Positions 1 through 64,000 of a DNA stretch of 64,000 nt are shown here, piece by piece. The position numbers and the translations under genes were made by a program. Position 1 is the first letter of the stretch. The number at the start of each line of letters is the position of its first letter. Below the pieces are notes generated by a model. The model searched no databases and was not told where the DNA came from. It saw only the letters and a program-made list of their open reading frames with translations. This stretch comes from Thermococcus henrietii (GTDB lineage Archaea; Methanobacteriota_B; Thermococci; Thermococcales; Thermococcaceae). Location of the stretch: contig NZ_LT900021.1 of NCBI RefSeq assembly GCF_900198835.1, forward strand, positions 558,001-622,000. Reading direction: 5' to 3'.

Positions 1-543
1 AATCCTCGCGGTCTGCCTTATGTGGGGTGTCAGCTTCTGGAGCTGAGGTCCCGGCGCTTCAAGGCTCATAAGTTCCGCACCGCCGACGCTGAGCCTCGGC
101 AGTATCGCTATGGCGAGAACAACTATTCCCATTCCGCCGAGCCACTGGGTCAGCTGGCGCCAGAAGAGTATAGCCCGTGACGGCTCGTTGAAGTTGTTTA
201 GAACCGTTGCCCCGGTCGTCGTGAAACCGCTCATGCTCTCGAAGAGCGCGTTGACGGGGTTTGCGAGCGAGCTTTTGCCGGATATGATGTAGGGAAGCGC
301 CCCGATTCCGGCGACGGCAAGCCACGCGAGCGAGACGAGAAGGAAAGCCTCCTTGGCGCCTATCTCCGGGTTCCTGTCGAGGGCGCGGAGGGAAAGACCG
401 AGGACGAGGCTTAGCGCAAGCGGTATTAGGAAAGGCTTCACCGGCGTCCCGTCGCGGAGCGCCACGACCGTTGGAGCGAGCAACGTCAGTCCAAGGAGTG
501 CTATTATCTCACCGAGCAGGGCGAACGTTGCTCTAATCTTCAT
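1..543 (-). CDS. trkH: TrkH-family potassium uptake membrane subunit (C-terminus outside window)
   Basis: Membrane, ion-conducting subunit of a Trk/Ktr-type K+ uptake system. The ATG at 543 opens a frame that stays open to the window edge, so only the first 181 residues are visible. The opening residues form two hydrophobic helices. About residue 100 there is a TrkH pore-loop signature, SMSGFTTTGATVL, the selectivity-filter type sequence, followed by WRQLTQWLGGMGIVVLAIAILP, which is characteristic of the family. Its start codon overlaps the stop of the upstream trkA gene in an ATGA arrangement, so the two are almost certainly translationally coupled and form one transporter. Family call is strong; the exact subfamily is not decided. 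Confidence 0.92.
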   Translation of the reverse strand, partial: MKIRATFALLGEIIALLGLTLLAPTVVALRDGTPVKPFLIPLALSLVLGLSLRALDRNPEIGAKEAFLLVSLAWLAVAGIGALPYIISGKSSLANPVNALFESMSGFTTTGATVLNNFNEPSRAILFWRQLTQWLGGMGIVVLAIAILPRLSVGGAELMSLEAPGPQLQKLTPHIRQTARI

Positions 544-1718
544 AGCTCCAGCTCCCCCGCCATTTCCTCCTCGACAATAAGCGTTATAACGTCCCCCTTC
601 TGGAGGTGGAAGCTTGCCGTCGGCAGGATTACTTCCCCGCCCCTGAGAACCGGTCCGAGAGTTCCGGGAAGCTCGTCCGGCGTTCTGCTGGCGAGTTTCT
701 CGTCAACCTCAAGGGCGAGAACCCTCACGCCGGGTATCGAGGCCACGAGGCCAAGAGCATTTTCACCCCTCGTCGCGAAGACTATCCGGTCGGCCGTGAC
801 AACCTCCGGGCTGACCGCCACTATACCTGCCCTCTCGAACATTCCTATCAGGTTCCCGTCCCGAACCACCGCGAAGGTCCTGTCTATTCTCCACTCCCTC
901 GACACCATCGCGCCCATCAGCGTTCTCTCGTCCTCGTCGAAGGCTGAAACCGAAGCCTCGGCCTCGTCGAGCTCCTCGTCGCGCCATAGTGACCTGCTGA
1001 AGGGGTTTCCAACGATTACCGTCGCGTCCTCCAGGAGGGAAGAAACCGCCTCGGCCCTCTCCCTGTTCCTCTCGACTATCTTAACGTCACCGCCCTTCCG
1101 GATTAGCATCTCGGCGAGCATAACGGCGACCTCGCTCCCGCCGAGGATTAGGACGTTCCTTGGCTTCCTCGGCCTGTAAGCCCGTTTCAGCTCCTCCATG
1201 GTGGCAACGACGATTTTCCTTCCTCCGACCTCGGTGTACCAGAGACCCTCGGGAACCTCGATGGCATCGCCGATGTAGAGGCCATCGTAGAGGTTTCTTA
1301 GCTGTCTCAGCTGAGGAAACTCGATAACGTTTGCGATGCTCTTGGCAACCAGCGGAACCGAGCTGACCATCAGGTTTACACCGAGCGCTTCCCTCCCGCG
1401 CCCCCAGAGCCTTATGTAATCGAGCCTCCTCACCCTCGCGATAGTAAAAGGATTGCCGAGCGTCTTCCCGAGGGCGCAGACGACTATGTTGGTCGTGTCG
1501 TCCTCGGTCGTGGCAATCAGGTAATCCGCCTTCTCGACCTCTGCCTCTTCGAGCGTCTCGGGAAGCGTCGCGTCGCCAACAACCGTCAAAACGTCGAGGT
1601 GGGAAACTTCCGCTATCGCTTCTTCGTCCCGGTCAACGACAATAACGTCGTGGTTCTTCGACAGGTGCTCCGCGACCCTTTTGCCGGTTCTCCCGGCTCC
1701 GACAACAATCACTCTCAT
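540..1718 (-). CDS. trkA: TrkA-type K+ transport regulatory subunit with two nucleotide-binding halves
   Basis: Cytoplasmic NAD(H)-binding gating subunit of the Trk channel encoded immediately downstream. Two Rossmann (RCK-N) units are visible: VVGAGRTGKRVAEHL near residue 5 and ILGGSEVAVMLAEML near residue 190. Each is followed by a TrkA-C-like segment; the final one ends in a strand-rich HLQKGDVITLIVEEE motif. At 392 residues it is somewhat shorter than bacterial TrkA (about 450) but has the duplicated architecture. Start chosen at the ATG giving the glycine-rich loop at its usual position. The stop overlaps the trkH start (ATGA). Confidence 0.9.
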   Translation of the reverse strand: MRVIVVGAGRTGKRVAEHLSKNHDVIVVDRDEEAIAEVSHLDVLTVVGDATLPETLEEAEVEKADYLIATTEDDTTNIVVCALGKTLGNPFTIARVRRLDYIRLWGRGREALGVNLMVSSVPLVAKSIANVIEFPQLRQLRNLYDGLYIGDAIEVPEGLWYTEVGGRKIVVATMEELKRAYRPRKPRNVLILGGSEVAVMLAEMLIRKGGDVKIVERNRERAEAVSSLLEDATVIVGNPFSRSLWRDEELDEAEASVSAFDEDERTLMGAMVSREWRIDRTFAVVRDGNLIGMFERAGIVAVSPEVVTADRIVFATRGENALGLVASIPGVRVLALEVDEKLASRTPDELPGTLGPVLRGGEVILPTASFHLQKGDVITLIVEEEMAGELEL

Positions 1719-1750
1719 GAAAACCGCCGTAGGTATTAGGGCGTTCTCCT

Positions 1751-2398
1751 TTAAAGCCTCACCCTCCCGAGGTAGAGGCCCTCCGGAAGGAAAAGCTCGA
1801 CCTCCTCAGCTTTCCTGAGGAATGGAACGAGTTTAAGCCCCTCCCTCACGTCGAAGCCTTCTATGTAGGGGTTGACCGTCGGGAGGACGAGGAATTCATT
1901 AACCCTCGCGAAGACCTTCACTTTCCTTGCAACACCGCCGGACTTCAGAGTGTAAGCAGGGTGTGCGTGGCCGAGAAAGGCCTCTTCAAATTCCACCTTA
2001 GGCAGTCTCGTGTGGCCGTGGAGGAAGAGATTTCCGTCGAGCAGGAAGTGTTCCCGAACCTCGACGTTGGGGAACTTTCCGGCTACCTCCTCCAGCCTTC
2101 CGTCGTGGTTGCCCTTGGCGATGAGAACACTCACATCTTTCAGCGATGAAAAGAAGCGCAGGAGCATTTCCTTCAGGCGGAAGCTCAGTCCGAGGGGTTC
2201 CTTCACGTCGCCGAGGATTACCAAAGCGTCGACACCGCTCTCAACGACGAACTCTGCTAAATTATTCTCAAAGCCCGTTTTAATCCTCAGGCCCCGGGAA
2301 AGCTCGAAGCCAATGTGTGGGTCAGCTATCAGAAGGGTCCTTCCGAGGGAGGTGTCAAGCAAAAGGGATAAACTCTCAAAGTCGGAAAAAGGAGACAT
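1751..2398 (-). CDS. Archaeal metallophosphoesterase (ICC-like)
   Basis: Predicted calcineurin-type phosphoesterase of 215 residues with a dinuclear metal site. The ordered metal motifs are present: IADPHIGFE near residue 25, ILGDVKEP near 61, KGNHDG near 95, HGHT near 127 and GHAHP near 143. This resembles the archaeal COG1407 group, whose physiological substrate is not known to me. A GGTGGTTCT ribosome binding site precedes the ATG. The gene begins 14 bases after the eL41 stop and is probably co-transcribed with it. Confidence 0.85.
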   Translation of the reverse strand: MSPFSDFESLSLLLDTSLGRTLLIADPHIGFELSRGLRIKTGFENNLAEFVVESGVDALVILGDVKEPLGLSFRLKEMLLRFFSSLKDVSVLIAKGNHDGRLEEVAGKFPNVEVREHFLLDGNLFLHGHTRLPKVEFEEAFLGHAHPAYTLKSGGVARKVKVFARVNEFLVLPTVNPYIEGFDVREGLKLVPFLRKAEEVELFLPEGLYLGRVRL

Positions 2399-2412
2399 AG
2401 AACCACCGGGCT

Positions 2413-2526
2413 TCAGATGAGCCCGCGCTCCTTCCTGCGCTGTTTCTTGAGGCGCCTAATCCTCTTCTTAATCCACTTCCACCTCATCCTTCCCTTCTTC
2501 TTCCACTTCCTTGGGCGTCTCTTCAT
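2413..2526 (-). CDS. rpl41e: Large-subunit ribosomal protein eL41 (37 aa)
   Basis: Very small, extremely basic protein. Most residues are Lys, Arg or Trp, and a segment [19 protein letters not shown] parallels the MRAKWRKKRMRRLKRKRRK core of eukaryotic eL41, which lies at the ribosomal subunit interface. Start chosen at the second of two close ATGs (2526; the other is at 2532) because GGGGTG lies 6-7 bases upstream of it. A TATA-like AAGCTTAAAAAGG lies about 50 bases upstream. Such genes are often missed because of length. The match is to motif and composition, recalled rather than searched. Confidence 0.75.
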
Positions 2527-2868
2527 GAGCATCACCCCTGAGTTTCTCTCCGGGGTTAGCTCCGGGAGTCCCTTTTTAAGCTTTTCCCATCGGGTCGAGA
2601 AGCCCTCTCGGCCCTCCAATCGGGGTGTGAGCGGTTCAGAAACTCCTTTCGGTTCGCGGTATTTTTCTCGATTTTATTTCCTTTGTTCAGGTTTTTAAAG
2701 TTGCTTCACCGGATATTTTAGCTTTGCGTTGTTGAAGCTATCGCATTCATTGAATGGGCTGTTTTTGCATGGATTATAAAAAGTTTGGCTCATAAACGTC
2801 GCGGATACGCTTCGTTTTCGCCTCCGCTAAGCTTATCTATTCCGGGGCGAACTTTATGGGGTGGTATC
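2527..2868. promoter_or_regulatory. Intergenic region with divergent promoters
   Basis: A 342-base gap without a convincing gene. On the minus strand GCTTAAAAAGG (about 2572-2584) is a plausible TATA box for eL41. On the plus strand GCTTATCTA (about 2831) is a plausible TATA box for the nitrilase. A third strong TATA-like element, TTATAAAAAG at about 2774, has no obvious gene directly behind it other than the nitrilase. I saw no C/D-box pair, tRNA-like fold or reading frame of credible composition here. Confidence 0.5.
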
Positions 2869-3663
2869 ATGAAGGTCGCCTACGTTCAGATGGAGCCCGC
2901 CTTCCTCGACCCTGAAAAGAACTACTCGAAGGCCGAGAGGCTCATCAGTGAGGCCGTTGAGGGGGGTGCAAAGCTCGTCGTTCTGCCGGAGCTCTTTGAC
3001 ACCGGCTACAACTTCGAGAGTAAAAGCGAGGTATCTGAAGTTGCCGGCGAGATTCCCGACGGCCCAACCACGGAGTTCCTCGTCGAGCTTGCGAAGGAGA
3101 AGGAGGTCTTCATAGTTGCGGGAACAGCTGAGAAGGACGAGCGCGGGAACCTCTATAACTCCGCTGTGATAGTTGGCCCGATAGGCTGGGGCTACATCGG
3201 GAAATACCGGAAGGTCCACCTCTTCAACCGCGAGAAGCTCTTCTTCAGGCCCGGGAACCTCGGCTTCCACGTCTTCAACATCGGGGTCGCGAAGGTTGGT
3301 ATTATGATATGCTTCGACTGGTTCTTCCCCGAGTCCGCCAGAACACTTGCCCTGAAAGGGGCCGAGATAATAGCGCACCCGAGCAACCTCGTCATGCCCT
3401 ACGCTCCGAGGGCAATGCCGATTAGGGCCTTGGAGAACCGCGTTTACACGATAACGGCCAACAGAATCGGCGAGGAGAGGGGCTTGAAGTTCATCGGCAA
3501 GAGCACGATAGCCTCGCCTAAGGCCGAGGTTCTGGCGATGGGAAGCGAGGATAGGGAGGAGGTTGCCGTCGTCGAGGTAAACCTTGAACTGGCGAGGGAC
3601 AAGAGGCTGAACGAGCTCAACGATATCTTCAAGGACAGGCGGCCACAGTATTACGTCCTGTAG
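2869..3663 (+). CDS. Carbon-nitrogen hydrolase, PaNit-like nitrilase
   Basis: 264-residue member of the nitrilase superfamily, cytosolic, hydrolysing a C-N bond with a Glu-Lys-Cys triad. Visible motifs: VVLPELFDTGYNFE (Glu near residue 42), GKYRKVHLF (Lys near 113) and MICFDWFFPESARTLALKGA (Cys near 146). By recall the sequence is very close to the characterised Pyrococcus abyssi nitrilase, which acts on small aliphatic dinitriles; the natural substrate is uncertain. ATG 2869 is chosen over an upstream in-frame ATG because GGGGTGGT lies just before it and the family starts M(V)KVAYVQM. The 3' end overlaps the convergent methyltransferase gene by 13 bases. Confidence 0.9.
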   Translation: MKVAYVQMEPAFLDPEKNYSKAERLISEAVEGGAKLVVLPELFDTGYNFESKSEVSEVAGEIPDGPTTEFLVELAKEKEVFIVAGTAEKDERGNLYNSAVIVGPIGWGYIGKYRKVHLFNREKLFFRPGNLGFHVFNIGVAKVGIMICFDWFFPESARTLALKGAEIIAHPSNLVMPYAPRAMPIRALENRVYTITANRIGEERGLKFIGKSTIASPKAEVLAMGSEDREEVAVVEVNLELARDKRLNELNDIFKDRRPQYYVL

Positions 3664-4418
3664 GGCTTCCCGAGGTAGATTATATCGCCGACGTTCACAA
3701 CGCCGTGCTCGCTTTTCCTTATTATCCTGGCCTCCTCGAAGAGGGCCTTACCAATGCCGGCTAAGCCAGCTAAATCCCAGTAGCGCGTCTCGATTTCTCC
3801 AATCCTCTCCCAGCCCGGCAACTTGTAGTAGCCCCTCCTGATAACGCCCCTCATCGGGTTGTAGCCTTCATCAAGCGAGATTACCGTGTATTCCTCGCCC
3901 CGAACTTCCGGCACAATCTCGCGGTAGGCCCTCCTGTAGAAGAACGTCTCGAAGCGGTCCATCTCTTCAAGCAGGAAGACCCCGTCGCTTTCCAGAACCC
4001 TCGCGACGTTCCTGAAGAGTTCGGCCGTTTGAAACGGGTCGAAGTGGGGCATCGTGTAGCCGAAGATTAAAGCTATATCGAACCTCCCGAGCCTTCTCAA
4101 GTCGTCGAGGCAGTCCATAACGGCCCCGTAAACCTCCCCGCTCACCCACTCCTCGACGAGGAGCAAATCCTCTTTCCTCTTGTCGACAACGGTCAGGGAA
4201 GCCTCGTATCCCCACTCGCGGAGCGTCTCGTAGAGGGCACCACCCGCTATGCCCGTTCCGGCGCAGAGGTCAAGGATTCTAAGCTTCCTCCTCTCGGGGA
4301 ACAGGCCCTCCTTGACGGCCCAGTTGAAGAAGGAGCGCAGTCCGATGAAGCGGTTTTGAGCGGCCTCGCTCTTGGGATGATTCATGGATGCCCACAGGTA
4401 GCGGTAGAGCTCCTCCAT
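3651..4418 (-). CDS. SAM-dependent class I methyltransferase
   Basis: 255 residues. The glycine-rich SAM-binding motif ILDLCAGTGIAGGAL lies near residue 50, an acidic strand (VVDKRKEDL) follows, and GRFDIALIFGYTMPHFDP is the post-III region. The substrate is not apparent. There is no NPPY-type motif, so an RNA or DNA base target is not indicated; a small-molecule target is possible. The ATG is preceded by GGTGGGACG. Converges on the nitrilase gene. Confidence 0.75.
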   Translation of the reverse strand: MEELYRYLWASMNHPKSEAAQNRFIGLRSFFNWAVKEGLFPERRKLRILDLCAGTGIAGGALYETLREWGYEASLTVVDKRKEDLLLVEEWVSGEVYGAVMDCLDDLRRLGRFDIALIFGYTMPHFDPFQTAELFRNVARVLESDGVFLLEEMDRFETFFYRRAYREIVPEVRGEEYTVISLDEGYNPMRGVIRRGYYKLPGWERIGEIETRYWDLAGLAGIGKALFEEARIIRKSEHGVVNVGDIIYLGKPYRT

Positions 4419-4451
4419 CGTCCCACCGGTGTTGAATTGGACGATGGCCTT

Positions 4452-5195
4452 TTAATAGTAACCCTCCTCGTAGGCGCTTGTTAGGGAGACGAAGGCCGCG
4501 TAGAATACCGCGCCCAGGGAAACGAGGAGCATGAGGATTAGGAGGAGCGGGCTCGCCTTGGGACTTAAGGCCACAACCGCCAGCTGAAGCGCTACCATCG
4601 CCGATACCACCGTCATCGCCCTCGCGAAGCCGAGCGCCATCTTCCCCCTGAACTTCGGCGCCAGCTGGAAGACGAGAGGTCGAGAAACGAGGGCCGTAAG
4701 CGCTAAGAGGAAGAGCTGGATGCTGGCAACAAGGAGAATCCCTGGGTCCCTCGGAACTTCTCCAGTGAGAATGAGCGCGAATGAAACGCCGGTGAACATG
4801 AGCTGAAGGATGAGGTACTTTCCGACCCTCGGGGATTCTATACTCCTTCCGGGTTTCTTCGGTGCCTCTTTGGAGAGTTCCTCAAGCTCGTACTCGCGCT
4901 TCGCCGTTAGGTAGGCGAGGACAAGGGTTCCGCCGAGGCCGAGGAGCAGAACGGCGAAAAGGCCGGCCATCGGGAGGAACGGCGAGAGAAGGATGAGCGC
5001 CAACCCGGTTAGAATCGTTCCAATTCCTGAAACGCGGTTCGCTTTTCTCCGCGCCCGCTCCGAGAGGTAGGTGTAGCCTATCCTGAAGCCTATCCCGAGC
5101 TCGCCCTTTGATGTTAGCGTCAGAGTCCCCGCGATTATAAGGAAGGCGCCGAGAAAGAGCCCGTAGAGGATTCTCAGGAGCTCATACCCGTTCAT
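4452..5195 (-). CDS. SdpI-like integral membrane protein
   Basis: 247 residues with about six hydrophobic helices. Near residue 36 the sequence IGFRIGYTYLSERARRKANRVSG matches the SdpI signature (short Gly-Arg-Thr motif, then a conserved Trp/Arg-Asn-Gly stretch). Bacterial SdpI gives immunity to a secreted killing factor; whether that holds here is unknown. Overlaps the preceding gene by 14 bases and shares its plan (SdpI motif, cytoplasmic KREYELEEL stretch, further helices), so the two are paralogues from a tandem duplication. No DUF1648 segment is evident in this copy. Confidence 0.7.
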   Translation of the reverse strand: MNGYELLRILYGLFLGAFLIIAGTLTLTSKGELGIGFRIGYTYLSERARRKANRVSGIGTILTGLALILLSPFLPMAGLFAVLLLGLGGTLVLAYLTAKREYELEELSKEAPKKPGRSIESPRVGKYLILQLMFTGVSFALILTGEVPRDPGILLVASIQLFLLALTALVSRPLVFQLAPKFRGKMALGFARAMTVVSAMVALQLAVVALSPKASPLLLILMLLVSLGAVFYAAFVSLTSAYEEGYY

Positions 5196-5991
5196 CAGGT
5201 TTCACCGTGAGGAGCCGGTAGATGCCGAGCCCGATGAGGACGAGCAACCCCACGGTTGCGTAGTTTATGGCGTTCGCTGAGACGGCACCCACGTTGTAAA
5301 GGAGCACCGTGAGGAACACCAGCACGAGGGCGCAGCTCGTGAGCACGTTGAGCTCGAACCATCCGCGCTGAGTTACGCCCGCGCTCATCCTCGCGAAGAA
5401 GCCCGGGTCTCTGGCGAGGAACGTCAGGGAGAAGGGAAGCAGCCAGCCGAGGACCGGGAACACAATTAATCCCGAAAACCTGTCCATGTAGCCGTTCGGC
5501 CTTCCGCTCGCGCTGAAGTGGACGGCAACCCTCTCCGGGAGTCTGTCCCAGAAAAGGGCAACCAGCAGGAGGTAGAACCCCAAAAGGCCGAGCTGGACGA
5601 GGAGGTAGGGTTCCATGCTGATTCCCTTCATAGTTCCTTTCTCAACTGCCGGGGGCTTCTCCGGGGCCTCAATCGAGAGCTCTTCGAGTTCGTACTCGTG
5701 CCTTGCCATCCACGTTCCGATTACAACTTCGGAAAGCACGAAGGCCAGCATCGTTAGGATGAACGGAGTGAGCGGGATACCATAAATGGCAAGGATAAGC
5801 AGGAAAAGCGAGTACGCAACAGAGTAGAGGCCGGAGAAGGTGTTCACCTTTCGCCAGACCCTATCTGAGTGCCAGGTGTAGCCCACCCGGAAGCCTATCA
5901 TCCGGTTTCTCCTGTTCCTGAAGGCGAGGGTTGCCAGCCCCGCCCCGAGCAGGAGAAGCGAGATGAACACCTCGAAGGTCTTTTCGTTCAT
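5182..5991 (-). CDS. DUF1648/SdpI-type membrane protein
   Basis: 269 residues, polytopic. Near residue 27, MIGFRVGYTWHSDRVWRKVN is the SdpI signature. Near residue 165, DRLPERVAVHFSASGRPNGY is a typical DUF1648 motif. The start overlaps the stop of the PadR regulator gene (ATGA), so all three genes are one transcription unit. The combination of a small winged-helix repressor with SdpI-like proteins recalls the bacterial SdpR-SdpI autorepressor/immunity pair, although here the regulator is PadR rather than ArsR type. Function inferred only. Confidence 0.75.
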   Translation of the reverse strand: MNEKTFEVFISLLLLGAGLATLAFRNRRNRMIGFRVGYTWHSDRVWRKVNTFSGLYSVAYSLFLLILAIYGIPLTPFILTMLAFVLSEVVIGTWMARHEYELEELSIEAPEKPPAVEKGTMKGISMEPYLLVQLGLLGFYLLLVALFWDRLPERVAVHFSASGRPNGYMDRFSGLIVFPVLGWLLPFSLTFLARDPGFFARMSAGVTQRGWFELNVLTSCALVLVFLTVLLYNVGAVSANAINYATVGLLVLIGLGIYRLLTVKPDERV

Positions 5992-6347
5992 TCAAACCCC
6001 TCCAGTCTCATGAGGGTCGTTTCAATCGTTTTTACTTCCTCCTTCAGCTCTAATAAAACTTCCCTCCCGAGGTCGGTGAGGCGGTAGTACTTCCTCGGCC
6101 TCCCGCCGACCTCGGCCCAGAAGTCCTCGACGAGCCTGTACTTCTTCAGGCTCTTCAGGATGTCGTAGAGGGCCCCTTCGCTCGGGACGAGTTTGCCGTC
6201 GCTCAGCTCGCCGAGCCTCTTCCTTATCGCGTAGCCGTGGAGCTCCCCCTCCCTTTCGAGGAGCGAAAGGACTAAGTAGGAGTAAAGTCCGGAGCGCAGG
6301 TCCTTCCTGAGCTTTTTGATTGCCTTCTCCCTGCCTGCGCCGAGCAA
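5988..6347 (-). CDS. PadR-family transcriptional regulator
   Basis: 119-residue winged-helix DNA-binding protein. The PadR core is recognisable: LVLSLLEREGELHGYAIRKRL, then VPSEGALYDILKSLKKYRLV (recognition helix), then GGRPRKYYRLTDLGREVL (wing). First gene of the PadR-SdpI-SdpI operon, so it probably represses the two membrane protein genes and itself. The frame opens with MLGAGREKAIKKLRKDL; an internal start is less likely because the basic first helix is usual in this family. Confidence 0.85.
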   Translation of the reverse strand: MLGAGREKAIKKLRKDLRSGLYSYLVLSLLEREGELHGYAIRKRLGELSDGKLVPSEGALYDILKSLKKYRLVEDFWAEVGGRPRKYYRLTDLGREVLLELKEEVKTIETTLMRLEGFE

Positions 6348-6392
6348 CTAACGACCTCCTTTTGTGGAAGGGGAGAGGGGAAATAAAAAGGT

Positions 6393-7696
6393 TCACCACT
6401 TCACTTCCGGTTCCTCACTCTCGGCCCTCGCCAGCGGGAGGAGCTTCGGGAGTATCGCCAGGGCTGTGAGGAGCATCACTGCATATCCGGCCGCAAGGAC
6501 TGCAGTCGAGGGGCTGACGTGCCAGCAGGCTGTTATACTGTCCGTTAGCCAATGGACGAGAACCATCGCGAGCAGCGCCTTCCTTCCCCAGCCGTTTCTG
6601 TAGGAGTAAGCGAAGAGGACGGTCGTTGACGCATGGAAGAGGAGCGCGAGGGTTCTTTCGATGATGGACACTGGTGAACCGGCGAAGAGCGACGAGAGCA
6701 CCGCCGCGTACACTGCCTCCCCGACTCCAAAGCCAACCCCAACGTAAAGGGCCTTTCCGAGGGTCTTGTTGCGGGAGAAGTAGTACTTGAGCGGTTCCTG
6801 GAAGAGCGCCGCTATCAGTCCCGTCCAGACCACGAAGAAGGCTGTGCTGCTCATCCCAAGGAGCTCCGGAAGCTTCTGTACAAGCGGCTGGAACAGGAGC
6901 ACCGGAATCAGCAGGACCGCCCCGAGGATGAGCTCTCCAGCGTGGAACTTCCTCAGGTAGGCCCAGATGAGAAGCAGGCCGAGCAGACCGCCGAGGAGGG
7001 GGTAGAGGGCGTTCTTCGGGTTGAAGCCGGGAACGATGTGGAAGCCTTCAATCCTCCCGTCCTTCACAGTCACGCTCACCGTGTAGTTTCCCTTCTCCGC
7101 TATGACGCGATAGATGTATATTTGATAGCCCCCTTTCCCTTCGGTTTTCTCGAGCTGGTAGCCTTTGATTTGCCCGTACTGTCCAACCATTTCGTCCCTG
7201 ACGGTCCTGAAGACTTTCTCGGAGAGGCCCTTCTTCATCTCCGGGCTCAGGTAGGGCTCCGCTATCGAGTAGTTCCCGCTCTTCCAGGCCTTCATCATGG
7301 CATCCTGCGGCGCTAAGAGGGGAGCATTCCCGTTCTGTGTCCCTGGAGCGGAGACCACGTGAAATCCTTCAACCTTCCCGTCCTTCACCGCCACGTTCAC
7401 AGTGTATGCAGCGTTTTTCGCCTCAACACGGTAGTAGTAGACCTCGTAGCCGTCCTCTTTCTCCTTCTTTATCAGCCGGTAGCCTTCAATCTCGCCGTAC
7501 TTCTTTATGAGTCCCCCCGTGCACTCTGGAATACCTTCTCAGAGAATGCGGCCTTCATGGCGGGACTGAGGTACGGCTCGACGATGGAATAGTTCCCGTT
7601 CCTCCATGCCTGCATCATTGCCTCTTGTGGCGTCAAAGCCAAAACGTGGCCGAGGAGGAGCAGGGAAAGGAGGAGGGCGGGCAGGAGGCGTTTCAT
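6393..7696 (-). pseudogene. Secreted-domain/YhfC-like membrane peptidase gene, frameshifted at a G6 run
   Basis: Two frames that belong together. The first (from ATG 7696) has a signal peptide and begins a repeat, TPQEAMMQAWRNGNYS, but stops at 7508. The second continues that repeat (LIKKYGEIEGYRL) without a start, then carries a second copy (LAPQDAMMKAWKSGNYS) and a membrane domain. The break lies at the run of six C on the plus strand (7513-7518). One more G in the coding strand restores 434 residues and makes the two repeats align without a gap. The membrane part has FQEPLKYYF, GVGFGVGEAVY, ALLFHASTT and LVHWLTDS, the Glu/His pattern of YhfC/PrsW-type intramembrane peptidases. The repeats look like small NTF2-like (DUF3887-type) domains. 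Could be real inactivation, phase variation or a sequencing error. Confidence 0.75.
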
Positions 7697-7701
7697 ACCC
7701 A

Positions 7702-8022
7702 TCACTCCGGCTCGATTACCACCGCCGTCCCAAAGGCGTAAACCTCGGCCATTCTCTGGCCGACGTTCGACGTCATGAAGCGCATCCCGATTACCGCGTT
7801 GGCGCCCATTTCCTCGGCCTGCTGAATGAGTCTCTGGAGGGCTATCTCCCTTGCCTGAGCCATCATCTCGGTGTACTCCTTCACCTCACCGCCCACGAGG
7901 TTTCTAAGACCTGCCAGGATGTCCCTGCCCAGGTGGGTAGCCATGACAACACCGCCCCTCACGAGGCCTTTCACCTCGACGACCCGGTAGCCGGGGACCT
8001 CTTCGGTGGTTACAACAATCAT
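7702..8022 (-). CDS. YbjQ-family (UPF0145) protein
   Basis: 106 residues. The whole protein fits the YbjQ fold: an opening MIVVTTEEVPGYRVVEVKGLVRG, then a helix rich in AQAREIALQRLIQQAEEMGANAVIGMRF, then a final strand VYAFGTAVVI. Family members form pentamers; the biochemical role is unknown to me. ATG 8022 is preceded by GAGGTGATTGGT; longer in-frame starts lack such a site. It ends just upstream of the frameshifted peptidase gene and may be co-transcribed with it. Confidence 0.85.
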   Translation of the reverse strand: MIVVTTEEVPGYRVVEVKGLVRGGVVMATHLGRDILAGLRNLVGGEVKEYTEMMAQAREIALQRLIQQAEEMGANAVIGMRFMTSNVGQRMAEVYAFGTAVVIEPE

Positions 8023-8109
8023 ACCAATCACCTCGATGCATCGAACTTCGAGGTATTGTTGGTGGAGAAGTATTTTAAGGTTTTTCATCGTAGGGCATCC
8101 GGTGGTAGA

Positions 8110-9150
8110 ATGCACGAAGTGCCCCACTGTGAGATACTGGAGGAACTGAGGAAGCTCGATGCGGAATGCGTCCTCGTACAGTCACCGGAGGGGCTGAGGC
8201 GGGAAGCAGAAGAGCTTGCGCGCTTCCTCGAGGAGAGCGGTTTAACCGTCATCCTGCACGGCGAGATAAACTACGGGGCCTGCGACCCTGCGGATTCGGA
8301 AGCGAGGAGGCTCGGTTGTGACGCCTTAATCCACCTCGGGCACAGCTACATGCGCCTGAACCTTGAGGTGCCGACGATATTCGTCCCCGCCTTTGCGAGG
8401 GTTAAGCTCGTTCCCGCCCTTGAAAGGAATCTAGACGAGATTCGGAAGCTTGGAAAGAGGATAGCGCTCGTAACGACCGCCCAGCACGTTCACAGGCTCA
8501 ACGAGGCGAGGGAGTTCTTGGAGAGGCACGGCTTTGAGGTGCTCATCGGAAGGGGTGATTCGAGGGTGAGCTGGCCCGGACAGGTGCTCGGGTGCAACTT
8601 CTCCAGCGCGAAGGTCGGGGCAGACGGTGTCCTCTTCATCGGGGCCGGCTACTTCCACCCGCTCGGCGTCGCGCTGGCAACCAAAAAGCCGACTCTTGCA
8701 GTAAATCCCTACTCCGGCGACGCCCTCTGGATGAATGCCGAAGTGGAGCGTCTGATAAAGAAGAGATGGGCGCAGATAGCCAAGGCTATGGACGCTAAAA
8801 GCTTCGGAGTCGTGGTGAGCACTAAGAAGGGGCAGCTGAGGCTTGCCGAGGCCAGGCGGGTTGTTGAGCTCCTCCGCGGGCATGGCAGGGATGCGAGGCT
8901 CATAGCGATGGACCACATAAGCTACCCGAAGCTCGAGGGCTTTTCTTTCGACGCCTACGTCGTCGTTGCCTGCCCGAGGGTTCCGATAGACGACTACGAG
9001 AACTGGAGGAAGCCGGTCTTGACGCCGAGGGAAGTTGAGCTCCTCCTTGGTCTTCGCGAGGACTACGAGTTCGACGAAATAAACGGCGCAGAAAGGGATG
9101 TGAATGAACCTTTGGGGGTTGCGGTTCATGGACCTAAAACCAGTCTTTGA
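8110..9150 (+). CDS. dph2: Dph2, diphthamide biosynthesis radical enzyme
   Basis: 346 residues. Makes the first step of diphthamide synthesis on a histidine of elongation factor 2, transferring a 3-amino-3-carboxypropyl group from SAM by a non-canonical radical mechanism. The three cysteines that hold the 4Fe-4S cluster are visible in the expected places: Cys58 (YGACDPAD), Cys162 (LGCNFSS) and Cys288 (VACPRVP). The ATG at 8110 gives the N-terminus expected for archaeal Dph2 and follows GGTGGTAGA. Much of the open frame upstream of it is antisense to ybjQ and is not coding. The last 20 or so residues overlap the next gene. Confidence 0.93.
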   Translation: MHEVPHCEILEELRKLDAECVLVQSPEGLRREAEELARFLEESGLTVILHGEINYGACDPADSEARRLGCDALIHLGHSYMRLNLEVPTIFVPAFARVKLVPALERNLDEIRKLGKRIALVTTAQHVHRLNEAREFLERHGFEVLIGRGDSRVSWPGQVLGCNFSSAKVGADGVLFIGAGYFHPLGVALATKKPTLAVNPYSGDALWMNAEVERLIKKRWAQIAKAMDAKSFGVVVSTKKGQLRLAEARRVVELLRGHGRDARLIAMDHISYPKLEGFSFDAYVVVACPRVPIDDYENWRKPVLTPREVELLLGLREDYEFDEINGAERDVNEPLGVAVHGPKTSL

Positions 9151-9508
9151 GCTCGCGGAGTTCACACTGCTCTTTCTCTCCGCCTACTGGGGCCTTAAAG
9201 TCTCTACTGAAACTTTAACCTACGTTCGAGTCTCGGGTCCCCTGCTCCTCCTGCCACTGGCTGTTGCAGTAGTTTTTCGAGAAGCAGGTTTTCTTGCGTC
9301 GTTCCTTCTGCTCTTCGCGTTCTTCCTTCTCAAGAGAAACGGCCTGGGGCTTTCCTTGGTGGCTTCGATATTCGCGTTTATGGTGTTCCTCGTGGGGGCC
9401 ATGGCCAGTGCCCTTGCGCTGGGCGTCATTGGCACCTACCTCCACGTCCCAGGTTACGAAATTCACGGCACCCTTCAGGAGCTCCTCCACAGGGCGGTGA
9501 TGAAATGA
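9128..9508 (+). CDS. Small polytopic membrane protein, unknown function
   Basis: 126 residues with four hydrophobic helices (about 8-25, 37-53, 58-74, 80-105) and a short polar C-terminus. I do not recognise the family. It overlaps the end of dph2 and its stop overlaps the start of the methyltransferase gene (ATGA), so it sits in that operon. Two starts are possible: ATG 9128, preceded by GGGGGTTGCGG, and ATG 9104. I prefer 9128 because the overlap with dph2 is smaller. Confidence 0.6.
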   Translation: MDLKPVFELAEFTLLFLSAYWGLKVSTETLTYVRVSGPLLLLPLAVAVVFREAGFLASFLLLFAFFLLKRNGLGLSLVASIFAFMVFLVGAMASALALGVIGTYLHVPGYEIHGTLQELLHRAVMK

Positions 9509-10110
9509 GGAAAAAGCACTTGGCAATGCTCCTGTCGAGGCTTGAAGGCTTCCCGGAGCCGAAACCGGAGCTTGAGCAGTACAGGACGCCAGGTGACGTG
9601 GCGGCGGAGCTCCTCTGGCTGGCCCACTCCGCGGGGGATATCGAGGGGAAGGTCGTTGCCGACCTCGGCACCGGAACTGGCGTTCTCGCGGTAGGTGCGA
9701 AGCTCCTGGGGGCGGAGAGAGTCTACGCGGTCGAGGTTGACGGGAAGGCCCTCAAGGTCGCGAGGAAAAACGCCGAACGGGCTGGTGCAGAGATCGAGTT
9801 CATAAACGCCGACGTCTCAGAGTTCGAGGAAAAGGTTGACACCGTCATAATGAACCCCCCCTTTGGGAGCCAGAGGAAGGGCGCGGACCGGCCGTTCCTG
9901 CTCAAGGCTTTCGAGGTCGCCGATAGAGTTTACTCAATCCACCTCGCGAAGCCGGAGGTGAGGAACTTCATCAAGAAGTTCTCAGCCGACAACGGGTTCA
10001 CCGCGATTCGTCTGACGACGGTTCCCTTTGAGATTCCGGCCCAGTTCCGATTTCACAGGAAGAGGCTTGAAAGAATCCTCGCCGACATCTACCGTTTCGA
10101 AAGGTATTAG
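9505..10110 (+). CDS. METTL5-like N6-adenine methyltransferase
   Basis: 201 residues. Class I SAM-binding motif VADLGTGTGVLAVGAKLLGA near residue 52 and the amino-methylase motif IMNPPFGSQRKGADRPFL near residue 115. The NPPF motif with the following GSQ..G.D.PFL is characteristic of the archaeal COG2263 group, relatives of METTL5, which methylates an adenine in small-subunit rRNA. Start overlaps the stop of the membrane protein gene before it. The rRNA target is inference from the family. Confidence 0.85.
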   Translation: MRKKHLAMLLSRLEGFPEPKPELEQYRTPGDVAAELLWLAHSAGDIEGKVVADLGTGTGVLAVGAKLLGAERVYAVEVDGKALKVARKNAERAGAEIEFINADVSEFEEKVDTVIMNPPFGSQRKGADRPFLLKAFEVADRVYSIHLAKPEVRNFIKKFSADNGFTAIRLTTVPFEIPAQFRFHRKRLERILADIYRFERY

Positions 10111-10204
10111 GATTCAGTGGTAAGCTCCCGAAAATTCCGGGCGAAAAAAATATATTTGTGTTCACATCAGAATCTAAATGATATAATCAAGGTCGGTGAC
10201 GTGG

Positions 10205-11125
10205 ATGCCTCGGGACGGTCTCGACTCCCTGCTTAAAAAATGGGAGATGCAGGATTTAATCAGGCTCGCCAGAGAGAGCGATGACGCTCTCGTGAAGATT
10301 CTAAACGCGGTTAGCTCCGAGGATATTGACCTTAGACTCGGAGCCCTCTCCGCGCTCCTTGAACTCGTTAAAACGGCAAACTGGCGTGAAAGGAAGAGGA
10401 TTCTTGAGCTGGGTTTTGATACGCTCGTTGATGCCCTCTCGACGGACGACCCGCGCGTTCTGTGGAGGACCCTTGCGATACTCTCAGCCCTTCTGAAGAA
10501 CAACCCCCTCAACGGCGTTAGGCTTCTCAAGCTCGTAAAGGCGATAACGAACCTCGCGGAGACCAGAAACGTCGTGGTATGGGATGAACTCCTGAACGTC
10601 GTGGACAACATAATGGCTCCGTACATAGGTGATGATGTTGCATGCGAGCTCAAGGAGCTCCTCAAGAATGGAACCGCGGGGGAGGCCCTCATAGTCGCAA
10701 TGGTACTCCTCGAAACGGGTGCAATGGACAAGGATTGCTGGGTTGTTCTCGTCGAGAGAATTTCCAGCGCACTCCTCAGCGGGGAGCCGAGGCTCATTGA
10801 TGCGGGTCTCGTTGCTTCGCTGAAGATTTCAAAGCTCCCACCCGTGTACTCGATGGACGTTCTCATAAAGGAGCTCCTCCCCGCCCTCAGGAGGACCATA
10901 GTTGACTGCAAGGACCAGCTTAGAAAGATGCACGCCGTTGAGGTCTTCGATAAGCTCAGGGAAACGCTCGTTCGCTACTACCGCGTTAGACCGAGGGAAG
11001 CCCAGAGGGTTGTTGAGGAGCTAATGCGCCTCGGCCTCGTGGATGAGGCCTACATAATCTCCTCGGCAATAGGCACGATTCCGTCGTCTCCCTGGGAGGC
11101 CTATGGGAACAGGGGTAGACTCTGA
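10205..11125 (+). CDS. HEAT/armadillo-type alpha-helical repeat protein
   Basis: 306 residues, almost entirely amphipathic helices in pairs of about 35-40 residues (for example LRLGALSALLELVKTANW and DDPRVLWRTLAILSALLKNNP). No enzyme motif; probably a binding scaffold. A TATA-like AAAAATATATTTG at 10145-10157 and GGTGACGTGG before ATG 10205 fix the start. The stop overlaps the start of the RNA methylase gene (TGATG). A larger relative lies on the other side of that methylase, with the same closing pattern YYRVRPREAQRVVEELMRLG / YYSSRPGESMRAIAELLAEG. Confidence 0.65.
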   Translation: MPRDGLDSLLKKWEMQDLIRLARESDDALVKILNAVSSEDIDLRLGALSALLELVKTANWRERKRILELGFDTLVDALSTDDPRVLWRTLAILSALLKNNPLNGVRLLKLVKAITNLAETRNVVVWDELLNVVDNIMAPYIGDDVACELKELLKNGTAGEALIVAMVLLETGAMDKDCWVVLVERISSALLSGEPRLIDAGLVASLKISKLPPVYSMDVLIKELLPALRRTIVDCKDQLRKMHAVEVFDKLRETLVRYYRVRPREAQRVVEELMRLGLVDEAYIISSAIGTIPSSPWEAYGNRGRL

Positions 11126-12447
11126 TGCCAAAGCTCAAGCTCTCGGACAGACAGCTCTACGCGCTGGTTGAAGCGGTGAAGCTCGGCGAGGTAATCAAGC
11201 CGAGTCAAAGCGCCAAGAGGAAGGCCTTCTCGCGCTACAGAATTGAGGGCTGGGAGAACTCCAAGCTGACCGGAATATTCTATTCAATCCAGCGCAGGCT
11301 CGGCCTCATAGACGAGATTATCGAGGAGCTCGTAGGAGTTTCTCCCCTAATCCTCGACCCCTGGCTGAGGGCGACGCTCAGGGTCGCGGTTGAGGTTGCG
11401 GTCTTTAGGGACCCGAACGAGAGAACGGTTCAGCACCTCAAGGGTCTCGCCAAGTTCCTCTCGGGTAAAACGCACCCGTATGTGGGCTATTACTACTACG
11501 AGCTTCTGCCTAGGGTCATAAACTACGTTCCAAAGCTCGACTCCGAGGAAAAGAGGCTGAAGTGGGAGTATCTCTTTCCCGAGTGGTTCATAGCGAGGAT
11601 GAGGGAGCTCCTAGGAGAAGAAGCAGAGGAACTCCTGAAAGCCCTCAACGAGACCCTTCCGGTCAGTCTTCGCGTTAATCGCCTTAAGGCGAGCGTTAAA
11701 GACGTTGAGGACTACCTGAGGAGGAAAAACCTCTGCTTCGAGAGGAGCGAGCGCGTTGAAACGGTAATCCGCGTTCTGGACCCCTTCAACCCCGGGAGGC
11801 TCATGGAGAAGGGCCTCGCTTTGCCCCAAGAGGAGGCATCGGCCGTCGCTTCCCTAATACTCTCTCCCAAACCCGGTGAGACGGTAATTGATTTGGCAGC
11901 GGCACCGGGAGGAAAGACCGCCCACATTGCCGAGCTCATGGAAAACGAAGGAAAAATCTACGCCTTCGACGTCGATTCCGAGAGAATTAAGCGCATGAGG
12001 CAAATCCTGAAGTGGGCCGGTGTTGAGATTGCCGAGGTTAGGAAGCTCGACGGCAGGAGGGCCCCGGAAGTTTTAGGCGAGGAAATTGCCGAGGGGGTTC
12101 TATTAGACGCGCCGTGCACGAGCGATGGGACCATCGCCAAAAACCCCGAGCTGAGATGGCGCCTCCGCGAGAAGAACATACCGAAGGTCGTCGCGCTCCA
12201 GAAGGAGCTTATAGAGAGCGCGTGGAGGCTTTTGAAGCCCGGCGGGAGGTTGCTCTACTCAACCTGCTCTATGCTCCCTGAGGAGAACGAGGAAGTCGTA
12301 AAGTGGTTCCTTTCGAGGCACGACGACGCGAGACTCGTTCCGCTCAGCGGGCCGTACGATGAGGGCTTCCTGCCCGGCACGATGAGGGCCTGGCCCCACA
12401 GGCACGGGACGATAGGCTTCTTCTACGCGCTGATTGAAAAAGCCTAA
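11125..12447 (+). CDS. NSUN/RsmB-type RNA (cytosine-5) methyltransferase
   Basis: 440 residues. C-terminal SAM domain: VIDLAAAPGGKTAHIAEL (motif I, near residue 253), LLDAPCTSDGT (motif IV with one conserved Cys, near 330) and LLYSTCSMLPEENE (motif VI with the catalytic Cys, near 379). The N-terminal 130 residues are helical and NusB-like, as in RsmB/NSUN6-type enzymes. It methylates C5 of a cytosine in rRNA or tRNA; the exact target cannot be told. Coupled to the HEAT-type gene upstream by overlapping codons. Confidence 0.9.
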   Translation: MPKLKLSDRQLYALVEAVKLGEVIKPSQSAKRKAFSRYRIEGWENSKLTGIFYSIQRRLGLIDEIIEELVGVSPLILDPWLRATLRVAVEVAVFRDPNERTVQHLKGLAKFLSGKTHPYVGYYYYELLPRVINYVPKLDSEEKRLKWEYLFPEWFIARMRELLGEEAEELLKALNETLPVSLRVNRLKASVKDVEDYLRRKNLCFERSERVETVIRVLDPFNPGRLMEKGLALPQEEASAVASLILSPKPGETVIDLAAAPGGKTAHIAELMENEGKIYAFDVDSERIKRMRQILKWAGVEIAEVRKLDGRRAPEVLGEEIAEGVLLDAPCTSDGTIAKNPELRWRLREKNIPKVVALQKELIESAWRLLKPGGRLLYSTCSMLPEENEEVVKWFLSRHDDARLVPLSGPYDEGFLPGTMRAWPHRHGTIGFFYALIEKA

Positions 12448-12473
12448 TATAGGGGTTCCTCGTAAGGACTACC

Positions 12474-14078
12474 ATGCGGGACTACAGTGACGTTTTGCGC
12501 GAGATGCTCCTCGCGTGGAGAACCTCGAACGCCGTGGAGCTTGCGGTCTCGGACGAGGGGGCATTTTCTTCGCTCTTGGTTCTCCTTCGCGATGGTGACG
12601 ACCGCGTCAGGAGGCGTGCGCTCATAGCGCTAAGGGAAATCCTCCGGCGCAAACCTGAACCGAGGTACACCCTTCCCGTCCTCAGGAACCTCAGAACCGT
12701 TCTCGGTCTTTTGAAGGACACCGATGAAGTTGCCATCGAGGCGCTTCGGCTTCTCGCGGTTCTGTTTTCACTCGTTCATCCTGAGGAGAAGGCCTACGTT
12801 GAGACGGTTGATGCACTAGCCGACCTCGTGCGCTCCGGTAGAAACGAGGTTGTTCTCCTTGAGATTCCCTCTGTTCTTGAGCGACTAAGACCGGCGAAGA
12901 CGTCATCCCTTGCCCGTTCGAGGGCGATGGGCCTGCTCTCTTCCGGCAACCCGAGGCTCCGTGCCATGGGTCTCAGACTGCTCGCCAACATGAGTGCGGG
13001 GGATTCGAGAGTTCTCACGCTCCTCCTGGATGAGATTGACGAAGCCCTGCTTGGGGAGGACGTTCCCCTTCAGGATTTCATCCTCAACCTGCTCTCTGAG
13101 GTCCTTGCCCCCCCGAGTGAGGAGACCGTCGGCAAGTACTGGGAGCTCCTTCGGGCCCTTGAGGTTGTTTCACACCGCTCACCTGTTCCCGGGGTCAGGA
13201 GCAAGGCGAGGGATTTGGCGTTTCGGGTTAGGAAGCTTCTCACACTCTACTACTCCTCGAGACCGGGCGAGAGCATGAGGGCCATCGCGGAGCTCCTGGC
13301 TGAGGGTAAGGTCGACGAGGCGATAGAGCTCGCCCTTGAGGTTGGAGAAGACGTTCCTAGGGGGTTCTCAAAGCTACCCTCGCGCGGAGGTTCACTCGTT
13401 CCGGGGCCGAAGTACGTTGAGCACCCGAGAGGTTCAGGGCCGGGCGGTGGTTCGTCCTCGTGGGGAACCGTGCGGAAAAAGAAGCCGGAACCGCCGGAGA
13501 AGCCAGAAACCCGCGTTCCCTTTGAGTGCGTGGCCGAGCTCGTGGATTCCCTCTCCGGGAGCATCGAGGAGAAGATGGACGCCCTGTGGGAGCTCCACAG
13601 GCTCGCGAAGGAGCTCCCTGAGAAGGGGCTCGTGGCATTAGAGCCCGCGGTAGAACCCCTGCTCGGTGTTCTCGCCTCCGAAAACAGGTGGGCAAGGGAC
13701 AGGTCCGCGAGAATCCTTGCGAGGCTGGCGCTGAAGGCTCCCTACGGGGCCAGAATAGTAAGTTCCATCATTGGGTTGCTCGAGAGGCAGAAAGCGGTTC
13801 CGGGAGCGCTGACATTCCTCAGTTACTACTTCTCCAGGCGCTGGGATGGGGAACTCGCCGGAAGAGTGCTCCCGCTCCTGAGGGCCCTGCTCAAGGAGTA
13901 TCCATTCGAGGTTCTTCTAACTCTCGAGGCCATGACGAGAACGGTTCCGAGGGAAGACGCAGTTCTCTTCGTGCAGTTCGTTCCCCTCCTGAAGGAGATA
14001 AAGAGAACAGAACTCGCGCCGATTGCGCTCCGGGTTCTGGAAAACATAGCGGAAAAGGAGCGCTCACTCGTCCTCTAA
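12474..14078 (+). CDS. Large HEAT-repeat protein
   Basis: 534 residues of helical repeats in two blocks (about 1-275 and 345-530) joined by a Gly/Pro/Ser-rich linker (RGSGPGGGSSSWGTVRKK, about 315-335). No catalytic motif. The first block shares length, start pattern and ending (YYSSRPGESMRAIAELLAEGKVDEAI) with the 306-residue HEAT-type protein at 10205, so they are paralogues. A TATA-like CTAATATAGG about 25 bases before ATG 12474 suggests a leaderless mRNA. It overlaps the convergent mscS gene by 15 bases. Role unknown; scaffold likely. Confidence 0.65.
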   Translation: MRDYSDVLREMLLAWRTSNAVELAVSDEGAFSSLLVLLRDGDDRVRRRALIALREILRRKPEPRYTLPVLRNLRTVLGLLKDTDEVAIEALRLLAVLFSLVHPEEKAYVETVDALADLVRSGRNEVVLLEIPSVLERLRPAKTSSLARSRAMGLLSSGNPRLRAMGLRLLANMSAGDSRVLTLLLDEIDEALLGEDVPLQDFILNLLSEVLAPPSEETVGKYWELLRALEVVSHRSPVPGVRSKARDLAFRVRKLLTLYYSSRPGESMRAIAELLAEGKVDEAIELALEVGEDVPRGFSKLPSRGGSLVPGPKYVEHPRGSGPGGGSSSWGTVRKKKPEPPEKPETRVPFECVAELVDSLSGSIEEKMDALWELHRLAKELPEKGLVALEPAVEPLLGVLASENRWARDRSARILARLALKAPYGARIVSSIIGLLERQKAVPGALTFLSYYFSRRWDGELAGRVLPLLRALLKEYPFEVLLTLEAMTRTVPREDAVLFVQFVPLLKEIKRTELAPIALRVLENIAEKERSLVL

Positions 14079-15107
14079 CTTCACCCTGAGTTCGTTGGCA
14101 AACCAGTTGACCCTCTGCGGGAACGGTATCTCTATTCCCTCCCTGTCAAGGGCCTCCTTGATTCTCCTCACGACCTCTGTCCTGACGTCGAACCACCTCT
14201 CGCTCGGCGCCCACGCCCAGACCCTCAAAACCACCGAGCTGTCGCCGAGGTTCTCGACGTAGACCTTCGGTTCCGGTTCAGCAAGGACGAGGGGCATCTC
14301 ATCGAGGGTCTTCTTTATGACCTCCATGGCCCTTCCGGCGTCCTCGGCGTACGCTATGCCGACGCTTACATCGACTCTCCTCACGGGGTACCTCTGGAGG
14401 TTGACTATGTTGCTGTTGAAGAGAGCCTCGTTTGGAATCCTGACGAGTGTTCCATCCCACGTTCTTATTCTCGTCGAGAGAATTCTTATGTCCTCGACTA
14501 TTCCCTGAACGTCGCCGACCTGAACGGCATCACCTATCTGGAGCGGTTTGTCGAAGTACATGAAGATTCCTGAGACGAAGTTCGAGACAACGGTTCTTGA
14601 AGAGAAACCGAGGACTATGCCTGTTATTCCAGCCGCCGCGAGTAGCGCCCCGAGCTCTCCCATGATTCCCGCGAAGCTGAGCGCCAAAAAGAACGCGAAG
14701 GTTATGAACGCGTAGTAGAACAGTTTTGCCTTTATAACGTTCTCGGGTCCCTTCTTGAGCTGGAGGAAGTAGTCTTTTGACTTCTTTGCTATGAGGTACG
14801 AGATGTAGAAGAAGCCCACTGAGAATGCTAGGTTCCCTATCGTCGTCGGACCGAGGCTGTATTTCATGAGTCCAAGAGCGTAAAGGGCCCCTATTAGGCC
14901 GCCGAGGACGAAGAGCCTGAAGACGAGCTCCGCCGTGTCCTCGTTGAGTATCCATGTGAGGTTCGTTCCCTTTGAGGCCCGGATTATGAGCTTCTTGGCG
15001 GCTTCCCCAAGGACCATGGTGACCAGTAGGATTGCCAGCGCCTCGAGGGCACCCTTCACGGTTATCCCAAGGATTACCTCGCTCTGAAAGAGGGCCGTTG
15101 TGTTCAC
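14064..15107 (-). CDS. mscS: MscS-family small-conductance mechanosensitive channel
   Basis: 347 residues. Three or more N-terminal membrane helices, then the pore-lining helix GALLAAAGITGIVLGFSSRTVVSNFVSGIFMYFDKPLQIGD (near residues 165-205), with the glycine/alanine pattern of MscS TM3 and the start of the beta domain. Opens under membrane tension to release solutes. Start: GTG 15107, preceded by GAGGTGGTGGCC; a longer open frame upstream runs through the neighbouring gene and is not coding. Overlaps the DUF432 gene by four bases, so the two are translated together. Confidence 0.88.
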   Translation of the reverse strand: MNTTALFQSEVILGITVKGALEALAILLVTMVLGEAAKKLIIRASKGTNLTWILNEDTAELVFRLFVLGGLIGALYALGLMKYSLGPTTIGNLAFSVGFFYISYLIAKKSKDYFLQLKKGPENVIKAKLFYYAFITFAFFLALSFAGIMGELGALLAAAGITGIVLGFSSRTVVSNFVSGIFMYFDKPLQIGDAVQVGDVQGIVEDIRILSTRIRTWDGTLVRIPNEALFNSNIVNLQRYPVRRVDVSVGIAYAEDAGRAMEVIKKTLDEMPLVLAEPEPKVYVENLGDSSVVLRVWAWAPSERWFDVRTEVVRRIKEALDREGIEIPFPQRVNWFANELRVKLEDE

Positions 15108-15751
15108 GGCCACCACCTCATCCTGAAGTTCGGAAGCGGTTCGGCCCTGTGCGTGGCCTTCAGCCTTCCGTCCGGGGGATTTCCGGTATTGTTGACCTCG
15201 TAGGGTTCCTTCGTCGTGAGTATGATGAGGGGATAGTAAGCTTTCTCGTCCGAGTAAAACATGACGCTGTTCCTTATCGGGATTACAACCCTCTCGACGA
15301 GTTTCCACTCCTTCGTGGGGTTTCTAACGGCGAGCTTGATTACACCGAGAGAATCGGGCTCCTTCTCGTGGAAACAGCTGACGTGGTACCTCGCGATTAC
15401 CCCAATTGTGTGTTCACCGTAGAGCGCGTACTTCTCCCGTCCGAGTGTGAAGCGGTCTATGAGTGCGTTTCCGGCCTTTACAACAACGTCTAGGGGGGCG
15501 CTCAGGTAACCGTGAACGGTTTCTCCGGGGGGAACCGCGAGTCTCTCACTCAGTTTTACCAGAAGGAACTTGACGCCGTAGCCCTCCGCCGGAGCGGGGA
15601 GGACCCACAGATGCCTTCCACCGAGGATTTTGACCCTGACATCGTCTCGTCGGTATGTAAACGTTCCGTCCGGGTTCTCAATGATGTGAATTTTCCTTTT
15701 GCCGACGTGAATGAACTGAGTTCTAAGCTCGTGCTCACCGAAGGTTTTCAT
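15104..15751 (-). CDS. DUF432-family protein, partner of MscS
   Basis: 215 residues, no membrane helix. It begins MKTFGEHELRTQFIHVGKRK and has mainly beta-strand character, matching my recollection of DUF432, a family of unknown function often found beside MscS channels. No ribosome binding site precedes ATG 15751. A TTTAAATTTTT element lies about 25 bases upstream, so the mRNA is probably leaderless. Co-transcribed with the downstream mscS (4-base overlap), which suggests a role in channel gating or turgor response (inference). Confidence 0.65.
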   Translation of the reverse strand: MKTFGEHELRTQFIHVGKRKIHIIENPDGTFTYRRDDVRVKILGGRHLWVLPAPAEGYGVKFLLVKLSERLAVPPGETVHGYLSAPLDVVVKAGNALIDRFTLGREKYALYGEHTIGVIARYHVSCFHEKEPDSLGVIKLAVRNPTKEWKLVERVVIPIRNSVMFYSDEKAYYPLIILTTKEPYEVNNTGNPPDGRLKATHRAEPLPNFRMRWWP

Positions 15752-15786
15752 GCTAAAAAATAGGGGGCCCAAAAATTTAAAGTTTC

Positions 15787-16911
15787 CTAAGAGGCCTTCG
15801 CGAGGTCGAGCTCCTCAATCTTGAAGTAGCCGTATATTGTCCTAGGGTTTCCGTTGTCGTCAACGAAGGAGAAGTGACCGTCAACCTCCAGCGGAATGAA
15901 TATTCTCGGCGCTACTTTCGCCTTTCCTTTCATTGAAACGCCCTCGGGTCCGGCGTAGCTCCAGGTCCCCTCGATGACCCTGAACTTTATTCCCGAGAAC
16001 TCAACGGTTCCGTCTGGCCTAGTCTGCCAGTTCCAGGTGTGGCCGAAGAAGTCCCGCCACGTTCCGCTCTGCGGCACGAGCAGGTTCTTGCCGCTCCAGT
16101 CCGTCCACATTCCCACGTGGAGGACCGCGAACCAGCCGTAGTAGAGGTTCATGAGGTCCGCGTTGAGGTAGTCCATTATGTTCTGGTCGCCGCCGATGTA
16201 GGGAATCGCGGACTTCCCGACCGCCATCGGGTTTGTGTAGAGCATCTGCCTATCCCCGTAGTCCATCTCGAAGCCTACGACTTGATTTTGGCCGCTGCCC
16301 CCGGTTGCCCATCCCATGTCCCAGGGGTAGATGAACGCGTCGCTTGCCCTTTCCGTGTACCACACCTTTATGATGAGCTTTCCTTTCATTGAGACTGCCT
16401 TAACTGGCGTTATGACCGTCTCGTATTCGTAAACCTCGAAGGTTCCGACGTCGACCTTGTTCCCCGAAAAGTCCGTTCCGTAGACCTTTACCTTTTTCTT
16501 CCTTTCGGTTTTCTCAATCCTGTACTCGTAGAGCGGGCTCGTCTCGTTGGGCTTGACCTTGTAAAGAACGACGTAGTGCGTTATTACATATTTCTCCCCG
16601 TTCACTTTTATCGGCGAGTATTCCCACGGGCTCGTCCAGTAGAGCTCCTCAGTTTGGGTTGAGGTGGACGTCGTCGACGTGGGGGTTTCGGTCTCCGTCT
16701 TGGTGGGGGTTGAGGAGGGCGAGTTCGAATGCGTCCCGGAGGGGGTTTCAGTCGTCTCTTGGGAGGAGGTTTGAGTCGTTGAACTCGTCCAGCTGGGTGA
16801 TGGTGATGTGTCGGGCGTTTCCGAAGTCTTTGAGGAAGTGTTCGAACCGGTGCATCCGCTTGCGAGCAGGACAACAACTACGAGCAACACGGCGAGTGCA
16901 AACTTTTTCAT
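15787..16911 (-). CDS. Secreted lipoprotein with Ser/Thr-rich stalk
   Basis: 374 residues. Signal peptide with a lipobox VVLLASGC (Cys20 would be lipidated). A roughly 70-residue linker made mostly of Ser, Thr, Pro and Glu follows, as in membrane-anchored archaeal surface proteins, probably O-glycosylated. The globular C-terminal 280 residues are strand-rich and Trp/Tyr-rich, with two internal MKGK segments (VSMKGKLIIKV and VSMKGKAKVAP). I do not recognise the fold. A TATA-like AATTATATAAAG (about 16962-16973) lies upstream. ATG 16911 has GGGAG nine bases before it. Confidence 0.7.
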   Translation of the reverse strand: MKKFALAVLLVVVVLLASGCTGSNTSSKTSETPDTSPSPSWTSSTTQTSSQETTETPSGTHSNSPSSTPTKTETETPTSTTSTSTQTEELYWTSPWEYSPIKVNGEKYVITHYVVLYKVKPNETSPLYEYRIEKTERKKKVKVYGTDFSGNKVDVGTFEVYEYETVITPVKAVSMKGKLIIKVWYTERASDAFIYPWDMGWATGGSGQNQVVGFEMDYGDRQMLYTNPMAVGKSAIPYIGGDQNIMDYLNADLMNLYYGWFAVLHVGMWTDWSGKNLLVPQSGTWRDFFGHTWNWQTRPDGTVEFSGIKFRVIEGTWSYAGPEGVSMKGKAKVAPRIFIPLEVDGHFSFVDDNGNPRTIYGYFKIEELDLAKAS

Positions 16912-16986
16912 AACCAACATCTCCCTGGCCGTTGATTTTGGCCCAGAAAAGCAAAGGGCATCTTTATATAATTCGCTCTTATTCTA

Positions 16987-17661
16987 TTAAAACTTTTTTA
17001 AAAGTTCGAGCAAACTTGAAGTTTTTAAAATATCGTGAAGCGGAAATGGCCCGGCACCTGTCAATCTTCCCATAAACCCCGCGAGGTCGAAAACGTGGTC
17101 AACCCTCTCAATAACCCCAACGTCGGCCGTTGCAACGACCTCAAAAGCCTTGAGCTCGTGGTCAGGACTTTTGACGAGCCTGACCTCCCCGGGAACCCCA
17201 AACTCGTCAAGGAGTTCCTCCGTGAGCTTCCTAACGACCCCGCTCCCCGGGTTGTTCTTCCCGTAGAAGAAGACCGCATCCCCTGGTGAAAGCTCCACCA
17301 AGGCCGAGACAATGAGTCTCAAGTTGTTCTCGGTCTCCCCGTGCGGTCTGTACTTTCCCCGGTACTCTAAATCCCTGATGAGACCGTCCTCGCAGAGGAT
17401 AGCCCTCCCCGTGAGGAGCGATTCAAGGGTTATGAGGACGTTGAAGCCGTCTATTCCAAGAACCCGGCTCCTAATCTCCTCCGGCCGAAGGAGCTTTCGC
17501 TTAACTTCCTCAATCCAAGAATCAGAAAAGACGCATCTCGCGAGGAGGTGTCTCTCCTCCTTCCTCAGCCTGTAGTGGTTGGCCACGAAGTCCAACGCAA
17601 CGCTCTTCCGGTATCCCCTGTTGAGGAGGTACTTAAGGTCTCTGTACGCCTCAGCCAGCAT
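16987..17661 (-). CDS. DUF434-family protein
   Basis: 224 residues. The first 60 are helical (LAEAYRDLKYLLNRGYRKSVALDFVANHY). A core follows with VLGIDGFNVLITLESLLTGR, CEDGLIRDLEYRG and GDAVFFYGKNNPGSG. This matches my memory of the archaeal COG2454/DUF434 group. The DGFN motif and later acidic residues faintly resemble NYN/PIN nucleases, but this is not secure. ATG 17661 has no obvious ribosome binding site. It lies 20 bases after the HD-domain gene and is probably in its operon. Confidence 0.6.
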   Translation of the reverse strand: MLAEAYRDLKYLLNRGYRKSVALDFVANHYRLRKEERHLLARCVFSDSWIEEVKRKLLRPEEIRSRVLGIDGFNVLITLESLLTGRAILCEDGLIRDLEYRGKYRPHGETENNLRLIVSALVELSPGDAVFFYGKNNPGSGVVRKLTEELLDEFGVPGEVRLVKSPDHELKAFEVVATADVGVIERVDHVFDLAGFMGRLTGAGPFPLHDILKTSSLLELLKKF

Positions 17662-17681
17662 GGTGGAAAATGGGGAAAGCT

Positions 17682-18458
17682 TCAGATAACCTTTTCGAGG
17701 GTCTCGCCGTCCTTGCCGGTGTGAATCCTGAGCCTTATCTTGCCGGCCAGCAGGGAGCTCTTGACCTTCTTCGTCAGAATCTCGTCCACCTGGAAGATTC
17801 CTGCCGGGTGCTTCATCCATATCTCGATGAGTATCGGCTGTCTCTCGTCGCCCTCCCTTATCTCCACGCGCTCTATTGCCAGGGCCGAGACGGCGTGTAT
17901 GTCAACGCGGTCCTTCTTGTGGACGAGTCTGCTCCTTCCTGCCTCCATGTCACAGCCGTCAGCGATGGTGACGAGCGAGCCCTCTATCGTCGTGCACGGC
18001 ACGTGCTCGTCGTGGGTGTATATCGCGTTGAGCGTCAGGGCCTTGAGGAGTAGCGGGTCGCGCCTCTCGAACTCCCTCACGAGCTTCTCGACTATCGGCT
18101 CGGCTAAGAAAACGCTGAACTCGTAGTGGTTTATCCTGTGTATCATGTTGCCGATGTCGTGAAGGAGCGCTCCGAAGGCGACGATGAACTTGCTCCACCA
18201 GTGGGGCTTTCCGAGCTTCTCAGCCGTCGTCTGGATTCCGAACTTTCTGAGGATTCTCAGCAGTTCCAAAGCTCTCCTCGTCGTCAGGAGGACGTGAACC
18301 GGCCCGTGGTCGTTGAACTGATAGACGTTAAGCACTATGTAGTTGGTGGTGTCGAAGTAGTAGTGGTACTCCCTGAAGGTTCTTTCGTAGGCCTCGAAGA
18401 GCCTGTCGTCGTCGAGGAGTTCCCTAATCTCCTTCAGAAGTTCCTCCTCAGTGTACAT
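17682..18458 (-). CDS. HD-superfamily phosphohydrolase
   Basis: 258 residues. Metal-binding HD signature: FNDHGPVHVLLTTRRALELL (His51 region), then FGALLHDIGNMIHR (His100-Asp101), then YTHDEH and IADGCDMEAGR further on. It fits the archaeal COG3294 group, predicted to hydrolyse a phosphate ester or nucleotide; substrate unknown. The ATG at 18458 follows GGTGGGAGA. Upstream gene of a likely two-gene unit with DUF434. Confidence 0.8.
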   Translation of the reverse strand: MYTEEELLKEIRELLDDDRLFEAYERTFREYHYYFDTTNYIVLNVYQFNDHGPVHVLLTTRRALELLRILRKFGIQTTAEKLGKPHWWSKFIVAFGALLHDIGNMIHRINHYEFSVFLAEPIVEKLVREFERRDPLLLKALTLNAIYTHDEHVPCTTIEGSLVTIADGCDMEAGRSRLVHKKDRVDIHAVSALAIERVEIREGDERQPILIEIWMKHPAGIFQVDEILTKKVKSSLLAGKIRLRIHTGKDGETLEKVI

Positions 18459-18620
18459 TCTCCCACCCAAGGGCCAAACGGCGGGGAGAATTTAAGGGTT
18501 TTGAACGGGATTCGGTGAAAAAAGCTGGCGTTTGCGGGGCGGTTTTGACGTATCTGCTCAAACTCAATTTTGAGAAGTTTTTATAACCCTCTACGTTGAA
18601 ACCTCACTGGGGTGTGTAAG

Positions 18621-18848
18621 GTGAAGCTGAAGGTTGTGCTTGAACCCCAGCCTGAAGGTGGGTACGTTGCGTACGTTCCCGCGTTGCCCGGTTGCGTGAG
18701 TCAGGGTGAGACCGTAGAGGAGGCTCTCAAAAACATTAGGGAGGCAATAGAGCTGTACCTTGAGGTAGCTGAAGAGATGAAGCTTCAAGAGACCCTGCGC
18801 GAGATAAAGCGCAAGAACAACGTCCAAATTGCGGAGGTTTCAGTGTGA
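18621..18848 (+). CDS. hicB: HicB-type antitoxin
   Basis: 75 residues. Typical HicB partial RNase-H fold: VVLEPQPEGGYVAYVPALPGCVSQGETVEEALKNIREAIELYL. It would neutralise the HicA mRNA interferase encoded next. There is no separate C-terminal DNA-binding domain of clear type, only a basic helix. Start taken as GTG 18621, six bases after GGGGTG; GTG 18612 is an alternative. The stop overlaps the hicA start. The hicA gene is frameshifted, so the antitoxin may now be an orphan. Confidence 0.85.
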   Translation: MKLKVVLEPQPEGGYVAYVPALPGCVSQGETVEEALKNIREAIELYLEVAEEMKLQETLREIKRKNNVQIAEVSV

Positions 18849-19071
18849 GGCTCCCGCGTGATGTTTCGGGGCTTGAGCTTATAAAGCCCTCCAGAAACTG
18901 GACTACAAACCCGTAAGACAAAAGGGCTCTCACGTCGTTCTCGCCAACGATTCGGGCAAGATAGTCGTTGTTCCTCTCCCCAAGCGCCTTAAAACTGGCC
19001 TCCTGAAGGCCATAATGCGCGAGGTTGGTATAACAACGGCCGAGCTGTTGGAACTGCTTGATGACCCGTAA
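18845..19071 (+). pseudogene. hicA: HicA-type toxin gene with one-base frameshift
   Basis: Opens with GTG 18845, giving RLPRDVSGLELIK, then goes out of frame at about 18884-18889 and stops 24 codons in. Reading one base back, the frame continues ALQKLDYKPVRQKGSHVVLAND, then VVPLPKRLKTGLLKAIMREVG and a TAA at 19069. Adding one G (AAGGCC for AAGCC) restores a normal 75-residue HicA with its double-stranded-RNA-binding-like fold and the active-site His in GSHVVL. Length 227 bases confirms a single missing base. The rest is intact, so the lesion is recent, or it is a sequencing error. Confidence 0.85.
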
Positions 19072-19488
19072 TCACTCAAGCATGCCTTCGAGCTCAAGTA
19101 TCTTCCTCGAGCGGAGGTAAACCACTGGAACACCCCTCTCGCGGAGGCGCTTCTTCAGGCCCTTGTCGTTGGTGCAGACTATTACCCTCTCGTTCTTGAC
19201 GGCGAAGTCGTAAATCTGGTCGTCTATCGGCCTCCTCCCGAACTCCCCGATTTCAACGGTCTCGAAGCGCTCAGCCAATTTCTTCGCCATCCTGACCGCG
19301 AGCAAATCTCTTCCTCGCGTCTTTTTCTCGATGACGTCGAGTTCTTCGAGAACCACGTTTGGAACGACGATTTTGAACTTCACGTCAAGGATTCTGTTGA
19401 GCTCGGAAACTATGTCGACCCCGAACTGACCGGGGACGAGGAGAAAGTTGGTGTCTGGAAGGACGAGCCATTCTCTCCTATGGGCCAT
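19072..19488 (-). CDS. PIN-domain protein of the Fcf1/Utp24 type
   Basis: 138 residues. PIN nuclease acidic residues visible: LPDTNFLL (Asp12), VLEELDVIEKK (Glu near 49), PIDDQIYDFA (Asp near 88) and VCTNDKGLKKRL (Asp near 106). It matches archaeal COG1412, relatives of the ribosome-biogenesis nuclease Fcf1. ATG 19488 follows GGTGGTCGCG. It lies just downstream of the aIF2-gamma gene in the same direction, fitting a role in rRNA maturation. Confidence 0.85.
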   Translation of the reverse strand: MAHRREWLVLPDTNFLLVPGQFGVDIVSELNRILDVKFKIVVPNVVLEELDVIEKKTRGRDLLAVRMAKKLAERFETVEIGEFGRRPIDDQIYDFAVKNERVIVCTNDKGLKKRLRERGVPVVYLRSRKILELEGMLE

Positions 19489-19517
19489 CGCGACCACCGG
19501 AAAGGAAAGAGAAGAGG

Positions 19518-20744
19518 TCATTCCTTTATGAAGCCGTAGCCGATGAGGCGCCACCTTGAGCCGACCTGCCTGCTGATGGCAACCCTGTCTCCGACCTCAG
19601 CGCAGACGGGAATCTGGAGCTTGAGCTCGACCTCATCCTTACCGAGCCCGGTGACGAGTCCCATCGTTCTGGCGGTGCCAACGTTGAGGAGGAGGACCTC
19701 CTTCCTCTTGATGGGTTCGACCTTGAGCTCGTCCTCGGTTCCAACGACGCGCTCAAGCAGGTGGACTTCGAGGCGGAGCTCGTCCCACACCGGGGGCAGC
19801 TTTCCGGGCTTCCCAACGACGTTTCCGGCCATGAGGTCGCCCTTGGTGAGGAACGGGTCGAGCTTGGTTCCGACGCCGACGAGTCCACCGGGATAGGCCT
19901 CCTCGACGAACCTTCCTCCAGCCTGGAGCGAGACAATCTCGGTCGTTATCGGCTCGTACTTGATTCTGCCGTGTTCCTCGTAGGGAACGCCAGGACGAAT
20001 CTCTATCTCGTCGCCAACTCTAAGCTTGCCCTGGACTATCGAACCACCTATGACACCGCCGATGAGCTTCTCCGGCGGAGTTCCGGGCTTGTTGACGTCG
20101 AAGCTCCTAAGGACGAGCATCTTGGGCGGCTTGTCCGGGTCGCGCTCGGGAGTGGGTATGAACTTCTCTATTGCAGCGAGCAGAACGTCAACGTTCGCGC
20201 CGTGAAGTGCCGAAATCGGGATTATCGGGGCGTTCTCGGCGACGGTTCCGGCGACGAACTCCTTAATCTCCTCGTAGCGCTTCATAACGGTCTCCCTGTC
20301 AACGAGCTCAATCTTGTTGAGCGCTATAACTATGTTCCTGTTGCCGACTATCTGCAAAGCCATCAGGTGCTCCCTCGTCTGGGGCATGACTCCCTCGTTC
20401 GCCGCAACGACGAGAACGGCACCGTCCATGAGCGAGGCGCCGGCGAGCATCGTCGTCATCAGCGCCTCGTGACCGGGAGCGTCTATGAAGGAAACGCGCC
20501 TCTCAAACTCGGTCTCGGCGCCACAGTACGGGCAGACCGGAGAGGTTGAATACCTGCCACACTTCGGGCACTTTCTTATCTCCGCGTCCGCGAAGCCTAT
20601 CTTTATCGTGATACCCCTTCTCAGCTCCTCGCTGTGCGTGTCGGTCCATATTCCGGTTAGAGCCTTGGTGAGCGTCGTCTTTCCGTGGTCAACGTGACCT
20701 ACCATACCAATGTTAACCTCGGCCTGCCTAAACTTCTTGGCCAT
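19518..20744 (-). CDS. eif2g: Translation initiation factor aIF2 gamma subunit
   Basis: 408 residues. GTPase that, with alpha and beta subunits, carries initiator Met-tRNA to the small ribosomal subunit. G1 [13 protein letters not shown] near residue 12, G3 DAPGHEALM near 94, G4 LNKIEL near 149. A zinc knuckle [17 protein letters not shown] near residue 59 is specific to the a/eIF2-gamma lineage. It ends in the two beta-barrel domains. ATG 20744 lies after GGGGTGAGAGAG. In many archaea this gene follows rps6e directly; here 3.7 kb of unrelated genes separate them. Confidence 0.97.
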
Positions 20745-20839
20745 CTCTCTCACCCCTAAGCTTAGAAAGCGGGGACGTTTATTAAGGTTACCGAGGGGAG
20801 AAGAGAAAATTACGGGGCGCTTAGGATTGATGCAATCTA

Positions 20840-21152
20840 TTAATTGACTCCCTTTGAGATAAGAACTAGGATAAGCTCTACTATCAAGCTGATAAGTACA
20901 AAGTACTTCTTCTCAATGTTTATAACGAAGGACAGTCCAAGCCAGAGGAGAGTAAAGATTCCGAGTGTTATTACCTCTTTTCGCGATGCGTTTCCATCAA
21001 GGTATGACCCAAGAGCCGCCATAAAAACAATACCTCCAACTTGAATCCACAGCCACTGGTGATTTACTTCCCGCGGGAAGTTAAAGACAAAGGCCAGCAG
21101 GAAAAGGGGGAGAAAGTAAAGGATTAGGGAATATCGGTCCCCAGCGCATCAT
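20840..21152 (-). pseudogene. Small membrane protein gene, frameshifted at a G4 run
   Basis: The downstream frame encodes FLPLFLLAFVFNFPREV and a further stretch ending [12 protein letters not shown]: three to four helices but no start codon until an internal ATG (21022, a 60-residue remainder). A well-placed AAGGTGAGACC followed by ATGATG at 21152/21149 lies just upstream in the other frame. Removing one G from the GGGG run at about 21137-21140 joins MRW to DRYSLILYFLPL and gives about 103 residues. So either the gene is broken or the base call is wrong. Last gene of the accessory island's distal unit. Family unknown; small immunity-like membrane proteins are a possible comparison. Confidence 0.6.
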
Positions 21153-21161
21153 GGTCTCACC

Positions 21162-21641
21162 TTAAAGTGGGATTGGTATAATTGTCCAAAATGTCACTAT
21201 TGCCAAGGTTGGTGCGGTAATGTATGCAATTAATTTTCTTTTCTTTGCCTTCAAATTTTTAGAGTAATATCTGAGTAGTCCAATGACGAGAAGGATAAAC
21301 CCCACAAGCAACAACAGTTGCTCTAAAAGAGTCCTTAGTCCTATCTCCGAGGGAAGGCTCAATCGGAGCACTGCACTGCTGAGTCCTGCAATTGCCAGTG
21401 GAGTTGAACAAAGCGCGTAAAGCTTAATGGAAGGCACTTTCTTCAAGACCAGATTTAAAACTCCAAGTAAAATTAGTGATTGCAGGGTAAATCTAAGTCC
21501 GTTAATCAGCAGGGGCAACCACAAACGGGACAGGGGAGCATTGAAAATCCTGAGCAGGTAATAAAAGCCAACAAGCTGGTATGAGTATGTTATCTCTCCC
21601 AGCATCCAGAGGATTACTATCCATTTAACTATCTTTTTCAT
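21162..21641 (-). CDS. Polytopic membrane protein, unknown family
   Basis: 159 residues with about five hydrophobic helices and a short basic loop (KNLKAKKRKLIAY) before the last. No recognised motif. Start ATG 21641 is preceded by GGAGGTCAGAAG, a strong site. It overlaps the preceding membrane protein gene by 17 bases and is ten bases upstream of the frameshifted one. Part of a run of small membrane proteins behind the secreted protein at 22001, so a role connected with that protein is likely but unproven. Confidence 0.7.
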   Translation of the reverse strand: MKKIVKWIVILWMLGEITYSYQLVGFYYLLRIFNAPLSRLWLPLLINGLRFTLQSLILLGVLNLVLKKVPSIKLYALCSTPLAIAGLSSAVLRLSLPSEIGLRTLLEQLLLLVGFILLVIGLLRYYSKNLKAKKRKLIAYITAPTLAIVTFWTIIPIPL

Positions 21642-21963
21642 CTTCTGACCTCCTTTTTGTGAGTCCCCATAGTGCGAGTCCTGCCAGTACTGCGAGAACC
21701 CATGCGGGTTTGCTCCCGGCCACTATTCTGAGTAAGTCTCCCCTGTAATCCAGCCACCACTGGAGGTATTCCCCTCTGAACGCTCCATAACCGAGTACGA
21801 ATCCAACCGGCATTCCCGCCAGGAACTGAACGCTCGCCGGTTTCTCCGAGTAGTACTTCATTTGGGGCTTGATTATCCAGTTGAGCACCAAAACGACAAC
21901 CGCCAACCAGGGGTGAAGCACAGACAAAAACCCCTCCACAAAAAACACCCATCTTGCCCTCAT
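21625..21963 (-). CDS. Small membrane protein, unknown family
   Basis: 112 residues. Two or three helices (about 6-28, 48-60, 84-101) and a charged tail KRRSEDEKDS. No family recognised. ATG 21963 lies behind GGGGGGAATGCA. It begins 37 bases after the secreted protein gene at 22001 and overlaps the next gene, so all are one operon. Position directly after a secreted protein is where an immunity gene would be expected (inference). Confidence 0.65.
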   Translation of the reverse strand: MRARWVFFVEGFLSVLHPWLAVVVLVLNWIIKPQMKYYSEKPASVQFLAGMPVGFVLGYGAFRGEYLQWWLDYRGDLLRIVAGSKPAWVLAVLAGLALWGLTKRRSEDEKDS

Positions 21964-22000
21964 TGCATTCCCCCCATAAATTTAAAGGATGAATAAAAGT

Positions 22001-22681
22001 TCATTTCTCCATAAACAGTGCCACGTCAATAGTGACTCCGGATAAGAGGTAACCAATGGCACTCGCTAATCCCTCTGTACTGCCTTCTGTTACAAACTGC
22101 AAAATCTTTTTACCTGCCCAATTTGCTGCCTTCCCCACTCCTATTGCCCCCAAGAAGTTTTGGAGCCATGGCCAGTTTGTGTATCCCATTACCAATATTC
22201 CATGAGTGCCATAACCTGCATCAAACTTAACTTTTTGCTCCCACCATCCGCCAAAGCTGAACCAGCTACTGTACTCAGCGGTCAGAACTTTGAAAGTGTG
22301 GCCATTAACAGTGTATGTGTGAATATAATCTCGCTTAAAATGCTTTCCTTTGAATCCATTGGTATAAGTTGTCATATCTGGAAATATTGCTGCAGTAAAG
22401 TATCCACCCAGGGGTATCCATTTGAGCACTGTAACATGGATGGCACCTATTCCATTGTGTCTAATAACCACATACATCCTAATCTTGCCTAGTTGTGGTA
22501 ACCAATTAGTATCCCCTGCTATAACCCCGGGTCCCTTTAAGGATGTTGAAATAACAGCTCCAAGTCCTGGAAAGTCTTTAGGGCTTGGCTGGTTGTGGAT
22601 GGGTGCCGCCGCTGCACTTCTTGCCGTCACTTCAACCATCAGCAGTCCCAACAGGACTGCGAACAACGACTCCCACCACAT
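22001..22681 (-). CDS. Secreted protein of the accessory island, unit A
   Basis: 226 residues. Residues 1-25 are a signal peptide (LFAVLLGLLMVEVTA core, AAA cleavage region). The mature part is rich in aromatic residues and glycine, with no recognised domain, and ends in a hydrophobic helix (about 203-224). The signal peptide is almost identical to that of the secreted protein at 23192, yet the mature parts are unrelated. ATG 22681 has only a weak GAAGG upstream. Codon use and A+T content differ from the flanking translation genes. Could be a secreted antimicrobial or surface protein; function not known. Confidence 0.65.
   Translation of the reverse strand: MWWESLFAVLLGLLMVEVTARSAAAAPIHNQPSPKDFPGLGAVISTSLKGPGVIAGDTNWLPQLGKIRMYVVIRHNGIGAIHVTVLKWIPLGGYFTAAIFPDMTTYTNGFKGKHFKRDYIHTYTVNGHTFKVLTAEYSSWFSFGGWWEQKVKFDAGYGTHGILVMGYTNWPWLQNFLGAIGVGKAANWAGKKILQFVTEGSTEGLASAIGYLLSGVTIDVALFMEK
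22608..22681 (-). repeat. Signal-peptide-coding cassette, copy A
   Basis: 74 bases that match 24063-24136 at 69 positions (93 %). The repeat begins at the start codon and ends in the alanine-coding cleavage region. Similarity stops there: the coding sequences that follow are unrelated. This points to recombination at the signal peptide or to divergence or replacement of the mature part only. Confidence 0.85.
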
Positions 22682-22786
22682 GGGGTTTGCCTTCGTAAGG
22701 TTGTCTGCAATATCTTATTATCAACTTATTCTCATAAACTTTTTCTTTTATCCTTAGTACAGCCTCTTTTTTCGAGTAAAAATTTA

Positions 22787-22838
22787 TTCTAACTCGGATT
22801 TTCCGATTAGAACAGTTCAAAAGAAGCCTGAGTAAAAG
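22787..22838 (-). promoter_or_regulatory. Conserved 52-bp upstream block, copy A
   Basis: Begins with an inverted repeat TTCTAA-14 bases-TTAGAA. Here the inner bases also pair (CGG / CCG around TTTT), so it can form a hairpin. It ends with CCTGAGTAAAAG. It matches 24249-24300 at 41 of 52 positions with no gap. It lies 106-157 bases upstream of the unit A secreted protein gene, the same place as its partner, so it is probably a shared regulator site or a transcription end/start element. Confidence 0.6.
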
Positions 22839-22855
22839 TTTCGTGTTATCTTGGC

Positions 22856-23143
22856 TCATGTGCCGGTTCCCATGTGGGTCAACACTCTGTTCGTCACCCC
22901 TTCCATCCAGATGCCGATGATAACGAAAACCACCACCAGGGCAAGCATCCCGTACAGTTGAAGTTTCGATGCGTTTCCGGATTTGTAGGCATTGTAAGTT
23001 TTGAGAATCCCGAGCGTTCCAATCACCGCTAAGGAGATAGGTATCAGATGGTGCTTCACAAAGTACTCCCGTGAGTAAAAGAATAAAGCGAGGAAAAGAG
23101 CCGTTGTTCCGGCTATGAGCCCGTTCCAAACTCGAGACTTCAT
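22856..23143 (-). CDS. Small membrane protein behind secreted protein B
   Basis: 95 residues with three hydrophobic helices (about 7-25, 31-46, 62-81). No family recognised. ATG 23143 has the best ribosome binding site in the region, GGGAGGTGATATC. It follows the secreted protein gene at 23192 by 48 bases in the same direction, as the small membrane genes follow unit A. Candidate immunity or anchoring partner of that protein (inference). Confidence 0.7.
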   Translation of the reverse strand: MKSRVWNGLIAGTTALFLALFFYSREYFVKHHLIPISLAVIGTLGILKTYNAYKSGNASKLQLYGMLALVVVFVIIGIWMEGVTNRVLTHMGTGT

Positions 23144-23191
23144 GATATCACCTCCCCTCTGTTTATCGGGTCTCCTAAGAAACAAAAAACT

Positions 23192-24136
23192 TTATGCTAC
23201 CTTCACCCATCCCGTACCATGTGAGTTCACCCAGTCGTGGGCCACTTTGGATATAACACCAGCAATGTATTCATTAGTGTATCCAAGTTCTCCAGGGATC
23301 TCTATACGTGGAAGGAATGTATATTTCTTCCCTGTCTGTGCATTGTACCCGTAAACTGTGAAGGTGGACGCCATGTTGTATAGGGGGACCCATGGATAGT
23401 AATAGTCATTCTCAAGTACCATCCAAATGTACTGCCAGCCTGTGGACTCATAGTACTTGTCCATCTCGCTCGACTCATATGTGAGGGTAATGCCCACCGC
23501 CGTCAATGCTCCCCCTATCGCGATTGCTACTATGTTAGGGAATTTTATGAGGGTAGTTCCAAATCCTATAATCGCTGTCGCATATCCTGAAATTGTAGTA
23601 ATATCTCCCCACTTGTCGTAGAATTCTTGGGTTTTAGAGCCAGTATAGAGCCAGTTGAACTTGTCAATCTCCCCATATGTTACATCCCATCTCCACACAT
23701 GGACCTTTAGATAGTAAATTGTCACTTTGATTTGCTCCTGGCCTGAAGTGGGGATATAACGAAGTACATGTGGTTCTATTCCTGCAGATTGCATAAGGAC
23801 TGGATTGGGCGTTACTAAAGGTAAATAGTGATCTACCAGAAAAACTTGTTTTTGGTGAATCTCCAGCAGGAGTAGTAATGCATTCGGATTCTCACGCAAG
23901 AACCTTGCAAAGAGTTCTTGTACCGTTTTTGAATTCAATGGTGGCAGTTGGGCAGAATGTTTAGAGTACCATACAAGGAACTGTTCATCGAGTGTGCTCT
24001 GGTAGTTGTTAAGGGTATTCAACGTACACTGAAACGGCTGTTCTTTGGAGGGAATTTGTAGTGCCGCTGCACTTCCTGCCGTCACTCCAACCATCAGCAG
24101 TCCCAACAGGACTGCGAACAACGGCTTCCACCGCAT
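23192..24136 (-). CDS. Secreted protein of the accessory island, unit B
   Basis: 314 residues. Signal peptide 1-25 (PLFAVLLGLLMVGVTAGSAAA). The mature part has a helical first half, then at about 180-219 a Gly/Ala-rich hydrophobic pair (ISGYATAIIGFGTTLI and VAIAIGGALTAVGITL) that could insert into a membrane as a hairpin, then an aromatic-rich tail. No known domain recognised. Start ATG 24136 with GGTGGTGAACTCA upstream. Signal peptide and distant upstream block are shared with unit A. The hydrophobic hairpin is compatible with a pore-forming toxin, but this is only a shape argument. Confidence 0.65.
   Translation of the reverse strand: MRWKPLFAVLLGLLMVGVTAGSAAALQIPSKEQPFQCTLNTLNNYQSTLDEQFLVWYSKHSAQLPPLNSKTVQELFARFLRENPNALLLLLEIHQKQVFLVDHYLPLVTPNPVLMQSAGIEPHVLRYIPTSGQEQIKVTIYYLKVHVWRWDVTYGEIDKFNWLYTGSKTQEFYDKWGDITTISGYATAIIGFGTTLIKFPNIVAIAIGGALTAVGITLTYESSEMDKYYESTGWQYIWMVLENDYYYPWVPLYNMASTFTVYGYNAQTGKKYTFLPRIEIPGELGYTNEYIAGVISKVAHDWVNSHGTGWVKVA
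24063..24136 (-). repeat. Signal-peptide-coding cassette, copy B
   Basis: Partner of 22608-22681, five differences in 74 bases. It covers the start codon to the cleavage region of secreted protein B. Confidence 0.85.
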
Positions 24137-24248
24137 TGAGTTCACCACCCAACGGTTTTTGCAATAATTAATCTACAATTCACGCTTATAAGTTTTACTA
24201 TCGCTAATAATTACTCAGTTATTATTTCTTACGTTTAGTGTTGATATA

Positions 24249-24300
24249 TTCTAACTTTAGTTTTCCTTTTAGAACCCTTCGAGAGAAACCTGAGTAAAAG
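24249..24300 (-). promoter_or_regulatory. Conserved 52-bp upstream block, copy B
   Basis: Same inverted repeat TTCTAA-14 bases-TTAGAA and the same CCTGAGTAAAAG end, at the same spacing as copy A. It lies 113-164 bases upstream of the unit B start. A TATA-like AAACTTATAAGC (about 24183-24194) sits between block and gene. Inner bases of the inverted repeat differ from copy A, so the outer half-sites are the conserved feature, as for a protein-binding site. Confidence 0.6.
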
Positions 24301-24435
24301 AGCTGCATGGGGATGCAACTGGAGAAGTGTAGGGAAGACAAGAAGAACTCAACACTAACACTGTCATTAGACCAATCGTGAGATGCCTCTACGATTCAGT
24401 TGTTAGCATCATTAGTGGAATAGGGAGAAAGAAGC
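24301..24435. other. Gene-free stretch with a possible gene relic
   Basis: Lies between the accessory island and rps6e. On the plus strand a frame without a start codon reads IRPIVRCLYDSVVSIISGIG and on to KKLREL before a stop inside rps6e. The composition is protein-like but there is no start and no recognised family. It may be a remnant of what was carried in with the island, or chance. Confidence 0.3.
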
Positions 24436-24816
24436 TCAGAGAACTATCTTCAGGTTGACCTGGACGATGTTCGGGCTTATGGTGTTGCCGTGGACTGTCT
24501 TCTTCCTCCTCTCACCCTTCTCCCTGGGCCTGAATCCGGGTCCCTTGGAGAGGAGTATCTTAACCCTCCTCGGGCCGTGGACGTCGGGCCTCATGGGGAA
24601 GCCATCCTTGTCGGTTCCGCCGGTTATCTTAAGCTTGGCATCCTCCGGAATGCTCTCGTCGCCGAATATCTCCCTGAGGTTGAGTCCGAGTTCCTTCGCT
24701 GAGATTTCCTCGCCTATGCGCTTTCCTACGAGATTCTCTGCCTCTCCACCGGTTATCTCAACCTGCTTCGCTATACCGGTCTTCGGGTTCGATATAACGA
24801 GCTTGAAAGTGGCCAT
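24436..24816 (-). CDS. rps6e: Small-subunit ribosomal protein eS6
   Basis: 126 residues. [18 protein letters not shown] at the N-terminus, then [20 protein letters not shown] and [14 protein letters not shown] are the eS6 signature. Start ATG 24816 behind GGAGGTGGGAGGA; a longer in-frame start has no such site. It points toward the accessory island and aIF2-gamma in the same direction, so a formerly continuous operon is interrupted after this gene. Confidence 0.96.
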
Positions 24817-24946
24817 TCCTCCCACCTCCATTCATCAGCGGGATTCATTGGGCTGAGCCCTTTCCCGAGCGGTCTTGAACGGAGCGTTTAAAAACCTTAC
24901 CGTGAAGCTTAAATATCATGGAGAAAACTCAAGGGCAGGTGATAGT

Positions 24947-25117
24947 ATGGCGAAGGAAAAGACCACACTTCCGCCGACCGGAGCGGGACTGATGAGGTTC
25001 TTCGACGAGGACACGAGGGCCATAAAGGTCAGCCCGAAGGGCGTCATAGCGATGACCCTCATACTGGTTGCGGCCGAGTTCCTGTTGCACGCTTTCGGTC
25101 CGAGCATCTTTGGCTAA
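24947..25117 (+). CDS. Preprotein translocase subunit Sec61-beta
   Basis: 56 residues. Short basic N-terminus (MAKEKTTLPPTGAGLMRFFDE), then KVSPKGVIAMTLILVAAEFLL, the single membrane helix with the conserved preceding IKVSPK motif of archaeal Sec61-beta. Accessory subunit of the SecYE channel. ATG 24947 follows CAGGTGATAGT; CTTAAATATC about 30 bases upstream is a likely TATA box. Stop overlaps the stop of the convergent PRC-barrel gene. Confidence 0.93.
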   Translation: MAKEKTTLPPTGAGLMRFFDEDTRAIKVSPKGVIAMTLILVAAEFLLHAFGPSIFG

Positions 25118-25764
25118 AGGAAGCTCGTTTTCTTCAATCCCCTCGCGTTTAATTCCTCGTCTATTATCCCCCTGACGACCTCCTCAAGCTGTCTCTGAAT
25201 CAGCGCCTCAACGTCGGCCTTAATCTTGTCTATGTCTCCCCTGAGACCCTCGAGGAGCCTTATGTACTCCCTCGCCATCTCGAGCTGGCCCTCCTGCCTC
25301 ACAAGCTGTTCCTTGAGGTGCTCGAAGTCGTCCTTCATGACCTGGAACTTTCTCAGTTCGCGCTGGAGCTCGTCGAGCTCCCTCTTGAGGCGGTAGTTTT
25401 CCTCCTTGAGCTGTTCTATGAGCTTCTCCTTGGCCTCAAGCTCGGCCATTAGGTTGTTGTACTCCTCCGCTATCTGGTGGAGCCTCTCTATCTCCCTGAG
25501 CGGGGGGACCTTCCCATCGCCGAGGATTATGACGTCCGGCCCAACGTTCACGATGTCGTTGGGGGTTATCTTGAGCTTTTTCTCGCTCGTGAAGATGCTC
25601 TGCCCCTTTCCAAGGTTCTCGACTTCCTTCATCTTGAGGATGAAGTAGAACTGGTCGCCCTCGACCTCGACGTTTATGTCGGTGACGTAGCCAAGTATCT
25701 TGCCGTCGGTGAGGGAGATAACGAACTTGTTTATAAGCTGGTTGGCCCGCGCTTCCTCAGGCAT
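25114..25764 (-). CDS. PRC-barrel and coiled-coil protein, CdvA-like in layout
   Basis: 216 residues. The first 85 form a PRC-barrel-like beta domain (VISLTDGKILGYVTDINVEVEGDQFYFILK and VGPDVIILGDGKVP). Residues 90-195 are a long coiled coil (LEAKEKLIEQLKEENYRLKRELDELQREL). This order, barrel then coiled coil, is that of CdvA, the membrane-associated division protein of Crenarchaeota, although euryarchaea of this kind divide with FtsZ. The tail lacks a clear ESCRT-III-binding motif. ATG 25764 follows GGTGGTGAAT. Function unknown; a cytoskeletal or division role is only a suggestion. Confidence 0.7.
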   Translation of the reverse strand: MPEEARANQLINKFVISLTDGKILGYVTDINVEVEGDQFYFILKMKEVENLGKGQSIFTSEKKLKITPNDIVNVGPDVIILGDGKVPPLREIERLHQIAEEYNNLMAELEAKEKLIEQLKEENYRLKRELDELQRELRKFQVMKDDFEHLKEQLVRQEGQLEMAREYIRLLEGLRGDIDKIKADVEALIQRQLEEVVRGIIDEELNARGLKKTSFL

Positions 25765-25856
25765 ATTCACCACCGCTGGATTTTGTCTCCCGGCATACTT
25801 AACCTTTCCGCCAAACCTTTTAAAGGCCCGAAAGAACTTCAGCCCGGTGAGGAGAG

Positions 25857-26405
25857 ATGATAATATTCGCCGGGCGCTCCAACGTTGGTAAGAGCACCCT
25901 CATATTCAGGCTCACCGGGAAGAAGGTTAGGCGAGGTAAGAGGCCCGGCGTGACGAGGAAGCCTGTCGAAATCGAGTGGCGAGGGAAGAAAATCGTCGAT
26001 TTACCGGGCTTCGGCTTCATGAGCGGGCTTCCGAAGCACGTCCAGGAGCGGATAAAGGACGAGATAGTGCACTTCATCGAGGACAACGCCGATAAAATAG
26101 AGCTCGCCGTTCTCGTCGTTGACGGCAAGGCCGCTCCCGAGATTATAGAGCGCTGGGAGAAGAGGGGCGAGATTCCGATAGATGTGGAGTTCTACCAGTT
26201 CCTCAGAGAACTGGAAATACCTGTTGTAGTGGCGGTCAACAAGGTTGACAAGGTCAAGAACGTCGAGCGGGTCGTTCACTTCCTCGCCGAGAAGTTCGGC
26301 GTCCCCTACTCCGAAATTCCCGAGACCTTCGTTCCAATCTCGGCCAAGTTCGGGAAGAACCTCGACGAGCTCAGAAGATTGATGGAAAAGAAAACCCGCT
26401 CATAG
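25857..26405 (+). CDS. engB: EngB-family GTP-binding protein
   Basis: 182 residues. G1 FAGRSNVGKSTLIFRLTG near residue 4, G2 RPGVTRKP near 30, G3 VDLPGFGFMSG near 46, G4 VAVNKVDKVKN near 124, and PISAKFGKNL (G5) near 161. The pattern fits YihA/EngB, a ribosome assembly GTPase. GGTGAGGAGAG precedes the ATG. The 3' end overlaps the convergent regulator gene by six bases. Confidence 0.9.
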   Translation: MIIFAGRSNVGKSTLIFRLTGKKVRRGKRPGVTRKPVEIEWRGKKIVDLPGFGFMSGLPKHVQERIKDEIVHFIEDNADKIELAVLVVDGKAAPEIIERWEKRGEIPIDVEFYQFLRELEIPVVVAVNKVDKVKNVERVVHFLAEKFGVPYSEIPETFVPISAKFGKNLDELRRLMEKKTRS

Positions 26406-26864
26406 AATCTCCAGAACGAGGTGGGTGTTGGTTTCCTTCACTCCGTCGAGGGAAGCTATCTCCTCGAGGATTTCGTCGAGCTTGGTCTTGTCGGCCTCGA
26501 TTATTAAATCAACGTCGCCGGTGACGCGGTAGATTTTCTTTATCTTGAGCCTCCTTATCGCCTCGTAGACCTGCCTCCTCTTGGTCGGCTCTATCTTGAC
26601 GAAGACGAAGACGTCGCCCTTCTTCTCGCCGAGCAGTTCAAGGGCCTTGTCCGTCAAATCGATAAAGCCCCTGCCGGTCCTTATGTAGCCGAGTTCCTTG
26701 AGAACCTTGAGGTGGTTGCTCAAAGCCTGTCTCGTTATTCCGAGCTCCTTCGCAAGCTCGTCCTGAGTCTTCTCGACGGTGTGAACCTCTATGGTCTTCC
26801 CATCCTCGTAGAGCTTCCTTAGGAGCTTAACCTGCCTTGGGGTGAGGGTGTTCCTCTCAACCAT
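26400..26864 (-). CDS. Lrp/AsnC-like transcriptional regulator
   Basis: 154 residues. N-terminal helix-turn-helix (KTQDELAKELGITRQALSNHLKVLKELGYI) and a C-terminal RAM-like ligand/oligomerisation domain (DVFVFVKIEPTKRRQVYEAIRRL and YRVTGDVDLIIEADKTKLDEIL, closing with VKETNTHLVLEIL). Target genes cannot be told; regulators of this type often respond to amino acids. The first helices are longer than in classical Lrp. ATG 26864 has GGTGAAGGCTC upstream. Confidence 0.82.
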   Translation of the reverse strand: MVERNTLTPRQVKLLRKLYEDGKTIEVHTVEKTQDELAKELGITRQALSNHLKVLKELGYIRTGRGFIDLTDKALELLGEKKGDVFVFVKIEPTKRRQVYEAIRRLKIKKIYRVTGDVDLIIEADKTKLDEILEEIASLDGVKETNTHLVLEIL

Positions 26865-27009
26865 GAGCCTTCACCTTACCTTTTTTCAATTTGAGTGCGA
26901 TAAACGTCAAATCTAACTTTTCATTTTCTCACTGGGAGTGATGTATCTTATAAGTTTTTCTAAGTTTCCTGGACTCAAGGTTTTTAACTCCCGGCGGAGA
27001 CATTAGACC

Positions 27010-28071
27010 ATGAACAAGGCCACGTACACCCGCGACGTCCCGCCCGACAGGCTTGAACTCCTCGCTGAACTCTCGTCCCGTGAGGCGGTTAAGGTCATGG
27101 TCATCGGGGGACTCGACGCCGGAAAGAGCACCCTCGTGACGTTTTTGGCCAACGAGCTCCTCAGCCTCGGAAGGAGCGTCGCGGTGGTTGACTCTGATGT
27201 CGGCCAGAAGGGTATCCTCCCGCCGGCCACGATAAGCCTCGCCCTTCCGGATGAGAACTTCTCCAGCCTTTCTGAGCTTGAGGGAGTTGCCCACTACTTC
27301 ATAGGCACGGTTTCACCGGGCCAGTTCACGGGTGAGATGGCCGTTGGGGTGAAGAGGCTCGTTGAGCTGGCCGAGAGGAGCGCTGAAATCGTTCTGATAG
27401 ACACGACCGGCTTTGTAACAGGGCCGGGTTTCGAGATGAAGCGCCTCAAGGCGGAGCTCGTGAGGCCAGACCTGATAGTCCTCCTCGAGCGGAACGGCGA
27501 GCTGGAATCCCTGGTGAGGGCTTTGAGCCCCTACGGCGAGGTCGTCAGGCTGACCGTCAGCGAGAACGCAAAAGCCATTGCGCGGGAGGAGAGGAGGGAG
27601 ATAAGGTTTGAGAAGTGGAGAACCTACTTCTCCAACGCCAGGCTCGCCGAGTTTAGCCTTTCGGAGGTCGCCTTAACTGGAACTTCGCTCTTCATCGGCC
27701 GTCCCCTCGATGAGAGGGAAAAGACCCTCCTCTCGCGGGCCTTCAGGTGGCTCGTTCTGGCCGGCTGGGAAAACGAGGGGCGCTACACGGTCGTCAAGGC
27801 CGACGAGGAGAGCTTCCCAAGGGGCTACCGCTCGATTCACGCGGTTGACTTCGAAAGGCTTAGCAACCTGCTCGTGGGTCTCCTCGATGGGGACGGGCTG
27901 TGTCTCGGCCTTGGAATCCTCAAGTGGGTGAACTTCAGCGCCGAGACCCTTCAACTGCTCACCCCTCTCGATGAGGAAGCACTTGGAGAAGTTAGGGAAC
28001 TCCGCTTCGGCAGGATGAGGGTCCTTGAGACCGGCGAGGAACTCGGTCTCCTGAGGAGAGACGAACTTTGA
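27010..28071 (+). CDS. Archaeal Clp1-like polynucleotide 5'-hydroxyl kinase
   Basis: 353 residues. P-loop GGLDAGKST at residues 33-41, then VVDSDVGQKGILPPATISLA (Walker B/lid region typical of Clp1/Grc3) and HYFIGTVSPGQF. It phosphorylates the 5'-OH of RNA or DNA, a role known for the Pyrococcus homologue and for human CLP1. The C-terminal 100 residues form the Clp1-type extra domain. A TTTTTAAC element about 25 bases upstream of ATG 27010 suggests a leaderless mRNA. Confidence 0.88.
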   Translation: MNKATYTRDVPPDRLELLAELSSREAVKVMVIGGLDAGKSTLVTFLANELLSLGRSVAVVDSDVGQKGILPPATISLALPDENFSSLSELEGVAHYFIGTVSPGQFTGEMAVGVKRLVELAERSAEIVLIDTTGFVTGPGFEMKRLKAELVRPDLIVLLERNGELESLVRALSPYGEVVRLTVSENAKAIAREERREIRFEKWRTYFSNARLAEFSLSEVALTGTSLFIGRPLDEREKTLLSRAFRWLVLAGWENEGRYTVVKADEESFPRGYRSIHAVDFERLSNLLVGLLDGDGLCLGLGILKWVNFSAETLQLLTPLDEEALGEVRELRFGRMRVLETGEELGLLRRDEL

Positions 28072-28118
28072 ACCCATAAGGTTTTAAAGACTAACCATAA
28101 CGGTTGGACGGTGGTAGT

Positions 28119-28952
28119 TTGGAGGCGAGGGCTTTCATCGAAATAACGAGGCCGCACAACTGCGTCCTGGCTGGGGTAGTCGGCCTGCTCGGTTCGATAG
28201 TGGCGGTAGGCCACTTCCCGGAGCCGGTAAAGGCGTTGCTCGTCTTCTTAGTGGTCACTCTCGGTTGCTCCGCCGGCAACACGATAAACGACTACTTCGA
28301 TTACGAGATAGACAGGATAAACCGTCCCGAGAGACCCCTGCCGAGGGGCGCGATGAGCCGGAGGGTTGCTTTCTGGTACGCGATGGTTCTCTTCGCCATT
28401 GGCCTAATCCTTGCCTCCCTGATAAACGTCTACGCCTTCCTGCTGGCGGTCCTGGCTTACACCGCGATGTTCCTCTACGCTTGGAAGCTAAAGCCACTCC
28501 CCTTCGTCGGCAACCTCGTCGTCGCCGGCCTTACCGGCGCCACACCGCTCTACGGCGCGATAGCTGTCGGGAAGATAGGCCTCGCCGGTTATCTGGCCCT
28601 GTGTGCGTTCCTCGTTAACGTCGCGAGGGAGGTAATAAAGGACATAGAGGATGTGGAAGGCGACCTCGCCAAGGGCGCGAGGACCCTTCCGATAGTCATC
28701 GGGAAGAAGAAATCCGCCTACGTGGGGGCGTTCTTCGCTGTCCTGACGGTTATCGCGTCATTCCTGCCGATTAAGGCCGGCGTCGGTCTCAGCTACCTTG
28801 CAATGGTTCCTGTCGATGCCATAATCCTATACTCGGCATTCCTAATCCTCCGCTCGCAGGACAGGGAAACCGCCCACCGCTCGCAAAAACTGCTCAAAAT
28901 AAGCATATTCCTTGCCGTTATGGCCTTCATGATAGCTTCGCTCGTGAGGTGA
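28119..28952 (+). CDS. UbiA-type prenyltransferase, digeranylgeranylglyceryl phosphate synthase
   Basis: 277 residues, about eight membrane helices. ITRPHNCVLAGVVGLLGS opens the protein. The first Asp-rich motif NTINDYFDYEIDRINRPERPLPRG and the second DIEDVEGDLAKGARTLPI are those of the archaeal enzyme adding the second geranylgeranyl chain to glycerol phosphate, a step in ether lipid synthesis. The start is taken as TTG 28119 behind GGTGGTAGT, because no ATG or GTG in frame lies nearby; TTG 28104 is the alternative. A TTTTAAA box lies at 28082-28088. Confidence 0.88.
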   Translation: MEARAFIEITRPHNCVLAGVVGLLGSIVAVGHFPEPVKALLVFLVVTLGCSAGNTINDYFDYEIDRINRPERPLPRGAMSRRVAFWYAMVLFAIGLILASLINVYAFLLAVLAYTAMFLYAWKLKPLPFVGNLVVAGLTGATPLYGAIAVGKIGLAGYLALCAFLVNVAREVIKDIEDVEGDLAKGARTLPIVIGKKKSAYVGAFFAVLTVIASFLPIKAGVGLSYLAMVPVDAIILYSAFLILRSQDRETAHRSQKLLKISIFLAVMAFMIASLVR

Positions 28953-28957
28953 TGGAT

Positions 28958-29338
28958 ATGGAGTTTAAGGACGAGATAATTAAAGAGCTTGAAAACGATG
29001 AGCTCTGGACCGTTTTGACGTTCAAGACCCCGCACGGCCCGTCTAAAACGTTAAACGAACTCGCCAGGGTCGTTGAGGAGGCCGGCTGGAAGGTGACATT
29101 CAAGGCCAACTGGTGGACCGCCGACATACCCTACGGCCTCATAAGGCTCGACCTCCAGAAGGACGGGAGGGAGAAGATTCTCCTGGGCAGGTGGATACTC
29201 GGGAAGGACTGCGAGCTGATTAGGGTTGAGAGCCTTGACCTCGAGCGCGGAAAGGACGAGTTCTTCCGCATGGTGGACAGCATAACGTCGACGCTGATAC
29301 ACGACCCCGTGATAAGGACGATGCGCGAGCAGTACTGA
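28958..29338 (+). CDS. Orphan family protein, paralogue of the ilv-operon ORF at 33761
   Basis: 126 residues, soluble, mixed alpha/beta. I know no function. Compared with the protein at 33761 it shares W(T/L)V(L/V)(T/L)F/R(K/T)(T)P, (A)GWKVTFKANWW, RVESLDLE and a C-terminal S.T(L)..DPV.R.M..(Y) pattern, so the two are clear paralogues. ATG 28958 follows GAGGTGATGGAT at the end of the prenyltransferase gene and is co-transcribed with it. The family may be restricted to Thermococcales. Confidence 0.75.
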   Translation: MEFKDEIIKELENDELWTVLTFKTPHGPSKTLNELARVVEEAGWKVTFKANWWTADIPYGLIRLDLQKDGREKILLGRWILGKDCELIRVESLDLERGKDEFFRMVDSITSTLIHDPVIRTMREQY

Positions 29339-29385
29339 CGGCATTTATTTTTGATTTTTCTGGAAATTTTGGGAGAAAGAAAGGT

Positions 29386-30192
29386 TTACAGGGGCTCGTA
29401 GAAGCCTATCTCCGGCTCGTAGATTTCTCCATCGGCTAAGAGCTGGCTTATGGCTTCTTCAATGATTTCCTCGTCGAACTCCTTGGAGAGCTTCTTGACT
29501 ATGAACTTGTGCGACAGGGCTTTGCCCTTCTCGCGGAGGAGGTTCATGACCGCTTCCTTAGCCTTCTCGAGCTCGGGGTTGACCGGCGTCTCTTCGGCCT
29601 CTTTGGTCGTTTCTTCCTCGATTAGCTCTTCTTCAAGGGCCCTCTGCTCAAGCATCATCGTGTATAGCTCGTCTATCGTCTGGAGTAGCTCCTCGTCAAC
29701 GCCCTTGTTCTTGGCTATGACCTTGGCCTTGGCCGTTATGCCGTAGCGGTCGTAGATTTCGAAGGCTATCTTCGCCTTCTCGGCGTGCTCGACCTTGTCG
29801 CGGAGCGTTTCAAAGCGGTGGAGTATCCAGAAGTTCGGGCTCACCTTCGCAACTCCCTCGACGAGTATCTGCTTGTCGTCGCGCCATTCAGCCACTTTTC
29901 CGATTATCTGGACTATGTCTCCTTTCTTCACGAGCCTTATGAAGCGCGTGTCGTCTCTAAAGCCGAGAACCCAGATGGTTCCGGTTCCGTCGTCAATCTG
30001 GAACTTGCCGTAGGTCTCGTCGTCGCTTATCACCGGCTCCCTGACGACAGTGGCAACGACCTTGACGCGGTAGACCTTTCTGGCGTCGCGCGTTATGAGG
30101 TAGTTGGGCTCGAAATCACCTTCGCTCCTGACGTAGTAGCCGTCGAGGATGTCCTTGATGTAGACCCTGCTCGCTGGAAGGCGCTTCTTCAT
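29386..30192 (-). CDS. rpa32: Replication protein A, RPA32 subunit
   Basis: 268 residues. N-terminal OB fold (YRVKVVATVVREPV, GKFQIDDGTGTIWVLGF, GDIVQIIGKVAEW), a helical acidic linker (EEELIEEETTKEAEET), and a C-terminal winged-helix domain (KGKALSHKFIVKKLSKEFDEEIIEEAISQL). This is the layout of the Pyrococcus RPA32 subunit of the heterotrimeric single-strand DNA binding protein. The start overlaps the stop of rpa14 (ATGA). Third gene of the rpa41-rpa14-rpa32 operon. Confidence 0.94.
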   Translation of the reverse strand: MKKRLPASRVYIKDILDGYYVRSEGDFEPNYLITRDARKVYRVKVVATVVREPVISDDETYGKFQIDDGTGTIWVLGFRDDTRFIRLVKKGDIVQIIGKVAEWRDDKQILVEGVAKVSPNFWILHRFETLRDKVEHAEKAKIAFEIYDRYGITAKAKVIAKNKGVDEELLQTIDELYTMMLEQRALEEELIEEETTKEAEETPVNPELEKAKEAVMNLLREKGKALSHKFIVKKLSKEFDEEIIEEAISQLLADGEIYEPEIGFYEPL

Positions 30193-30566
30193 AGCTCCTC
30201 ACCTCCGAAGAAGCTGATGACGTTCTCAACCTTCGGGAGCACTTTCCTCTCGAGCTCCCTTATCTCCTCCAGGGCCTCCAAATCGGCGTCGCTGAAGTCC
30301 TGTATGACCTCGCCGAAGATGTGGACGCTCTCCTCGCTCCTTATGACCCTGCCGATGACCCTGACGACCTGGCCGTTCTCGGGGAGGACGTTCTCCTCGC
30401 TCTCGACGAGTATAACTCCAGTCCCGTCGTCGAGCCAGAAGGTGTAGTCAAGCTTGTCAACCTTGAAGGCCTTGCCTATCAGGGAAACCCTCGTATCGTC
30501 TTCCCTAATCTCGGCAATCTTCCTCTCGACGGCGGGCTTTCTCCGTCTGAACCTCATCTCCTCCAT
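30189..30566 (-). CDS. rpa14: Replication protein A, RPA14 subunit
   Basis: 125 residues. A single OB fold: RVSLIGKAFKVDKLDYTFWLDDGTGVILVES and GQVVRVIGRVIRSEESVHIFGEVI, followed by an acidic helix. Small subunit of archaeal RPA. ATG 30566 follows GGTGGTGAGTGAA and overlaps the stop of rpa41; a longer in-frame start lies inside rpa41 and is less likely. Confidence 0.93.
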   Translation of the reverse strand: MEEMRFRRRKPAVERKIAEIREDDTRVSLIGKAFKVDKLDYTFWLDDGTGVILVESEENVLPENGQVVRVIGRVIRSEESVHIFGEVIQDFSDADLEALEEIRELERKVLPKVENVISFFGGEEL

Positions 30567-30567
30567 T

Positions 30568-31638
30568 TCACTCACCACCGAAGGCCCTCAAAACTTCCCT
30601 CAGCTCCCTTCTCGCGAGCTCTATCTCGCGCCTCTCATCAACGTCTTCCCATGTTCTGGCCTTGAGGAGCGTTCCGAGGAACTTGTCCTCCGTGACGTTG
30701 CCCCTGACGATTATCTCCCGGCCGAGGAGCGGGTAGTAGGTCTCCTCCGCTAGCTTTCTACCGGCTTCCCTGAGGGTCAGGCCCTCATCTATGAGCTTCC
30801 TGAGCCTCTCGTCTATCTCTTCTGGACTTTCGCCGAGCAACTCGCTGGCATCGTCGCCGAAGAGCGTGACCCTGATGTAGCCTGTTGAGTCGTCCAGGCC
30901 AAAGTCGAGGACGACCATCTTCACCGGCTTCACCGGGCCGTGCTCGGGGCAGACCCAGCTCTCGCTCGCTGGGTCGTAGTCAACCTTCCTCCTGCACTCT
31001 GGGCAGGAATCGTAGGTTATGACGCGGTAAAGCCTCGCTATCGTTCCCCTGAGCTCGACGAAGCGCTCGCTTCCTTCGAGGTCCTTAATCTTCATCCTCC
31101 TGTAATTGTAGGTTCTGACCTCCTCGATGGGAGGTATCTCCTCTACACGCGGGTCCTCCGGGTCCTTGATGATTCTCGTGCGGTAATTGGCGTGGAGCTC
31201 TATCCCGCGCATTCCCTCCTTGACGAGGGGGTCTATGACCTTGATGACGTCGCCCGGGTTGAGCTCGTCGTAGTACTTGCTAACGAAGTTGTCCCAGAGG
31301 ACGAGCCTCGCCTGGCCCGTGGAGTCGTACACGATGACGTTCGCCACCCTTCCGGTCGAGCCGTCCCTCTTCTGATACTCCCTCGGAGGGAACTTCCTGA
31401 GAACCCTCGCGACGATGTTCACGTTGCTCATTCCCGGGACGAGGTCAGCTATGTGGAGGAGCTCCTCGCCCTCCTCGAGCTTGACGCCGAGCTCTTCGGC
31501 CAGCATTACGGCCGCGGCGTGCTCGGAAATCCCGTGGGTTTTAGCCAGCTCGGCAATCCTCTCCTCGATTTCCTCCTTTGAGAGGCCCCGATGTCGGATG
31601 ATTCGATTGATTATCTGCTCCTTTGTAAGGCCTACCAT
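30568..31638 (-). CDS. rpa41: Replication protein A, RPA41 subunit
   Basis: 356 residues. A short N-terminal helical part (KEQIINRIIRHRGLSKEEIEERI, resembling a UBA-like helix bundle), an OB fold (VNIVARVLRKFPPREYQKRDGSTG and VIVYDSTGQARLVLWD), then a zinc ribbon (YDSCPECRRKVDYD and WVCPEHGP) within a second OB fold. Main single-strand DNA binding subunit. ATG 31638 behind GGTGAGTGCT. Confidence 0.94.
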   Translation of the reverse strand: MVGLTKEQIINRIIRHRGLSKEEIEERIAELAKTHGISEHAAAVMLAEELGVKLEEGEELLHIADLVPGMSNVNIVARVLRKFPPREYQKRDGSTGRVANVIVYDSTGQARLVLWDNFVSKYYDELNPGDVIKVIDPLVKEGMRGIELHANYRTRIIKDPEDPRVEEIPPIEEVRTYNYRRMKIKDLEGSERFVELRGTIARLYRVITYDSCPECRRKVDYDPASESWVCPEHGPVKPVKMVVLDFGLDDSTGYIRVTLFGDDASELLGESPEEIDERLRKLIDEGLTLREAGRKLAEETYYPLLGREIIVRGNVTEDKFLGTLLKARTWEDVDERREIELARRELREVLRAFGGE

Positions 31639-31754
31639 AGCACTCACCTTGATGGTAATCCGTTTTTGGAGTATTTAAACTTTTCCCTCCTAACTTCTTT
31701 TGGCGAGAAGGGGCATTATTTCTGTGCTATCGAAGAAAAAGGATAACTGGGAGC

Positions 31755-32363
31755 TCAAGAAGTTCCATCGCTTTCGGAGCTGTCTCTCTCTGGTTCAGTA
31801 TTCTCGTCCCCGGCCTTGCCCTCGAGCTTCGCTATGAGGTCGCTGTACTCCGCGTGGACGACCTTCTTGAAGGCCTCTTTGATTATTGTCGGGTCGTTCT
31901 CGGGGAAGCCGTAGAGCTCCGCGAACTTCTGGGTCGTCCCGAGGAGCTTCGTCCTCTCGTAGGGCTCGGCGTAGATTAGACCCATCTCCGTCAGCTTCCT
32001 TATGTGCTCGTAGGCCTGACTTCCGCGGAGCTTTATGATTTTGCTCTGCTCTATCGGCTGGAGGTAAGCTATAAGCGCGAGGGTCTTCAGCTCGCCGGTC
32101 CTCAGGTCGGGTCTCGGCATGAGGTGGATAACCCTCTGACTGTACTCCTGCTTGACCTGCATGACGTACTTATCGCCCAGAACCTTGACGACCTCTATGG
32201 CGCTCTTTCTCTCCACGTACTCAGCCGCTATGAGCTCGATGAGCTTTTCGAGGTAGTCTAGGGATTTTATCCCGAGGGCCTTTGAAAGTTCCTTGACGCT
32301 GAGCGGTCTTCCCGAAACGAAGAGGGCCGCCTCAACGAGGGCCTTGTCCTCCAACAGTCCCAT
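31755..32363 (-). CDS. scpB: ScpB, chromosome segregation/condensation kleisin partner
   Basis: 202 residues. Two winged-helix units (LVEAALFVSGRPLSVKELSKAL and LRTGELKTLALIAYLQPIEQSKIIKLRGSQAYEHIRKLTEMGLI), typical of ScpB, which binds ScpA and SMC in the condensin complex. The C-terminal 25 residues are acidic and disordered (EGKAGDENTEPERDSSESDG). AGGTGTGAACC precedes the ATG. No scpA is visible in the window. Confidence 0.9.
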   Translation of the reverse strand: MGLLEDKALVEAALFVSGRPLSVKELSKALGIKSLDYLEKLIELIAAEYVERKSAIEVVKVLGDKYVMQVKQEYSQRVIHLMPRPDLRTGELKTLALIAYLQPIEQSKIIKLRGSQAYEHIRKLTEMGLIYAEPYERTKLLGTTQKFAELYGFPENDPTIIKEAFKKVVHAEYSDLIAKLEGKAGDENTEPERDSSESDGTS

Positions 32364-32411
32364 GGTTCACACCTGTCGGAGGTCTTGTCGAAGTTGGTTA
32401 TTAAACTTCCG

Positions 32412-33446
32412 TCATTCCCCCGCAAAAATCCGCTTCAGCATGGATAGTTCCTTTGGATTCCAGGCTCCTTCTTCTATGAAAACGAGAAGGAGAGCTCTGT
32501 TTACAAGTGCCATGTCTCGGAGCGTCGCGAGGAATTTGAGAACCGGCTGGAGGCCGTTATAGGTTACGAGGAACTCCACACCGTCAATGACAACAACCCC
32601 CGTAACGTCCTGGGCAGAGGCCTCGCGCAGGTATCTGCTTACTATTTCGCTCATCCTCGCGAGGTTCGTGGGGTGGATTCTCATATCTCCCGTCACAGCG
32701 GTTAGCATGTATCCGGTCCAAGCAGGAAATGTGTTTGGCTCCCTTAGAAACGCGAGGACGGGATAATCCTTAAGGTGGGTAACAACTCTCTCGTAGTCCC
32801 TCCTCGTTAGCAACCGGACACCCGGTTTGACTTCAACGGCAGGTTTGCTCCCAATGAACCTCTCCGAGAGCACCATCTTGGCCATTAGGTAAGCAGATAG
32901 TACCGTCAGGAAAGCTCCGAGTGCAAAACCTATTGGCGCGAACCACTGAACGTCCCTGAGGACGGGGTAGTCCATTTCGTGGAGCCCAAAGAGCGCCAAG
33001 GCGATTCCAGCCCTTCTCGCCGTTGGGAAGTCGGCCTCAGCTGAGGCTATAGTGACCCCCGCGAGAAAGACGTAGAATGCCGAAATCCCGTAGGACACGC
33101 CAACTCGTGACTCCCAGCCGCTACCCAATAAAAGGCTGTAGATGGTCCCGACGATTGGAGGGAGGGCCCAAATCCAGGGTCGCTTGAGTGAGACCTGGCC
33201 CTCTTCGATTAGGAACAGCAGGGAGCCGTAGAAGAGAACGGCGGAGAAGAGGGCATAGAAAACCGCGACGAGCGTTTCCATATCGAGGGTGTCCATGAGT
33301 ACGACGACCGCTGACACAAGCCATGCGATGGCGAGGTAAATTGGGGAACGTCTCCCTGAATGTAGGTACGCTTTTAAGAGGAACGCCGCCACGGCAACCT
33401 TTGCAAAGAGGCTCAAGAGCTGGCCTGCAATCAGCATAACACCCAT
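32412..33446 (-). CDS. DUF835-family protein with N-terminal membrane helices
   Basis: 344 residues. About six helices in the first 190 residues (LFAKVAVAAFLLKAYL onward), then a cytoplasmic DUF835-like domain from about 210: LLTRRDYERVVTHLKDYPVLAFLRE, then VTGVVVIDGVEFLVTYNG and ALVNRALLLVFIEEGAWNPKELSMLKR. DUF835 is an archaeal family of unknown function. Start ATG 33446 has GAGTGGTTGCA upstream; TTATAAC at about 33480 is a likely TATA box. It is transcribed divergently from the ilv leader region. Confidence 0.75.
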   Translation of the reverse strand: MGVMLIAGQLLSLFAKVAVAAFLLKAYLHSGRRSPIYLAIAWLVSAVVVLMDTLDMETLVAVFYALFSAVLFYGSLLFLIEEGQVSLKRPWIWALPPIVGTIYSLLLGSGWESRVGVSYGISAFYVFLAGVTIASAEADFPTARRAGIALALFGLHEMDYPVLRDVQWFAPIGFALGAFLTVLSAYLMAKMVLSERFIGSKPAVEVKPGVRLLTRRDYERVVTHLKDYPVLAFLREPNTFPAWTGYMLTAVTGDMRIHPTNLARMSEIVSRYLREASAQDVTGVVVIDGVEFLVTYNGLQPVLKFLATLRDMALVNRALLLVFIEEGAWNPKELSMLKRIFAGE

Positions 33447-33576
33447 TGCAACCACTCTAATATCTTTGAGATGTTGCTGTTATAACCTTTTTCCCCATTA
33501 TTACTCAGTATTGTCCAACTATGCTCTATCTAAGTATGATGCACAAGGTTAGTTGTATAAACACCACTGTACGCAA

Positions 33577-33592
33577 GCGAAAAGTTTTTATA
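33577..33592 (+). promoter_or_regulatory. BRE/TATA promoter of the ilv-leu leader
   Basis: GCGAAAAG followed by TTTTTATA. The expected transcription start, about 25 bases from the TATA centre, is near 33615, only a few bases before the leader ORF at 33622. The mRNA would be nearly leaderless, so the first leader peptide is the first thing a ribosome meets. Confidence 0.65.
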
Positions 33593-33621
33593 GTTAATAG
33601 TACGAAGGGATTCCGATAACA

Positions 33622-33711
33622 ATGAGCGGCACCACCACCCGCCTCGGTCTCAATGGTGCCCTTCCCCTTCTTCTCATTGCCATAGACATTATTCTCATCA
33701 TTATTCTCTGA
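33622..33711 (+). CDS. Candidate ilv leader peptide 1 (29 codons, Leu/Ile-rich)
   Basis: A 29-residue frame, ATG to TGA. It starts MSGTTTRLGLNGALPLLL and ends AIDIILIIIL. It has 8 Leu and 7 Ile codons, 15 of 29, with the last seven residues all Ile or Leu. No other gene overlaps it. It follows the promoter at 33577 directly and is followed by a T7 tract with a weak hairpin and then a strong ribosome binding site. Composition and position match bacterial ilv leader peptides that sense charged branched-chain tRNA. A second peptide of the same length and ending lies at 34158. Alternatively it is a one-helix membrane peptide. Translation is not proven. Confidence 0.6.
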   Translation: MSGTTTRLGLNGALPLLLIAIDIILIIIL

Positions 33712-33714
33712 AGT

Positions 33715-33735
33715 GGCGGCTCTTTTTTTGTCGCC
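33715..33735 (+). terminator. Potential attenuator: weak hairpin holding a T7 tract
   Basis: GGCG (33715-33718) can pair with CGCC (33732-33735), enclosing a loop with seven T (33723-33729). It begins four bases after the stop codon of leader peptide 1. In archaea a run of T alone can cause transcription to end, so this is a candidate conditional terminator whose use would depend on ribosome position. An alternative pairing GCGG/CCGC exists one base over. Confidence 0.45.
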
Positions 33736-33760
33736 CGCAAAAGTCCTGGAGGTGTTCTCC

Positions 33761-34153
33761 ATGAAGCCCTTTGGTGGTTTCGGTTGGGATGGGTCCGTCT
33801 GGAACGCCCTTGAAAACTCCCCCGGCTGGCTGACCGTTGTTCTCAGAACGCCAGTTGGGCCAAGAGAAGTTGAGAGTTTCGTGGAGGAAGAGCTCAGGAG
33901 GCACGGCTGGAGCGTGGACTTCAAGGCCAACTGGTGGGCGTTTGGCTACGGCGTCGCCCTGTTCGAGACCTTCAGGCACGGCAAGAGGAGGAGTGTCGTC
34001 GTCAAGTGGGTCTCCGGTGGAAGGGACGAGGTGCTGAAGGTCGAGCCCCTCGACGAGGAAACTGGCCGGTGCGAGCTCTTCTCGATGGTCGAGATGGTGA
34101 GCGACGGCCTGATGAACGACCCAGTGCTTAGGAACATGATGGGGAGGTACTGA
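33761..34153 (+). CDS. Orphan family protein in the ilv leader region
   Basis: 130 residues, soluble. Paralogue of the protein at 28958: GWLTVVLRTPVGP, HGWSVDFKANWWAFGYG, VLKVEPLDEETGRCELFSMVEMVSDGLMNDPV and a final YXY-like GRY. No catalytic motif seen, but conserved Trp pairs and charged positions suggest a ligand- or protein-binding fold. ATG 33761 is set by GGAGGTGTTCTCC. It sits between the two leader peptides and 140 bases before ilvB, so it is a candidate regulator of the operon (inference); the paralogue sits behind a lipid gene. Confidence 0.75.
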   Translation: MKPFGGFGWDGSVWNALENSPGWLTVVLRTPVGPREVESFVEEELRRHGWSVDFKANWWAFGYGVALFETFRHGKRRSVVVKWVSGGRDEVLKVEPLDEETGRCELFSMVEMVSDGLMNDPVLRNMMGRY

Positions 34154-34157
34154 CTCA

Positions 34158-34247
34158 ATGACGCCCCGCCGTACCAACCTTTCGATTTCCTGCCTTCTTC
34201 TCGGGGTCTCTGCTATAGCCGTCATTATTGGGATTATTATTCTCTGA
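34158..34247 (+). CDS. Candidate ilv leader peptide 2 (29 codons, Ile/Leu/Val-rich)
   Basis: 29 residues from ATG to TGA. It starts MTPRRTNLSISCLLLGVS and ends AIAVIIGIIIL. It has 7 Ile, 5 Leu and 2 Val codons. GGGGAGGT lies nine bases before the ATG, at the end of the 130-residue gene, so translation is plausible and coupled. It aligns with leader 1 from the AI near residue 20 to the shared IIIL-stop, and the nucleotide ends are also alike (ATTATTCTCTGAA in both). A GC hairpin follows three bases after its stop, then the ilvB ribosome binding site. Confidence 0.6.
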   Translation: MTPRRTNLSISCLLLGVSAIAVIIGIIIL

Positions 34248-34250
34248 AAA

Positions 34251-34265
34251 CCCGGCCAAGCCGGG
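34251..34265 (+). promoter_or_regulatory. GC hairpin between leader 2 and ilvB
   Basis: CCCGGC-CAA-GCCGGG, a perfect six-base stem with a three-base loop, three bases after the leader 2 stop and five bases before GGAGGTG. A ribosome stopping at the end of leader 2 would cover it, and a stalled one further upstream would not. It could gate translation or transcription into ilvB. Confidence 0.55.
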
Positions 34266-34293
34266 AAACGGAGGTGTTTCTGCGGTGGTCTCT

Positions 34294-35979
34294 ATGCGCG
34301 GTGCAAAGGCCCTCGTGAGGGCTCTGGAAAGGGAGGGTGTGAGGAACACCTTCGGCATAATCGGGGGAAGCATAATGCCAGTCTTCGACGAGTTCCTTGA
34401 CAGCGGACTAAGGCACATAACGATGCGCCACGAGCAGGGGGCGGCGCACGCGGCGGACGGCTACGCGAGGGTTTCCGGCAGGCCCGGTGTCGCCATAACG
34501 ACTTCCGGGCCCGGCGCGACCAACCTCGTGACCGGAATAGCGACGGCCTACATGGACTCCTCCCCGATAGTTGCCATAACCGGGCAGGTGCCGACGTACA
34601 TGGTGGGCAAGATGGCCTTCCAGGAGACCGACATCATAGGCGTCACGAAGTCGATAACCAAGTGGAACTACCAGATACGGAAGCCGGATGAGGTTCCCAG
34701 GGCCGTTAAGATGGCCTTCAGGATAGCGACTCTGCCGAGGACGGGGCCGGTTCTGCTGGACTTCCCCAAGGACGCCCAGACCGGTGAGGCGGAGATGGAC
34801 TTTGACGTTGACGTTGAGCAGCTCATCACTCCCTTCCGCCCACCGAAGCTCGATGCCTGTCCTGAGGAGGTTAAGAAGGCCGTCGACATGATCCTCTCCG
34901 CTGAGAGACCGGTCTTCATAGTCGGCGGAGGTGTCGTTGCCAGCGGTGCCGGCGATGAGGTTCTCGCGATAGCGGAGTACCTGCTTATTCCAATAATGGC
35001 GACGTTCATGGGCAAGGGTGCTGTTCCGGAGAACCACCCGCTCTACGTCGGCAACCTGGGGATGCACGGTAAGGTTGCCGCCAACAAGCTTCTGCCCGAG
35101 ACGGATCTCATAATAGCGGTTGGAATGCGCTGGAGCGACAGGACGGTGAGCGAGTTCGAGAACTTTGCGCCCGAGGCCAAGATAATCCACATCGACATAG
35201 ACCCGAAGGAGGTTGGAAAGAACGTCAAGGTTGACCTCGGGATAATCGGTGATGCGAAGCGGGTTCTGGCTTCAATAAGGCGTGAGATAATGAGACGCGT
35301 TCAGAAAAGAGAGGACTGGCCGTGGCTTAGGAAGGTCAGGGAGTTCAAGGAGCGCTACCGGGAGGAGATCCCGGAGATCGATGGAAACTACCTCAGGCCC
35401 CCGGAGATACTGAGGGAGCTCAGGAAGCTCCTGCCAGCTGATGCGATAGTTGCAACCGAGGTCGGCCAGAACCAGATGTGGGTTGCCCTCTACTTCCCGA
35501 TACTGAAGCCCCGGACGTTCGTTACGTCGGGCGGGCTGGGAACGATGGGCTTCGGCTTCCCGGCGGCTATAGGGGCCAAGGTCGCGAAGCCCGACAGGGT
35601 GGTCATCGACATAGCCGGCGACGGGAGCTTCATGATGTCCGAGAGGGAACTGGCCACGGCCGTGAGCGAGAAGATACCCGTGATAGTTCTCATCCTCAAC
35701 AACTCCTCCCTCGGCATGGTGGCCCAGTGGCAGAGGATGTTCTTCAGGAGGCGCTACGTCGGGACGTACATACGGAACCCTGACTTCGACAAACTGGCAA
35801 GGGTCTACGGGGCCAACGGCTTCCGCGCCGAGACGATGGACGAGCTGATCAAAGCCGTGAGGGAGGGCATGAGCTCGGACGTCCCGACTGTGATCGACGT
35901 TCCTATCCACCCGGAGGACGACGTTCTGCCGATGGTTCCGCCGGGGGAGCACATAACGAAGGTCGTAACGAGGTATTGA
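34294..35979 (+). CDS. ilvB: Acetolactate/acetohydroxyacid synthase catalytic subunit
   Basis: 561 residues. Thiamine-diphosphate enzyme that condenses pyruvate with pyruvate or 2-oxobutyrate, the first common step to Val, Leu and Ile. [23 protein letters not shown] holds the catalytic Glu; [14 protein letters not shown] follows. The ThDP/Mg motif is [18 protein letters not shown] and LNNSSLGMV. Start is uncertain: ATG 34294 behind GGTGGTCTCT, or GTG 34285 with GGAGGTG at ideal distance. No regulatory small subunit (ilvN/ilvH) is found in the operon. First enzyme gene behind the leader region. Confidence 0.93.
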
Positions 35980-35989
35980 GGTGGTGAAA

Positions 35990-36979
35990 ATGGTGAAGGT
36001 GTACTACGACGATGAGGTAAGCATGGACGTTTTGAAGGACAAGACGGTTGCCGTCATAGGCTACGGCAACCAGGGAGAGGCGCAGGCGAAGAACATGAGG
36101 GATTCGGGGGTGCACGTGATCCTCGGCCTCAGGCCGAACGGGAGCTCGTGGAAGAGGGCCGAAAAGGACGGCTTCGAGGTCTATCCCATAGAGGAGGCCG
36201 TCAAGAAGGCCGACGTCGTGCACATTCTCATCCCGGATCTGGTTCAGCCCGAAGTTTACAGAAAGCAGATAGAGCCGTACCTCAGGGAGGGACAGGCCCT
36301 CGGGTTCTCACACGGCTTCAACATCCACTTCAAGCAGATAGTCCCGCCCGAGTACGTTGACGTCGTGATGGTGGCTCCCAAGAGCCCCGGGAGGCGCGTC
36401 AGAGAGGTCTACCTGGAGGGCTTCGGCGTTCCGTCCCTCATAGCGGTCTACCAGGACTACACGGGAAAGGCCAAAGAGCTGGCCCTCGCGATGGCCAAGG
36501 CCATAGGCTCGACTAGGGCGGGCGTCATAGAGACGACCTTCAAGGACGAGACCGAGAGCGACCTCATCGGGGAGCAGCTCGTCCTCGTCGGCGGCCTAAT
36601 CGAGCTCATCAAGAAGGGCTTTGAGGTCCTTGTGGAGCTCGGCTACCCGCCGGAGCTGGCCTACTTCGAGGCCTGCAACGAGGCGAAGCTCATAATGGAT
36701 CTCATCTACGAGAAGGGCTTCACGGGAATGCTGAGGGCCGTCTCCGACACGGCGAAGTACGGCGGGCTGACGGTCGGCCCGAAGGTGATAGACGAGCACG
36801 TCAAGGAGAACATGAGGCGCTACGCCGAGAGGGTCAGGAGCGGCGAATTCGCAAGGGAGTGGATAGCCAAGGCGGACAACGCCCGGGAGGTCCTTGCGGA
36901 GCTGATGAAGCCGATTGAGGAGCACGAGATTGAGAGGGTCGGACGGTTCATAAGGAAGATGTCGGGCCTCGAGCCCTGA
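35990..36979 (+). CDS. ilvC: Ketol-acid reductoisomerase
   Basis: 329 residues. NAD(P)H site [21 protein letters not shown] near residue 17 and [18 protein letters not shown] (cofactor-specificity loop). The metal-binding knotted domain has [17 protein letters not shown] and [14 protein letters not shown]. Converts acetolactate or acetohydroxybutyrate to the dihydroxy acid. Short class I form. ATG 35990 follows GAGGTGGTGAAA, ten bases after ilvB. Confidence 0.95.
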
Positions 36980-37002
36980 CTTCCTTTTTTGGAGGTGGGG
37001 CA

Positions 37003-38475
37003 ATGAAGGTGGACGTTTTCGACACGACGCTCAGGGACGGCGAGCAGACGCCGGGCGTGAGTTTGACCGTTGAGGAGAAGGTGGAGATAGCGAAGCAGCT
37101 CGCGAGGCTCAACGTCGATGTAATCGAGGCCGGCTTTCCGGTCGCGTCGCCGGGAGAGTTCGAGGCCGTCAGGAGGATAGCGGAGACCGTCACAGGCCCC
37201 GTCATAGCGGCCCTCGCGCGGGCCGTTGAGGGCGACATACGGAAGGCCGGCGAGGCACTCTCAAACGCGGAGCGCTCGAGGATTCACACCTTCATAGCGA
37301 CCTCCCCGGTTCACATGAAGTACAAGCTCCGCAAGAGCCCGGAGGAGGTTAAGAAACTGGCCGTTAAAGCCGTGGAGCTGGCCTCCCAGCTCGCCGACGA
37401 GGTGGAGTTCTCGGCCGAAGACGCGACGAGGAGCGACCCGGACTTCCTCGTGGAGGTTTACGAGGCCGTCATAGATGCCGGTGCGACGGTGATAAACGTC
37501 CCCGACACGGTCGGCTACACCACCCCCGAGGAGTTCTACGGGCTGATAAAGCACCTCAAGAAGAACCTGAGCCTGAGGGGCGTCAAGATAAGCGTCCACT
37601 GCCACGACGACCTCGGTTTAGCGGTTGCAAACTCGCTCTCAGCGGTAAGGGCCGGGGCCGAGCAGGTGGAGGTGACCGTAAACGGGATAGGTGAGAGGGC
37701 CGGGAACGCCGCTCTGGAGGAGGTCGTGGTTGCCCTCGACACGAGGAGGGACTTTTACAAAGCGGAGACCGGGATAAACCTCTCCGAGATAGCGAGGACG
37801 AGCCGGCTCGTCGCCCACCTGACCGGGATAGAGGTGCCTCCGAACAAGGCGGTCGTCGGGGCCAACGCGTTCGCCCACGAGTCGGGAATCCATCAGGATG
37901 GCGTCCTCAAGGAGAGGACGACCTACGAGATAATAGACCCGAAGAGGCTCGGCTTCTCCGGCAGCAGGATAGTTTTGGGCAAGCACTCCGGCAGACACGC
38001 CTTCAGGGAGAAGCTGAGGGAGCTCGGCTACGAGCTGAGCGAGGAGGAGCTTGATCGGGCCTTCGCGAGGTTCAAGGAGATAGCCGACAGGAAGAAGAGC
38101 CTAACCGAGCTCGACATTGAGGCGCTGCTGTACGAGCTCGAGGAGCCAACGTACCGCGTCGAGATGGTGCACGTGACGGCCACCAAGGGCCTCTCAACGG
38201 CCGCTGTGAAGGTTCTCGACGGCGGGGAGCGGGTCGAGGTGTCACACTCCTTCAACGGGCCTGTCGATGCCCTCTTCTCGGCCATAAACCGCGTCCTTGG
38301 AATAGATGCCAGGCTCGTGGAGTACCGCGTTAGTTCGGTCGGCTCGGGGAGGGATGCGCTCGGGGAGGTCCTCGTCAGGGTCGAGAAGGACGGAAAGGTG
38401 CTCGTCGGGCGCGGCCTCAGCACGGACATCCTCGAGGCGAGCGCTCAGGCTTACCTCAACGCCGTAACGAGGTGA
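37003..38475 (+). CDS. leuA: 2-isopropylmalate synthase
   Basis: 490 residues. [16 protein letters not shown] near residue 6 and the metal-binding [15 protein letters not shown] near 200 define the aldolase-type barrel. The [18 protein letters not shown] motif and the C-terminal LeuA dimer domain with [20 protein letters not shown], which in the family binds leucine for feedback inhibition, are present. Condenses acetyl-CoA with 2-oxoisovalerate, the committed step to leucine. GGAGGTGGGGCA precedes the ATG. A T6 run lies in the 23-base gap after ilvC. Confidence 0.93.
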
Positions 38476-38480
38476 TGCGA

Positions 38481-39749
38481 ATGGGAATGACTATGGCTGA
38501 AAAGATACTCGCCAAGCACGCCGGAAGGGAGGAGGTAAAGCCCGGGGAAATTGTCATGGCGAAGCTCGACTTCATGCTCGGGAACGACGTGACGGCGCCG
38601 CTCGCCATAAAGAAGTTCAGGGAGCTCTCCGACAGGGTCTTCGACCCGGAGAGGATAGCGATAGTGCTCGACCACTTCACCCCGAACAAGGACATAAAGG
38701 CCGCGGAGCAGTGCAAGTTCTCCCGTGAGTTCGCCAGGGAGCAGGGGATAAAGTGGTTCTTCGAGGGGGGAAACGTCGGCGTCGAGCACTGCCTCCTGCC
38801 GGAGCTCGGCCTCGTCCTCCCAGGGGAGCTGATAATCGGCGCCGATTCTCACACCTGCACCTACGGGGCGCTGGGCGCCTTCGCCACGGGAGTGGGGAGC
38901 ACGGATCTGGCGGTTGCGATGGCCACCGGCGAGGCGTGGTTCCGCGTACCGGAGACGGTTAAGTTCGTCTACACGGGCGAGCCCGGCCGGTGGATCACGG
39001 GGAAGGACCTGATCCTCCACACGATAGGAGACATAGGTGTGAACGGGGCGCTCTACAAGGCCATGGAGTTCAGCGGAGAGGTCATCGAGGGGCTCTCCGT
39101 GGAGGGGAGGATGACGATGGCAAACATGGCGATTGAGGCCGGGGCGAAGACCGGCCTGATAGAGCCCGACAAAAAGACGCTCGACTACGTGAAGGAGCGC
39201 GCCCAGAGGGACTTCGAGCCGGTGAAGGGCGACGAGGACGCGAAGTACGCGAAGGTCATAGAGTACGACGTCACGGAGCTTGAGCCGCTGGCGGCATTTC
39301 CCCACCTGCCCGAGAACACCGTGCCGGTCAGCAGGGCCTCAAAGATGAACATCAAAATCGACCAGGTCTTCATAGGCTCGTGCACGAACGGCCGCTACGA
39401 GGATTTGAAGATGGCGGCTGAGGTCCTCGAGGGGCAGAGGGTGGCCGAGTGGGTCAGGCTCATCGTGATTCCGTGCTCGAGGAGCGTCTACCTCAGAGCG
39501 ATGAAGGAGGGCCTCCTCGAGGTCTTCCACGAGGCCGGGGCTGTAATAGGGCCGCCGACCTGCGGGCCGTGCCTCGGCGGCCACATGGGGATCCTTGCGA
39601 GCGGGGAGAGGGCAGTCTCGACCTCCAACAGGAACTTCGTCGGCAGGATGGGGCACCCGGAGAGCGAGGTTTACCTGGCCAACCCCTACGTTGCCGCTGC
39701 CTCTGCCGTTCTCGGAAGGATAGCCTCTCCCGAGGAGGTGGTAAAATGA
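38481..39749 (+). CDS. leuC: Isopropylmalate/citramalate isomerase large subunit
   Basis: 422 residues of the aconitase family. 4Fe-4S ligands in [12 protein letters not shown] near residue 298 and [13 protein letters not shown] near 358. The barrel end [12 protein letters not shown] is also conserved. Works with LeuD to isomerise isopropylmalate, and citramalate in the CimA branch. ATG 38481 has GAGGTGATGCGA before it and overlaps nothing but the leader bases after leuA; earlier ATG 38475 is possible. Confidence 0.94.
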
Positions 39750-40240
39750 AGGTTCGCGGGAGGGCGTGGAAGTACGGCGACCACGTCGACACGGACGTCA
39801 TAATCCCTGCGCGCTACCTCAACACGTCCGAGCCGGCCGAGCTGGCGAAGCACGTTCTCGAGGACCTCGACCCCGAGTTCAGGTTCAGGATGAAGCCGGG
39901 GGACATGATAGTTGCCGGGGAGAACTTCGGCTCCGGGAGCTCGAGGGAGCACGCCCCGCTCGCCATAAAGGCGGCTGGTGTTTCCTGCGTGATAGCGAAG
40001 AGCTTCGCGCGCATCTTCTACCGCAACGCCATCAACATCGGCCTGCCGATACTCGAGGCGCCCGAGGCAGTTGATGCGATAGAGACCGGCGACGAGCTCG
40101 AGGTGGACTTCTCGACCGGCGAGATAAGGAACCTGACGAAGAACGAGGTCTACCGCGCGAACCCGTTCCCGGACTTCGTGATGGAGATAATAAGCGCGGG
40201 CGGCCTCGTGGAGTACACGAAGAGGAGGCTTGCGAAATGA
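39746..40240 (+). CDS. leuD: Isopropylmalate/citramalate isomerase small subunit
   Basis: 164 residues. [17 protein letters not shown] near residue 15 and [28 protein letters not shown] near 52 are the substrate-binding swivelling-domain motifs. ATG 39746 overlaps the leuC stop (ATGA) with GAGGAGGTGGTAAA upstream. An open frame continues further upstream inside leuC but is not used. Confidence 0.95.
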
Positions 40241-41283
40241 GGATAGCGGTCGTTCCGGGCGACGGGATTGGAAAGGAGGTTGTCGCGGAGGGCCTCAAGG
40301 TCCTCGGGAAGGTCGAGGAGCTGTTCAACGTGTCGTTTGACTTCGAGGAGTTTCCCTTCGGCGCCGAGCACTACCTCAAAACCGGCGAGACGCTCCCGGA
40401 CTGGGCGGTCGAGGAGCTCGGCAGGTTCGATGCCATCTACTTCGGCGCGATAGGCGACCCCCGCGTCAAACCCGGCGTCCTCGAGCACGGAATACTCCTG
40501 AGGCTCCGCTTCTCCCTCGACCTCTACGTGAACCTCAGGCCCGTGAAGCTCTACCACCCGAGGCTGACGCCGCTGAAGGGGAAGGAGAGGATAGACATGG
40601 TCTTCGTCAGGGAGAACACCGAGGGCCTCTACGCCGGCTCCGGCGGCTTCCTCAGGAAGGGGACGCCGAACGAAGTTGCCGTGCAGGAGATGATAAACAC
40701 GCGCCACGGCGTCGAGAGGGCGATAAGGTTCGCCTTCGAGTACGCGGTGAAGACGGGCCGGAAGAAGGTCACGCTCGTGGACAAGGCCAACGTCCTCACG
40801 TACGCCCACGACCTCTGGGAGAGGGTCTTTGCGGAGGTCTCGAGGGAGTACGCTGACATCGAGACCGATCACTACTACGTCGATGCCATGGCGATGAAGA
40901 TGGTCCGCTCCCCGGAGGTCTTTGAGGTAGTCGTCACACCAAACATGTTCGGGGACATCCTGACGGACCTCGGTGCGGAGATAGTCGGCGGACTCGGACT
41001 GGCCGCCTCGGCCAACGTCAACCCAGAGGGGACGGGAATGTTCGAGCCGGTTCATGGCTCGGCTCCCGACATAGCCGGGAAGGGGATAGCCAACCCGCTC
41101 GCGGCGATCCTAACGGCATCGCTGATGCTCGAGCACCTCGGCCTGGGGGATGCCGCGAACGCAGTAGAGAAGGCCGTTGAGAAAGTCATAGCGGAGAACA
41201 GGGTAACGCCGGACCTCGGTGGAAACCTGAGCACCTCCCAGGTGGGTGATGCCGTCGTGGAGGCCCTCGAGGTGGTTGTATGA
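40237..41283 (+). CDS. leuB: 3-isopropylmalate dehydrogenase
   Basis: 348 residues. [18 protein letters not shown] at the N-terminus, [13 protein letters not shown] near residue 128, [13 protein letters not shown] near 187 and [23 protein letters not shown] near 237 give the NAD-dependent isopropylmalate dehydrogenase signature; [23 protein letters not shown] confirms it. It probably also serves the 3-methylmalate step of the citramalate route. ATGA overlap with leuD. Confidence 0.95.
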
Positions 41284-42875
41284 GGGTTGAGCTCTACGAC
41301 ACGACGCTGAGGGACGGCTCTCAGATGGAGGGAATAAGCTTCTCGCTGGAGGACAAGCTCAGGATAACGGAGAAGCTCGACGAGTTCGGGATCCACTACA
41401 TAGAGGGCGGCTGGCCCGGCTCGAACCCGAAGGACATCGAGTACTTCCGGGCCGTTGGAGATTTGAGCCTTGAGAACGCGAGGATAGCGGCATTTGGAAG
41501 CACGAGGCGGCCGAGGCTCAGGCCAGAGGACGATCTGAACCTCAACGCCCTCGTCGACTCCGGGGCAGAGATTGCGACGATATTCGGCAAGAGCTGGGAC
41601 CTGCACGTCAGGGACGCCCTGAGGACGACCCTCGAGAACAACCTCGAGATGATAGCGGACTCAATCGAGTACCTCCGGGAGCACGGCATGCGCGTTTTCT
41701 ACGACGCGGAGCACTTCTTCGACGGCCTCAGGGCCAACGAGGAGTACGCACTGGCGACGGTGAAAGCTGCGGACGAGGCGGGGGCCGAGAGAATCATCCT
41801 GGCTGATACCAACGGCGGCTCGCTCCCCTCGTGGATAAGGCACGGCTTTGAGCTCGTTAAGGAGGTGGTGAAGGCCCCCCTCGGCATACACGCCCACAAC
41901 GACTCGGAGCTCGCCGTCGCGAACTCGCTCACCGCCTTCGAGGCCGGGGCCGTTCAGATACAGGGGACGGTAAACGGCATGGGGGAGCGCTGTGGCAACG
42001 CGAACCTCGTCTCGATAATCCCTGCCCTCGAGCTCAAGTACGGCGTCGAGGCCGTTGGAGAGGAGAGGCTGAGGAGGCTGAAGGAACTGGCCCACTTCGT
42101 CGCCGAGCTGGCGAACATGGAGATCCCGAGGAACCAGCCCTACGTCGGGGAGAGCGCCTTCGCCCACAAGGGCGGCGTCCACGTTTCAGCTGTGCTTAAG
42201 AACCCCGAGACGTACGAGCACATAAACCCCGAGCTAGTCGGCAACAGGAGGAAGGTTGTCGTTTCGGAGCTCTCCGGGAGGAGCAACCTCATCTACAAGG
42301 CCAGGGAGCTCGGCATTGAGCTCGACGAGAACGACCCAGCCCTCCCCGAGGTTGTCAGGCTTATAAAGGAGCTCGAGTTCAGGGGGTACCACTTCGAGGC
42401 GGCCGAGGCGTCCCTTGAGCTGCTGATAGAGAAGGTGCGCGGTAACTACAGGCCCTTCTTCGAGCTCGAGCGCGCGAGGATTATAACGGAGATACTCCCC
42501 GGGGGGAGCCCCATCTCCGAGGCAACCGTCGTGGTGAGGGTCGGGGACGAAAGGGTTCACACCGTTGCCGAGGGCAACGGTCCGGTAAACGCCTTAGACC
42601 TGGCCCTTAGGAGGGCCCTGACGGAGTTCTATCCCGAACTGAGGGAGATAGAGCTGGTTGACTACAAGGTCCGCGTCCTCGGGAGCGAGAAGGGCACGGC
42701 GGCGAAGGTCCGCGTCCTCATCCGCACCGGGGACGGAATGAAGAGCTGGGGAACGGTTGGAGCCTCGACGAACATAATCGAGGCGAGCCTGAAGGCGATA
42801 ACCGACGGCATGGAGTACTGGCTTATGAAGGAGTGTGATGGGAATGAGAAGCGATGTGGTAAAGCGGGGAGTTGA
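41280..42875 (+). CDS. cimA: (R)-citramalate synthase
   Basis: 531 residues. The same barrel family as LeuA ([54 protein letters not shown]), but with the citramalate-type insert [23 protein letters not shown] and [12 protein letters not shown]. Condenses pyruvate with acetyl-CoA, so isoleucine can be made from pyruvate without threonine. Start overlaps the leuB stop (ATGA). Its 3' end overlaps ilvD by about 30 bases. The split between LeuA and CimA roles is by motif, not assay. Confidence 0.88.
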
Positions 42876-44508
42876 GAGGGCACCGCACAGGTCCCTCTTC
42901 AAGGCCATGGGGCTTACGGATGAGGAACTGGAGAGACCGCTCATAGGCATGGCGAACTCCTTCAACGAGGTCATCCCTGGACACATACACCTCAGGGAGA
43001 TAACGGAGGCCGTGAAGGCCGGCGTCAGGATGGCGGGGGGAACACCCCTGGAGTTCGGCGTGATGGGAATCTGCGACGGCATAGCCATGAACCACTCCGG
43101 CATGAAGTACTCGCTCCCCTCAAGGGAGCTCATAGCGGACACTGTTGAGACGATGGCCAGAGCCTACAACTTCGACGGCCTCGTCCTCGTTGCCTCCTGC
43201 GACAAGATAATCCCTGGGATGCTCATGGCCATGGCGCGCCTCGACATTCCGGCAGTCTTCGTCTCCGGCGGTGCGATGCTGCCGGGCAGATACAAAGGCC
43301 AGTACGTGGACATAAAAACGGTCTTCGAGGCCGTCGGGGCAGTGAAGGCGGGAAAGATGAGCGAGGCCGAGCTTCACCTTCTCGAGGAGCTCGCGAGTCC
43401 CGGCTGCGGCTCCTGCGCCGGCATGTTCACGGCCAACACCATGAACGCCCTAAGCGAGGCCCTCGGCGTCTCCCTGCCGTGGAACGGGACGGCTCCGGCA
43501 GTTTACGCCCACAGGCGGAGGATAGCGAAGAGGACAGGGATGGCGGTGATGGAGCTCGTGAAGAACGACGTCAGGCCGAGCAGGATACTCACGAAGGAGG
43601 CCTTTGAGGACGCGATAGCGGTGGACATGGCCCTCGGGGGCTCGACCAACACGGTGCTCCACCTCATGGCGATAGCGAGGGAGGCCGGGGTTGACCTGAG
43701 CCTCGACGACTTCGACAGGATAAGCGAGGTAACTCCAAACCTCGTCAAGCTGAGCCCCTCCGGAGACCACTACGTCCTCGACCTCTACGAGGCCGGCGGA
43801 GTCCTCGGCGTCATGAAGCGCCTCTCGGAGCTCGGCCTCATCCACGAGGAGAGGCTTACGGTGGCGATGAAGACCGTCGGCGAGCTCCTCAAGGATGCCT
43901 TCGTGTCGAGGCCCGAGGTGATAAGGCCTGTGGAGGAGCCATACTCCAGGCGTGGGGGCCTGATGATACTCCGTGGAACGCTCGCCCCGGAGGGGGCCGT
44001 TCTAAAGGTCTCGGCCGTCTCGGGTGTGGAGAGCTTCGAGGGCACCGCGAAGGTCTTCGAGAGCGAGGAAGAGGCCACAAAGGCGATACTCACCGGGGGG
44101 ATAGAGAGGGGCGACGTCGTGGTAATCCGCTACGAGGGGCCCAAAGGCGGCCCGGGAATGAGGGAGATGCTGACCCCAACGTCCGCCATAGCCGGCATGG
44201 GGCTCGATAAGGACGTCGCCCTCGTCACGGACGGCCGCTTCTCCGGCGCCACGAGGGGCCTCTCGGTGGGCCACGTCTGTCCGGAGGCGGCCGACGGCGG
44301 CCCGATAGCCCTCGTGGAGGACGGGGACAGGATAAGGATTGACGTCAAAGCGAAGAGGATAGACCTCCTCGTGCCGGAGGAGGAGCTCGAGGAAAGGAGG
44401 AAGAGGTGGAGACCGAAGGAGAAAGTCCTAACGGGCTACCTCGCGAGGTACGCGAGGATTGTGGGGCCGGCCAGCGAGGGTGCGGTGCTCAGACCGCAAA
44501 ATTTATAA
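42844..44508 (+). CDS. ilvD: Dihydroxyacid dehydratase
   Basis: 554 residues. Iron-sulfur ligands in [13 protein letters not shown] near residue 118 and [23 protein letters not shown] near 188. Mg/substrate regions [17 protein letters not shown] and [21 protein letters not shown] are typical. Removes water from dihydroxy acids to give 2-oxoisovalerate and 2-oxo-3-methylvalerate. ATG 42844 gives the family's usual MRSDVVKRG opening; ATG 42838 is an alternative. Its stop codon lies inside the TATA box of the 5S rRNA promoter. Confidence 0.94.
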
Positions 44509-44509
44509 A
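44501..44509 (+). promoter_or_regulatory. TATA box of the 5S rRNA-tRNA-Asp unit
   Basis: ATTTATAAA centred 27 bases before the 5S start. It overlaps the last codons and stop of ilvD, so there is almost no gap between the operon and the stable RNA unit. Confidence 0.75.
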
Positions 44510-44531
44510 CCCGCCACGACAGGTATGAATC

Positions 44532-44656
44532 GGCACGGCGGCCATAGCGGCGGGGTTACACCCGGTCTCGTTTCGACCCCGGAAGTTAAGCCCGCCTGCG
44601 TTCCCGGGTGTACTGCCCTCCGAGAGGGGGCGGGAAACCGGGAACGCCGCCGGCCA
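44532..44656 (+). rRNA. rrf: 5S ribosomal RNA
   Basis: Internal landmarks of archaeal 5S rRNA: GCGGCCATAGCGGCGGGG near the 5' end, ACACCCGGTCTCGTTTCGAC, CCCCGGAAGTTAAGCC, then GTACTGCCCTCCGAGAGGG. The 3' end (ACGCCGCCGGCC) pairs with the 5' end. Ends are placed by this helix and may be off by a few bases. A tRNA follows 9 bases later, so both are probably cut from one precursor. Confidence 0.93.
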
Positions 44657-44665
44657 CTATCACGC

Positions 44666-44743
44666 GCCCGGGTGGTGTAGCCCGGCCCATCATACGGGAC
44701 TGTCACTCCCGTGACCCGGGTTCAAATCCCGGCCCGGGCGCCA
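44666..44743 (+). tRNA. tRNA-Asp (GTC)
   Basis: Acceptor stem GCCCGGG / CCCGGGC, D arm with GGTGTAGCCCGGCCCATCAT, anticodon stem-loop CGGGA-CTGTCAC-TCCCG (anticodon GTC), T arm CCGGGTTCAAATCCCGG, discriminator G and an encoded CCA. No intron. Confidence 0.97.
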
Positions 44744-44784
44744 AAGAACCTTTTCCCGGAAACGTTTCACCAAAGTGAGCATGC

Positions 44785-44790
44785 TTTTTT
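44785..44790 (+). terminator. Oligo-T stretch behind the 5S-tRNA unit
   Basis: Six T after GCATGC, about 40 bases beyond tRNA-Asp. Archaeal RNA polymerase can stop at such runs. No stable hairpin seen. The remaining bases up to 44915 hold no gene that I can support. Confidence 0.45.
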
Positions 44791-44915
44791 GAAGGACAGT
44801 TTTTGAGTGGATTCCTTTGTGAGTCTCTCTTTTGGGGATAGATTCCTCTAAGAACCCCTCCAAAAGGGTTCGAGTCTTTCACGCCCCTCCAGAGCGTGGG
44901 AAAATGGGAAAAAGC

Positions 44916-46058
44916 TCAGTCCACGAAGGCCAAACCGTTCCACAGCTCCCTTATCTCGCGTGTCGCGTCGGGGTAGAGCCTCTTGAAGGTTATCCTCCAG
45001 TAGCCGTTCCCCAAGTCCTCTATGTCCTCGATGTGAATTTTAAGGCCGAGCCTCTCGAAGTGGCTCACCATTCTGTGGGCGGTGCTCACGTTCTTCACCC
45101 TCACCCTGAAGGTCTCCTCGACGTCGTGGCCCTGCGATACCTCTTCGATGCTCTCAACGAGGGGCTTTAGGAGGGCCTCGCCGAGGGCCTTCGCGTAGTT
45201 CTCAAAGTCCTCGCCCCTAACCCTCCGCTCGGCTATGTAGAAGGCGAGCCGGCTTATTCTTCCCATGAAGTAGCCACCGGGCAAGTCGAAGAAGATTCTG
45301 GAGCCTATCCTTATGTCGTTGATGTTCGCGTAGGGCGTCACGTACTTCGCTATTCTCTTCATGTCCGGCGTCTTCATGACGACGCCTTCCCGCTTCTCCT
45401 CGCTGAGCCTATCAACAAGCTCCCTCAGTTCGTCGATTCTTGAGCGGTCGTAGAGGCCGAAGACCCCAACCTGCGGAATCCCGTACTCCTCGGCGAGTTT
45501 ATACCTCTCCTCTGCCGGAATGCTCCTGCCGGTTCCCTTCTCCTGGATGTCGAACAGGAAGAACTGTATGTCTTCCTTAACGTAGGGTGGCCCCTCGACC
45601 AGATACGGACTCTCTGGCCCGGCCATCTCGCCGACGAGAATGAGGTTGGGATAATCCCTGAAGAACTCCTCGTTGATGAAGTCAAGAATCCTCTCGGTCG
45701 TGAAGGGGCAGACGAAACCGCCCCGGGTGAGCGCTAAAATCCTGTCCTTGACTTTGACGACGCGGACGTTGTAGCCGTCAACCTTCTCCTCGACGTAGAA
45801 GGGTTTGCCCTTGAATATCCTCCTTACACCGTTCTCGAGCTGGACGATTCGCTTTATGTGCGGAAATCCTAAAACGACTGTCCCGTCCTCAAAAACGGCC
45901 GTTCCCCTCCTGAAGCCCCTCGCCGAATCGCGGAAGCGGACGTAGCGGATTCCCTCGAAGGTATCCTCCTCTATCCCACCCTTGCCTTCAAGAACCTCAA
46001 GTCTCTCCTCCGGCAGGCCGAGCTTCAGGAGAAGGTTTCGAAACCCCGAGCTGACCAT
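44916..46058 (-). CDS. ATP-dependent RNA ligase, Rnl3 (Pab1020) type
   Basis: 380 residues, matching the length of characterised archaeal ligases. Nucleotidyl-transfer Lys in VEEKVDGYNVRVV (Lys92). Motif III-like GEMAGPESPYL, FFLFDIQ, motif IV REGVVMKTPD and motif V IAKYVTPYANINDI follow. A C-terminal dimerisation domain as in Pab1020 is present. It joins 5'-phosphate to 3'-OH RNA ends or circularises RNA. ATG 46058 follows GGTGAGAGG; a start six codons earlier is less well placed. Confidence 0.9.
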   Translation of the reverse strand: MVSSGFRNLLLKLGLPEERLEVLEGKGGIEEDTFEGIRYVRFRDSARGFRRGTAVFEDGTVVLGFPHIKRIVQLENGVRRIFKGKPFYVEEKVDGYNVRVVKVKDRILALTRGGFVCPFTTERILDFINEEFFRDYPNLILVGEMAGPESPYLVEGPPYVKEDIQFFLFDIQEKGTGRSIPAEERYKLAEEYGIPQVGVFGLYDRSRIDELRELVDRLSEEKREGVVMKTPDMKRIAKYVTPYANINDIRIGSRIFFDLPGGYFMGRISRLAFYIAERRVRGEDFENYAKALGEALLKPLVESIEEVSQGHDVEETFRVRVKNVSTAHRMVSHFERLGLKIHIEDIEDLGNGYWRITFKRLYPDATREIRELWNGLAFVD

Positions 46059-46101
46059 CCTCTCACCGTAGTACATTGGGCGCTGGGGTTAAATAACGTT
46101 G

Positions 46102-46605
46102 TCATCCCGCCGTGACGTTCAGCTCGACCCATGCACGCCAGCCCTGGTCAGAGACCGCGACGACGTAGAGGTGGAACGTCCCGCTTCTCCGCGGGGTGAT
46201 GCTCACGCTGATGTTCTCCCTTCCGTTCGGCTGAAGGTAGAACTCCTCGGGCAGGACGCTGACGGCTACCCCCTCCGGCGCGGTGAGGTGAGGTTCAAGG
46301 GTTATCCACTGGGGACTGTCCCTGGCAGGTCCCTCGTAGACTATCAGCGAGACCCTGCCGTAGTAGGGGTATTCCTCCCCGTTGATTCTGTAGTGTCCAC
46401 CCACGAGTTCTCCTTTGACCGTGAGCGACTGGCCGACACTGAGGTGAACGCTGGTGGCGTTCAGGTGAATAAGTTTGGCGTTGAAGTTCCCGAAGCCCGG
46501 AGGGATTGGTTGAGCCCGGGGCTGGGAGTTGTACGTCATGGCGTAGCCGAGAACCGACAGCGCCAGCAGTCCTACCACAACGAGGAGCGCTTCGACTCGC
46601 TCCAT
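46102..46605 (-). CDS. Membrane-anchored extracellular beta-domain protein
   Basis: 167 residues. One N-terminal helix (VEALLVVVGLLALSVLGYAM) is a signal anchor. The rest is strand-rich: NATSVHLSVGQSLTVKGELVGG, then VSVLPEEFYLQPNGRENISVSITPRRSGTFHLYVVAVSD, which resembles an immunoglobulin-like or CARDB-type fold. Faces outside the cell. No partner gene obvious. ATG 46605 follows AGTGATTGCT. Confidence 0.6.
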   Translation of the reverse strand: MERVEALLVVVGLLALSVLGYAMTYNSQPRAQPIPPGFGNFNAKLIHLNATSVHLSVGQSLTVKGELVGGHYRINGEEYPYYGRVSLIVYEGPARDSPQWITLEPHLTAPEGVAVSVLPEEFYLQPNGRENISVSITPRRSGTFHLYVVAVSDQGWRAWVELNVTAG

Positions 46606-46667
46606 AGCAATCACTAATGGTACATTAGGACGAAGTGCGTAAAAACGTGTTGGAATGAAAGAAAGGG

Positions 46668-47216
46668 TCAGCGCTTCATCGTGGAGAGAACCTTGGTGGT
46701 GACGTCGTTGCCTTCCCTGTCGTAAATCCTGTAGTAGGCGCTGTAGGGGAGCTTCATCTTGGCCCTCCTCATGGCCGCCAGTGCGAACTTGAGGTGGTTC
46801 TCGTTGACCCAGACGGTGAGTATCTTCTGGTCCTTCCTGACGCGGGCGGCAAGTCCGATGGGCTTTCCAAAGGGCCTGCGCATACCGTTTCCGTAACGGT
46901 CGGCCTTCCTTCCGGTAGCCATCGGGTTCTCGCGGAGCACCTGGAACGGGTAAACGCGAATCTTGAAGTGGTAGTTGCTCCTACCGACGTTCTTCTGGAG
47001 GTACCTGTTGACCTGAATACGAATGGCCTCAAGGGCGTTCTGCCTTATCTGCATCGCCTGCTCCGCGTGAAGGCTAACCTCGTACTGGAACTCGGCCGAG
47101 AGGTTGCCCATGTCGAATATCGTTATCCTCGGTCCGGGGGCACCGCGTATGTATTCCCTCCTCGTGTAAGCGGGCTTGTCAACGTCCCTATCAATCTTCG
47201 CTGGTCTAAGTCCCAT
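46668..47216 (-). CDS. rpl10e: Large-subunit ribosomal protein uL16 (archaeal L10e)
   Basis: 182 residues. [25 protein letters not shown] at the start, [57 protein letters not shown] and [21 protein letters not shown] are the L10e signature. It sits near the tRNA-binding sites. GGAGGTGAGATT precedes the ATG. Confidence 0.97.
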
Positions 47217-47288
47217 AATCTCACCTCCAAATGAGCGTAACCGGTCTGAACTTAAGCCGTTTGAGCCCCTTATAAAAGTTTTGGACTT

Positions 47289-48449
47289 TCACCCATCTTT
47301 CACCCTCGTTCCCTCGATTATCAGTCCGAGCGAAAAGGGCAGGAAGGTCAGGAGCGCGATGTTCAGGGTCAGTCCAAAGTGGACCTCCCCGAGCGAGTAA
47401 GCCAAGCCGAAGAGCATTCCGCCGATGAAGGTCGAGAGGTTTTGAACCGCGTTCACACCGCCTATCGCGAGCGAGGAGCGGTGGTAGGAAGCTAAAACCT
47501 TCCGCGAAATCGGCCTGAAGCTCTGGAACGCGAAGAGGGCCAGAAAAATCCCAAGGAAAACTGTCGGCGCGGTCTTTATCGAAGCTAAAATCGGCGAGAT
47601 TCCCGCGAGAAGGGCGGTGAGCTTCACCATCTTGGCTTCGCTCCTTACATCGGCGAGCCACGAGACGAAGTAGCTGAGCAACGCCGAGAGGAACCCGGTC
47701 CAGCCGAGCAGAACGGCGGTTCTCTCCTTGCTCAGTCCCAAAGCCTCCGAGACGTAGACGTAGGTTATCTCGCCCGAGGTGAAGGCCACTATAACCGCCA
47801 TCAGCGAGGCAATCGTTAGAACCCTCTTCGGGTTCAGGCTCGGTCTCTCGCCGTCCGGCGTTTTCTTCTTCCTCGGCGTTATCAGGTCGAAGAGGAGGTA
47901 ATAGCTGAGGAGCATTATAAGGCCGGTCAGGACGAAGAACGCTGAGGAAATCCACATCTGACCGGCCAAACCGAGCCCAACCGTGTAGGCGTAGACGTAG
48001 TTGCCAAGGAGAGACGCTGTACTCCCGAAGAAGAAGTAAACCGCGGTAACGCGCGCCCTTATCTCCTTCGGCGTCGTTACAGCTAAAACGAACTGGGCCA
48101 TCGGCCAGCTTATCCCGTTAAGGAAGCCGTTGAGGAGCTTTATTCCAACGACCTGAAGCCAGCTCAACGTGAGTGGGTAGAGCTGGACGGCTACCGCGTT
48201 CCCCATCATCGCTATCGCTCCGAGGTAGACGAGTTTCTTGCCCCGCTCAAGGACGAGACCGCCGAGGACGGACGAGAAGGCCCTCGCAAGCACAAAGGAC
48301 ATCGAGACGAGGGAAACCGCGAACATGCTCGCCCTTAGAATGTCTCGCGTGTAGAAGGCTATGGCGGGGGTTGCGAGGCGAAATGCAATCGTTCCCGTGA
48401 AGGCCGAGGCGATGAGGAGCAGAATCCCGGCGAGTCTTCTGCGCTCCAT
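47289..48449 (-). CDS. Major facilitator superfamily transporter
   Basis: 386 residues, about twelve hydrophobic helices. The A-motif-like loop between helices 2 and 3 is GGLVLERGKKLVYLG, and a second, SWLADVRSEAKMV, follows helix 8, so the two-fold layout is visible. Substrate unknown. AAGGTGGTCTG precedes the ATG. Confidence 0.8.
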   Translation of the reverse strand: MERRRLAGILLLIASAFTGTIAFRLATPAIAFYTRDILRASMFAVSLVSMSFVLARAFSSVLGGLVLERGKKLVYLGAIAMMGNAVAVQLYPLTLSWLQVVGIKLLNGFLNGISWPMAQFVLAVTTPKEIRARVTAVYFFFGSTASLLGNYVYAYTVGLGLAGQMWISSAFFVLTGLIMLLSYYLLFDLITPRKKKTPDGERPSLNPKRVLTIASLMAVIVAFTSGEITYVYVSEALGLSKERTAVLLGWTGFLSALLSYFVSWLADVRSEAKMVKLTALLAGISPILASIKTAPTVFLGIFLALFAFQSFRPISRKVLASYHRSSLAIGGVNAVQNLSTFIGGMLFGLAYSLGEVHFGLTLNIALLTFLPFSLGLIIEGTRVKDG

Positions 48450-48611
48450 CAGACCACCTTCTGAACGTTACGCACTTGACTTAAAAGGATTTGGCCCCCG
48501 AAAGTTTTTCGAAAGCCGAACCGATGGGTGCGTTTAGTTTCAGATTTTTCCGCCAATGGCCGAGCGAAGACTTTTTACCGTCTTCCATCAACACGCTTCG
48601 AGGTGATTGGA

Positions 48612-49766
48612 ATGGAGCTCCGTTTCGACATGGAGTATGAGGACGCTTACAGGGAAGTCTACGAGATGGTGAAGCCGAAGTACAAGCTCTTTACCGCCGG
48701 ACCGGTCGCCTGCTTCCCCGAGGTTCTCGCGATAATGAGCGTGCAGATGTTCAGCCACCGCTCGGCCGAGGCGAAGGCCGTTCACGTTGACACCCTCGAG
48801 AGGCTCAAGAAGTTCCTTGAGGCCGACAAGGGCGAGATAATTCTCTTCCCGAGCTCGGGAACCGGCTTCATGGAGTCGGCCGTCAGAAACACCGTCCCGC
48901 GCGGTGGGAAGGTCCTCGTCACAATCATCGGCGCCTTCGGAAAGCGCTTCGCGGACGTCGTCGAGGCCAACGGAAGGAAGGCGGTAATCCTCGAGAAGGA
49001 ACCCGGCTACGCGATAAAGCCCGAGGAGCTGGACGACGCCCTCAGGAAGAACCCCGACGTCCACGCGGTCACAATAACCTACAACGAGACCTCGACCGGT
49101 GTTCTCAACCCGCTCCCCGAGCTGGCCAAAGTCGTCCACGAGCACGACAAGCTCCTCTTCGTTGACGCCGTCTCGGCAATGGGCGGAGCTGAAATAAAGT
49201 TCGACGAGTGGGGCATCGACCTCGTCTTCGCGAGCAGTCAGAAGGCCTTCGGCGTCCCGCCGGGACTCGCGGTTGCGGCTGTGAGCGAGCGCGTTTTTGA
49301 GATAGCCGAGAAGATGCCCGAGCGTGGCTGGTACTTCGACCTACCGCTCTACAAGAAGTTCAACGAGAAGAAGAAGGGAACGCCGTCAACCCCACCGCTC
49401 CCGCAGATATTCGGCCTCAACGTCGTTCTCAGGATAATCGAGAAGATGGGCGGAAAGAAGGAATGGCTCGACATGTACAGGAAGAGGAGCGAGATGATAC
49501 GCGAGGGCGTCAAGGAGATGGGTCTCGGTATTTTGGCTGAGCCCGGCTACGAGAGCCCGACTATTACAGCGGTCGTCGTCCCCGAGGGAATGAAGGGAGT
49601 TGACGTTTACAACGCCATGCGCGAGAGGGGCTTTGAGCTCGCCAAGGGCTACGGAAGCGTGGCGGAGAAGACTTTCCGCATAGGCAACATGGGCTACATG
49701 ACCTTCGATGACATCCGCGAGATGCTCGACAACCTCAGGGAGGTCATAGAAAAGCTTAAGGCCTGA
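48612..49766 (+). CDS. Class V aminotransferase, serine/alanine-glyoxylate type
   Basis: 384 residues, PLP-dependent. KLFTAGPVACFPEVLAIMSVQMFSHRS is the N-terminal motif of the serine-pyruvate/alanine-glyoxylate group. FPSSGTGFMESAVRN is the phosphate site, VDAVSAMGGAEI holds the PLP-binding Asp, and FASSQKAFGVPPGLAV holds the Schiff-base Lys. It moves amino groups between serine or alanine and glyoxylate or pyruvate; the exact pair is not certain. ATG 48612 behind GAGGTGATTGGA. Confidence 0.88.
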   Translation: MELRFDMEYEDAYREVYEMVKPKYKLFTAGPVACFPEVLAIMSVQMFSHRSAEAKAVHVDTLERLKKFLEADKGEIILFPSSGTGFMESAVRNTVPRGGKVLVTIIGAFGKRFADVVEANGRKAVILEKEPGYAIKPEELDDALRKNPDVHAVTITYNETSTGVLNPLPELAKVVHEHDKLLFVDAVSAMGGAEIKFDEWGIDLVFASSQKAFGVPPGLAVAAVSERVFEIAEKMPERGWYFDLPLYKKFNEKKKGTPSTPPLPQIFGLNVVLRIIEKMGGKKEWLDMYRKRSEMIREGVKEMGLGILAEPGYESPTITAVVVPEGMKGVDVYNAMRERGFELAKGYGSVAEKTFRIGNMGYMTFDDIREMLDNLREVIEKLKA

Positions 49767-49785
49767 TTCTCCCTTCTTTTTAACC

Positions 49786-50523
49786 ATGCGGAGGAGAACG
49801 GTTCTACTGGTTCTGTGGCTCGTCGGAAACGTCCTCGTCTTCTGGGCAGTTGCCTTAACCGCGAGCGGTTACTCCCTGGAAGGCTATCTCCCCTGGGAGA
49901 GCTCCAAGGTCTTCGCCTACTCCCCTGTTCTCCACTCCAAGCCCGGCGACGAGCCGACCGAGGTCCTCTACATGGTCGGGAGGAACGGTGAGCTGTACTA
50001 CTACATCGTCTGGCGCGACGAGTACTTCAGCAACCCACTCCTCGACAGGCTCTACCGCGTCATGAGGGGTCTAATCTACGGCACCACTGAGGACATAGAG
50101 GTCTTCGAGATAAACCCTGAAAACGGCTCCTTCTACTTCCAGACCTACGACCACTCGCCCGTTCACGGGGAAATATTTCCGGACGGCTCGTGCCTGTGGC
50201 TCGAACGCGGGCTGAGCGTCCCCAACTGCACCGTCAACTGGACTCACGTGAAGCTCTACGTGGTCACGTGGAACCACATGCTCTCACTCCTCCCCGAGAA
50301 CGGCACGGTTCGGGTCTCGCCCGAGATGAGACACATGACTCCAGAGGACTACGTGGCCCTCGGTATGGTGAAGCGGACGAAGTACAGCATCGCGGGCATA
50401 ACCTTCGGCTCGCTAACGGCTTCCCTCGTCGTTACGGTTCTCCTGAACCTAATACTCTTCGCCCTCTGGAAGAGAAAGCTTCTCCTGAGGGGAGGAAGAA
50501 GAAACGTGAGAAACCGCTGGTAG
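49786..50523 (+). CDS. Double membrane-anchored protein, unknown function
   Basis: 245 residues. Helix at about 5-25, a large extracellular part (about 30-200) with one Cys pair (SCLW and PNCTV) and several Asn-X-Ser/Thr sites, then a second helix (about 205-227) and a basic tail. I do not recognise the family. It lies 19 bases after the aminotransferase gene and may be co-transcribed. Converges on the next gene. Confidence 0.6.
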   Translation: MRRRTVLLVLWLVGNVLVFWAVALTASGYSLEGYLPWESSKVFAYSPVLHSKPGDEPTEVLYMVGRNGELYYYIVWRDEYFSNPLLDRLYRVMRGLIYGTTEDIEVFEINPENGSFYFQTYDHSPVHGEIFPDGSCLWLERGLSVPNCTVNWTHVKLYVVTWNHMLSLLPENGTVRVSPEMRHMTPEDYVALGMVKRTKYSIAGITFGSLTASLVVTVLLNLILFALWKRKLLLRGGRRNVRNRW

Positions 50524-51105
50524 CTAAACTATCGGTTCGAGCTCCCCGTTCTTAATCCTGTAAATCCTGTTTATCTTCTTCATCCCGGTTCTCCAGTCCC
50601 TGCTCAGCTCGACGAGAACGTCGAAGCGGTCGAAGGTCTTCTCGTCTATACCGAGCCAGTGCATGACTTCGGCCTTCAGGTCGTCGCTCATTGCCAGCGA
50701 GGTGACGATGAAGGCGTAGTCGTCGATTAACCTGTCCAGAATCCTCGGGACGCTGACGGTGTGGAGGGTGTCTATCACGACGTAGTCCGGGCTGAGCCTT
50801 CTGAGTTTCTCGATGACCTCGTCGGTTCTCTCCTCCGTCGAGCGCTGGTCGAAGGCGGTATCAATGACCTCGATGTTCGGCTTGAAGGGCTTGAACTCGC
50901 CGTAGGCAGTAACAACTGCCACCGTCCAGTCGTCTGGGACGTAGTGGAGTAGCGCTTCCACGAGCTTCGTCTTTCCGCTCCTGCTCGTTCCAACGATTAG
51001 TATGTCCTTCTTTCCGAGGACATCTTCCTTCAGGAGCTCCATCTGCTCTGGCCTTGCCGAGCCGTAGCGTATCAAATCCTCGGGCTTGAAGATGTAGACG
51101 CCCAT
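50524..51105 (-). CDS. Single-domain P-loop ATPase, VirB11/CpaF-like
   Basis: 193 residues. Walker A ILIVGTSRSGKTKLVEALL near residue 35; Walker B-like PDYVVIDTLHTVSVPRILDRLID near 110; then IVTSLAMSDDLKAEVMHWLG. The order resembles the C-terminal ATPase part of secretion/pilus motors, and ends DWRTGMKKINRIYRI, as in CpaF-like proteins. It lacks the N-terminal domain those have, so it is either a reduced form or a different ATPase. ATG 51105 follows GGTGAACCGA. Confidence 0.65.
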   Translation of the reverse strand: MGVYIFKPEDLIRYGSARPEQMELLKEDVLGKKDILIVGTSRSGKTKLVEALLHYVPDDWTVAVVTAYGEFKPFKPNIEVIDTAFDQRSTEERTDEVIEKLRRLSPDYVVIDTLHTVSVPRILDRLIDDYAFIVTSLAMSDDLKAEVMHWLGIDEKTFDRFDVLVELSRDWRTGMKKINRIYRIKNGELEPIV

Positions 51106-51159
51106 TCGGTTCACCGTAAGTATTTCTCGCCGGGGGTTATAACGGTATCTTTTGATAGG

Positions 51160-52542
51160 CTAAAGCTTCCCTATCTCCCTCAGCCTCTCGAAGTCTCCCA
51201 AATCCCATACAAGCCAGCCTTCTTTCTTCAGCTCCTCTTTCCCCTCAACGTTCTTAGCCACCAGCCCGTAGCTCTTTCTCCAGCCCTCAAGCCCCACTAA
51301 CTCTGCTTTCCTCTCCAAGTCCTTCAAAATTCCCCTTGCTTCCCTCTCACTCAAATCCTTCCACTTAACCTCAACAAATAGGGCCTTCCTCTCCCTCTCG
51401 TTCAAAGCGACCAAATCAATCTCCTCTCCCTTCCGCCACCACCTGCCGATTTTCGTAAACTTAAACGGCAACTTTCCAGCCCTGTTCAGCTCCATGAGGA
51501 ACTGTCTGGCAATGTCCTCAAAGACCCACCCGAGGTAGCGGTTGAAGTTCCTCTCAAAGTGCTCCAGCGCTTCGTTAGGTATTCCAATCTCTATCCCCTC
51601 CTTGAACGGGTAAACGAACGTGTAGTAAAAGGCGAAGTAGTTGTCCCGTATGAAATACCGCGAGTTCCTTGCCCGTTTCTTCGGCTTTTCCGTAACGGGA
51701 GCTTCCCTGCCAACGATGCCAAGGTTCATGAGTATGCTGAGGTAGCGCGTCAGCTTCGAGCCGTCGAGCCCCGTCATGTTTCTCAGCTCGTTGAACGAGC
51801 GGTGGCCGTAGCTTATCGCCTCCAGAATCGTGTTGTAGGTGCTCAGGTCCCGGAGCTCGTATCGGAGCAGGTATTCCGCTTCATCGTAGAGGAAGCCCCT
51901 CCCGAAGAACTCCTCCCGCGCGTTCTCCTCGGGCGAGAGTGACGGGTCGAGGCGAAGCAGGTACTCGGGGATTCCATCCACCATGCCGTAGACCTTGACA
52001 AGGTCTTCGAGGCTGTAGTTCGGAAAGAACTCGCCGATATGGCAGAACTTCAGGGGCTCGACCTTGAGTGAGAGAGTTCTCCTCCCGTAGATTGGACTGC
52101 CGTAGGAAACGAGCTCCTCCATCATCGAAACGCTCGAACCGCAGAGGACGATGCTCCCGCTTCCCCTGAAGTCAAGGTGCTCCTGAAGGACGCCGAGGAT
52201 TCTGGGGTGGTTTTTGACCAGAATCTGGAATTCGTCAAAGATTACCACGACGTCCTCCGGCAGTCTCTCGAAGAACTCATCAAATGAGCGTACTGGATGC
52301 CTCAGCAGTAATTCATCGCCTGTGAGTGAGAAAAGCTTTGCGTTGAGAGTTCTCAGGGTCTCACTAACTTCTTCCTCCTTGCAGAGGTGGTAGAGGGTGT
52401 TAAATCCCTTGGAAGCCTCGACGAGGAGTCTCGTCTTTCCAACCCTTCTCCTGCCGTAGACGATAATCAGCGCGCCCTTTTTGAAGGCTTTCCGTAGGGT
52501 CGTTAACTCCTCCTTCCTGTCAACGAACTTTTGTGTAATCAT
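51160..52542 (-). CDS. Archaeal AAA ATPase with DUF234 C-terminal domain, copy 1
   Basis: 460 residues. Walker A VYGRRRVGKTRLLVEA near residue 30, Walker B VVIFDEFQILV near 100, a winged-helix middle (GHRSFNELRNMTGLDGSKLTRYLSILMNLGIV), then DUF234. In the last part EEIDLVALNERERKALFVEVKW has the Asp-x-Glu-x-Lys order of PD-(D/E)XK nucleases. Proteins of this class multiply in archaeal genomes and are thought to be mobile-element or defence linked; function unproven. A perfect palindrome lies between its TATA box and start. Paralogue at 52589. Confidence 0.83.
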   Translation of the reverse strand: MITQKFVDRKEELTTLRKAFKKGALIIVYGRRRVGKTRLLVEASKGFNTLYHLCKEEEVSETLRTLNAKLFSLTGDELLLRHPVRSFDEFFERLPEDVVVIFDEFQILVKNHPRILGVLQEHLDFRGSGSIVLCGSSVSMMEELVSYGSPIYGRRTLSLKVEPLKFCHIGEFFPNYSLEDLVKVYGMVDGIPEYLLRLDPSLSPEENAREEFFGRGFLYDEAEYLLRYELRDLSTYNTILEAISYGHRSFNELRNMTGLDGSKLTRYLSILMNLGIVGREAPVTEKPKKRARNSRYFIRDNYFAFYYTFVYPFKEGIEIGIPNEALEHFERNFNRYLGWVFEDIARQFLMELNRAGKLPFKFTKIGRWWRKGEEIDLVALNERERKALFVEVKWKDLSEREARGILKDLERKAELVGLEGWRKSYGLVAKNVEGKEELKKEGWLVWDLGDFERLREIGKL

Positions 52543-52548
52543 GATTAT

Positions 52549-52562
52549 ATAATCGCGATTAT
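52549..52562. promoter_or_regulatory. 14-bp perfect palindrome at the start of the AAA-DUF234 copy 1 gene
   Basis: ATAATCGCGATTAT, its own reverse complement. It lies seven bases before the ATG at 52542. A TATA-like CTTTTAAG (about 52567-52574) is just upstream, so the palindrome sits between TATA box and expected transcription start, the classical position of an archaeal repressor site. Confidence 0.65.
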
Positions 52563-52588
52563 GCTACTTAAAAGTTTTCATTTTCCAA

Positions 52589-53932
52589 TTATGGAAACTC
52601 TCCCAAGTCCCAGACGAGCCAGCCTTCTTTCGTCAGCTCCTCTTTTCCATTAACCTTCTTAGCAACCAGCCCATAGAACCTTTCCCAATCCTCAAGCCCC
52701 ACAAACTCTGCCTTCCTCGCCAGGTCCTTCAAAACTCCCCTTGCTTCCCTCTCACTCAAATCCTTCCACTTCACCTCGACGAAAAGCGTCCGCTTTTCTC
52801 TCTCGTTCAAAGCAACTAAATCAATCTCCTCGCCCTTCCGCCACCAGCGGCCGATTTTTGTAAAGCGGAACGGCAGTTTTCCAGCCCTGTTCAGCTCGAT
52901 GAGGAACTGCCTGGCAACATCCTCGAAGGTTCTCCCCACGTAGGTGTTGAAGGCGTCCCAGTCCATCTCAAAGGTTCCGAGCTCTATCTTCCCCCTGTTC
53001 GGCTTAACAAACCTGAACCAGAAGGCGAAGAAGTTGTCGTTGAGGTAGTAGCGCGCTTTTTTGCTCCTCTCCGGCTCGGTAACGGGAACCTCGCGCCTCA
53101 CGAGTTCGAGGGAGATTAGGGTTCTCAGGTACTTCGGCATGTCCTTGGCCTCGATTCCCGCGAAGCTGGCAATCTCGCTGACCCTGTGCCTCCCGAGGGC
53201 AATCGCCTCAAGAATCAGGTAGTGGCGGTGGACGTCGCCGAGTTCCTCCCTCAAAATGAACTCTGGCTCCTCGTAGAGGATTGACGTCGTCGAAAAGGCC
53301 ACCTTGAGGAGCTCCTCCTCGAAGTTTCTCCCCTCAAAGAGCCTGAAGTACATGGGAACGCCGCCGGTAACAGAGTATATCTTCACGACGGTCTCAATCG
53401 GTGAGTTTTTGAAGTACTCGCGGACGTGGAAGAAGTTGAGGGGCTTAAGCTTGAGCTGTGCCGTTCTCCTGCCGTAGAGGGGGTTGCCGTACTCCATAAG
53501 TCCCTCCATCAGGCCGATTATCGACCCGCTCAGAATGAGGAAGAACCCCTCGTCAAGGATTTCGTCTATGACGTGCTGGAAAACCGCTGGGGCGTTCTTA
53601 TTGGTAAGCAAAAGGTACGAAAACTCGTCTATAACGACGACGAGCCTTTCGGGAGCCTTGAGCTTCAGGAGTTCAAAGGCCTCCCTGAAGTCCCTGACTT
53701 CAACCTTTGGCAGGTCAAGAACCTCGGCGGCTTCCCTGTAAAACCTCCTCGCGTTCGACTCCAGCCCGTCCCTGTCGGCTAAGAAGTAAACTGCATTTTT
53801 CCCTTCAATGAACCTTTTCACGAGCTCGGTCTTCCCAACGCGCCTGCGCCCGTAGAGAATCAAGACCTCCTTTTTTCCTGAGCGGTAGAGTGAGTCAAGG
53901 AACTTCAGCTCATCTTTTCGGTTGACAAACAT
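52589..53932 (-). CDS. Archaeal AAA ATPase with DUF234 C-terminal domain, copy 2
   Basis: 447 residues. Walker A LYGRRRVGKTELVKRF near residue 28, Walker B LVVVIDEFSYLL near 99, winged-helix middle, DUF234 end with the same EEIDLVALNE..FVEVKW nuclease-like order. Against copy 1 the ATPase halves differ clearly but the last 115 residues are nearly the same (FTKIGRWWRKGEEIDLVALN, VEVKWKDLSEREARG, EGWLVWDLG), so gene conversion may have acted there. ATG 53932 follows GGTGAAGATA. Confidence 0.83.
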   Translation of the reverse strand: MFVNRKDELKFLDSLYRSGKKEVLILYGRRRVGKTELVKRFIEGKNAVYFLADRDGLESNARRFYREAAEVLDLPKVEVRDFREAFELLKLKAPERLVVVIDEFSYLLLTNKNAPAVFQHVIDEILDEGFFLILSGSIIGLMEGLMEYGNPLYGRRTAQLKLKPLNFFHVREYFKNSPIETVVKIYSVTGGVPMYFRLFEGRNFEEELLKVAFSTTSILYEEPEFILREELGDVHRHYLILEAIALGRHRVSEIASFAGIEAKDMPKYLRTLISLELVRREVPVTEPERSKKARYYLNDNFFAFWFRFVKPNRGKIELGTFEMDWDAFNTYVGRTFEDVARQFLIELNRAGKLPFRFTKIGRWWRKGEEIDLVALNEREKRTLFVEVKWKDLSEREARGVLKDLARKAEFVGLEDWERFYGLVAKKVNGKEELTKEGWLVWDLGEFP

Positions 53933-53941
53933 TATCTTCAC

Positions 53942-53965
53942 CAGGATAATCTTGGGCAGGATAAT
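53942..53965 (-). promoter_or_regulatory. Direct repeats upstream of the copy 2 AAA gene
   Basis: CAGGATAAT on the plus strand at 53942-53950 and again at 53957-53965, a 15-base period. A TATA-like GCTTAAATTATT follows at about 53965-53976. The repeats therefore lie over the expected transcription start, the position equal to the palindrome of copy 1, but the sequence is different. Confidence 0.5.
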
Positions 53966-54143
53966 AATTTAAGCCTTTCTCCGTCTTTGGTGGTTAGTGG
54001 ACAAATCTGTCAATAAATTCAAGAAAACTCGTCTAATTTCCAAAATATCTCAAAAATTCATGTCAAAATTTGACTTCCGTCCCAAAATTTCTGCACAAAG
54101 GCAATAAACCCGAAGGCACTCTGACGAAAATTGGGTGATTGAT

Positions 54144-55046
54144 ATGAACGCTCTCCAAATCGTAAGCAGGAAAATTGACCCTATTGCCGAGGTTCAGACG
54201 AGAACTATAGCATACCTCACGGGTGAGCTGTCCAGAAAGGGCTTCCGCTGGTTGCTCCCGATAGTGCTCAGCTCGATAACCGACCCCCTCTGGCCTGACC
54301 CAGCGGCGGAAGAGGCACTAAGGCCACCTGAGGTCGAGGTTTACGGTTCACGGCTCAGGCTGACGCACAGCATGATACTCCACAAGCAGATGGCCGTTGC
54401 GATGGGGATAGATAAGCTCTTCGTCCTCTCGCCCAACATAAGGCTCGAAGGTAAAGAGGCGGACGACGGAAGGCACGCCTACGAGTTCACCCAGCTCGAC
54501 ATGGAGATTGCCCATGCGAGCATGGACGACGTTATGGGGCTGATAGAAGAGCTCATCGTCGGTCTGTTCCGCGAGTTGAGACCAGTCGTCTGGGAGTCCT
54601 TCGAGAGGGAGCTTCCAAAGCCCAAGAGGCCCTTCAAGCGCTTTACCATTGAAGAAATCCGTGAGGAGTTTGGAAGCGAGGAGGAAGCCAGCAGAGCCCT
54701 TGAGGAGCCCTTCTGGATAACTGGAATCCCGAGGGAGTTCTACGACAGGGAGGTTGACGGAACCTGGAGGAACTACGACCTCTATCTCCCGGAAGGCTAC
54801 GGCGAGGTCTCGAGCGGTGGGGAGAGGGAGTGGGAGTACGAGAAGATACTGGCCAAGATACGCTCGGCCGGTCTGAGCGAAGAGGCCTTCAGGCCCTACC
54901 TTGAGGTGGCAAAAGCCGGTCTGCTGAGGCCAAGCGCCGGGGCAGGGATAGGAATCGAGAGGTTAATCCGCTACATCGTCGGGGCGGAGCACATAGCAGA
55001 GGTCCAGCCCTTCCCGAGGATTCCGGGCGTTCCGGCTGTTATTTGA
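54144..55046 (+). CDS. asnA: Archaeal asparagine synthetase (AsnRS-like)
   Basis: 300 residues. Class II synthetase catalytic core without the anticodon-binding domain: FRWLLPIVLSSITDPLWPD, RLTHSMILHKQMAVAMGIDKLFVLSPNIR (motif 2), YEFTQLDMEIAHASMDDVM and GAGIGIERLIRYIVG (motif 3). This matches the Pyrococcus enzyme that makes asparagine from aspartate with ATP and ammonia, related to AsnRS. ATG 54144 follows GGTGATTGAT. The 168 bases upstream, past the AAA-gene promoter, are AT-rich and hold no gene. Confidence 0.92.
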   Translation: MNALQIVSRKIDPIAEVQTRTIAYLTGELSRKGFRWLLPIVLSSITDPLWPDPAAEEALRPPEVEVYGSRLRLTHSMILHKQMAVAMGIDKLFVLSPNIRLEGKEADDGRHAYEFTQLDMEIAHASMDDVMGLIEELIVGLFRELRPVVWESFERELPKPKRPFKRFTIEEIREEFGSEEEASRALEEPFWITGIPREFYDREVDGTWRNYDLYLPEGYGEVSSGGEREWEYEKILAKIRSAGLSEEAFRPYLEVAKAGLLRPSAGAGIGIERLIRYIVGAEHIAEVQPFPRIPGVPAVI

Positions 55047-55056
55047 TGCCCCGACT

Positions 55057-56190
55057 TCATCTCTTCTCAATTTCTGCGGTACTCAGGTACTTGGCCGCCT
55101 CCCGATACAGCTCATTAACGAACTCGTAGGTTACGTTGGCTCGATTCAGCTCGTTTTTCTTTAGGACGCCGAGTTCCTCAGTGAGCTGTTCCAGAACCTC
55201 GGAGAGGGCTGGCTCGGACAGTCTGCTAACGGCCTTCAGTTCACTCCACCTCTTCGGGCCCTCTGAGAGGGACTTTAGGAGCTTTATAGTCTTGTAAGGC
55301 TCAGTTCTCGTTGAAACGTAATTCATTAGCTCCTTCTTTGCCTTTAGGACCGCTTCATCTCTTACAAGGCGCTTTGCACGCTCGTGAGGTTCTCCCCTGC
55401 ATCTCTTGTAGCCGTAGAGGGTGAGCCAGCCGGGAAGCGTGCCGAGTGTCATTATCGCGTCGGCAATCTCAGAGTGCCCGTATTCTATCCCGCATTTCTC
55501 AAAGCCCTTTAACAGGTACTCCTCCGCAGTTTTAACGGGCCATGGGCTAAGAACCAGCTGCTCTGGGGGTCTGCCGAACATCGCCTCTTTCTTCCCTGCT
55601 GTAAACAGGGCCTTAAGAACCCCTGAGTATGAACCCGTAAAGATTATCCTCAAATCGGGCCTTTCGTTGTAGATTTCCCACAAACTCCTTAGGAGAATGT
55701 CTTTTCTGTTCCTCACTTCCTGTATCTCATCGAGGATAATAACGGTGTCTGGGGGCAGTGAGTTCACAGCCGACACGAAGTTCCTAACGGCACTCCTTCC
55801 CCGCTCAAAGTCCACGTTGAATTGAATTCCGGTCTTCAGTATGCCTCCAGGGTCAGAAATATAAACGCCCAAACTAATACTTTTCAGCCTCCTTTGGGAT
55901 TTCATGGCCTTAAACGCGGTTTCTATGCTATCCACCACCTTGCGAGAAAATTCTCCAAAGCTACCGCAACTTGCAACGTTTATGTAAATGCCCATTGAGT
56001 TTTTATCTTGTACATACCTCCTGACCGCAGACTTGGCGAGGCTCGTTTTACCCACCATTCTCGGGCCAAGAACCGCGACCCACACACCATCGTGGAGATA
56101 GGAGAGAAGTTTTTCAAGCTCTTTGTTCCTACCGAACAGGTTATCGTCCCTTGGTTTGGGCGTGAAAAATATCTCTCTACCTCTTCCCAC
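55057..56190 (-). CDS. Archaeal AAA ATPase with winged-helix C-terminus
   Basis: 377 residues. Walker A VAVLGPRMVGKTSLAKSAV near residue 40, Walker B TVIILDEIQEV near 150, then sensor-like LRIIFTGSYSGVLKAL. The last 90 residues form a winged-helix unit (PKRWSELKAVSRLSEPALSEVLEQLTEELGVLKK). Related to, but not the same as, the DUF234 pair; no nuclease-like end seen. There is no ATG: GTG 56190 behind AGGTGGGTTGT, or GTG 56199, inside a long palindrome. Role unknown. Confidence 0.78.
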   Translation of the reverse strand: MGRGREIFFTPKPRDDNLFGRNKELEKLLSYLHDGVWVAVLGPRMVGKTSLAKSAVRRYVQDKNSMGIYINVASCGSFGEFSRKVVDSIETAFKAMKSQRRLKSISLGVYISDPGGILKTGIQFNVDFERGRSAVRNFVSAVNSLPPDTVIILDEIQEVRNRKDILLRSLWEIYNERPDLRIIFTGSYSGVLKALFTAGKKEAMFGRPPEQLVLSPWPVKTAEEYLLKGFEKCGIEYGHSEIADAIMTLGTLPGWLTLYGYKRCRGEPHERAKRLVRDEAVLKAKKELMNYVSTRTEPYKTIKLLKSLSEGPKRWSELKAVSRLSEPALSEVLEQLTEELGVLKKNELNRANVTYEFVNELYREAAKYLSTAEIEKR

Positions 56191-56192
56191 AC

Positions 56193-56218
56193 AACCCACC
56201 TAAGTACTTAGGTGGGTT
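56193..56218. promoter_or_regulatory. 26-bp perfect palindrome over the start of an AAA ATPase gene
   Basis: AACCCACC, then TAAGTACTTA, then GGTGGGTT: every base is matched by its partner. A TATA-like CTTTTAAG (about 56226-56233) is 25 bases away, which puts the transcription start at the palindrome's centre. Its inner arm also supplies the AGGTG ribosome binding site. It may act as an operator, an RNA hairpin hiding the site, or both. Confidence 0.75.
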
Positions 56219-56283
56219 CTGCACTTAAAAGGGTTTCGAACATGACAATCCTTTAAATCCTGTTCATTGAATCTTAGACGGCG

Positions 56284-57471
56284 ATGCCCATGATGCGGAA
56301 CCTCTTTCCGGCCCTTGAGAAGTTCAAAGCCTACCTCAACACCGCGAGCACCGGATTGATGCCCTCGACGGCCCTTCTTGAAGCGACAAAGCTCCTGAGC
56401 GACGTGATAGAGTTCAACGGGGAGGTGAACTCCGTTGACTACATGGACGAGCTTGTCTTAAAGCCCCTCCAGAGGGAAGCTGGAAGACTAATGAAGGTCA
56501 GGCCCGAGAACGTCGGCCTCTCGATTCAGACCACAGAGGGGCTGAGGAGAATCCTGCTGGCCCTCGAGCCGAAGAGGGGGCAGAACTTGGTTTCCCTCGA
56601 CACTGAGTTCCCCACGATTCCAGCGCTTCTCAAGAGCTATGCCAAGCGCTTCGGCCTCAAGCTCCGCGTTGTTGAGAACAGGAACGGCATCCACAGCCTT
56701 GAAGATATTGAGAAGGCCATAGACGACAACACCTTCGCGGTCGTCCTCAGCTCGGTGAACTGGGTCATCGGCGAGCGGATTGATTTGAGCGAACTCTCAA
56801 AAATCGCCCACGAGCACGGCGCGTGGCTGATAGTTGATGCAGTCCAGCACCTCGGCTCGCTGAGGCTCTTTCCTGAGAAGGAAGGCGTGGATGCCCTCTC
56901 CGCCGGCTCGGAGAAGTGGCTCATCAGCCCTGACACCGGAGCTGGGCTAATCTACGCCTCAGACGAACTCCTTGAGGAGGCCAAGCCGATAGCGGGGTTG
57001 CTCAACAACGAACCGCCAACAGGGGACTGGGGCAGCTGGTGGGGACTGCCGGAGAAGGACCCCTGGGGTGAGCTGAGGTCCGCGAAAGGAATCAGAACGC
57101 TCGACTTCGGCGGAGGACCTCCGTACCTAATCGCCTCGGCACTTCTCGCGTCGCTCCGGCTGATTAACGGGCTGGGCATCGAGAGGATAGAGCGCCACAA
57201 CACCAAGCTCGCAAAGATTGTCGCCGATGAGGTTAGGGCCCTTGGCCTCGACGTCTTCTCGACGGACTCGCCGATAGTGACGATAAAGACCGGGCTGGAC
57301 TACAGCGCGGAGGAGGCGCTCTACCAGAGGCTCGTTGCCGAGGGAATCTCAATCAGCCACCGCGGCGTTCTCGGCCACTACGGGATAAGGGTTTCCCCTC
57401 ATCTCTACAACGAGAGGGAAGACGTTGAGCTGTTCCTCGAGATGCTCTCTCGGGCCATTGAGATGCGATGA
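56284..57471 (+). CDS. Class V aminotransferase/cysteine desulfurase-like PLP enzyme
   Basis: 395 residues. YLNTASTGLMPSTALLEA opens the protein. TTEGLRRILLAL, then LIVDAVQHLGSLRLFPEK (PLP Asp) and LSAGSEKWLISPDTGAGLIYAS (Schiff-base Lys in GSEKW) follow. The end GISISHRGVLGHYGIRVSPHLYN is typical. No conserved desulfurase Cys loop is evident, so lyase or aminotransferase activity is as likely. A TTTAAAT box about 28 bases before ATG 56284 suggests a leaderless mRNA. Confidence 0.82.
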   Translation: MPMMRNLFPALEKFKAYLNTASTGLMPSTALLEATKLLSDVIEFNGEVNSVDYMDELVLKPLQREAGRLMKVRPENVGLSIQTTEGLRRILLALEPKRGQNLVSLDTEFPTIPALLKSYAKRFGLKLRVVENRNGIHSLEDIEKAIDDNTFAVVLSSVNWVIGERIDLSELSKIAHEHGAWLIVDAVQHLGSLRLFPEKEGVDALSAGSEKWLISPDTGAGLIYASDELLEEAKPIAGLLNNEPPTGDWGSWWGLPEKDPWGELRSAKGIRTLDFGGGPPYLIASALLASLRLINGLGIERIERHNTKLAKIVADEVRALGLDVFSTDSPIVTIKTGLDYSAEEALYQRLVAEGISISHRGVLGHYGIRVSPHLYNEREDVELFLEMLSRAIEMR

Positions 57472-57696
57472 AACTCCGGCCCCTTAGGCGTTTTAACGTT
57501 TCCTTTTGTTCATCCTTTCATTTCTGGAGCCAGTTTACGCCGGTCTGGGGATTGCACTTTCCTGTCAAAAGCATTAACGTTTGTTTTTCAATTTAAACAC
57601 GTACCAGCCATGAGAGTTTCAGGGTCCATTGAAGCTCCCTTTGGAGTGCAGAAAAGTATTTTACCTTCTTCATTACAGAATTCATAGGGGGTTGTG

Positions 57697-58371
57697 ATGA
57701 GGGTCACCGTATCGGAACTGATGAACCTTATTGCACCCGGTGAAACCGTGTTGGTTGAGTACACGACCTCTTACGTACCTGAGTTTGCCTTAAAGTTGCT
57801 GGCGGATTATACTAAGGGGGAGGGAATGCCCTTTGTGATAGACGACAACTTTGACAGCCTTTACACGATTCTTGAGCACTGCAACATACTCGGTCTCGAC
57901 GTTGACCTCGACCACGCGGTTGTTTTTAAAACCGGGGGAAGGAGGTTGGTTGGAGGAACCGTTAGGAAGGTTGATTTCCATCCGGACCCGAGGGTTCTAC
58001 TGAGGAACTACGAGAAGGTCTTCACGAACGAGTTCGGAACTCTTGAAAAGCCTGCAGTAAACCTGACACTCGGAGTTGAGAATCTCCTCTATTTTGTTAG
58101 GGACGTTCGAGACTTCTACCGCTTCCTTCTCGGCCTTCAGCGCTACGTGGGTGATAGGCGGAGGAAAGCCATTTACCTCGTTCACAGGGGGCTCGTTGGA
58201 GCACTGCCCCCTTACATAATGCCGGAGATGAGGCGCCTTGCCACGAGCGTTTGGGTGTTGCAGAGCTATTCCACCGGCGTGCTCGTCTCGATAGTTAAGA
58301 GCCCCTCCTTTGAACTCATTGGCAGGGAGTTCACGATTGACGTTGGGGGTGTCTTCGGTGGAGGGACCTAA
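57697..58371 (+). CDS. DUF257-family protein, copy 1
   Basis: 224 residues. GETVLVEYTTSYVPEFALKLLADYTKGEGMPFVIDDNFDSLYTI is the N-terminal motif of DUF257, a family I know only from Thermococcales. The plan looks like a RecA/KaiC-type fold without a P-loop. Function unknown. ATG 57697 follows GGGGGTTGTG. The 225 bases upstream hold only promoter-like AT-rich stretches. It overlaps the second copy by 14 bases. Confidence 0.75.
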   Translation: MRVTVSELMNLIAPGETVLVEYTTSYVPEFALKLLADYTKGEGMPFVIDDNFDSLYTILEHCNILGLDVDLDHAVVFKTGGRRLVGGTVRKVDFHPDPRVLLRNYEKVFTNEFGTLEKPAVNLTLGVENLLYFVRDVRDFYRFLLGLQRYVGDRRRKAIYLVHRGLVGALPPYIMPEMRRLATSVWVLQSYSTGVLVSIVKSPSFELIGREFTIDVGGVFGGGT

Positions 58372-59053
58372 CCTGGGGAAGGTAACGCTTGAGAGCCTCA
58401 TCGTTACGATGGATAAGGTCCGGTTCGGGGACATAACACTGATTGAGAACTACTCATCGATTGGCGCCGAGTTGTCCCTGTATTTCGTCGTGAAGTACGC
58501 CCTTGGAAAAGGCCTACCAGTTCTCGTTGAGGACGTGTTTGACGCATTTCCAGGGTATATGAAGCACTTGGAGTTCATGGGTATCGACTTTCCAATCGAT
58601 GTCGTTGGCGTTGTGAAAATAGGGGGTGCGGAAGAGTACGGACATGTTGTCGAGAAGGTGCAGTTTGAGGCCGACCCGGCGCTCTACCTTGGCAAGAAGG
58701 AGAGGGCCATCGCAAGGGCCATGGGTGATGACAGGTACGTTCATGTGGTCGTCGGTTTTGAACGTCTATTTGGGTTCTTAAAGGACGTCAAAGACGTTCA
58801 TGTTGTGGCAAATCACCTGCGCGAGCTCCTCGGCAACGAGTCGAGAATGGTATTCCATATAATAGACGGAAACGTTATCGAGAGCTTCCCAACGAACCCA
58901 TTGCCCCTCCTTGAGACCGTGGCCACCTCGGTCGTAGCTATCCACGACCACGGTGACATGCTCCGCCTTCGTTTCAGGAAGTCCGTATTCACTTTCCTCG
59001 AAGGGAGGAATGAGGTCCTTCTACAACCCGCCGACATAGCGACATGGTTATAA
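58358..59053 (+). CDS. DUF257-family protein, copy 2
   Basis: 231 residues. FGDITLIENYSSIGAELSLYFVVKYALGKGLPVLVEDVFDAFPGYMKHL parallels copy 1, and HVVVGFERLFGFLKDVKDV parallels its LTLGVENLLYFVRDVRD, so these are tandem paralogues. No ATG is available: GTG 58358 is chosen with GGGGGTG six bases before it. Function unknown. Converges on the oxidoreductase operon. Confidence 0.72.
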   Translation: MEGPNLGKVTLESLIVTMDKVRFGDITLIENYSSIGAELSLYFVVKYALGKGLPVLVEDVFDAFPGYMKHLEFMGIDFPIDVVGVVKIGGAEEYGHVVEKVQFEADPALYLGKKERAIARAMGDDRYVHVVVGFERLFGFLKDVKDVHVVANHLRELLGNESRMVFHIIDGNVIESFPTNPLPLLETVATSVVAIHDHGDMLRLRFRKSVFTFLEGRNEVLLQPADIATWL

Positions 59054-59055
59054 AG

Positions 59056-61905
59056 TCAGGAAAAAAGCTCTAGCGGCGAGTAGCCTTCCATCACCCTCTC
59101 CATTTTCAGCTTCATTCCGAGGGCGTTGGTGACCGTTCCACTCTTCTCGGCCCACCTGCCTGCAGGAATAACGAGGGTCTCGCCGGGTAACTCAACGGGT
59201 TCGTTCGAAACGACCACGTAGCGTTCTGCCTTCGGTATTCCGGTCACTCCTGCCCTTACCAGCCCCTCCGCGTTCGCTCCCTTCCTGAGTACCAGCGTCG
59301 GGACGTTCAAGGCTTCGCCGTCCTCAGTTACGGCCAGTTCGTAGTTCTCCTCAACGATTTCCTTGCCCTTCAGCAGTATCTTGAGGAGCGGGAACTTCTC
59401 CGGGTCTGCCCTGAGCAGGACGCGTTTGGCTTTCTTGACGTCGTCGAGGGTCGCCGTCGATGGGCTTCCGCTCACGGTCGAGCCTATCGGAACGCCCTTA
59501 CGCTCGGCGAAGGCCTTGAGGGCTTCTATCTCCTCGTTGGTCAGGTCGGGCGTTAGAACAAGGGCGTAGTTTCCGCTCTCGATGAACTTCTTCGCCTCTT
59601 CCCAGCTTACCGGCTTTCCGTTGAGGAGCGGTCCGCTGAGGGTCTTTTCCCAGGGCCTCTCGAAGCGACAGACGTCGCAGAGGTATCCGTTCCACGAGTC
59701 CTCGACGCTCGAAGCCCTCACGAGAAGCCTGGCGTAGGTTTCGATGGCCATCTCGCAGGCGAGGGAACAGCCGTTGCAGACGGTTTTGATTTTCTCGGTC
59801 TTCCACGGGCCGGGCTTTGTGAGCGGTGGCCTCTCCACTATCGCGCCGACGGGACAGACGTTGGCCAGCTCTCCAAGGAACTTCCCCTCAACGTCGGCTA
59901 TGGTGTCGCCGAGCGGTGGCCCAATCCTCGTGTCGTAGCCCCTGAATAGGTAGTCTATCACGCCCTCTCCGGCAATCTCGTGGGTGAAGCGGACGCACAG
60001 ACCGCAGAGGACGCACTTGTTGGGGTCGAGCGTAATCTTCGGGTGGCTCTCGTCAATCTCAAAGCGCTTTTCGCCCCTTCCGAGTTCGGGCTTCACGCTA
60101 TACAGCGTCGCGTACTCCCTCAGCTTGCAGTCGAAAACCGCCAGACAGCCACAGCTCATGCACCGTGAAGCTTCGCTCCTTGCCTCACTTTCGCTCAGCG
60201 TCTTCTCGACCTCCTCAAAGTCCTTCGCCCTCTCCTTCGGGTCGAGGAGCTTCGGCCTGACCCTCGGCCTCCTCGGCGTCTCGCGGTAGTCCTCCTCCGT
60301 AACGTCCCTCCAGTGGTTGTATGGTCTTAGGTCGAGCAGGAGTTCGTACAGCTCTCTATCCTCGGTCAGCTCCCTGATGTGCTTCTCGGGGTTTGCGAGG
60401 ACTTCTCTGGCCTTCTCAAGCCTGCCCCTGAGGTAGAGGTCTATCATCAGTGCGCCCCTTCTCCCGGTTGCTATGCTCTCTATTACCGTTGACGGCCCGA
60501 GAACGAGGTCTCCGCCCGCGAAGACGCCGGGCACGTTAGTCTGAAGTGTAATCTCGTCAACAACCGCCCTTCCGCGCCTCGCCTCTATTCCAAGACCCTT
60601 CAGGAACTCCTCGTCGCAGTACTGACCTATCGCCAGAATCACGTTGTCGGCCTTAACCCTGAACTCGGAACCCTCAATGGGCACAGGTTTCCTCCTTCCG
60701 CTTGAATCCGGCTCGCCGAGGCGCATCCTGACGAGCTCCACCTCCTCGACCCTGCCGTCGCCGATAATCCTCACCGGGTTGGCCAGGAAGAGGAACTCAA
60801 CGCCTTCCTCGATTGCTTCTTCCACTTCGCGCTCATTGGCGGGCATCTCGGCCTTCGAACGGCGGTAGACGACGGTGACCTTCGCGCCGAGCCTCAGGGC
60901 GGTCCTTGCGACGTCCATCGCTGTGTTTCCACCGCCGACAACTATAACGCGCTCGCCAAGCTTCACTTCCTCGCCCGTGTTCACCTTCCTCAGGAACTCT
61001 ATTCCATGCATAACTCCCTCAAGGTCCTCCCCCGGAATCCCCATCTTCCTGCTCTTCCACGCTCCAACTGCCAGGAAAACGGCATCGTACTTCTTGCGCA
61101 GTTCCTCCAGAGTAATGTCCCTGCCGAGGGCCGTGTTGGTTCTCACCTCGATGCCCGTGTTTATCACGGTCGCTATGTCCTTGTCTAAGACGTCCCTCGG
61201 AAGCCTGTATCCCGGAATGCCGTAGCGGGTCATTCCGCCGAGTTCGGGCATCGCCTCGAAGATGGTAACCTCGTGGCCCTTCAGCCTCAGGTAGTAGGCG
61301 CACGCCAGTCCTGCAGGCCCTCCTCCGACGACGGCAACGCGCTTCCCGGTTGACGGCGGTATCTCGGGCATCCACGGGCCGTTTTCGAGGTCGTAATCGG
61401 CAGCGAAGCGCTTCGCGAGCCTTATGCCGACCGGCTCATCGACGAGGTTCCTCCGGCAGGCCTCCTCACAGAAGGCCGGGCAGACCCTTCCGAGCACTGC
61501 TGGAAGGATGTACTTCTCCTTCATCAGCTTGACGGCCTCGTGGTACTTACCCATCGCTATCAGCGCGAGGTAGCCCTGTATGTCGGCGTGGGCGGGACAG
61601 GCGTCCTGGCACGGACCGATGCAATCTCCATAATGGCTCGAAAGGAGAAGCTCAAGGGCTGTTCTGCGCATCTCGATGACCCTATCGCTCAGGGTCTCGA
61701 CTTTGAGGCCCTCCCTGGGCTTCAGCGTACAGGCGGTGGTTACTCCCCTCTCGGTCTCGACGAGGCAGAGCCTGCACGAGCCGTAGGGTTCGAGCTCTTC
61801 GGTATAGCAGAAGCCGGGAACGTGGCCAATCTCGCGCAGGAACTCTATGAGGGGCTTATCCGCCGGAGCGTCAACTTCCTTTCCGTTAACGATGAGCCTG
61901 ACCAT
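59056..61905 (-). CDS. Fused 2Fe-2S / GltD-like flavin / 4Fe-4S oxidoreductase subunit
   Basis: 949 residues. In order: a 2Fe-2S ferredoxin domain (FCYTEELEPYGSCRLCLVETERG, first 100 residues); a 4Fe-4S-helical part (CIGPCQDACPAHADIQGYL); two dinucleotide sites (VAVVGGGPAGLACAYYL for FAD near residue 190; VIVVGGGNTAMDVARTAL for NAD(P) near 330) as in glutamate synthase beta subunit; MSCGCLAVFDC; CVLCGLCVRF; and a C-terminal piece of molybdopterin-oxidoreductase type (KTVCNGCSLACEMAIE) without a full active site. Partner of the NuoF- and NuoE-like subunits upstream; start ATG 61905 is one base after the NuoF stop. Likely an NAD(P)-ferredoxin, perhaps electron-bifurcating, complex. Confidence 0.82.
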   Translation of the reverse strand: MVRLIVNGKEVDAPADKPLIEFLREIGHVPGFCYTEELEPYGSCRLCLVETERGVTTACTLKPREGLKVETLSDRVIEMRRTALELLLSSHYGDCIGPCQDACPAHADIQGYLALIAMGKYHEAVKLMKEKYILPAVLGRVCPAFCEEACRRNLVDEPVGIRLAKRFAADYDLENGPWMPEIPPSTGKRVAVVGGGPAGLACAYYLRLKGHEVTIFEAMPELGGMTRYGIPGYRLPRDVLDKDIATVINTGIEVRTNTALGRDITLEELRKKYDAVFLAVGAWKSRKMGIPGEDLEGVMHGIEFLRKVNTGEEVKLGERVIVVGGGNTAMDVARTALRLGAKVTVVYRRSKAEMPANEREVEEAIEEGVEFLFLANPVRIIGDGRVEEVELVRMRLGEPDSSGRRKPVPIEGSEFRVKADNVILAIGQYCDEEFLKGLGIEARRGRAVVDEITLQTNVPGVFAGGDLVLGPSTVIESIATGRRGALMIDLYLRGRLEKAREVLANPEKHIRELTEDRELYELLLDLRPYNHWRDVTEEDYRETPRRPRVRPKLLDPKERAKDFEEVEKTLSESEARSEASRCMSCGCLAVFDCKLREYATLYSVKPELGRGEKRFEIDESHPKITLDPNKCVLCGLCVRFTHEIAGEGVIDYLFRGYDTRIGPPLGDTIADVEGKFLGELANVCPVGAIVERPPLTKPGPWKTEKIKTVCNGCSLACEMAIETYARLLVRASSVEDSWNGYLCDVCRFERPWEKTLSGPLLNGKPVSWEEAKKFIESGNYALVLTPDLTNEEIEALKAFAERKGVPIGSTVSGSPSTATLDDVKKAKRVLLRADPEKFPLLKILLKGKEIVEENYELAVTEDGEALNVPTLVLRKGANAEGLVRAGVTGIPKAERYVVVSNEPVELPGETLVIPAGRWAEKSGTVTNALGMKLKMERVMEGYSPLELFS

Positions 61906-61906
61906 C

Positions 61907-63706
61907 TCACTCACCCCCGGTAACGATTTCTATAGCGTTGAACCGGCACACCTCGTAGCAGGTTCCGCACTTAATGCACTTCTCCTGGTCTATCTTGTGG
62001 GACTTGAGCTTCTCGCCGGTTATCGCGTTGGCCGGGCAGAAGATTGCGCAGGCGGTGCAGCCCGTGCACTTCTCTGGGATTATGACGTACCTTATGAGGG
62101 GCTTGCAGACTTTGGCCGGGCACTTCCCCTCGATGTGCGCTAAATATTCGTCCCTGAAGTAGCGGAGCGTCGTTAGGACGGGGTTCGGTGCCGTCTGCCC
62201 GAGACCGCAGAGGGAACCGGCCTTCACCTGGTGGGCGAGCTTCTCGAGCCTCTCAAGGTCCTCCTCGGTGGCCTTGCCCTCGGTGAACCGCTCGAGGATT
62301 TCGAACATTCTCTTCGTCCCAACCCTGCAGAAGGTGCACTTACCGCAGGACTCCTTCACCGTGAAGTCGAGGAAGAACTTGGCGACGTCCACCATGCAGG
62401 TGTCCTCGTCCATGACGACCATTCCACCGCTCCCCATTATCGCGCCGGTCGCGTTCACGCTCTCGTAGTCAACGGGCGTGTCGAAGAGGCTCTCCGGAAT
62501 GCAACCTCCCGAGGGCCCACCGAGCTGAACTGCTTTAATCCTCTTCCCGGTCTTCGTTCCACCGCCTATCTCGTAGAGTATCTCCCTCAGCGTCGTTCCC
62601 ATCGGCACCTCGACGTTTCCGCCGTGCTTTATCTTGCCCGACAGCGCGAAGACTTTAGTGCCTTTGCTCTTCTCGGTTCCGAGCGAGGCAAAGGCCTTCC
62701 AGCCGTGCCTTATTATCCACGGCACGTTCGCCCACGTTTCGACGTTGTTTATGTTGGTCGGCTTTCCGAAGAGGCCCTTCTGGGCCGGATACGGTGGCCT
62801 CGGCCTCGGCATCCCGCGTTTGCCCTCTATCGAGGCTATCAAAGCGGTTTCCTCACCGCAGACGAACGCTCCTGCACCTTCCTTAATCTCGATGTCGAAG
62901 GAGAAACCGCTTCCAAGGATGTTCTCACCGAGGAAGCCCCTCTCCTTAGCTTGCTTCAGCGCTATCTTCAGCCTCCTTATGGCCAGCGGATACTCGGCAC
63001 GGACGTAGATGAAGCCCTTCGTAGCTCCAATCGCGTAAGCCCCTATTATCATGCCCTCTATAACGCGGTGGGGGTCGCCCTCAAGAACGTTCCTGTCCAT
63101 GAATGCTCCGGGGTCGCCCTCGTCAGCGTTGCAGATTACGTACTTCTCGTCGCCCTTAGCTTCCCTCGTGAACTTCCACTTCAGGCCGGTCGGGAAGCCT
63201 GCTCCACCCCTTCCGCGAAGCCCGGATTTCATAATGATATCTATGATTTCCTCCGGCTCCATCCTGAGGGCCTTCTTAAGGGCTTCATAACCACCGACGG
63301 CGATGTACTCGTCTATGTTCTCCGGGTCTATGTAGCCGGAATTTTCGAGCACTATCTTCACCTGCTTGGCGAAGTAGCCGTCAATGTCCCACGTCTTTCT
63401 CTCGCCGTTCTCCCACCAGTCGCGCTTGACTATCCACTCCTCGATGGGCTTTCCGTTTACCACGTGCTCCTCTATAATCCTCGGGACCTTCTTCGGGTCG
63501 ACGTGGCCGTAGGTGATAATCTCGTCCTCGGTGATTATGTCAACGAGGGGTTCGCGGTAGCACATGCCGACGCAACCAACTATCTTGAGCTTCACGTCGA
63601 GGTTTCTCCTCTCAAGCTCGGCCTTTATTGCCTCGTAGGTTTCCCTCGCGCCGGCAGCAATCCCGCAGGAGTTCATGCCGACCGCTATGGCCTTTATCTC
63701 AGACAT
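61907..63706 (-). CDS. NuoF-like NADH/FMN/4Fe-4S oxidoreductase subunit
   Basis: 599 residues. The N-terminal 2Fe-2S thioredoxin-like part (MNSCGIAAGARETYEAI, IVGCVGMCYREPLVDI) is followed by the NuoF core: SGLRGRGGAGFPTGLKWKF, CNADEGDPGAFMDRNVLEGDPH, ICGEET-type AFVCGEETALIASIEGKRG, then the 4Fe-4S motif ESCGKCTFCRVGTKRM. A C-terminal 2x[4Fe-4S] ferredoxin is present (CTGCTACAIFCPANAI and CIKCGTCYEVCRFNAI). This is the FMN-binding, NAD(P)H-oxidising subunit, as in complex I, HydB or Bfu-type bifurcating enzymes. Overlaps the NuoE-like gene by 8 bases. Confidence 0.92.
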   Translation of the reverse strand: MSEIKAIAVGMNSCGIAAGARETYEAIKAELERRNLDVKLKIVGCVGMCYREPLVDIITEDEIITYGHVDPKKVPRIIEEHVVNGKPIEEWIVKRDWWENGERKTWDIDGYFAKQVKIVLENSGYIDPENIDEYIAVGGYEALKKALRMEPEEIIDIIMKSGLRGRGGAGFPTGLKWKFTREAKGDEKYVICNADEGDPGAFMDRNVLEGDPHRVIEGMIIGAYAIGATKGFIYVRAEYPLAIRRLKIALKQAKERGFLGENILGSGFSFDIEIKEGAGAFVCGEETALIASIEGKRGMPRPRPPYPAQKGLFGKPTNINNVETWANVPWIIRHGWKAFASLGTEKSKGTKVFALSGKIKHGGNVEVPMGTTLREILYEIGGGTKTGKRIKAVQLGGPSGGCIPESLFDTPVDYESVNATGAIMGSGGMVVMDEDTCMVDVAKFFLDFTVKESCGKCTFCRVGTKRMFEILERFTEGKATEEDLERLEKLAHQVKAGSLCGLGQTAPNPVLTTLRYFRDEYLAHIEGKCPAKVCKPLIRYVIIPEKCTGCTACAIFCPANAITGEKLKSHKIDQEKCIKCGTCYEVCRFNAIEIVTGGE

Positions 63707-64000
63707 CGAGCTTTCCCTCCTTGAGTTTCCTTATGAGCTTCCTAACCCTGTCCGGCGTGAGCTTGCCGAACACCTTGTCGTTTATCATGACCACCGGTGC
63801 CAAACTGCAACAGCCGAGGCAGGCCACCCTTTCGAGGGTTATCAGCCCGTCCTCCGTCGTCTGGCCCTCCCCTATGCCTAGCTCCTCAGTTATCGCCTGG
63901 GCAATGGTTACCGCCCCGTTCACGTGGCAGGCCGTTCCGTGGCAGATTTTGACGACGTACTTTCCGAGGGGCTCGAACCTGAACTGCGCGTAGAAGGTCG
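63699..64000 (-). CDS. NuoE-like 2Fe-2S subunit (N-terminus outside window)
   Basis: Last 100 residues visible; the frame is open to the window edge. VKICHGTACHVNGAVTI and VACLGCCSLAPVVMIND hold the four Cys of a thioredoxin-fold 2Fe-2S ferredoxin as in NuoE/HydA-gamma subunits. It carries electrons to or from the NuoF-like subunit encoded downstream with overlapping ends. Confidence 0.92.
   Translation of the reverse strand, partial: TFYAQFRFEPLGKYVVKICHGTACHVNGAVTIAQAITEELGIGEGQTTEDGLITLERVACLGCCSLAPVVMINDKVFGKLTPDRVRKLIRKLKEGKLDV

Follow-up and report, generated by a model that had tools for sequence, protein, structure and literature searches.

Two leaders in a Thermococcus BCAA operon

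The window (the whole 64 kb stretch of DNA analysed) lies in a Thermococcus-type chromosome of 2.16 Mb. It contains a branched-chain amino acid (BCAA) biosynthetic operon, in which short open reading frames (ORFs) precede the first structural gene (leader 1) and ilvB (leader 2). The features of this region, as read from the sequence, are:

33577–33592, + strand: promoter, with BRE-like GCGAAA (33577–33582) and TATA box TTTTTATA (33585–33592)
33622–33711, + strand: leader 1 ORF, MSGTTTRLGLNGALPLLLIAIDIILIIIL, 29 codons, TGA stop at 33709–33711
33673–33708, + strand: putative BCAA regulatory codon run CTC ATT GCC ATA GAC ATT ATT CTC ATC ATT ATT CTC, abutting the leader 1 stop
33715–33735, + strand: 6-bp hairpin with a U-run in its loop (GGCGGC 33715–33720, loop UCUUUUUUU, GTCGCC 33730–33735)
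33723–33729, + strand: T7 tract, candidate conditional termination or FttA-binding site
33748–33754, + strand: Shine–Dalgarno (SD) sequence GGAGGTG of the first structural gene
33761–34153, + strand: gene for a 130-aa protein of no Pfam family, the first gene behind leader 1
34141–34148, + strand: SD sequence GGGGAGGT of leader 2, within the 3' end of the 130-aa gene
34158–34247, + strand: leader 2 ORF, MTPRRTNLSISCLLLGVSAIAVIIGIIIL and stop, upstream of ilvB
34242–34273, + strand: leader 2 hairpin region, with a CCCGGC-CAA-GCCGGG core at 34251–34265
34285–35979, + strand: ilvB, acetolactate synthase large subunit (start GTG 34285 or ATG 34294)
35981–40240, + strand: remainder of the BCAA operon as examined, with ilvC, leuA-like, aconitase-type leuC and leuD-like small subunit genes (leuD labelled on sequence alone)

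Transcription is expected to start at approximately 33613–33618, so that the leader 1 mRNA would be nearly leaderless; most related leaders have a TATA box at a similar distance. Ten of the final 12 codons of leader 1 encode Ile or Leu, and eight of the final 12 codons of leader 2 encode Ile, Val or Leu. These are the only short ORFs on either strand of the 64 kb with at least eight I/L/V among the last 12 codons; under a Markov model of the intergenic stretch, such ILV-rich-tail ORFs have a 0.8% chance of arising. Behind the leader 1 stop come AGUGGCGGCUCUUUUUUUGUCGCCC, the SD sequence and the 130-aa gene, with 49 nt from stop to start. A longer version of the 130-aa protein, beginning at GTG 33713 and rendering the T7 tract coding, is unlikely, since alignments with relatives begin at ATG 33761, a start codon preceded by a good SD sequence.

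The AlphaFold model of the 130-aa protein is confident (pLDDT 85) but has no fold match in the PDB at E ≤ 0.001. Two paralogues of this ~130-aa family are present in the window (28949–29338 and 33761–34153), with an FKANWW motif and no Pfam match. The family occurs in 90 of 94 Thermococcaceae genomes, ilvC-less ones included, and no leader was found ahead of paralogues of the 130-aa gene among the loci examined. Further along the same operon, a T6 run on the sense strand between ilvC and leuA (36985–36990) is a possible internal terminator.

No U-tract follows the leader 2 stop. Here, CUCUG at 34242–34246 (the last codon of leader 2 plus its stop) can pair with CGGAG at 34269–34273 of the ilvB SD sequence, extending the hairpin. 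With a ribosome over the end of leader 2, the predicted pairing of the ilvB SD sequence falls from 0.86 to 0.37–0.39 at 37 °C, and from 0.59 to 0.38 at 80 °C. These folds suggest that the output of leader 2 differs from that of leader 1, in that a ribosome at its end would free the ilvB SD sequence. The pairing of the leader 2 end with the SD sequence around the strong CCCGGC/GCCGGG hairpin is a separate candidate for translational control.

The T7 tract and its hairpin

A sequence-only reading of this DNA had placed seven T residues 12–18 nt past the stop of leader 1, enclosed by a short GGCG/CGCC stem, and proposed that they act as a conditional terminator. The position agrees with the coordinates (33723–33729, against a TGA at 33709–33711) and the tract does lie in a stem loop; the stem itself is actually 6 bp long, with one G–U pair.

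T7 runs are avoided in the window: two are found on the two strands together, whereas dinucleotide-shuffled versions give 8.1 ± 3.8, and 99 of 100 of these contain at least two. The tract behind leader 1 is the only + strand copy, and the other (at 10144) is on the − strand between two + strand genes. When the 50-nt spacer is subjected to mononucleotide shuffling, T7 arises in 0.3% of shuffles and a U-loop hairpin in 0.4%. Three U-loop/GC-stem sites exist on the two strands of the window, with the longest U-run at leader 1.

The predicted stability of the leader 1 stem is −8.8 kcal/mol at 37 °C and close to zero at 80–85 °C (folding temperatures are extrapolated), and so the stem is likely to be marginal at the growth temperature of Thermococcus. 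In the predicted folds of leader 1, this marginal hairpin is the only one after the stop, with no alternative pairing. No Rfam leader or riboswitch family (T-box, ilv leaders) scored above its gathering threshold.

Leaders in other Thermococcaceae

Only seven of 94 Thermococcaceae genomes carry ilvC, and those with readable upstream DNA have a leader ORF ahead of the 130-aa gene. The Thermococcaceae set comprises 12 leader ORFs in seven genomes, with counterparts of leader 1 in six genomes besides that of the window. In four genomes of another genus (G004, G005, G008 and G009), ilvB is preceded by a second leader that has a TATA box of its own; leader 2 is absent from G068. One genome without ilvC (G046, locus L005) retains leader 1 and the 130-aa gene, which suggests that the 130-aa gene is itself under BCAA control.

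In the 12-codon tails of the 12 leaders, 126 of 144 positions are I/L/V (69 Ile, 44 Leu and 13 Val), while Phe and Met are both absent. Given a genic Phe share of 0.126 among F+I+L+V, the probability of observing zero Phe is ~5e-8, which indicates a codon run specific for BCAAs and not one that is hydrophobic or U-rich in general. Ile is encoded by ATT or ATC in 74 of 89 cases, compared with ~50% (p 8e-5 and 1e-7); the commonest Ile codon in both genera is ATA. Beyond the I/L/V tail no residues are conserved among the leader peptides, the remainder of each being unrelated. The tail composition and the choice of Ile codons fit codons that are read as amino acid sensors, and not a membrane peptide or U-richness.

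The Thermococcaceae post-leader spacers consist of 39% T and 18% A. Runs of four or more T occur 29 times per kb in these spacers, 13 times per kb in the intra-operon gaps of the window, and 1.6 times per kb in genes. Compared with shuffles of the spacers themselves, the count is not significant (21 against 16.8), meaning that it is the composition of the spacers, and not their T4+ runs, that is unusual. The T7 tract is not conserved: the other Thermococcaceae leaders carry U4–U5 tracts 1–47 nt past the stop.

Leaders in other archaeal classes

ORFs with ILV tails were found ahead of ilvB in three further archaeal classes, at 77 of 127 loci in sense orientation versus 1 of 127 in antisense (with at least 7 I/L/V among the 12 tail codons as the threshold, and loci within one class not being independent). 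By class, the counts are 38/48, 25/49 and 14/30 in sense, and 1/48, 0/49 and 0/30 on the opposite strand. Class names were inferred from the seed records (Archaeoglobus, a DHVE2 archaeon and Thaumarchaeota-type archaea), giving groups that are Archaeoglobi-like, Thermoplasmatota-like and Nitrososphaeria-like. An earlier mixed sample gave tails of at least 8/12 I/L/V at only 4 of 42 archaeal loci, with the methanogen-type and most Bathyarchaeota ilvB loci lacking one; the leader element is thus patchy rather than universal.

Tails in these classes can be shorter, for example LVVVH or VVVLF. Among Archaeoglobi-class leaders (e.g., L141, L143 and L145), group-specific endings (LVVVH, LVVVC, LVVVQ, VVVLF) abut the stop, and the members of a subgroup have the same final non-BCAA residue.

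Several arrangements are seen behind the stop. In seven of 90 leaders, a U-run sits in the loop of a GC stem, the stem starting 1–5 nt past the stop, against ~0.35 per 90 in shuffles. These are the window, L129 (GCCC-U6-GGGC), L146 and L148 (GGGC-U5-GCCC), and L216, L220 and L221 (CCCGC-U6 stem); two additional matches among the 90 lie further from the stop. Taken alone, runs of at least six T in the 90 post-leader spacers show no enrichment over composition (11 versus 10.5), and T-run length by itself was therefore rejected as a signal. A hairpin and then T6 are found in L083/L120, L043/L185 and L040, with the order of hairpin, T6 and SD sequence in L120 and L185 resembling a bacterial terminator. 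Some leaders have a hairpin without a U-run, while many of the Archaeoglobi class have neither between the stop and the SD sequence and must therefore use a different output step. Only ~10–25 nt separate the stop from the SD sequence in Archaeoglobi-class loci. The recurrent features are (i) BCAA codons abutting the stop, and (ii) in a subset, a U-run or hairpin right behind it. T7 is one instance.

In 38 genomes, the surroundings of trpE contained no Trp-rich ORF and those of hisG no convincing His-rich one. The sole His-rich ORF, L294, was rejected because the hisG promoter lies downstream of it.

A proposed mechanism, and its alternatives

The leader peptide with terminal Ile/Leu codons that the sequence-only reading had described is genuine and appears repeatedly in archaeal ilv operons; it very probably senses BCAAs. 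The premise that archaeal polymerase terminates at T runs is also well founded, U4–U7 tracts being documented signals that are bound by aCPSF1/FttA (PMC8716108, PMC11616081). Terminators of T. kodakarensis include U4–U7 tracts, and aCPSF1/FttA binds tracts of at least four U (PMC8716108). The evidence on the T7 tract itself is divided: the U-rich Thermococcaceae spacers and the recurrence of U-run/GC-stem loops in Archaeoglobi-class leaders favor a conditional terminator, while the lack of T7 conservation, the lack of a U-tract at leader 2 and the chance-level frequency of T≥6 runs count against one. Judged on these grounds, T7 is a plausible candidate terminator, with a probability that falls a little short of even.

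We propose that the nearly leaderless mRNA opens with a short ORF whose final Ile/Leu codons would set the fate of transcription as follows. (i) With ample Ile, Leu and Val, the ribosome would complete leader 1 and depart, exposing the U-rich spacer and U7. Termination would then occur either intrinsically at the U-run, or through binding of FttA/aCPSF1 to the U-tract; on the FttA route, polymerase would be ~30–36 nt past the U-tract, near the start of the 130-aa gene (~33759), as the next SD sequence emerges. (ii) When BCAA-tRNAs are scarce, the ribosome would park on the final Ile/Leu codons with its leading edge at or over the stem and U-tract, hindering termination and allowing the operon to be transcribed. 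(iii) Leader 2 would re-sense BCAAs ahead of ilvB, probably uncovering the ilvB SD sequence. Assuming a standard footprint, a ribosome with its A site at the stop or the last three codons would reach ~33714–33724, covering the 5' arm of the stem or touching the tract.

The two routes to termination differ in what they predict. In E. coli, a ribosome close behind polymerase suppresses intrinsic terminators near stop codons (PMC4824070), and hence a T7 switch that worked only intrinsically could have either sign; a trailing ribosome under plentiful amino acids would blunt or reverse it. Occlusion of FttA gives a coherent switch direction. Counted back from the RNA 3' end, FttA requires a U-rich stretch at −30 to −36 as well as a U at −23, and mutual exclusion of ribosome and FttA has been proposed (PMC11616081). 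U7 matches −30 to −36 when polymerase is at ~33759; the U-rich stretch and the U at −23 are never both exactly placed at one position. Leader 1 is unlikely to work by translational reinitiation, since its 49-nt stop-to-start distance exceeds the limit of 30–40 nt observed in Haloferax (PMC12548453). Overall, we place at close to even the chance that this region is the BCAA attenuator leader of an archaeal ilv-leu operon, with completion of the leader exposing a U-tract for termination.

Three other explanations were weighed. The stalled ribosome could act on translation, by altering mRNA folding or clearing the SD sequence of the next gene, with T7 being incidental. Leader 2, where CUCUG pairs with the ilvB SD sequence and the predicted pairing drops under a ribosome, would behave in this manner, and the short distance (~10–25 nt) between stop and SD sequence in the Archaeoglobi class would suit it. 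At leader 1, however, the predicted pairing of the SD sequence is constant across ribosome positions (0.64/0.63/0.63 at 37 °C), most Thermococcaceae leaders show no consistent SD release, and the U-rich spacers would be left unexplained. SD sequestration was rejected as a general rule, a clear ribosome-dependent change being seen only at leader 2 of the window, and we consider translational attenuation unlikely as an account of the locus. BCAA sensing could also operate through general polarity, with ribosomes lost at the leader stop and FttA terminating anywhere on naked RNA, making T7 dispensable. Polarity is documented in Thermococcus and is likely caused by FttA (PMC12548453), and the unconserved T7 and the U4 tracts at a variable 1–47 nt past stops count in its favor. 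Yet U-runs in GC-stem loops 1–5 nt past the stop recur beyond chance, and a 50-nt spacer with an immediate SD sequence leaves scant naked RNA; this explanation is improbable to a greater degree than the preceding one.

The least probable is that the short ORFs are functional hydrophobic membrane microproteins and T7 a chance run in an AT-rich leader. Hydrophobic tails would be expected of such proteins, and the frequency of T≥6 runs does not exceed that expected from composition, but sequence is not conserved outside the I/L/V tail, Phe and Met are missing from all 144 tail positions, and Ile codon choice is skewed. Moreover, every leader precedes either BCAA genes or the linked 130-aa gene, and in other classes their tails are shortened to LVVVH, VVVLF and similar.

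Significance and comparison with known systems

According to a 2021 study of archaeal transcription, neither attenuation nor antitermination had a known example in archaea (PMC8448881), and we found no later report of archaeal attenuation in the open-licence literature. The recurrence of BCAA-codon leaders in four archaeal groups points to attenuation-like control, undescribed in archaea. More tentatively, and with the balance leaning somewhat against it, the position of the ribosome on terminal Ile/Leu/Val codons may gate a U-tract terminator (intrinsic or FttA-dependent) of BCAA synthesis in at least four archaeal classes. If true, this would be a domain-wide counterpart to bacterial attenuation that uses different termination machinery. 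The leaders in Thermococcaceae, Archaeoglobi-, Thermoplasmatota- and Nitrososphaeria-like genomes would supply many concrete, testable cases, and would directly test translational control of FttA-dependent termination, a question that the paper on the FttA structure poses (PMC11616081).

Among archaeal systems, the U-tract/aCPSF1 (FttA) terminators likewise use U4–U7 signals and act within operons, but are not described as dependent on translation of a leader peptide (PMC8716108, PMC10450193, PMC10665913). Promoter-proximal, aCPSF1-linked premature termination in Saccharolobus has similarly been proposed as regulatory; unlike leader 1, it shows no U-tract bias and involves no leader peptide (PMC8448881).

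The bacterial BCAA attenuators compared were those of the ilvL/leuL type, Corynebacterium ilvBNC, and the ilv leaders of S. aureus and Listeria. As in these, a short ORF with end-product codons precedes the biosynthetic genes, and a candidate termination signal (U7 in the window; hairpin-plus-T6 arrangements are confined to relatives, L120 and L185 among them) lies between the leader and the first gene. The locus differs from them in its archaeal host, its near-leaderless mRNA, and the packing of the regulatory codons against the stop. The mutually exclusive antiterminator and terminator hairpins of trpL/ilvL-type leaders were not found in the predicted folds of leader 1; the archaeal U-tract has no stable hairpin before it, or is within a hairpin loop.

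In E. coli tnaC, a ribosome stalled near the leader stop blocks Rho, and free tryptophan is sensed via an arrest peptide. Conserved arrest residues of the tnaC type are absent from the archaeal leader peptides beyond their I/L/V content. The proposed logic is nonetheless similar, in that a ribosome halted where the leader ends would hide a termination-factor loading site behind the stop. It differs from tnaC in that the archaeal leader would sense amino acid shortage through its codons, with FttA in place of Rho.

Follow-up and report, generated by a model that had tools for sequence, protein, structure and literature searches.

The fusion of an AAA+ ATPase to HTH and RecB nuclease domains has been listed as arCOG03166 by Makarova et al. 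2014 (PMC4158269), with the annotation 'Likely involved in defense (or some plasmid gene)'; regulation, operators and palindromes are not described in the sections of that work bearing on arCOG03166. The mycobacterial ATPase IniR, which has an SSO1545-like domain, binds a promoter and thereby acts as a regulator (PMC5760070). It differs from the protein described here in its other C-terminal domains (MalT- and SdiA-like) and in that it induces the iniBAC operon (PMC5760070); the terms 'palindrom', 'inverted repeat' and 'autoregulat' are absent from the text of that paper. Archaeal Orc1/Cdc6 proteins (2qby, 2v1u) likewise consist of AAA+ plus winged helix and have been seen bound to DNA, but to origin DNA rather than to their own promoter. 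Autoregulated type II antitoxins and archaeal self-repressors of the TrmB or Lrp kind sit on an inverted repeat over their own promoter; in contrast to these, the putative binder here carries an AAA+ switch and a nuclease-like domain, and the spelling of its site is specific to the subfamily. In the open-licence literature that we searched there was no account of operators before ATPase_2-DUF234 genes and no tested ligand or function for the family; DUF234 as a whole word occurred in one paper, on Campylobacter hypothetical proteins. The ATPase_2-DUF234 architecture and the guess at defence are already known: what appears to be new are the putative operators before its genes.

The gene at issue (Table 1; hereafter the focal gene) lies in a 64-kb window, by which we mean the whole stretch of DNA analysed. 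Its domain order is that of arCOG03166, membership being inferred from this architecture. Six bases separate its ATG (52542-52540) from a perfect 14-bp palindrome, ATAATCGCGATTAT, which is abutted on the start-codon side by a second, imperfect palindrome, GTAATCATGATTAT. Together the two form one inverted repeat with four half-sites: an inner pair, GATTAT/ATAATC, and an outer pair, TAATC/GATTA. The repeat extends from just below the TATA-like box to past the start codon, and the order along the gene is GAAAA, TTTTAA, CATAATCGCGATTATATAATC, ATG, ATTACACAAAAG. We refer to it as the operator, a function that is inferred. An initial annotation, made from the sequence alone, had reported a perfect palindrome between TATA box and start of an AAA-DUF234 gene, seven bases before the start codon. 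The palindrome and its setting are confirmed, with six bases between it and the start codon; the 14-mer is, however, only half of an operator of ∼34 bp.

Table 1. Features of the operator, its gene and the neighbouring genes (positions in the window)
Feature	Positions	Strand	Details
ATPase_2 (AAA+)-winged helix-DUF234 gene (focal gene)	51160-52542	minus	460 aa, starts with ATG; putative binder of the operator before it
Full inverted repeat (putative operator), ∼34 bp	52532-52565	minus	centre 52548.5, 12/17 pairs
Imperfect palindrome GTAATCATGATTAT	52535-52548	.	downstream half, overlaps the start codon, abuts ATAATCGCGATTAT
Perfect 14-bp palindrome ATAATCGCGATTAT	52549-52562	.	upstream half of the putative operator
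TATA-like TTTTAA	52568-52573	minus	A-rich BRE-like GAAAA just upstream
Adjacent ATPase_2-DUF234 paralogue	52589-53941	minus	likely ATG at 53932
Paralogue's own, differently spelled inverted repeat	53931-53965	minus	centre 53948, 13/17 pairs
ATPase_2 gene without DUF234	55057-56199	minus	profile match
Perfect 26-bp palindrome AACCCACCTAAGTACTTAGGTGGGTT	56193-56218	.	covers the start of 55057-56199, below a TATA-like CTTTTAAG box

Taken alone the 14-bp palindrome is unremarkable: the window contains six perfect palindromes of exactly this length, against a mean of 3.26 expected from first-order Markov simulations. What lies beyond chance is the context, namely the abutting second copy, the joint repeat, and homologues with a like arrangement in other letters. 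Transcription in Thermococcus begins ∼23 bp below TATA (PMC4247193), or 27 from the middle of TATA (PMC5316973); by this spacing rule we infer that transcription of the focal gene starts at ∼52542-52546 and that its mRNA is leaderless, or nearly so. The operator would therefore cover the transcription start.

The 46-bp gap between the focal gene and its paralogue (52543-52588) contains the TATA-like box and most of the operator, which suggests a separate promoter for the second gene of the pair despite its place immediately behind the first. Identity between the paralogues is 49% over the whole alignment but 74% in the C-terminal DUF234 part, a pattern suggestive of gene conversion or an exchange of domains.

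The initial annotation had proposed a search for the palindrome before homologous genes and had named lack of conservation there as its refutation. We surveyed DUF234 genes of Thermococcales together with a small number from other archaea, scoring each upstream region by its best inverted repeat about a single centre, with 17 positions per side. This score was chosen after viewing the first 104 sequences; a tandem-palindrome score (two centres 13-18 bp apart) had separated weakly (10.1 against 9.1 in shuffles), because many subfamilies have asymmetric halves, and was dropped. Of 213 matches, 27 (short or without the N-terminal motif) and a further 18 (identical upstream) were removed, leaving 168; two re-admitted under a looser motif gave 170, and one with a misread start (L216) was later dropped, giving 169. 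In the set of 170 the region was anchored to the conserved F codon rather than to the start codon.

Symmetry recurs throughout the family. The first 104 non-redundant upstream regions had a mean score of 12.61, compared with 9.21 for dinucleotide shuffles, in 100 repeats of which no set mean exceeded 9.375; across our sets the means for DUF234 genes were 12.6-12.7 out of 17 against 9.2-9.4 for dinucleotide-preserving shuffles and TATA-bearing controls. In the non-redundant set of 170, 165 regions reached at least 11 (13.6% of shuffles did so), 133 at least 12 (2.7%) and 93 at least 13 (0.5%). Among loci fetched after the score had been fixed (L201 and later) 42 of 47 reached 12, as did only three of 113 TATA-bearing ORFs of other families, one of which is another AAA ATPase. 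The 59 other genes of the window averaged 9.12; the single high one (15) is itself an ATPase_2 relative. The 170 regions are not mutually independent; when one random member was drawn from each of 23 clusters (65% identity) 73% still reached 12. There are also exceptions. Thirty-seven of the 170 score below 12 and five below 11 (L045, L123, L169, L072 and the misread L216), and in several genes, for example L071, L073, L119, L138, L201, L202, L207, L228 and L235, the best centre is off the position found in relatives.

The proposed check is thus passed and the refutation is not borne out, with one qualification: the letters are not identical before all homologues. What is conserved is the symmetry, the position and, within a subfamily, the spelling.

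The anatomy of the site was profiled from genes scoring at least 13 and cross-checked with centres taken from other members of the same cluster. Pairing is high at distances 1-5 from the centre (the inner half-sites), low at ∼6-8, and high again at 9-17 (the outer half-sites), with about ten bases, one helical turn, from inner to outer half-site. The position is also regular: in the 133 genes scoring at least 12 the centre falls 22-25.5 bp after the TATA start in 88, at 31-32 bp in 21 and elsewhere in three, the remaining 21 having no TATA match, and in 127 of 169 genes the nearest in-frame start is within 18 bp of the centre.

The letters, in contrast, change with the protein. Along the protein tree the outer half-site is specific to each clade (for instance TAATC, TACTC, TTCGA, TTCAC, GATAAT or TTATA), the inner half-site is mostly GATTAT- or GAGTAT-like across clades, and operator spelling tracks the protein clade from one genome or genus to another. 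When 19 cluster representatives, each the best-scoring of its cluster, are compared with one another, left-arm identity over positions 13-16 amounts to 0.29-0.34, whereas pairing within each stands at 0.84-1.0; in a cross-check on 161 genes that borrowed the centre from fellow cluster members, pairing was 0.71-0.91 over positions 12-16 and fell to 0.30-0.39 in the loop at 6-8. Outer-arm letters therefore differ almost freely between protein clusters while the symmetry stays. Compensatory change exceeded column shuffles in four of nine clades (DYHM, MFINR, ITQ and IRK2, the last three including members with an off-register centre) and did not do so in PIT, IRK1, SEL, MILTS and KIMF. Among arm mismatches GT/TG numbered 63 and AC/CA 65; the lack of a GT/TG excess favours recognition as DNA rather than as RNA.

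Up to 19 matches to the ATPase_2-DUF234 family occur in one Thermococcales genome. The genome that carries the window (2.16 Mb, one contig) has eight DUF234 genes, all of which score 12-16 out of 17 (the site of L037/L181 is unclear by eye). At up to three mismatches the four-half-site pattern of the focal gene is found in this genome at the gene itself and at 280792-280817 alone, and the operators of two other paralogues occur at one place each. The three full operators examined in this one genome are thus each confined to the gene they precede, apart from a decayed relative in one case. This privacy does not extend to the single 14-mer, ATAATCNNGATTAT.

The second place (operator 280791-280818; L021 1259-1528) precedes a decayed DUF234 sister gene, in which an operator of the MLREF subfamily (as in L248, L161 and L250) and the first codons are kept and the body is deleted; the remaining C-terminal DUF234 fragment is 65-71% identical to that subfamily. 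At up to two mismatches ATAATCNNGATTAT has 135 places per strand in the genome; the reversed pattern has 20, but it contains stop codons, which makes it a biased control.

The dyad is not confined to genes with DUF234. In the same genome six of eight ATPase_2 genes without this domain score 12-15, among them the one in the window (Table 1), and the other two over the profile cut-off (L191 and L192) show no dyad; up to three possible starts were tried for each of these genes, which slightly favours high values. Five PF01637 matches below the cut-off gave 8-9 in four cases and 12 in L197, a DUF4143-type ATPase. That six of eight genes without DUF234 carry the dyad indicates that the site accompanies the ATPase/winged-helix part and not the nuclease-like domain. 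By eye, differently laid out short inverted repeats surround TATA in DUF4143 (AAA_14) genes of this genome (L289, L290, L292-L295 and L299); of 13 DUF4143 loci, 12 could be scored in the 34-bp test and gave 9-13, with two at 12 or more, which establishes nothing.

A further 30 loci were taken from Archaeoglobaceae, Thermoplasmatota, ANME-2, Desulfurococcales and Thermoproteota. Four matches were excluded because they lack the N-terminal motif and five loci yielded no row, leaving 21 scored upstream regions: 14 reached 12, and 13 had an individual shuffle p≤0.05. Six of the 21 (L258, L262, L263, L264, L267 and L284) repeat, by their upstream letters, genes of the 170; among those not already in that set 10 of 15 had p≤0.05. 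Some centres are displaced upstream relative to those of Thermococcus; no dyad is seen in L267 or L269.

The encoded protein matches PF01637 (3.2e-21, 76.6 bits, cut-off 33.2) and PF03008 (5.8e-36, 123.4 bits, cut-off 22.5). Walker A (G30-T37) and Walker B (D103 E104) are intact: G30, R31-R33, G35, K36 and both Walker B residues are invariant in 28 sequences. An AlphaFold2 model built with 28 sequences (pLDDT 92.1) predicts an AAA+-type core, a winged helix (helices 233-244, 250-257 and 261-273; strands 277-280 and 295-298) and a C-terminal alpha-beta domain. The initial annotation's winged-helix middle domain is thereby supported, as a prediction. The closest folds to residues 1-311 are the archaeal ATPase_2-type structures PABY2304 (2qen; Z 22.5, rmsd 3.1, 294 aligned) and SSO1545 (2fna; Z 20.9, rmsd 3.5, 290 aligned), both 350-residue chains that end with the winged-helix part; the DUF234 part of our protein is unaligned. 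Next come plant NLRs, CED-4 and Orc proteins (RPP1, Z 15.8, rmsd 4.2; CED-4, Z 15.1, rmsd 5.1; Orc 1w5t, Z 14.9, rmsd 3.7); the origin-bound Orc1/Cdc6 structures introduced above give Z 14.1 and 12.6 with rmsd 7.0 and 7.9.

Modelled alone (pLDDT 91.2), the C-terminal domain resembles PD-(D/E)XK nucleases: AF1548 (Z 10.0, rmsd 2.7, 105 aligned), the Pyrococcus repair endonuclease 2vld (Z 9.1, rmsd 3.7, 105 aligned), and Cdn1, Can2 and Card1 (Z 7.7-9.4). Foldseek alone returned no match for this domain at E≤0.001, the best being 2vld at 2.1e-3. A D...ExK motif is present, with D376 and K393 invariant and E391 nearly so in 28 sequences. The model thus predicts a PD-(D/E)XK-like core fold with its motif, on a match that is moderate; DNA cleavage would be an inference from it. 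Among the families of PADLOC-DB 2.0.0 the protein matches the candidate defence families PDC-S27 (3.6e-33) and PDC-S01 (1.5e-9), and mad8 merely at 0.0075, in a 2023 library that does not exclude later systems. PHROGs gave no family at 0.001 for either DUF234 protein of the window, and NCBIfam just a weak ORF80-family match, of 17.9 bits where the cut-off is 95, in the winged helix.

Does the winged helix read the site? Residues 257-270, which lie in the recognition helix and immediately before it, make up 14 of 419 protein columns and contain five of the 15 whose changes best accompany those of the inner half-site (hypergeometric 4.8e-5), and residues 261, 265, 266, 269 and 270 are in the top 25 by mutual information with the inner base. 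The test rests on only six changes of half-site on the tree, and the residue range was picked after the list had been seen. A comparison of domain distance with operator distance singled out no domain (ATPase 0.26, wHTH 0.18, DUF234 0.28, C-terminus 0.16); the operator distance is crude because spacing differs.

On these grounds we consider it likely that the palindrome forms one half of a private operator through which the protein, by means of its winged helix, represses its own gene; binding and repression are inferred, in the absence of binding, footprint or expression data. Other readings were weighed. One is that the gene family is controlled in trans, by one or more separate host transcription factors whose operators the repeats would be. 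A promoter-covering position suits any repressor, the inner half-site GA[T/G]TAT is common to many subfamilies, and single 14-mers are frequent in the genome (135 per strand against 20 for the reversed control). Against this, the roughly ten outer spellings (counted by eye in 19 representatives) would need as many regulators, the three full operators have no other genomic target save the decayed sister gene, and operators track the protein clade across genomes and genera; we regard trans-acting factors as unlikely. Less credible still is that the repeats are recognition or protection sites of a nuclease (for self-cleavage, homing or self-versus-invader marking), with repression secondary. The resemblance of DUF234 to PD-(D/E)XK nucleases, with D376, E391 and K393 kept, and the match to PDC-S27 speak for it, but the dyad also occurs at six of eight ATPase_2 genes of the genome without DUF234, the full pattern of the focal gene has no exact match in IMG/VR viral contigs, and the position is tied to TATA.

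Action at the level of RNA, by a 5′-end hairpin that controls translation, would fit the overlap or abutment of repeat and start codon in many genes (127 of 169 within 18 bp of the centre). We hold it to be more improbable still: a transcription start ∼23 bp below TATA (PMC4247193) would leave the upstream arm untranscribed, and the mismatches show no G-U excess (63 against 65). Chance symmetry of AT-rich promoters can draw on the commonness of single 14-bp palindromes in the window and on the weak separation by the first, tandem-palindrome score. It is all but excluded by the gap between DUF234 genes (12.6-12.7) and shuffles or TATA-bearing controls (9.2-9.4), and is contradicted also by symmetry that is kept while letters change between clusters.

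Under autorepression, two (or four) protomers of the AAA+-winged-helix protein would bind the operator, perhaps such that recognition helix 261-273 contacts one half-site while the other is met by the wing or the AAA+ core. This division is by analogy with archaeal Orc1, which contacts DNA bipartitely, by its winged helix and an AAA+ element. Binding would block the loading or escape of TFB/RNA polymerase, such that little protein might suffice to shut off its own gene, and the nuclease-bearing, NLR/ORC-like ATPase would be kept scarce until a signal, perhaps nucleotide state or an invader, releases it. The initial annotation had seen in the palindrome the placement of a dimeric repressor site within the TATA-to-start interval, and had suggested that the AAA-DUF234 protein could regulate itself. 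The position held, repression remaining an inference; self-regulation is supported by the symmetry and position of the sites before homologues, the predicted winged helix and the private full sites, with binding likewise inferred.

A bolder, less likely reading is possible: that in an expanded archaeal family of NLR/ORC-like AAA+ nucleases the winged helix reads DNA sequence-specifically, that subfamilies park on private operators over their own start sites, and that the conformational switch arming the nuclease would also release it. In eukaryotic NLRs the winged helix packs against the nucleotide pocket. If the bolder reading is true, sensing and derepression would be one event. The operators would give each family member a defined DNA target for assays of binding, nucleotide-dependence and nuclease activity, and the many protein-operator pairs would form a natural data set on how winged-helix specificity changes between paralogues that must not cross-talk.
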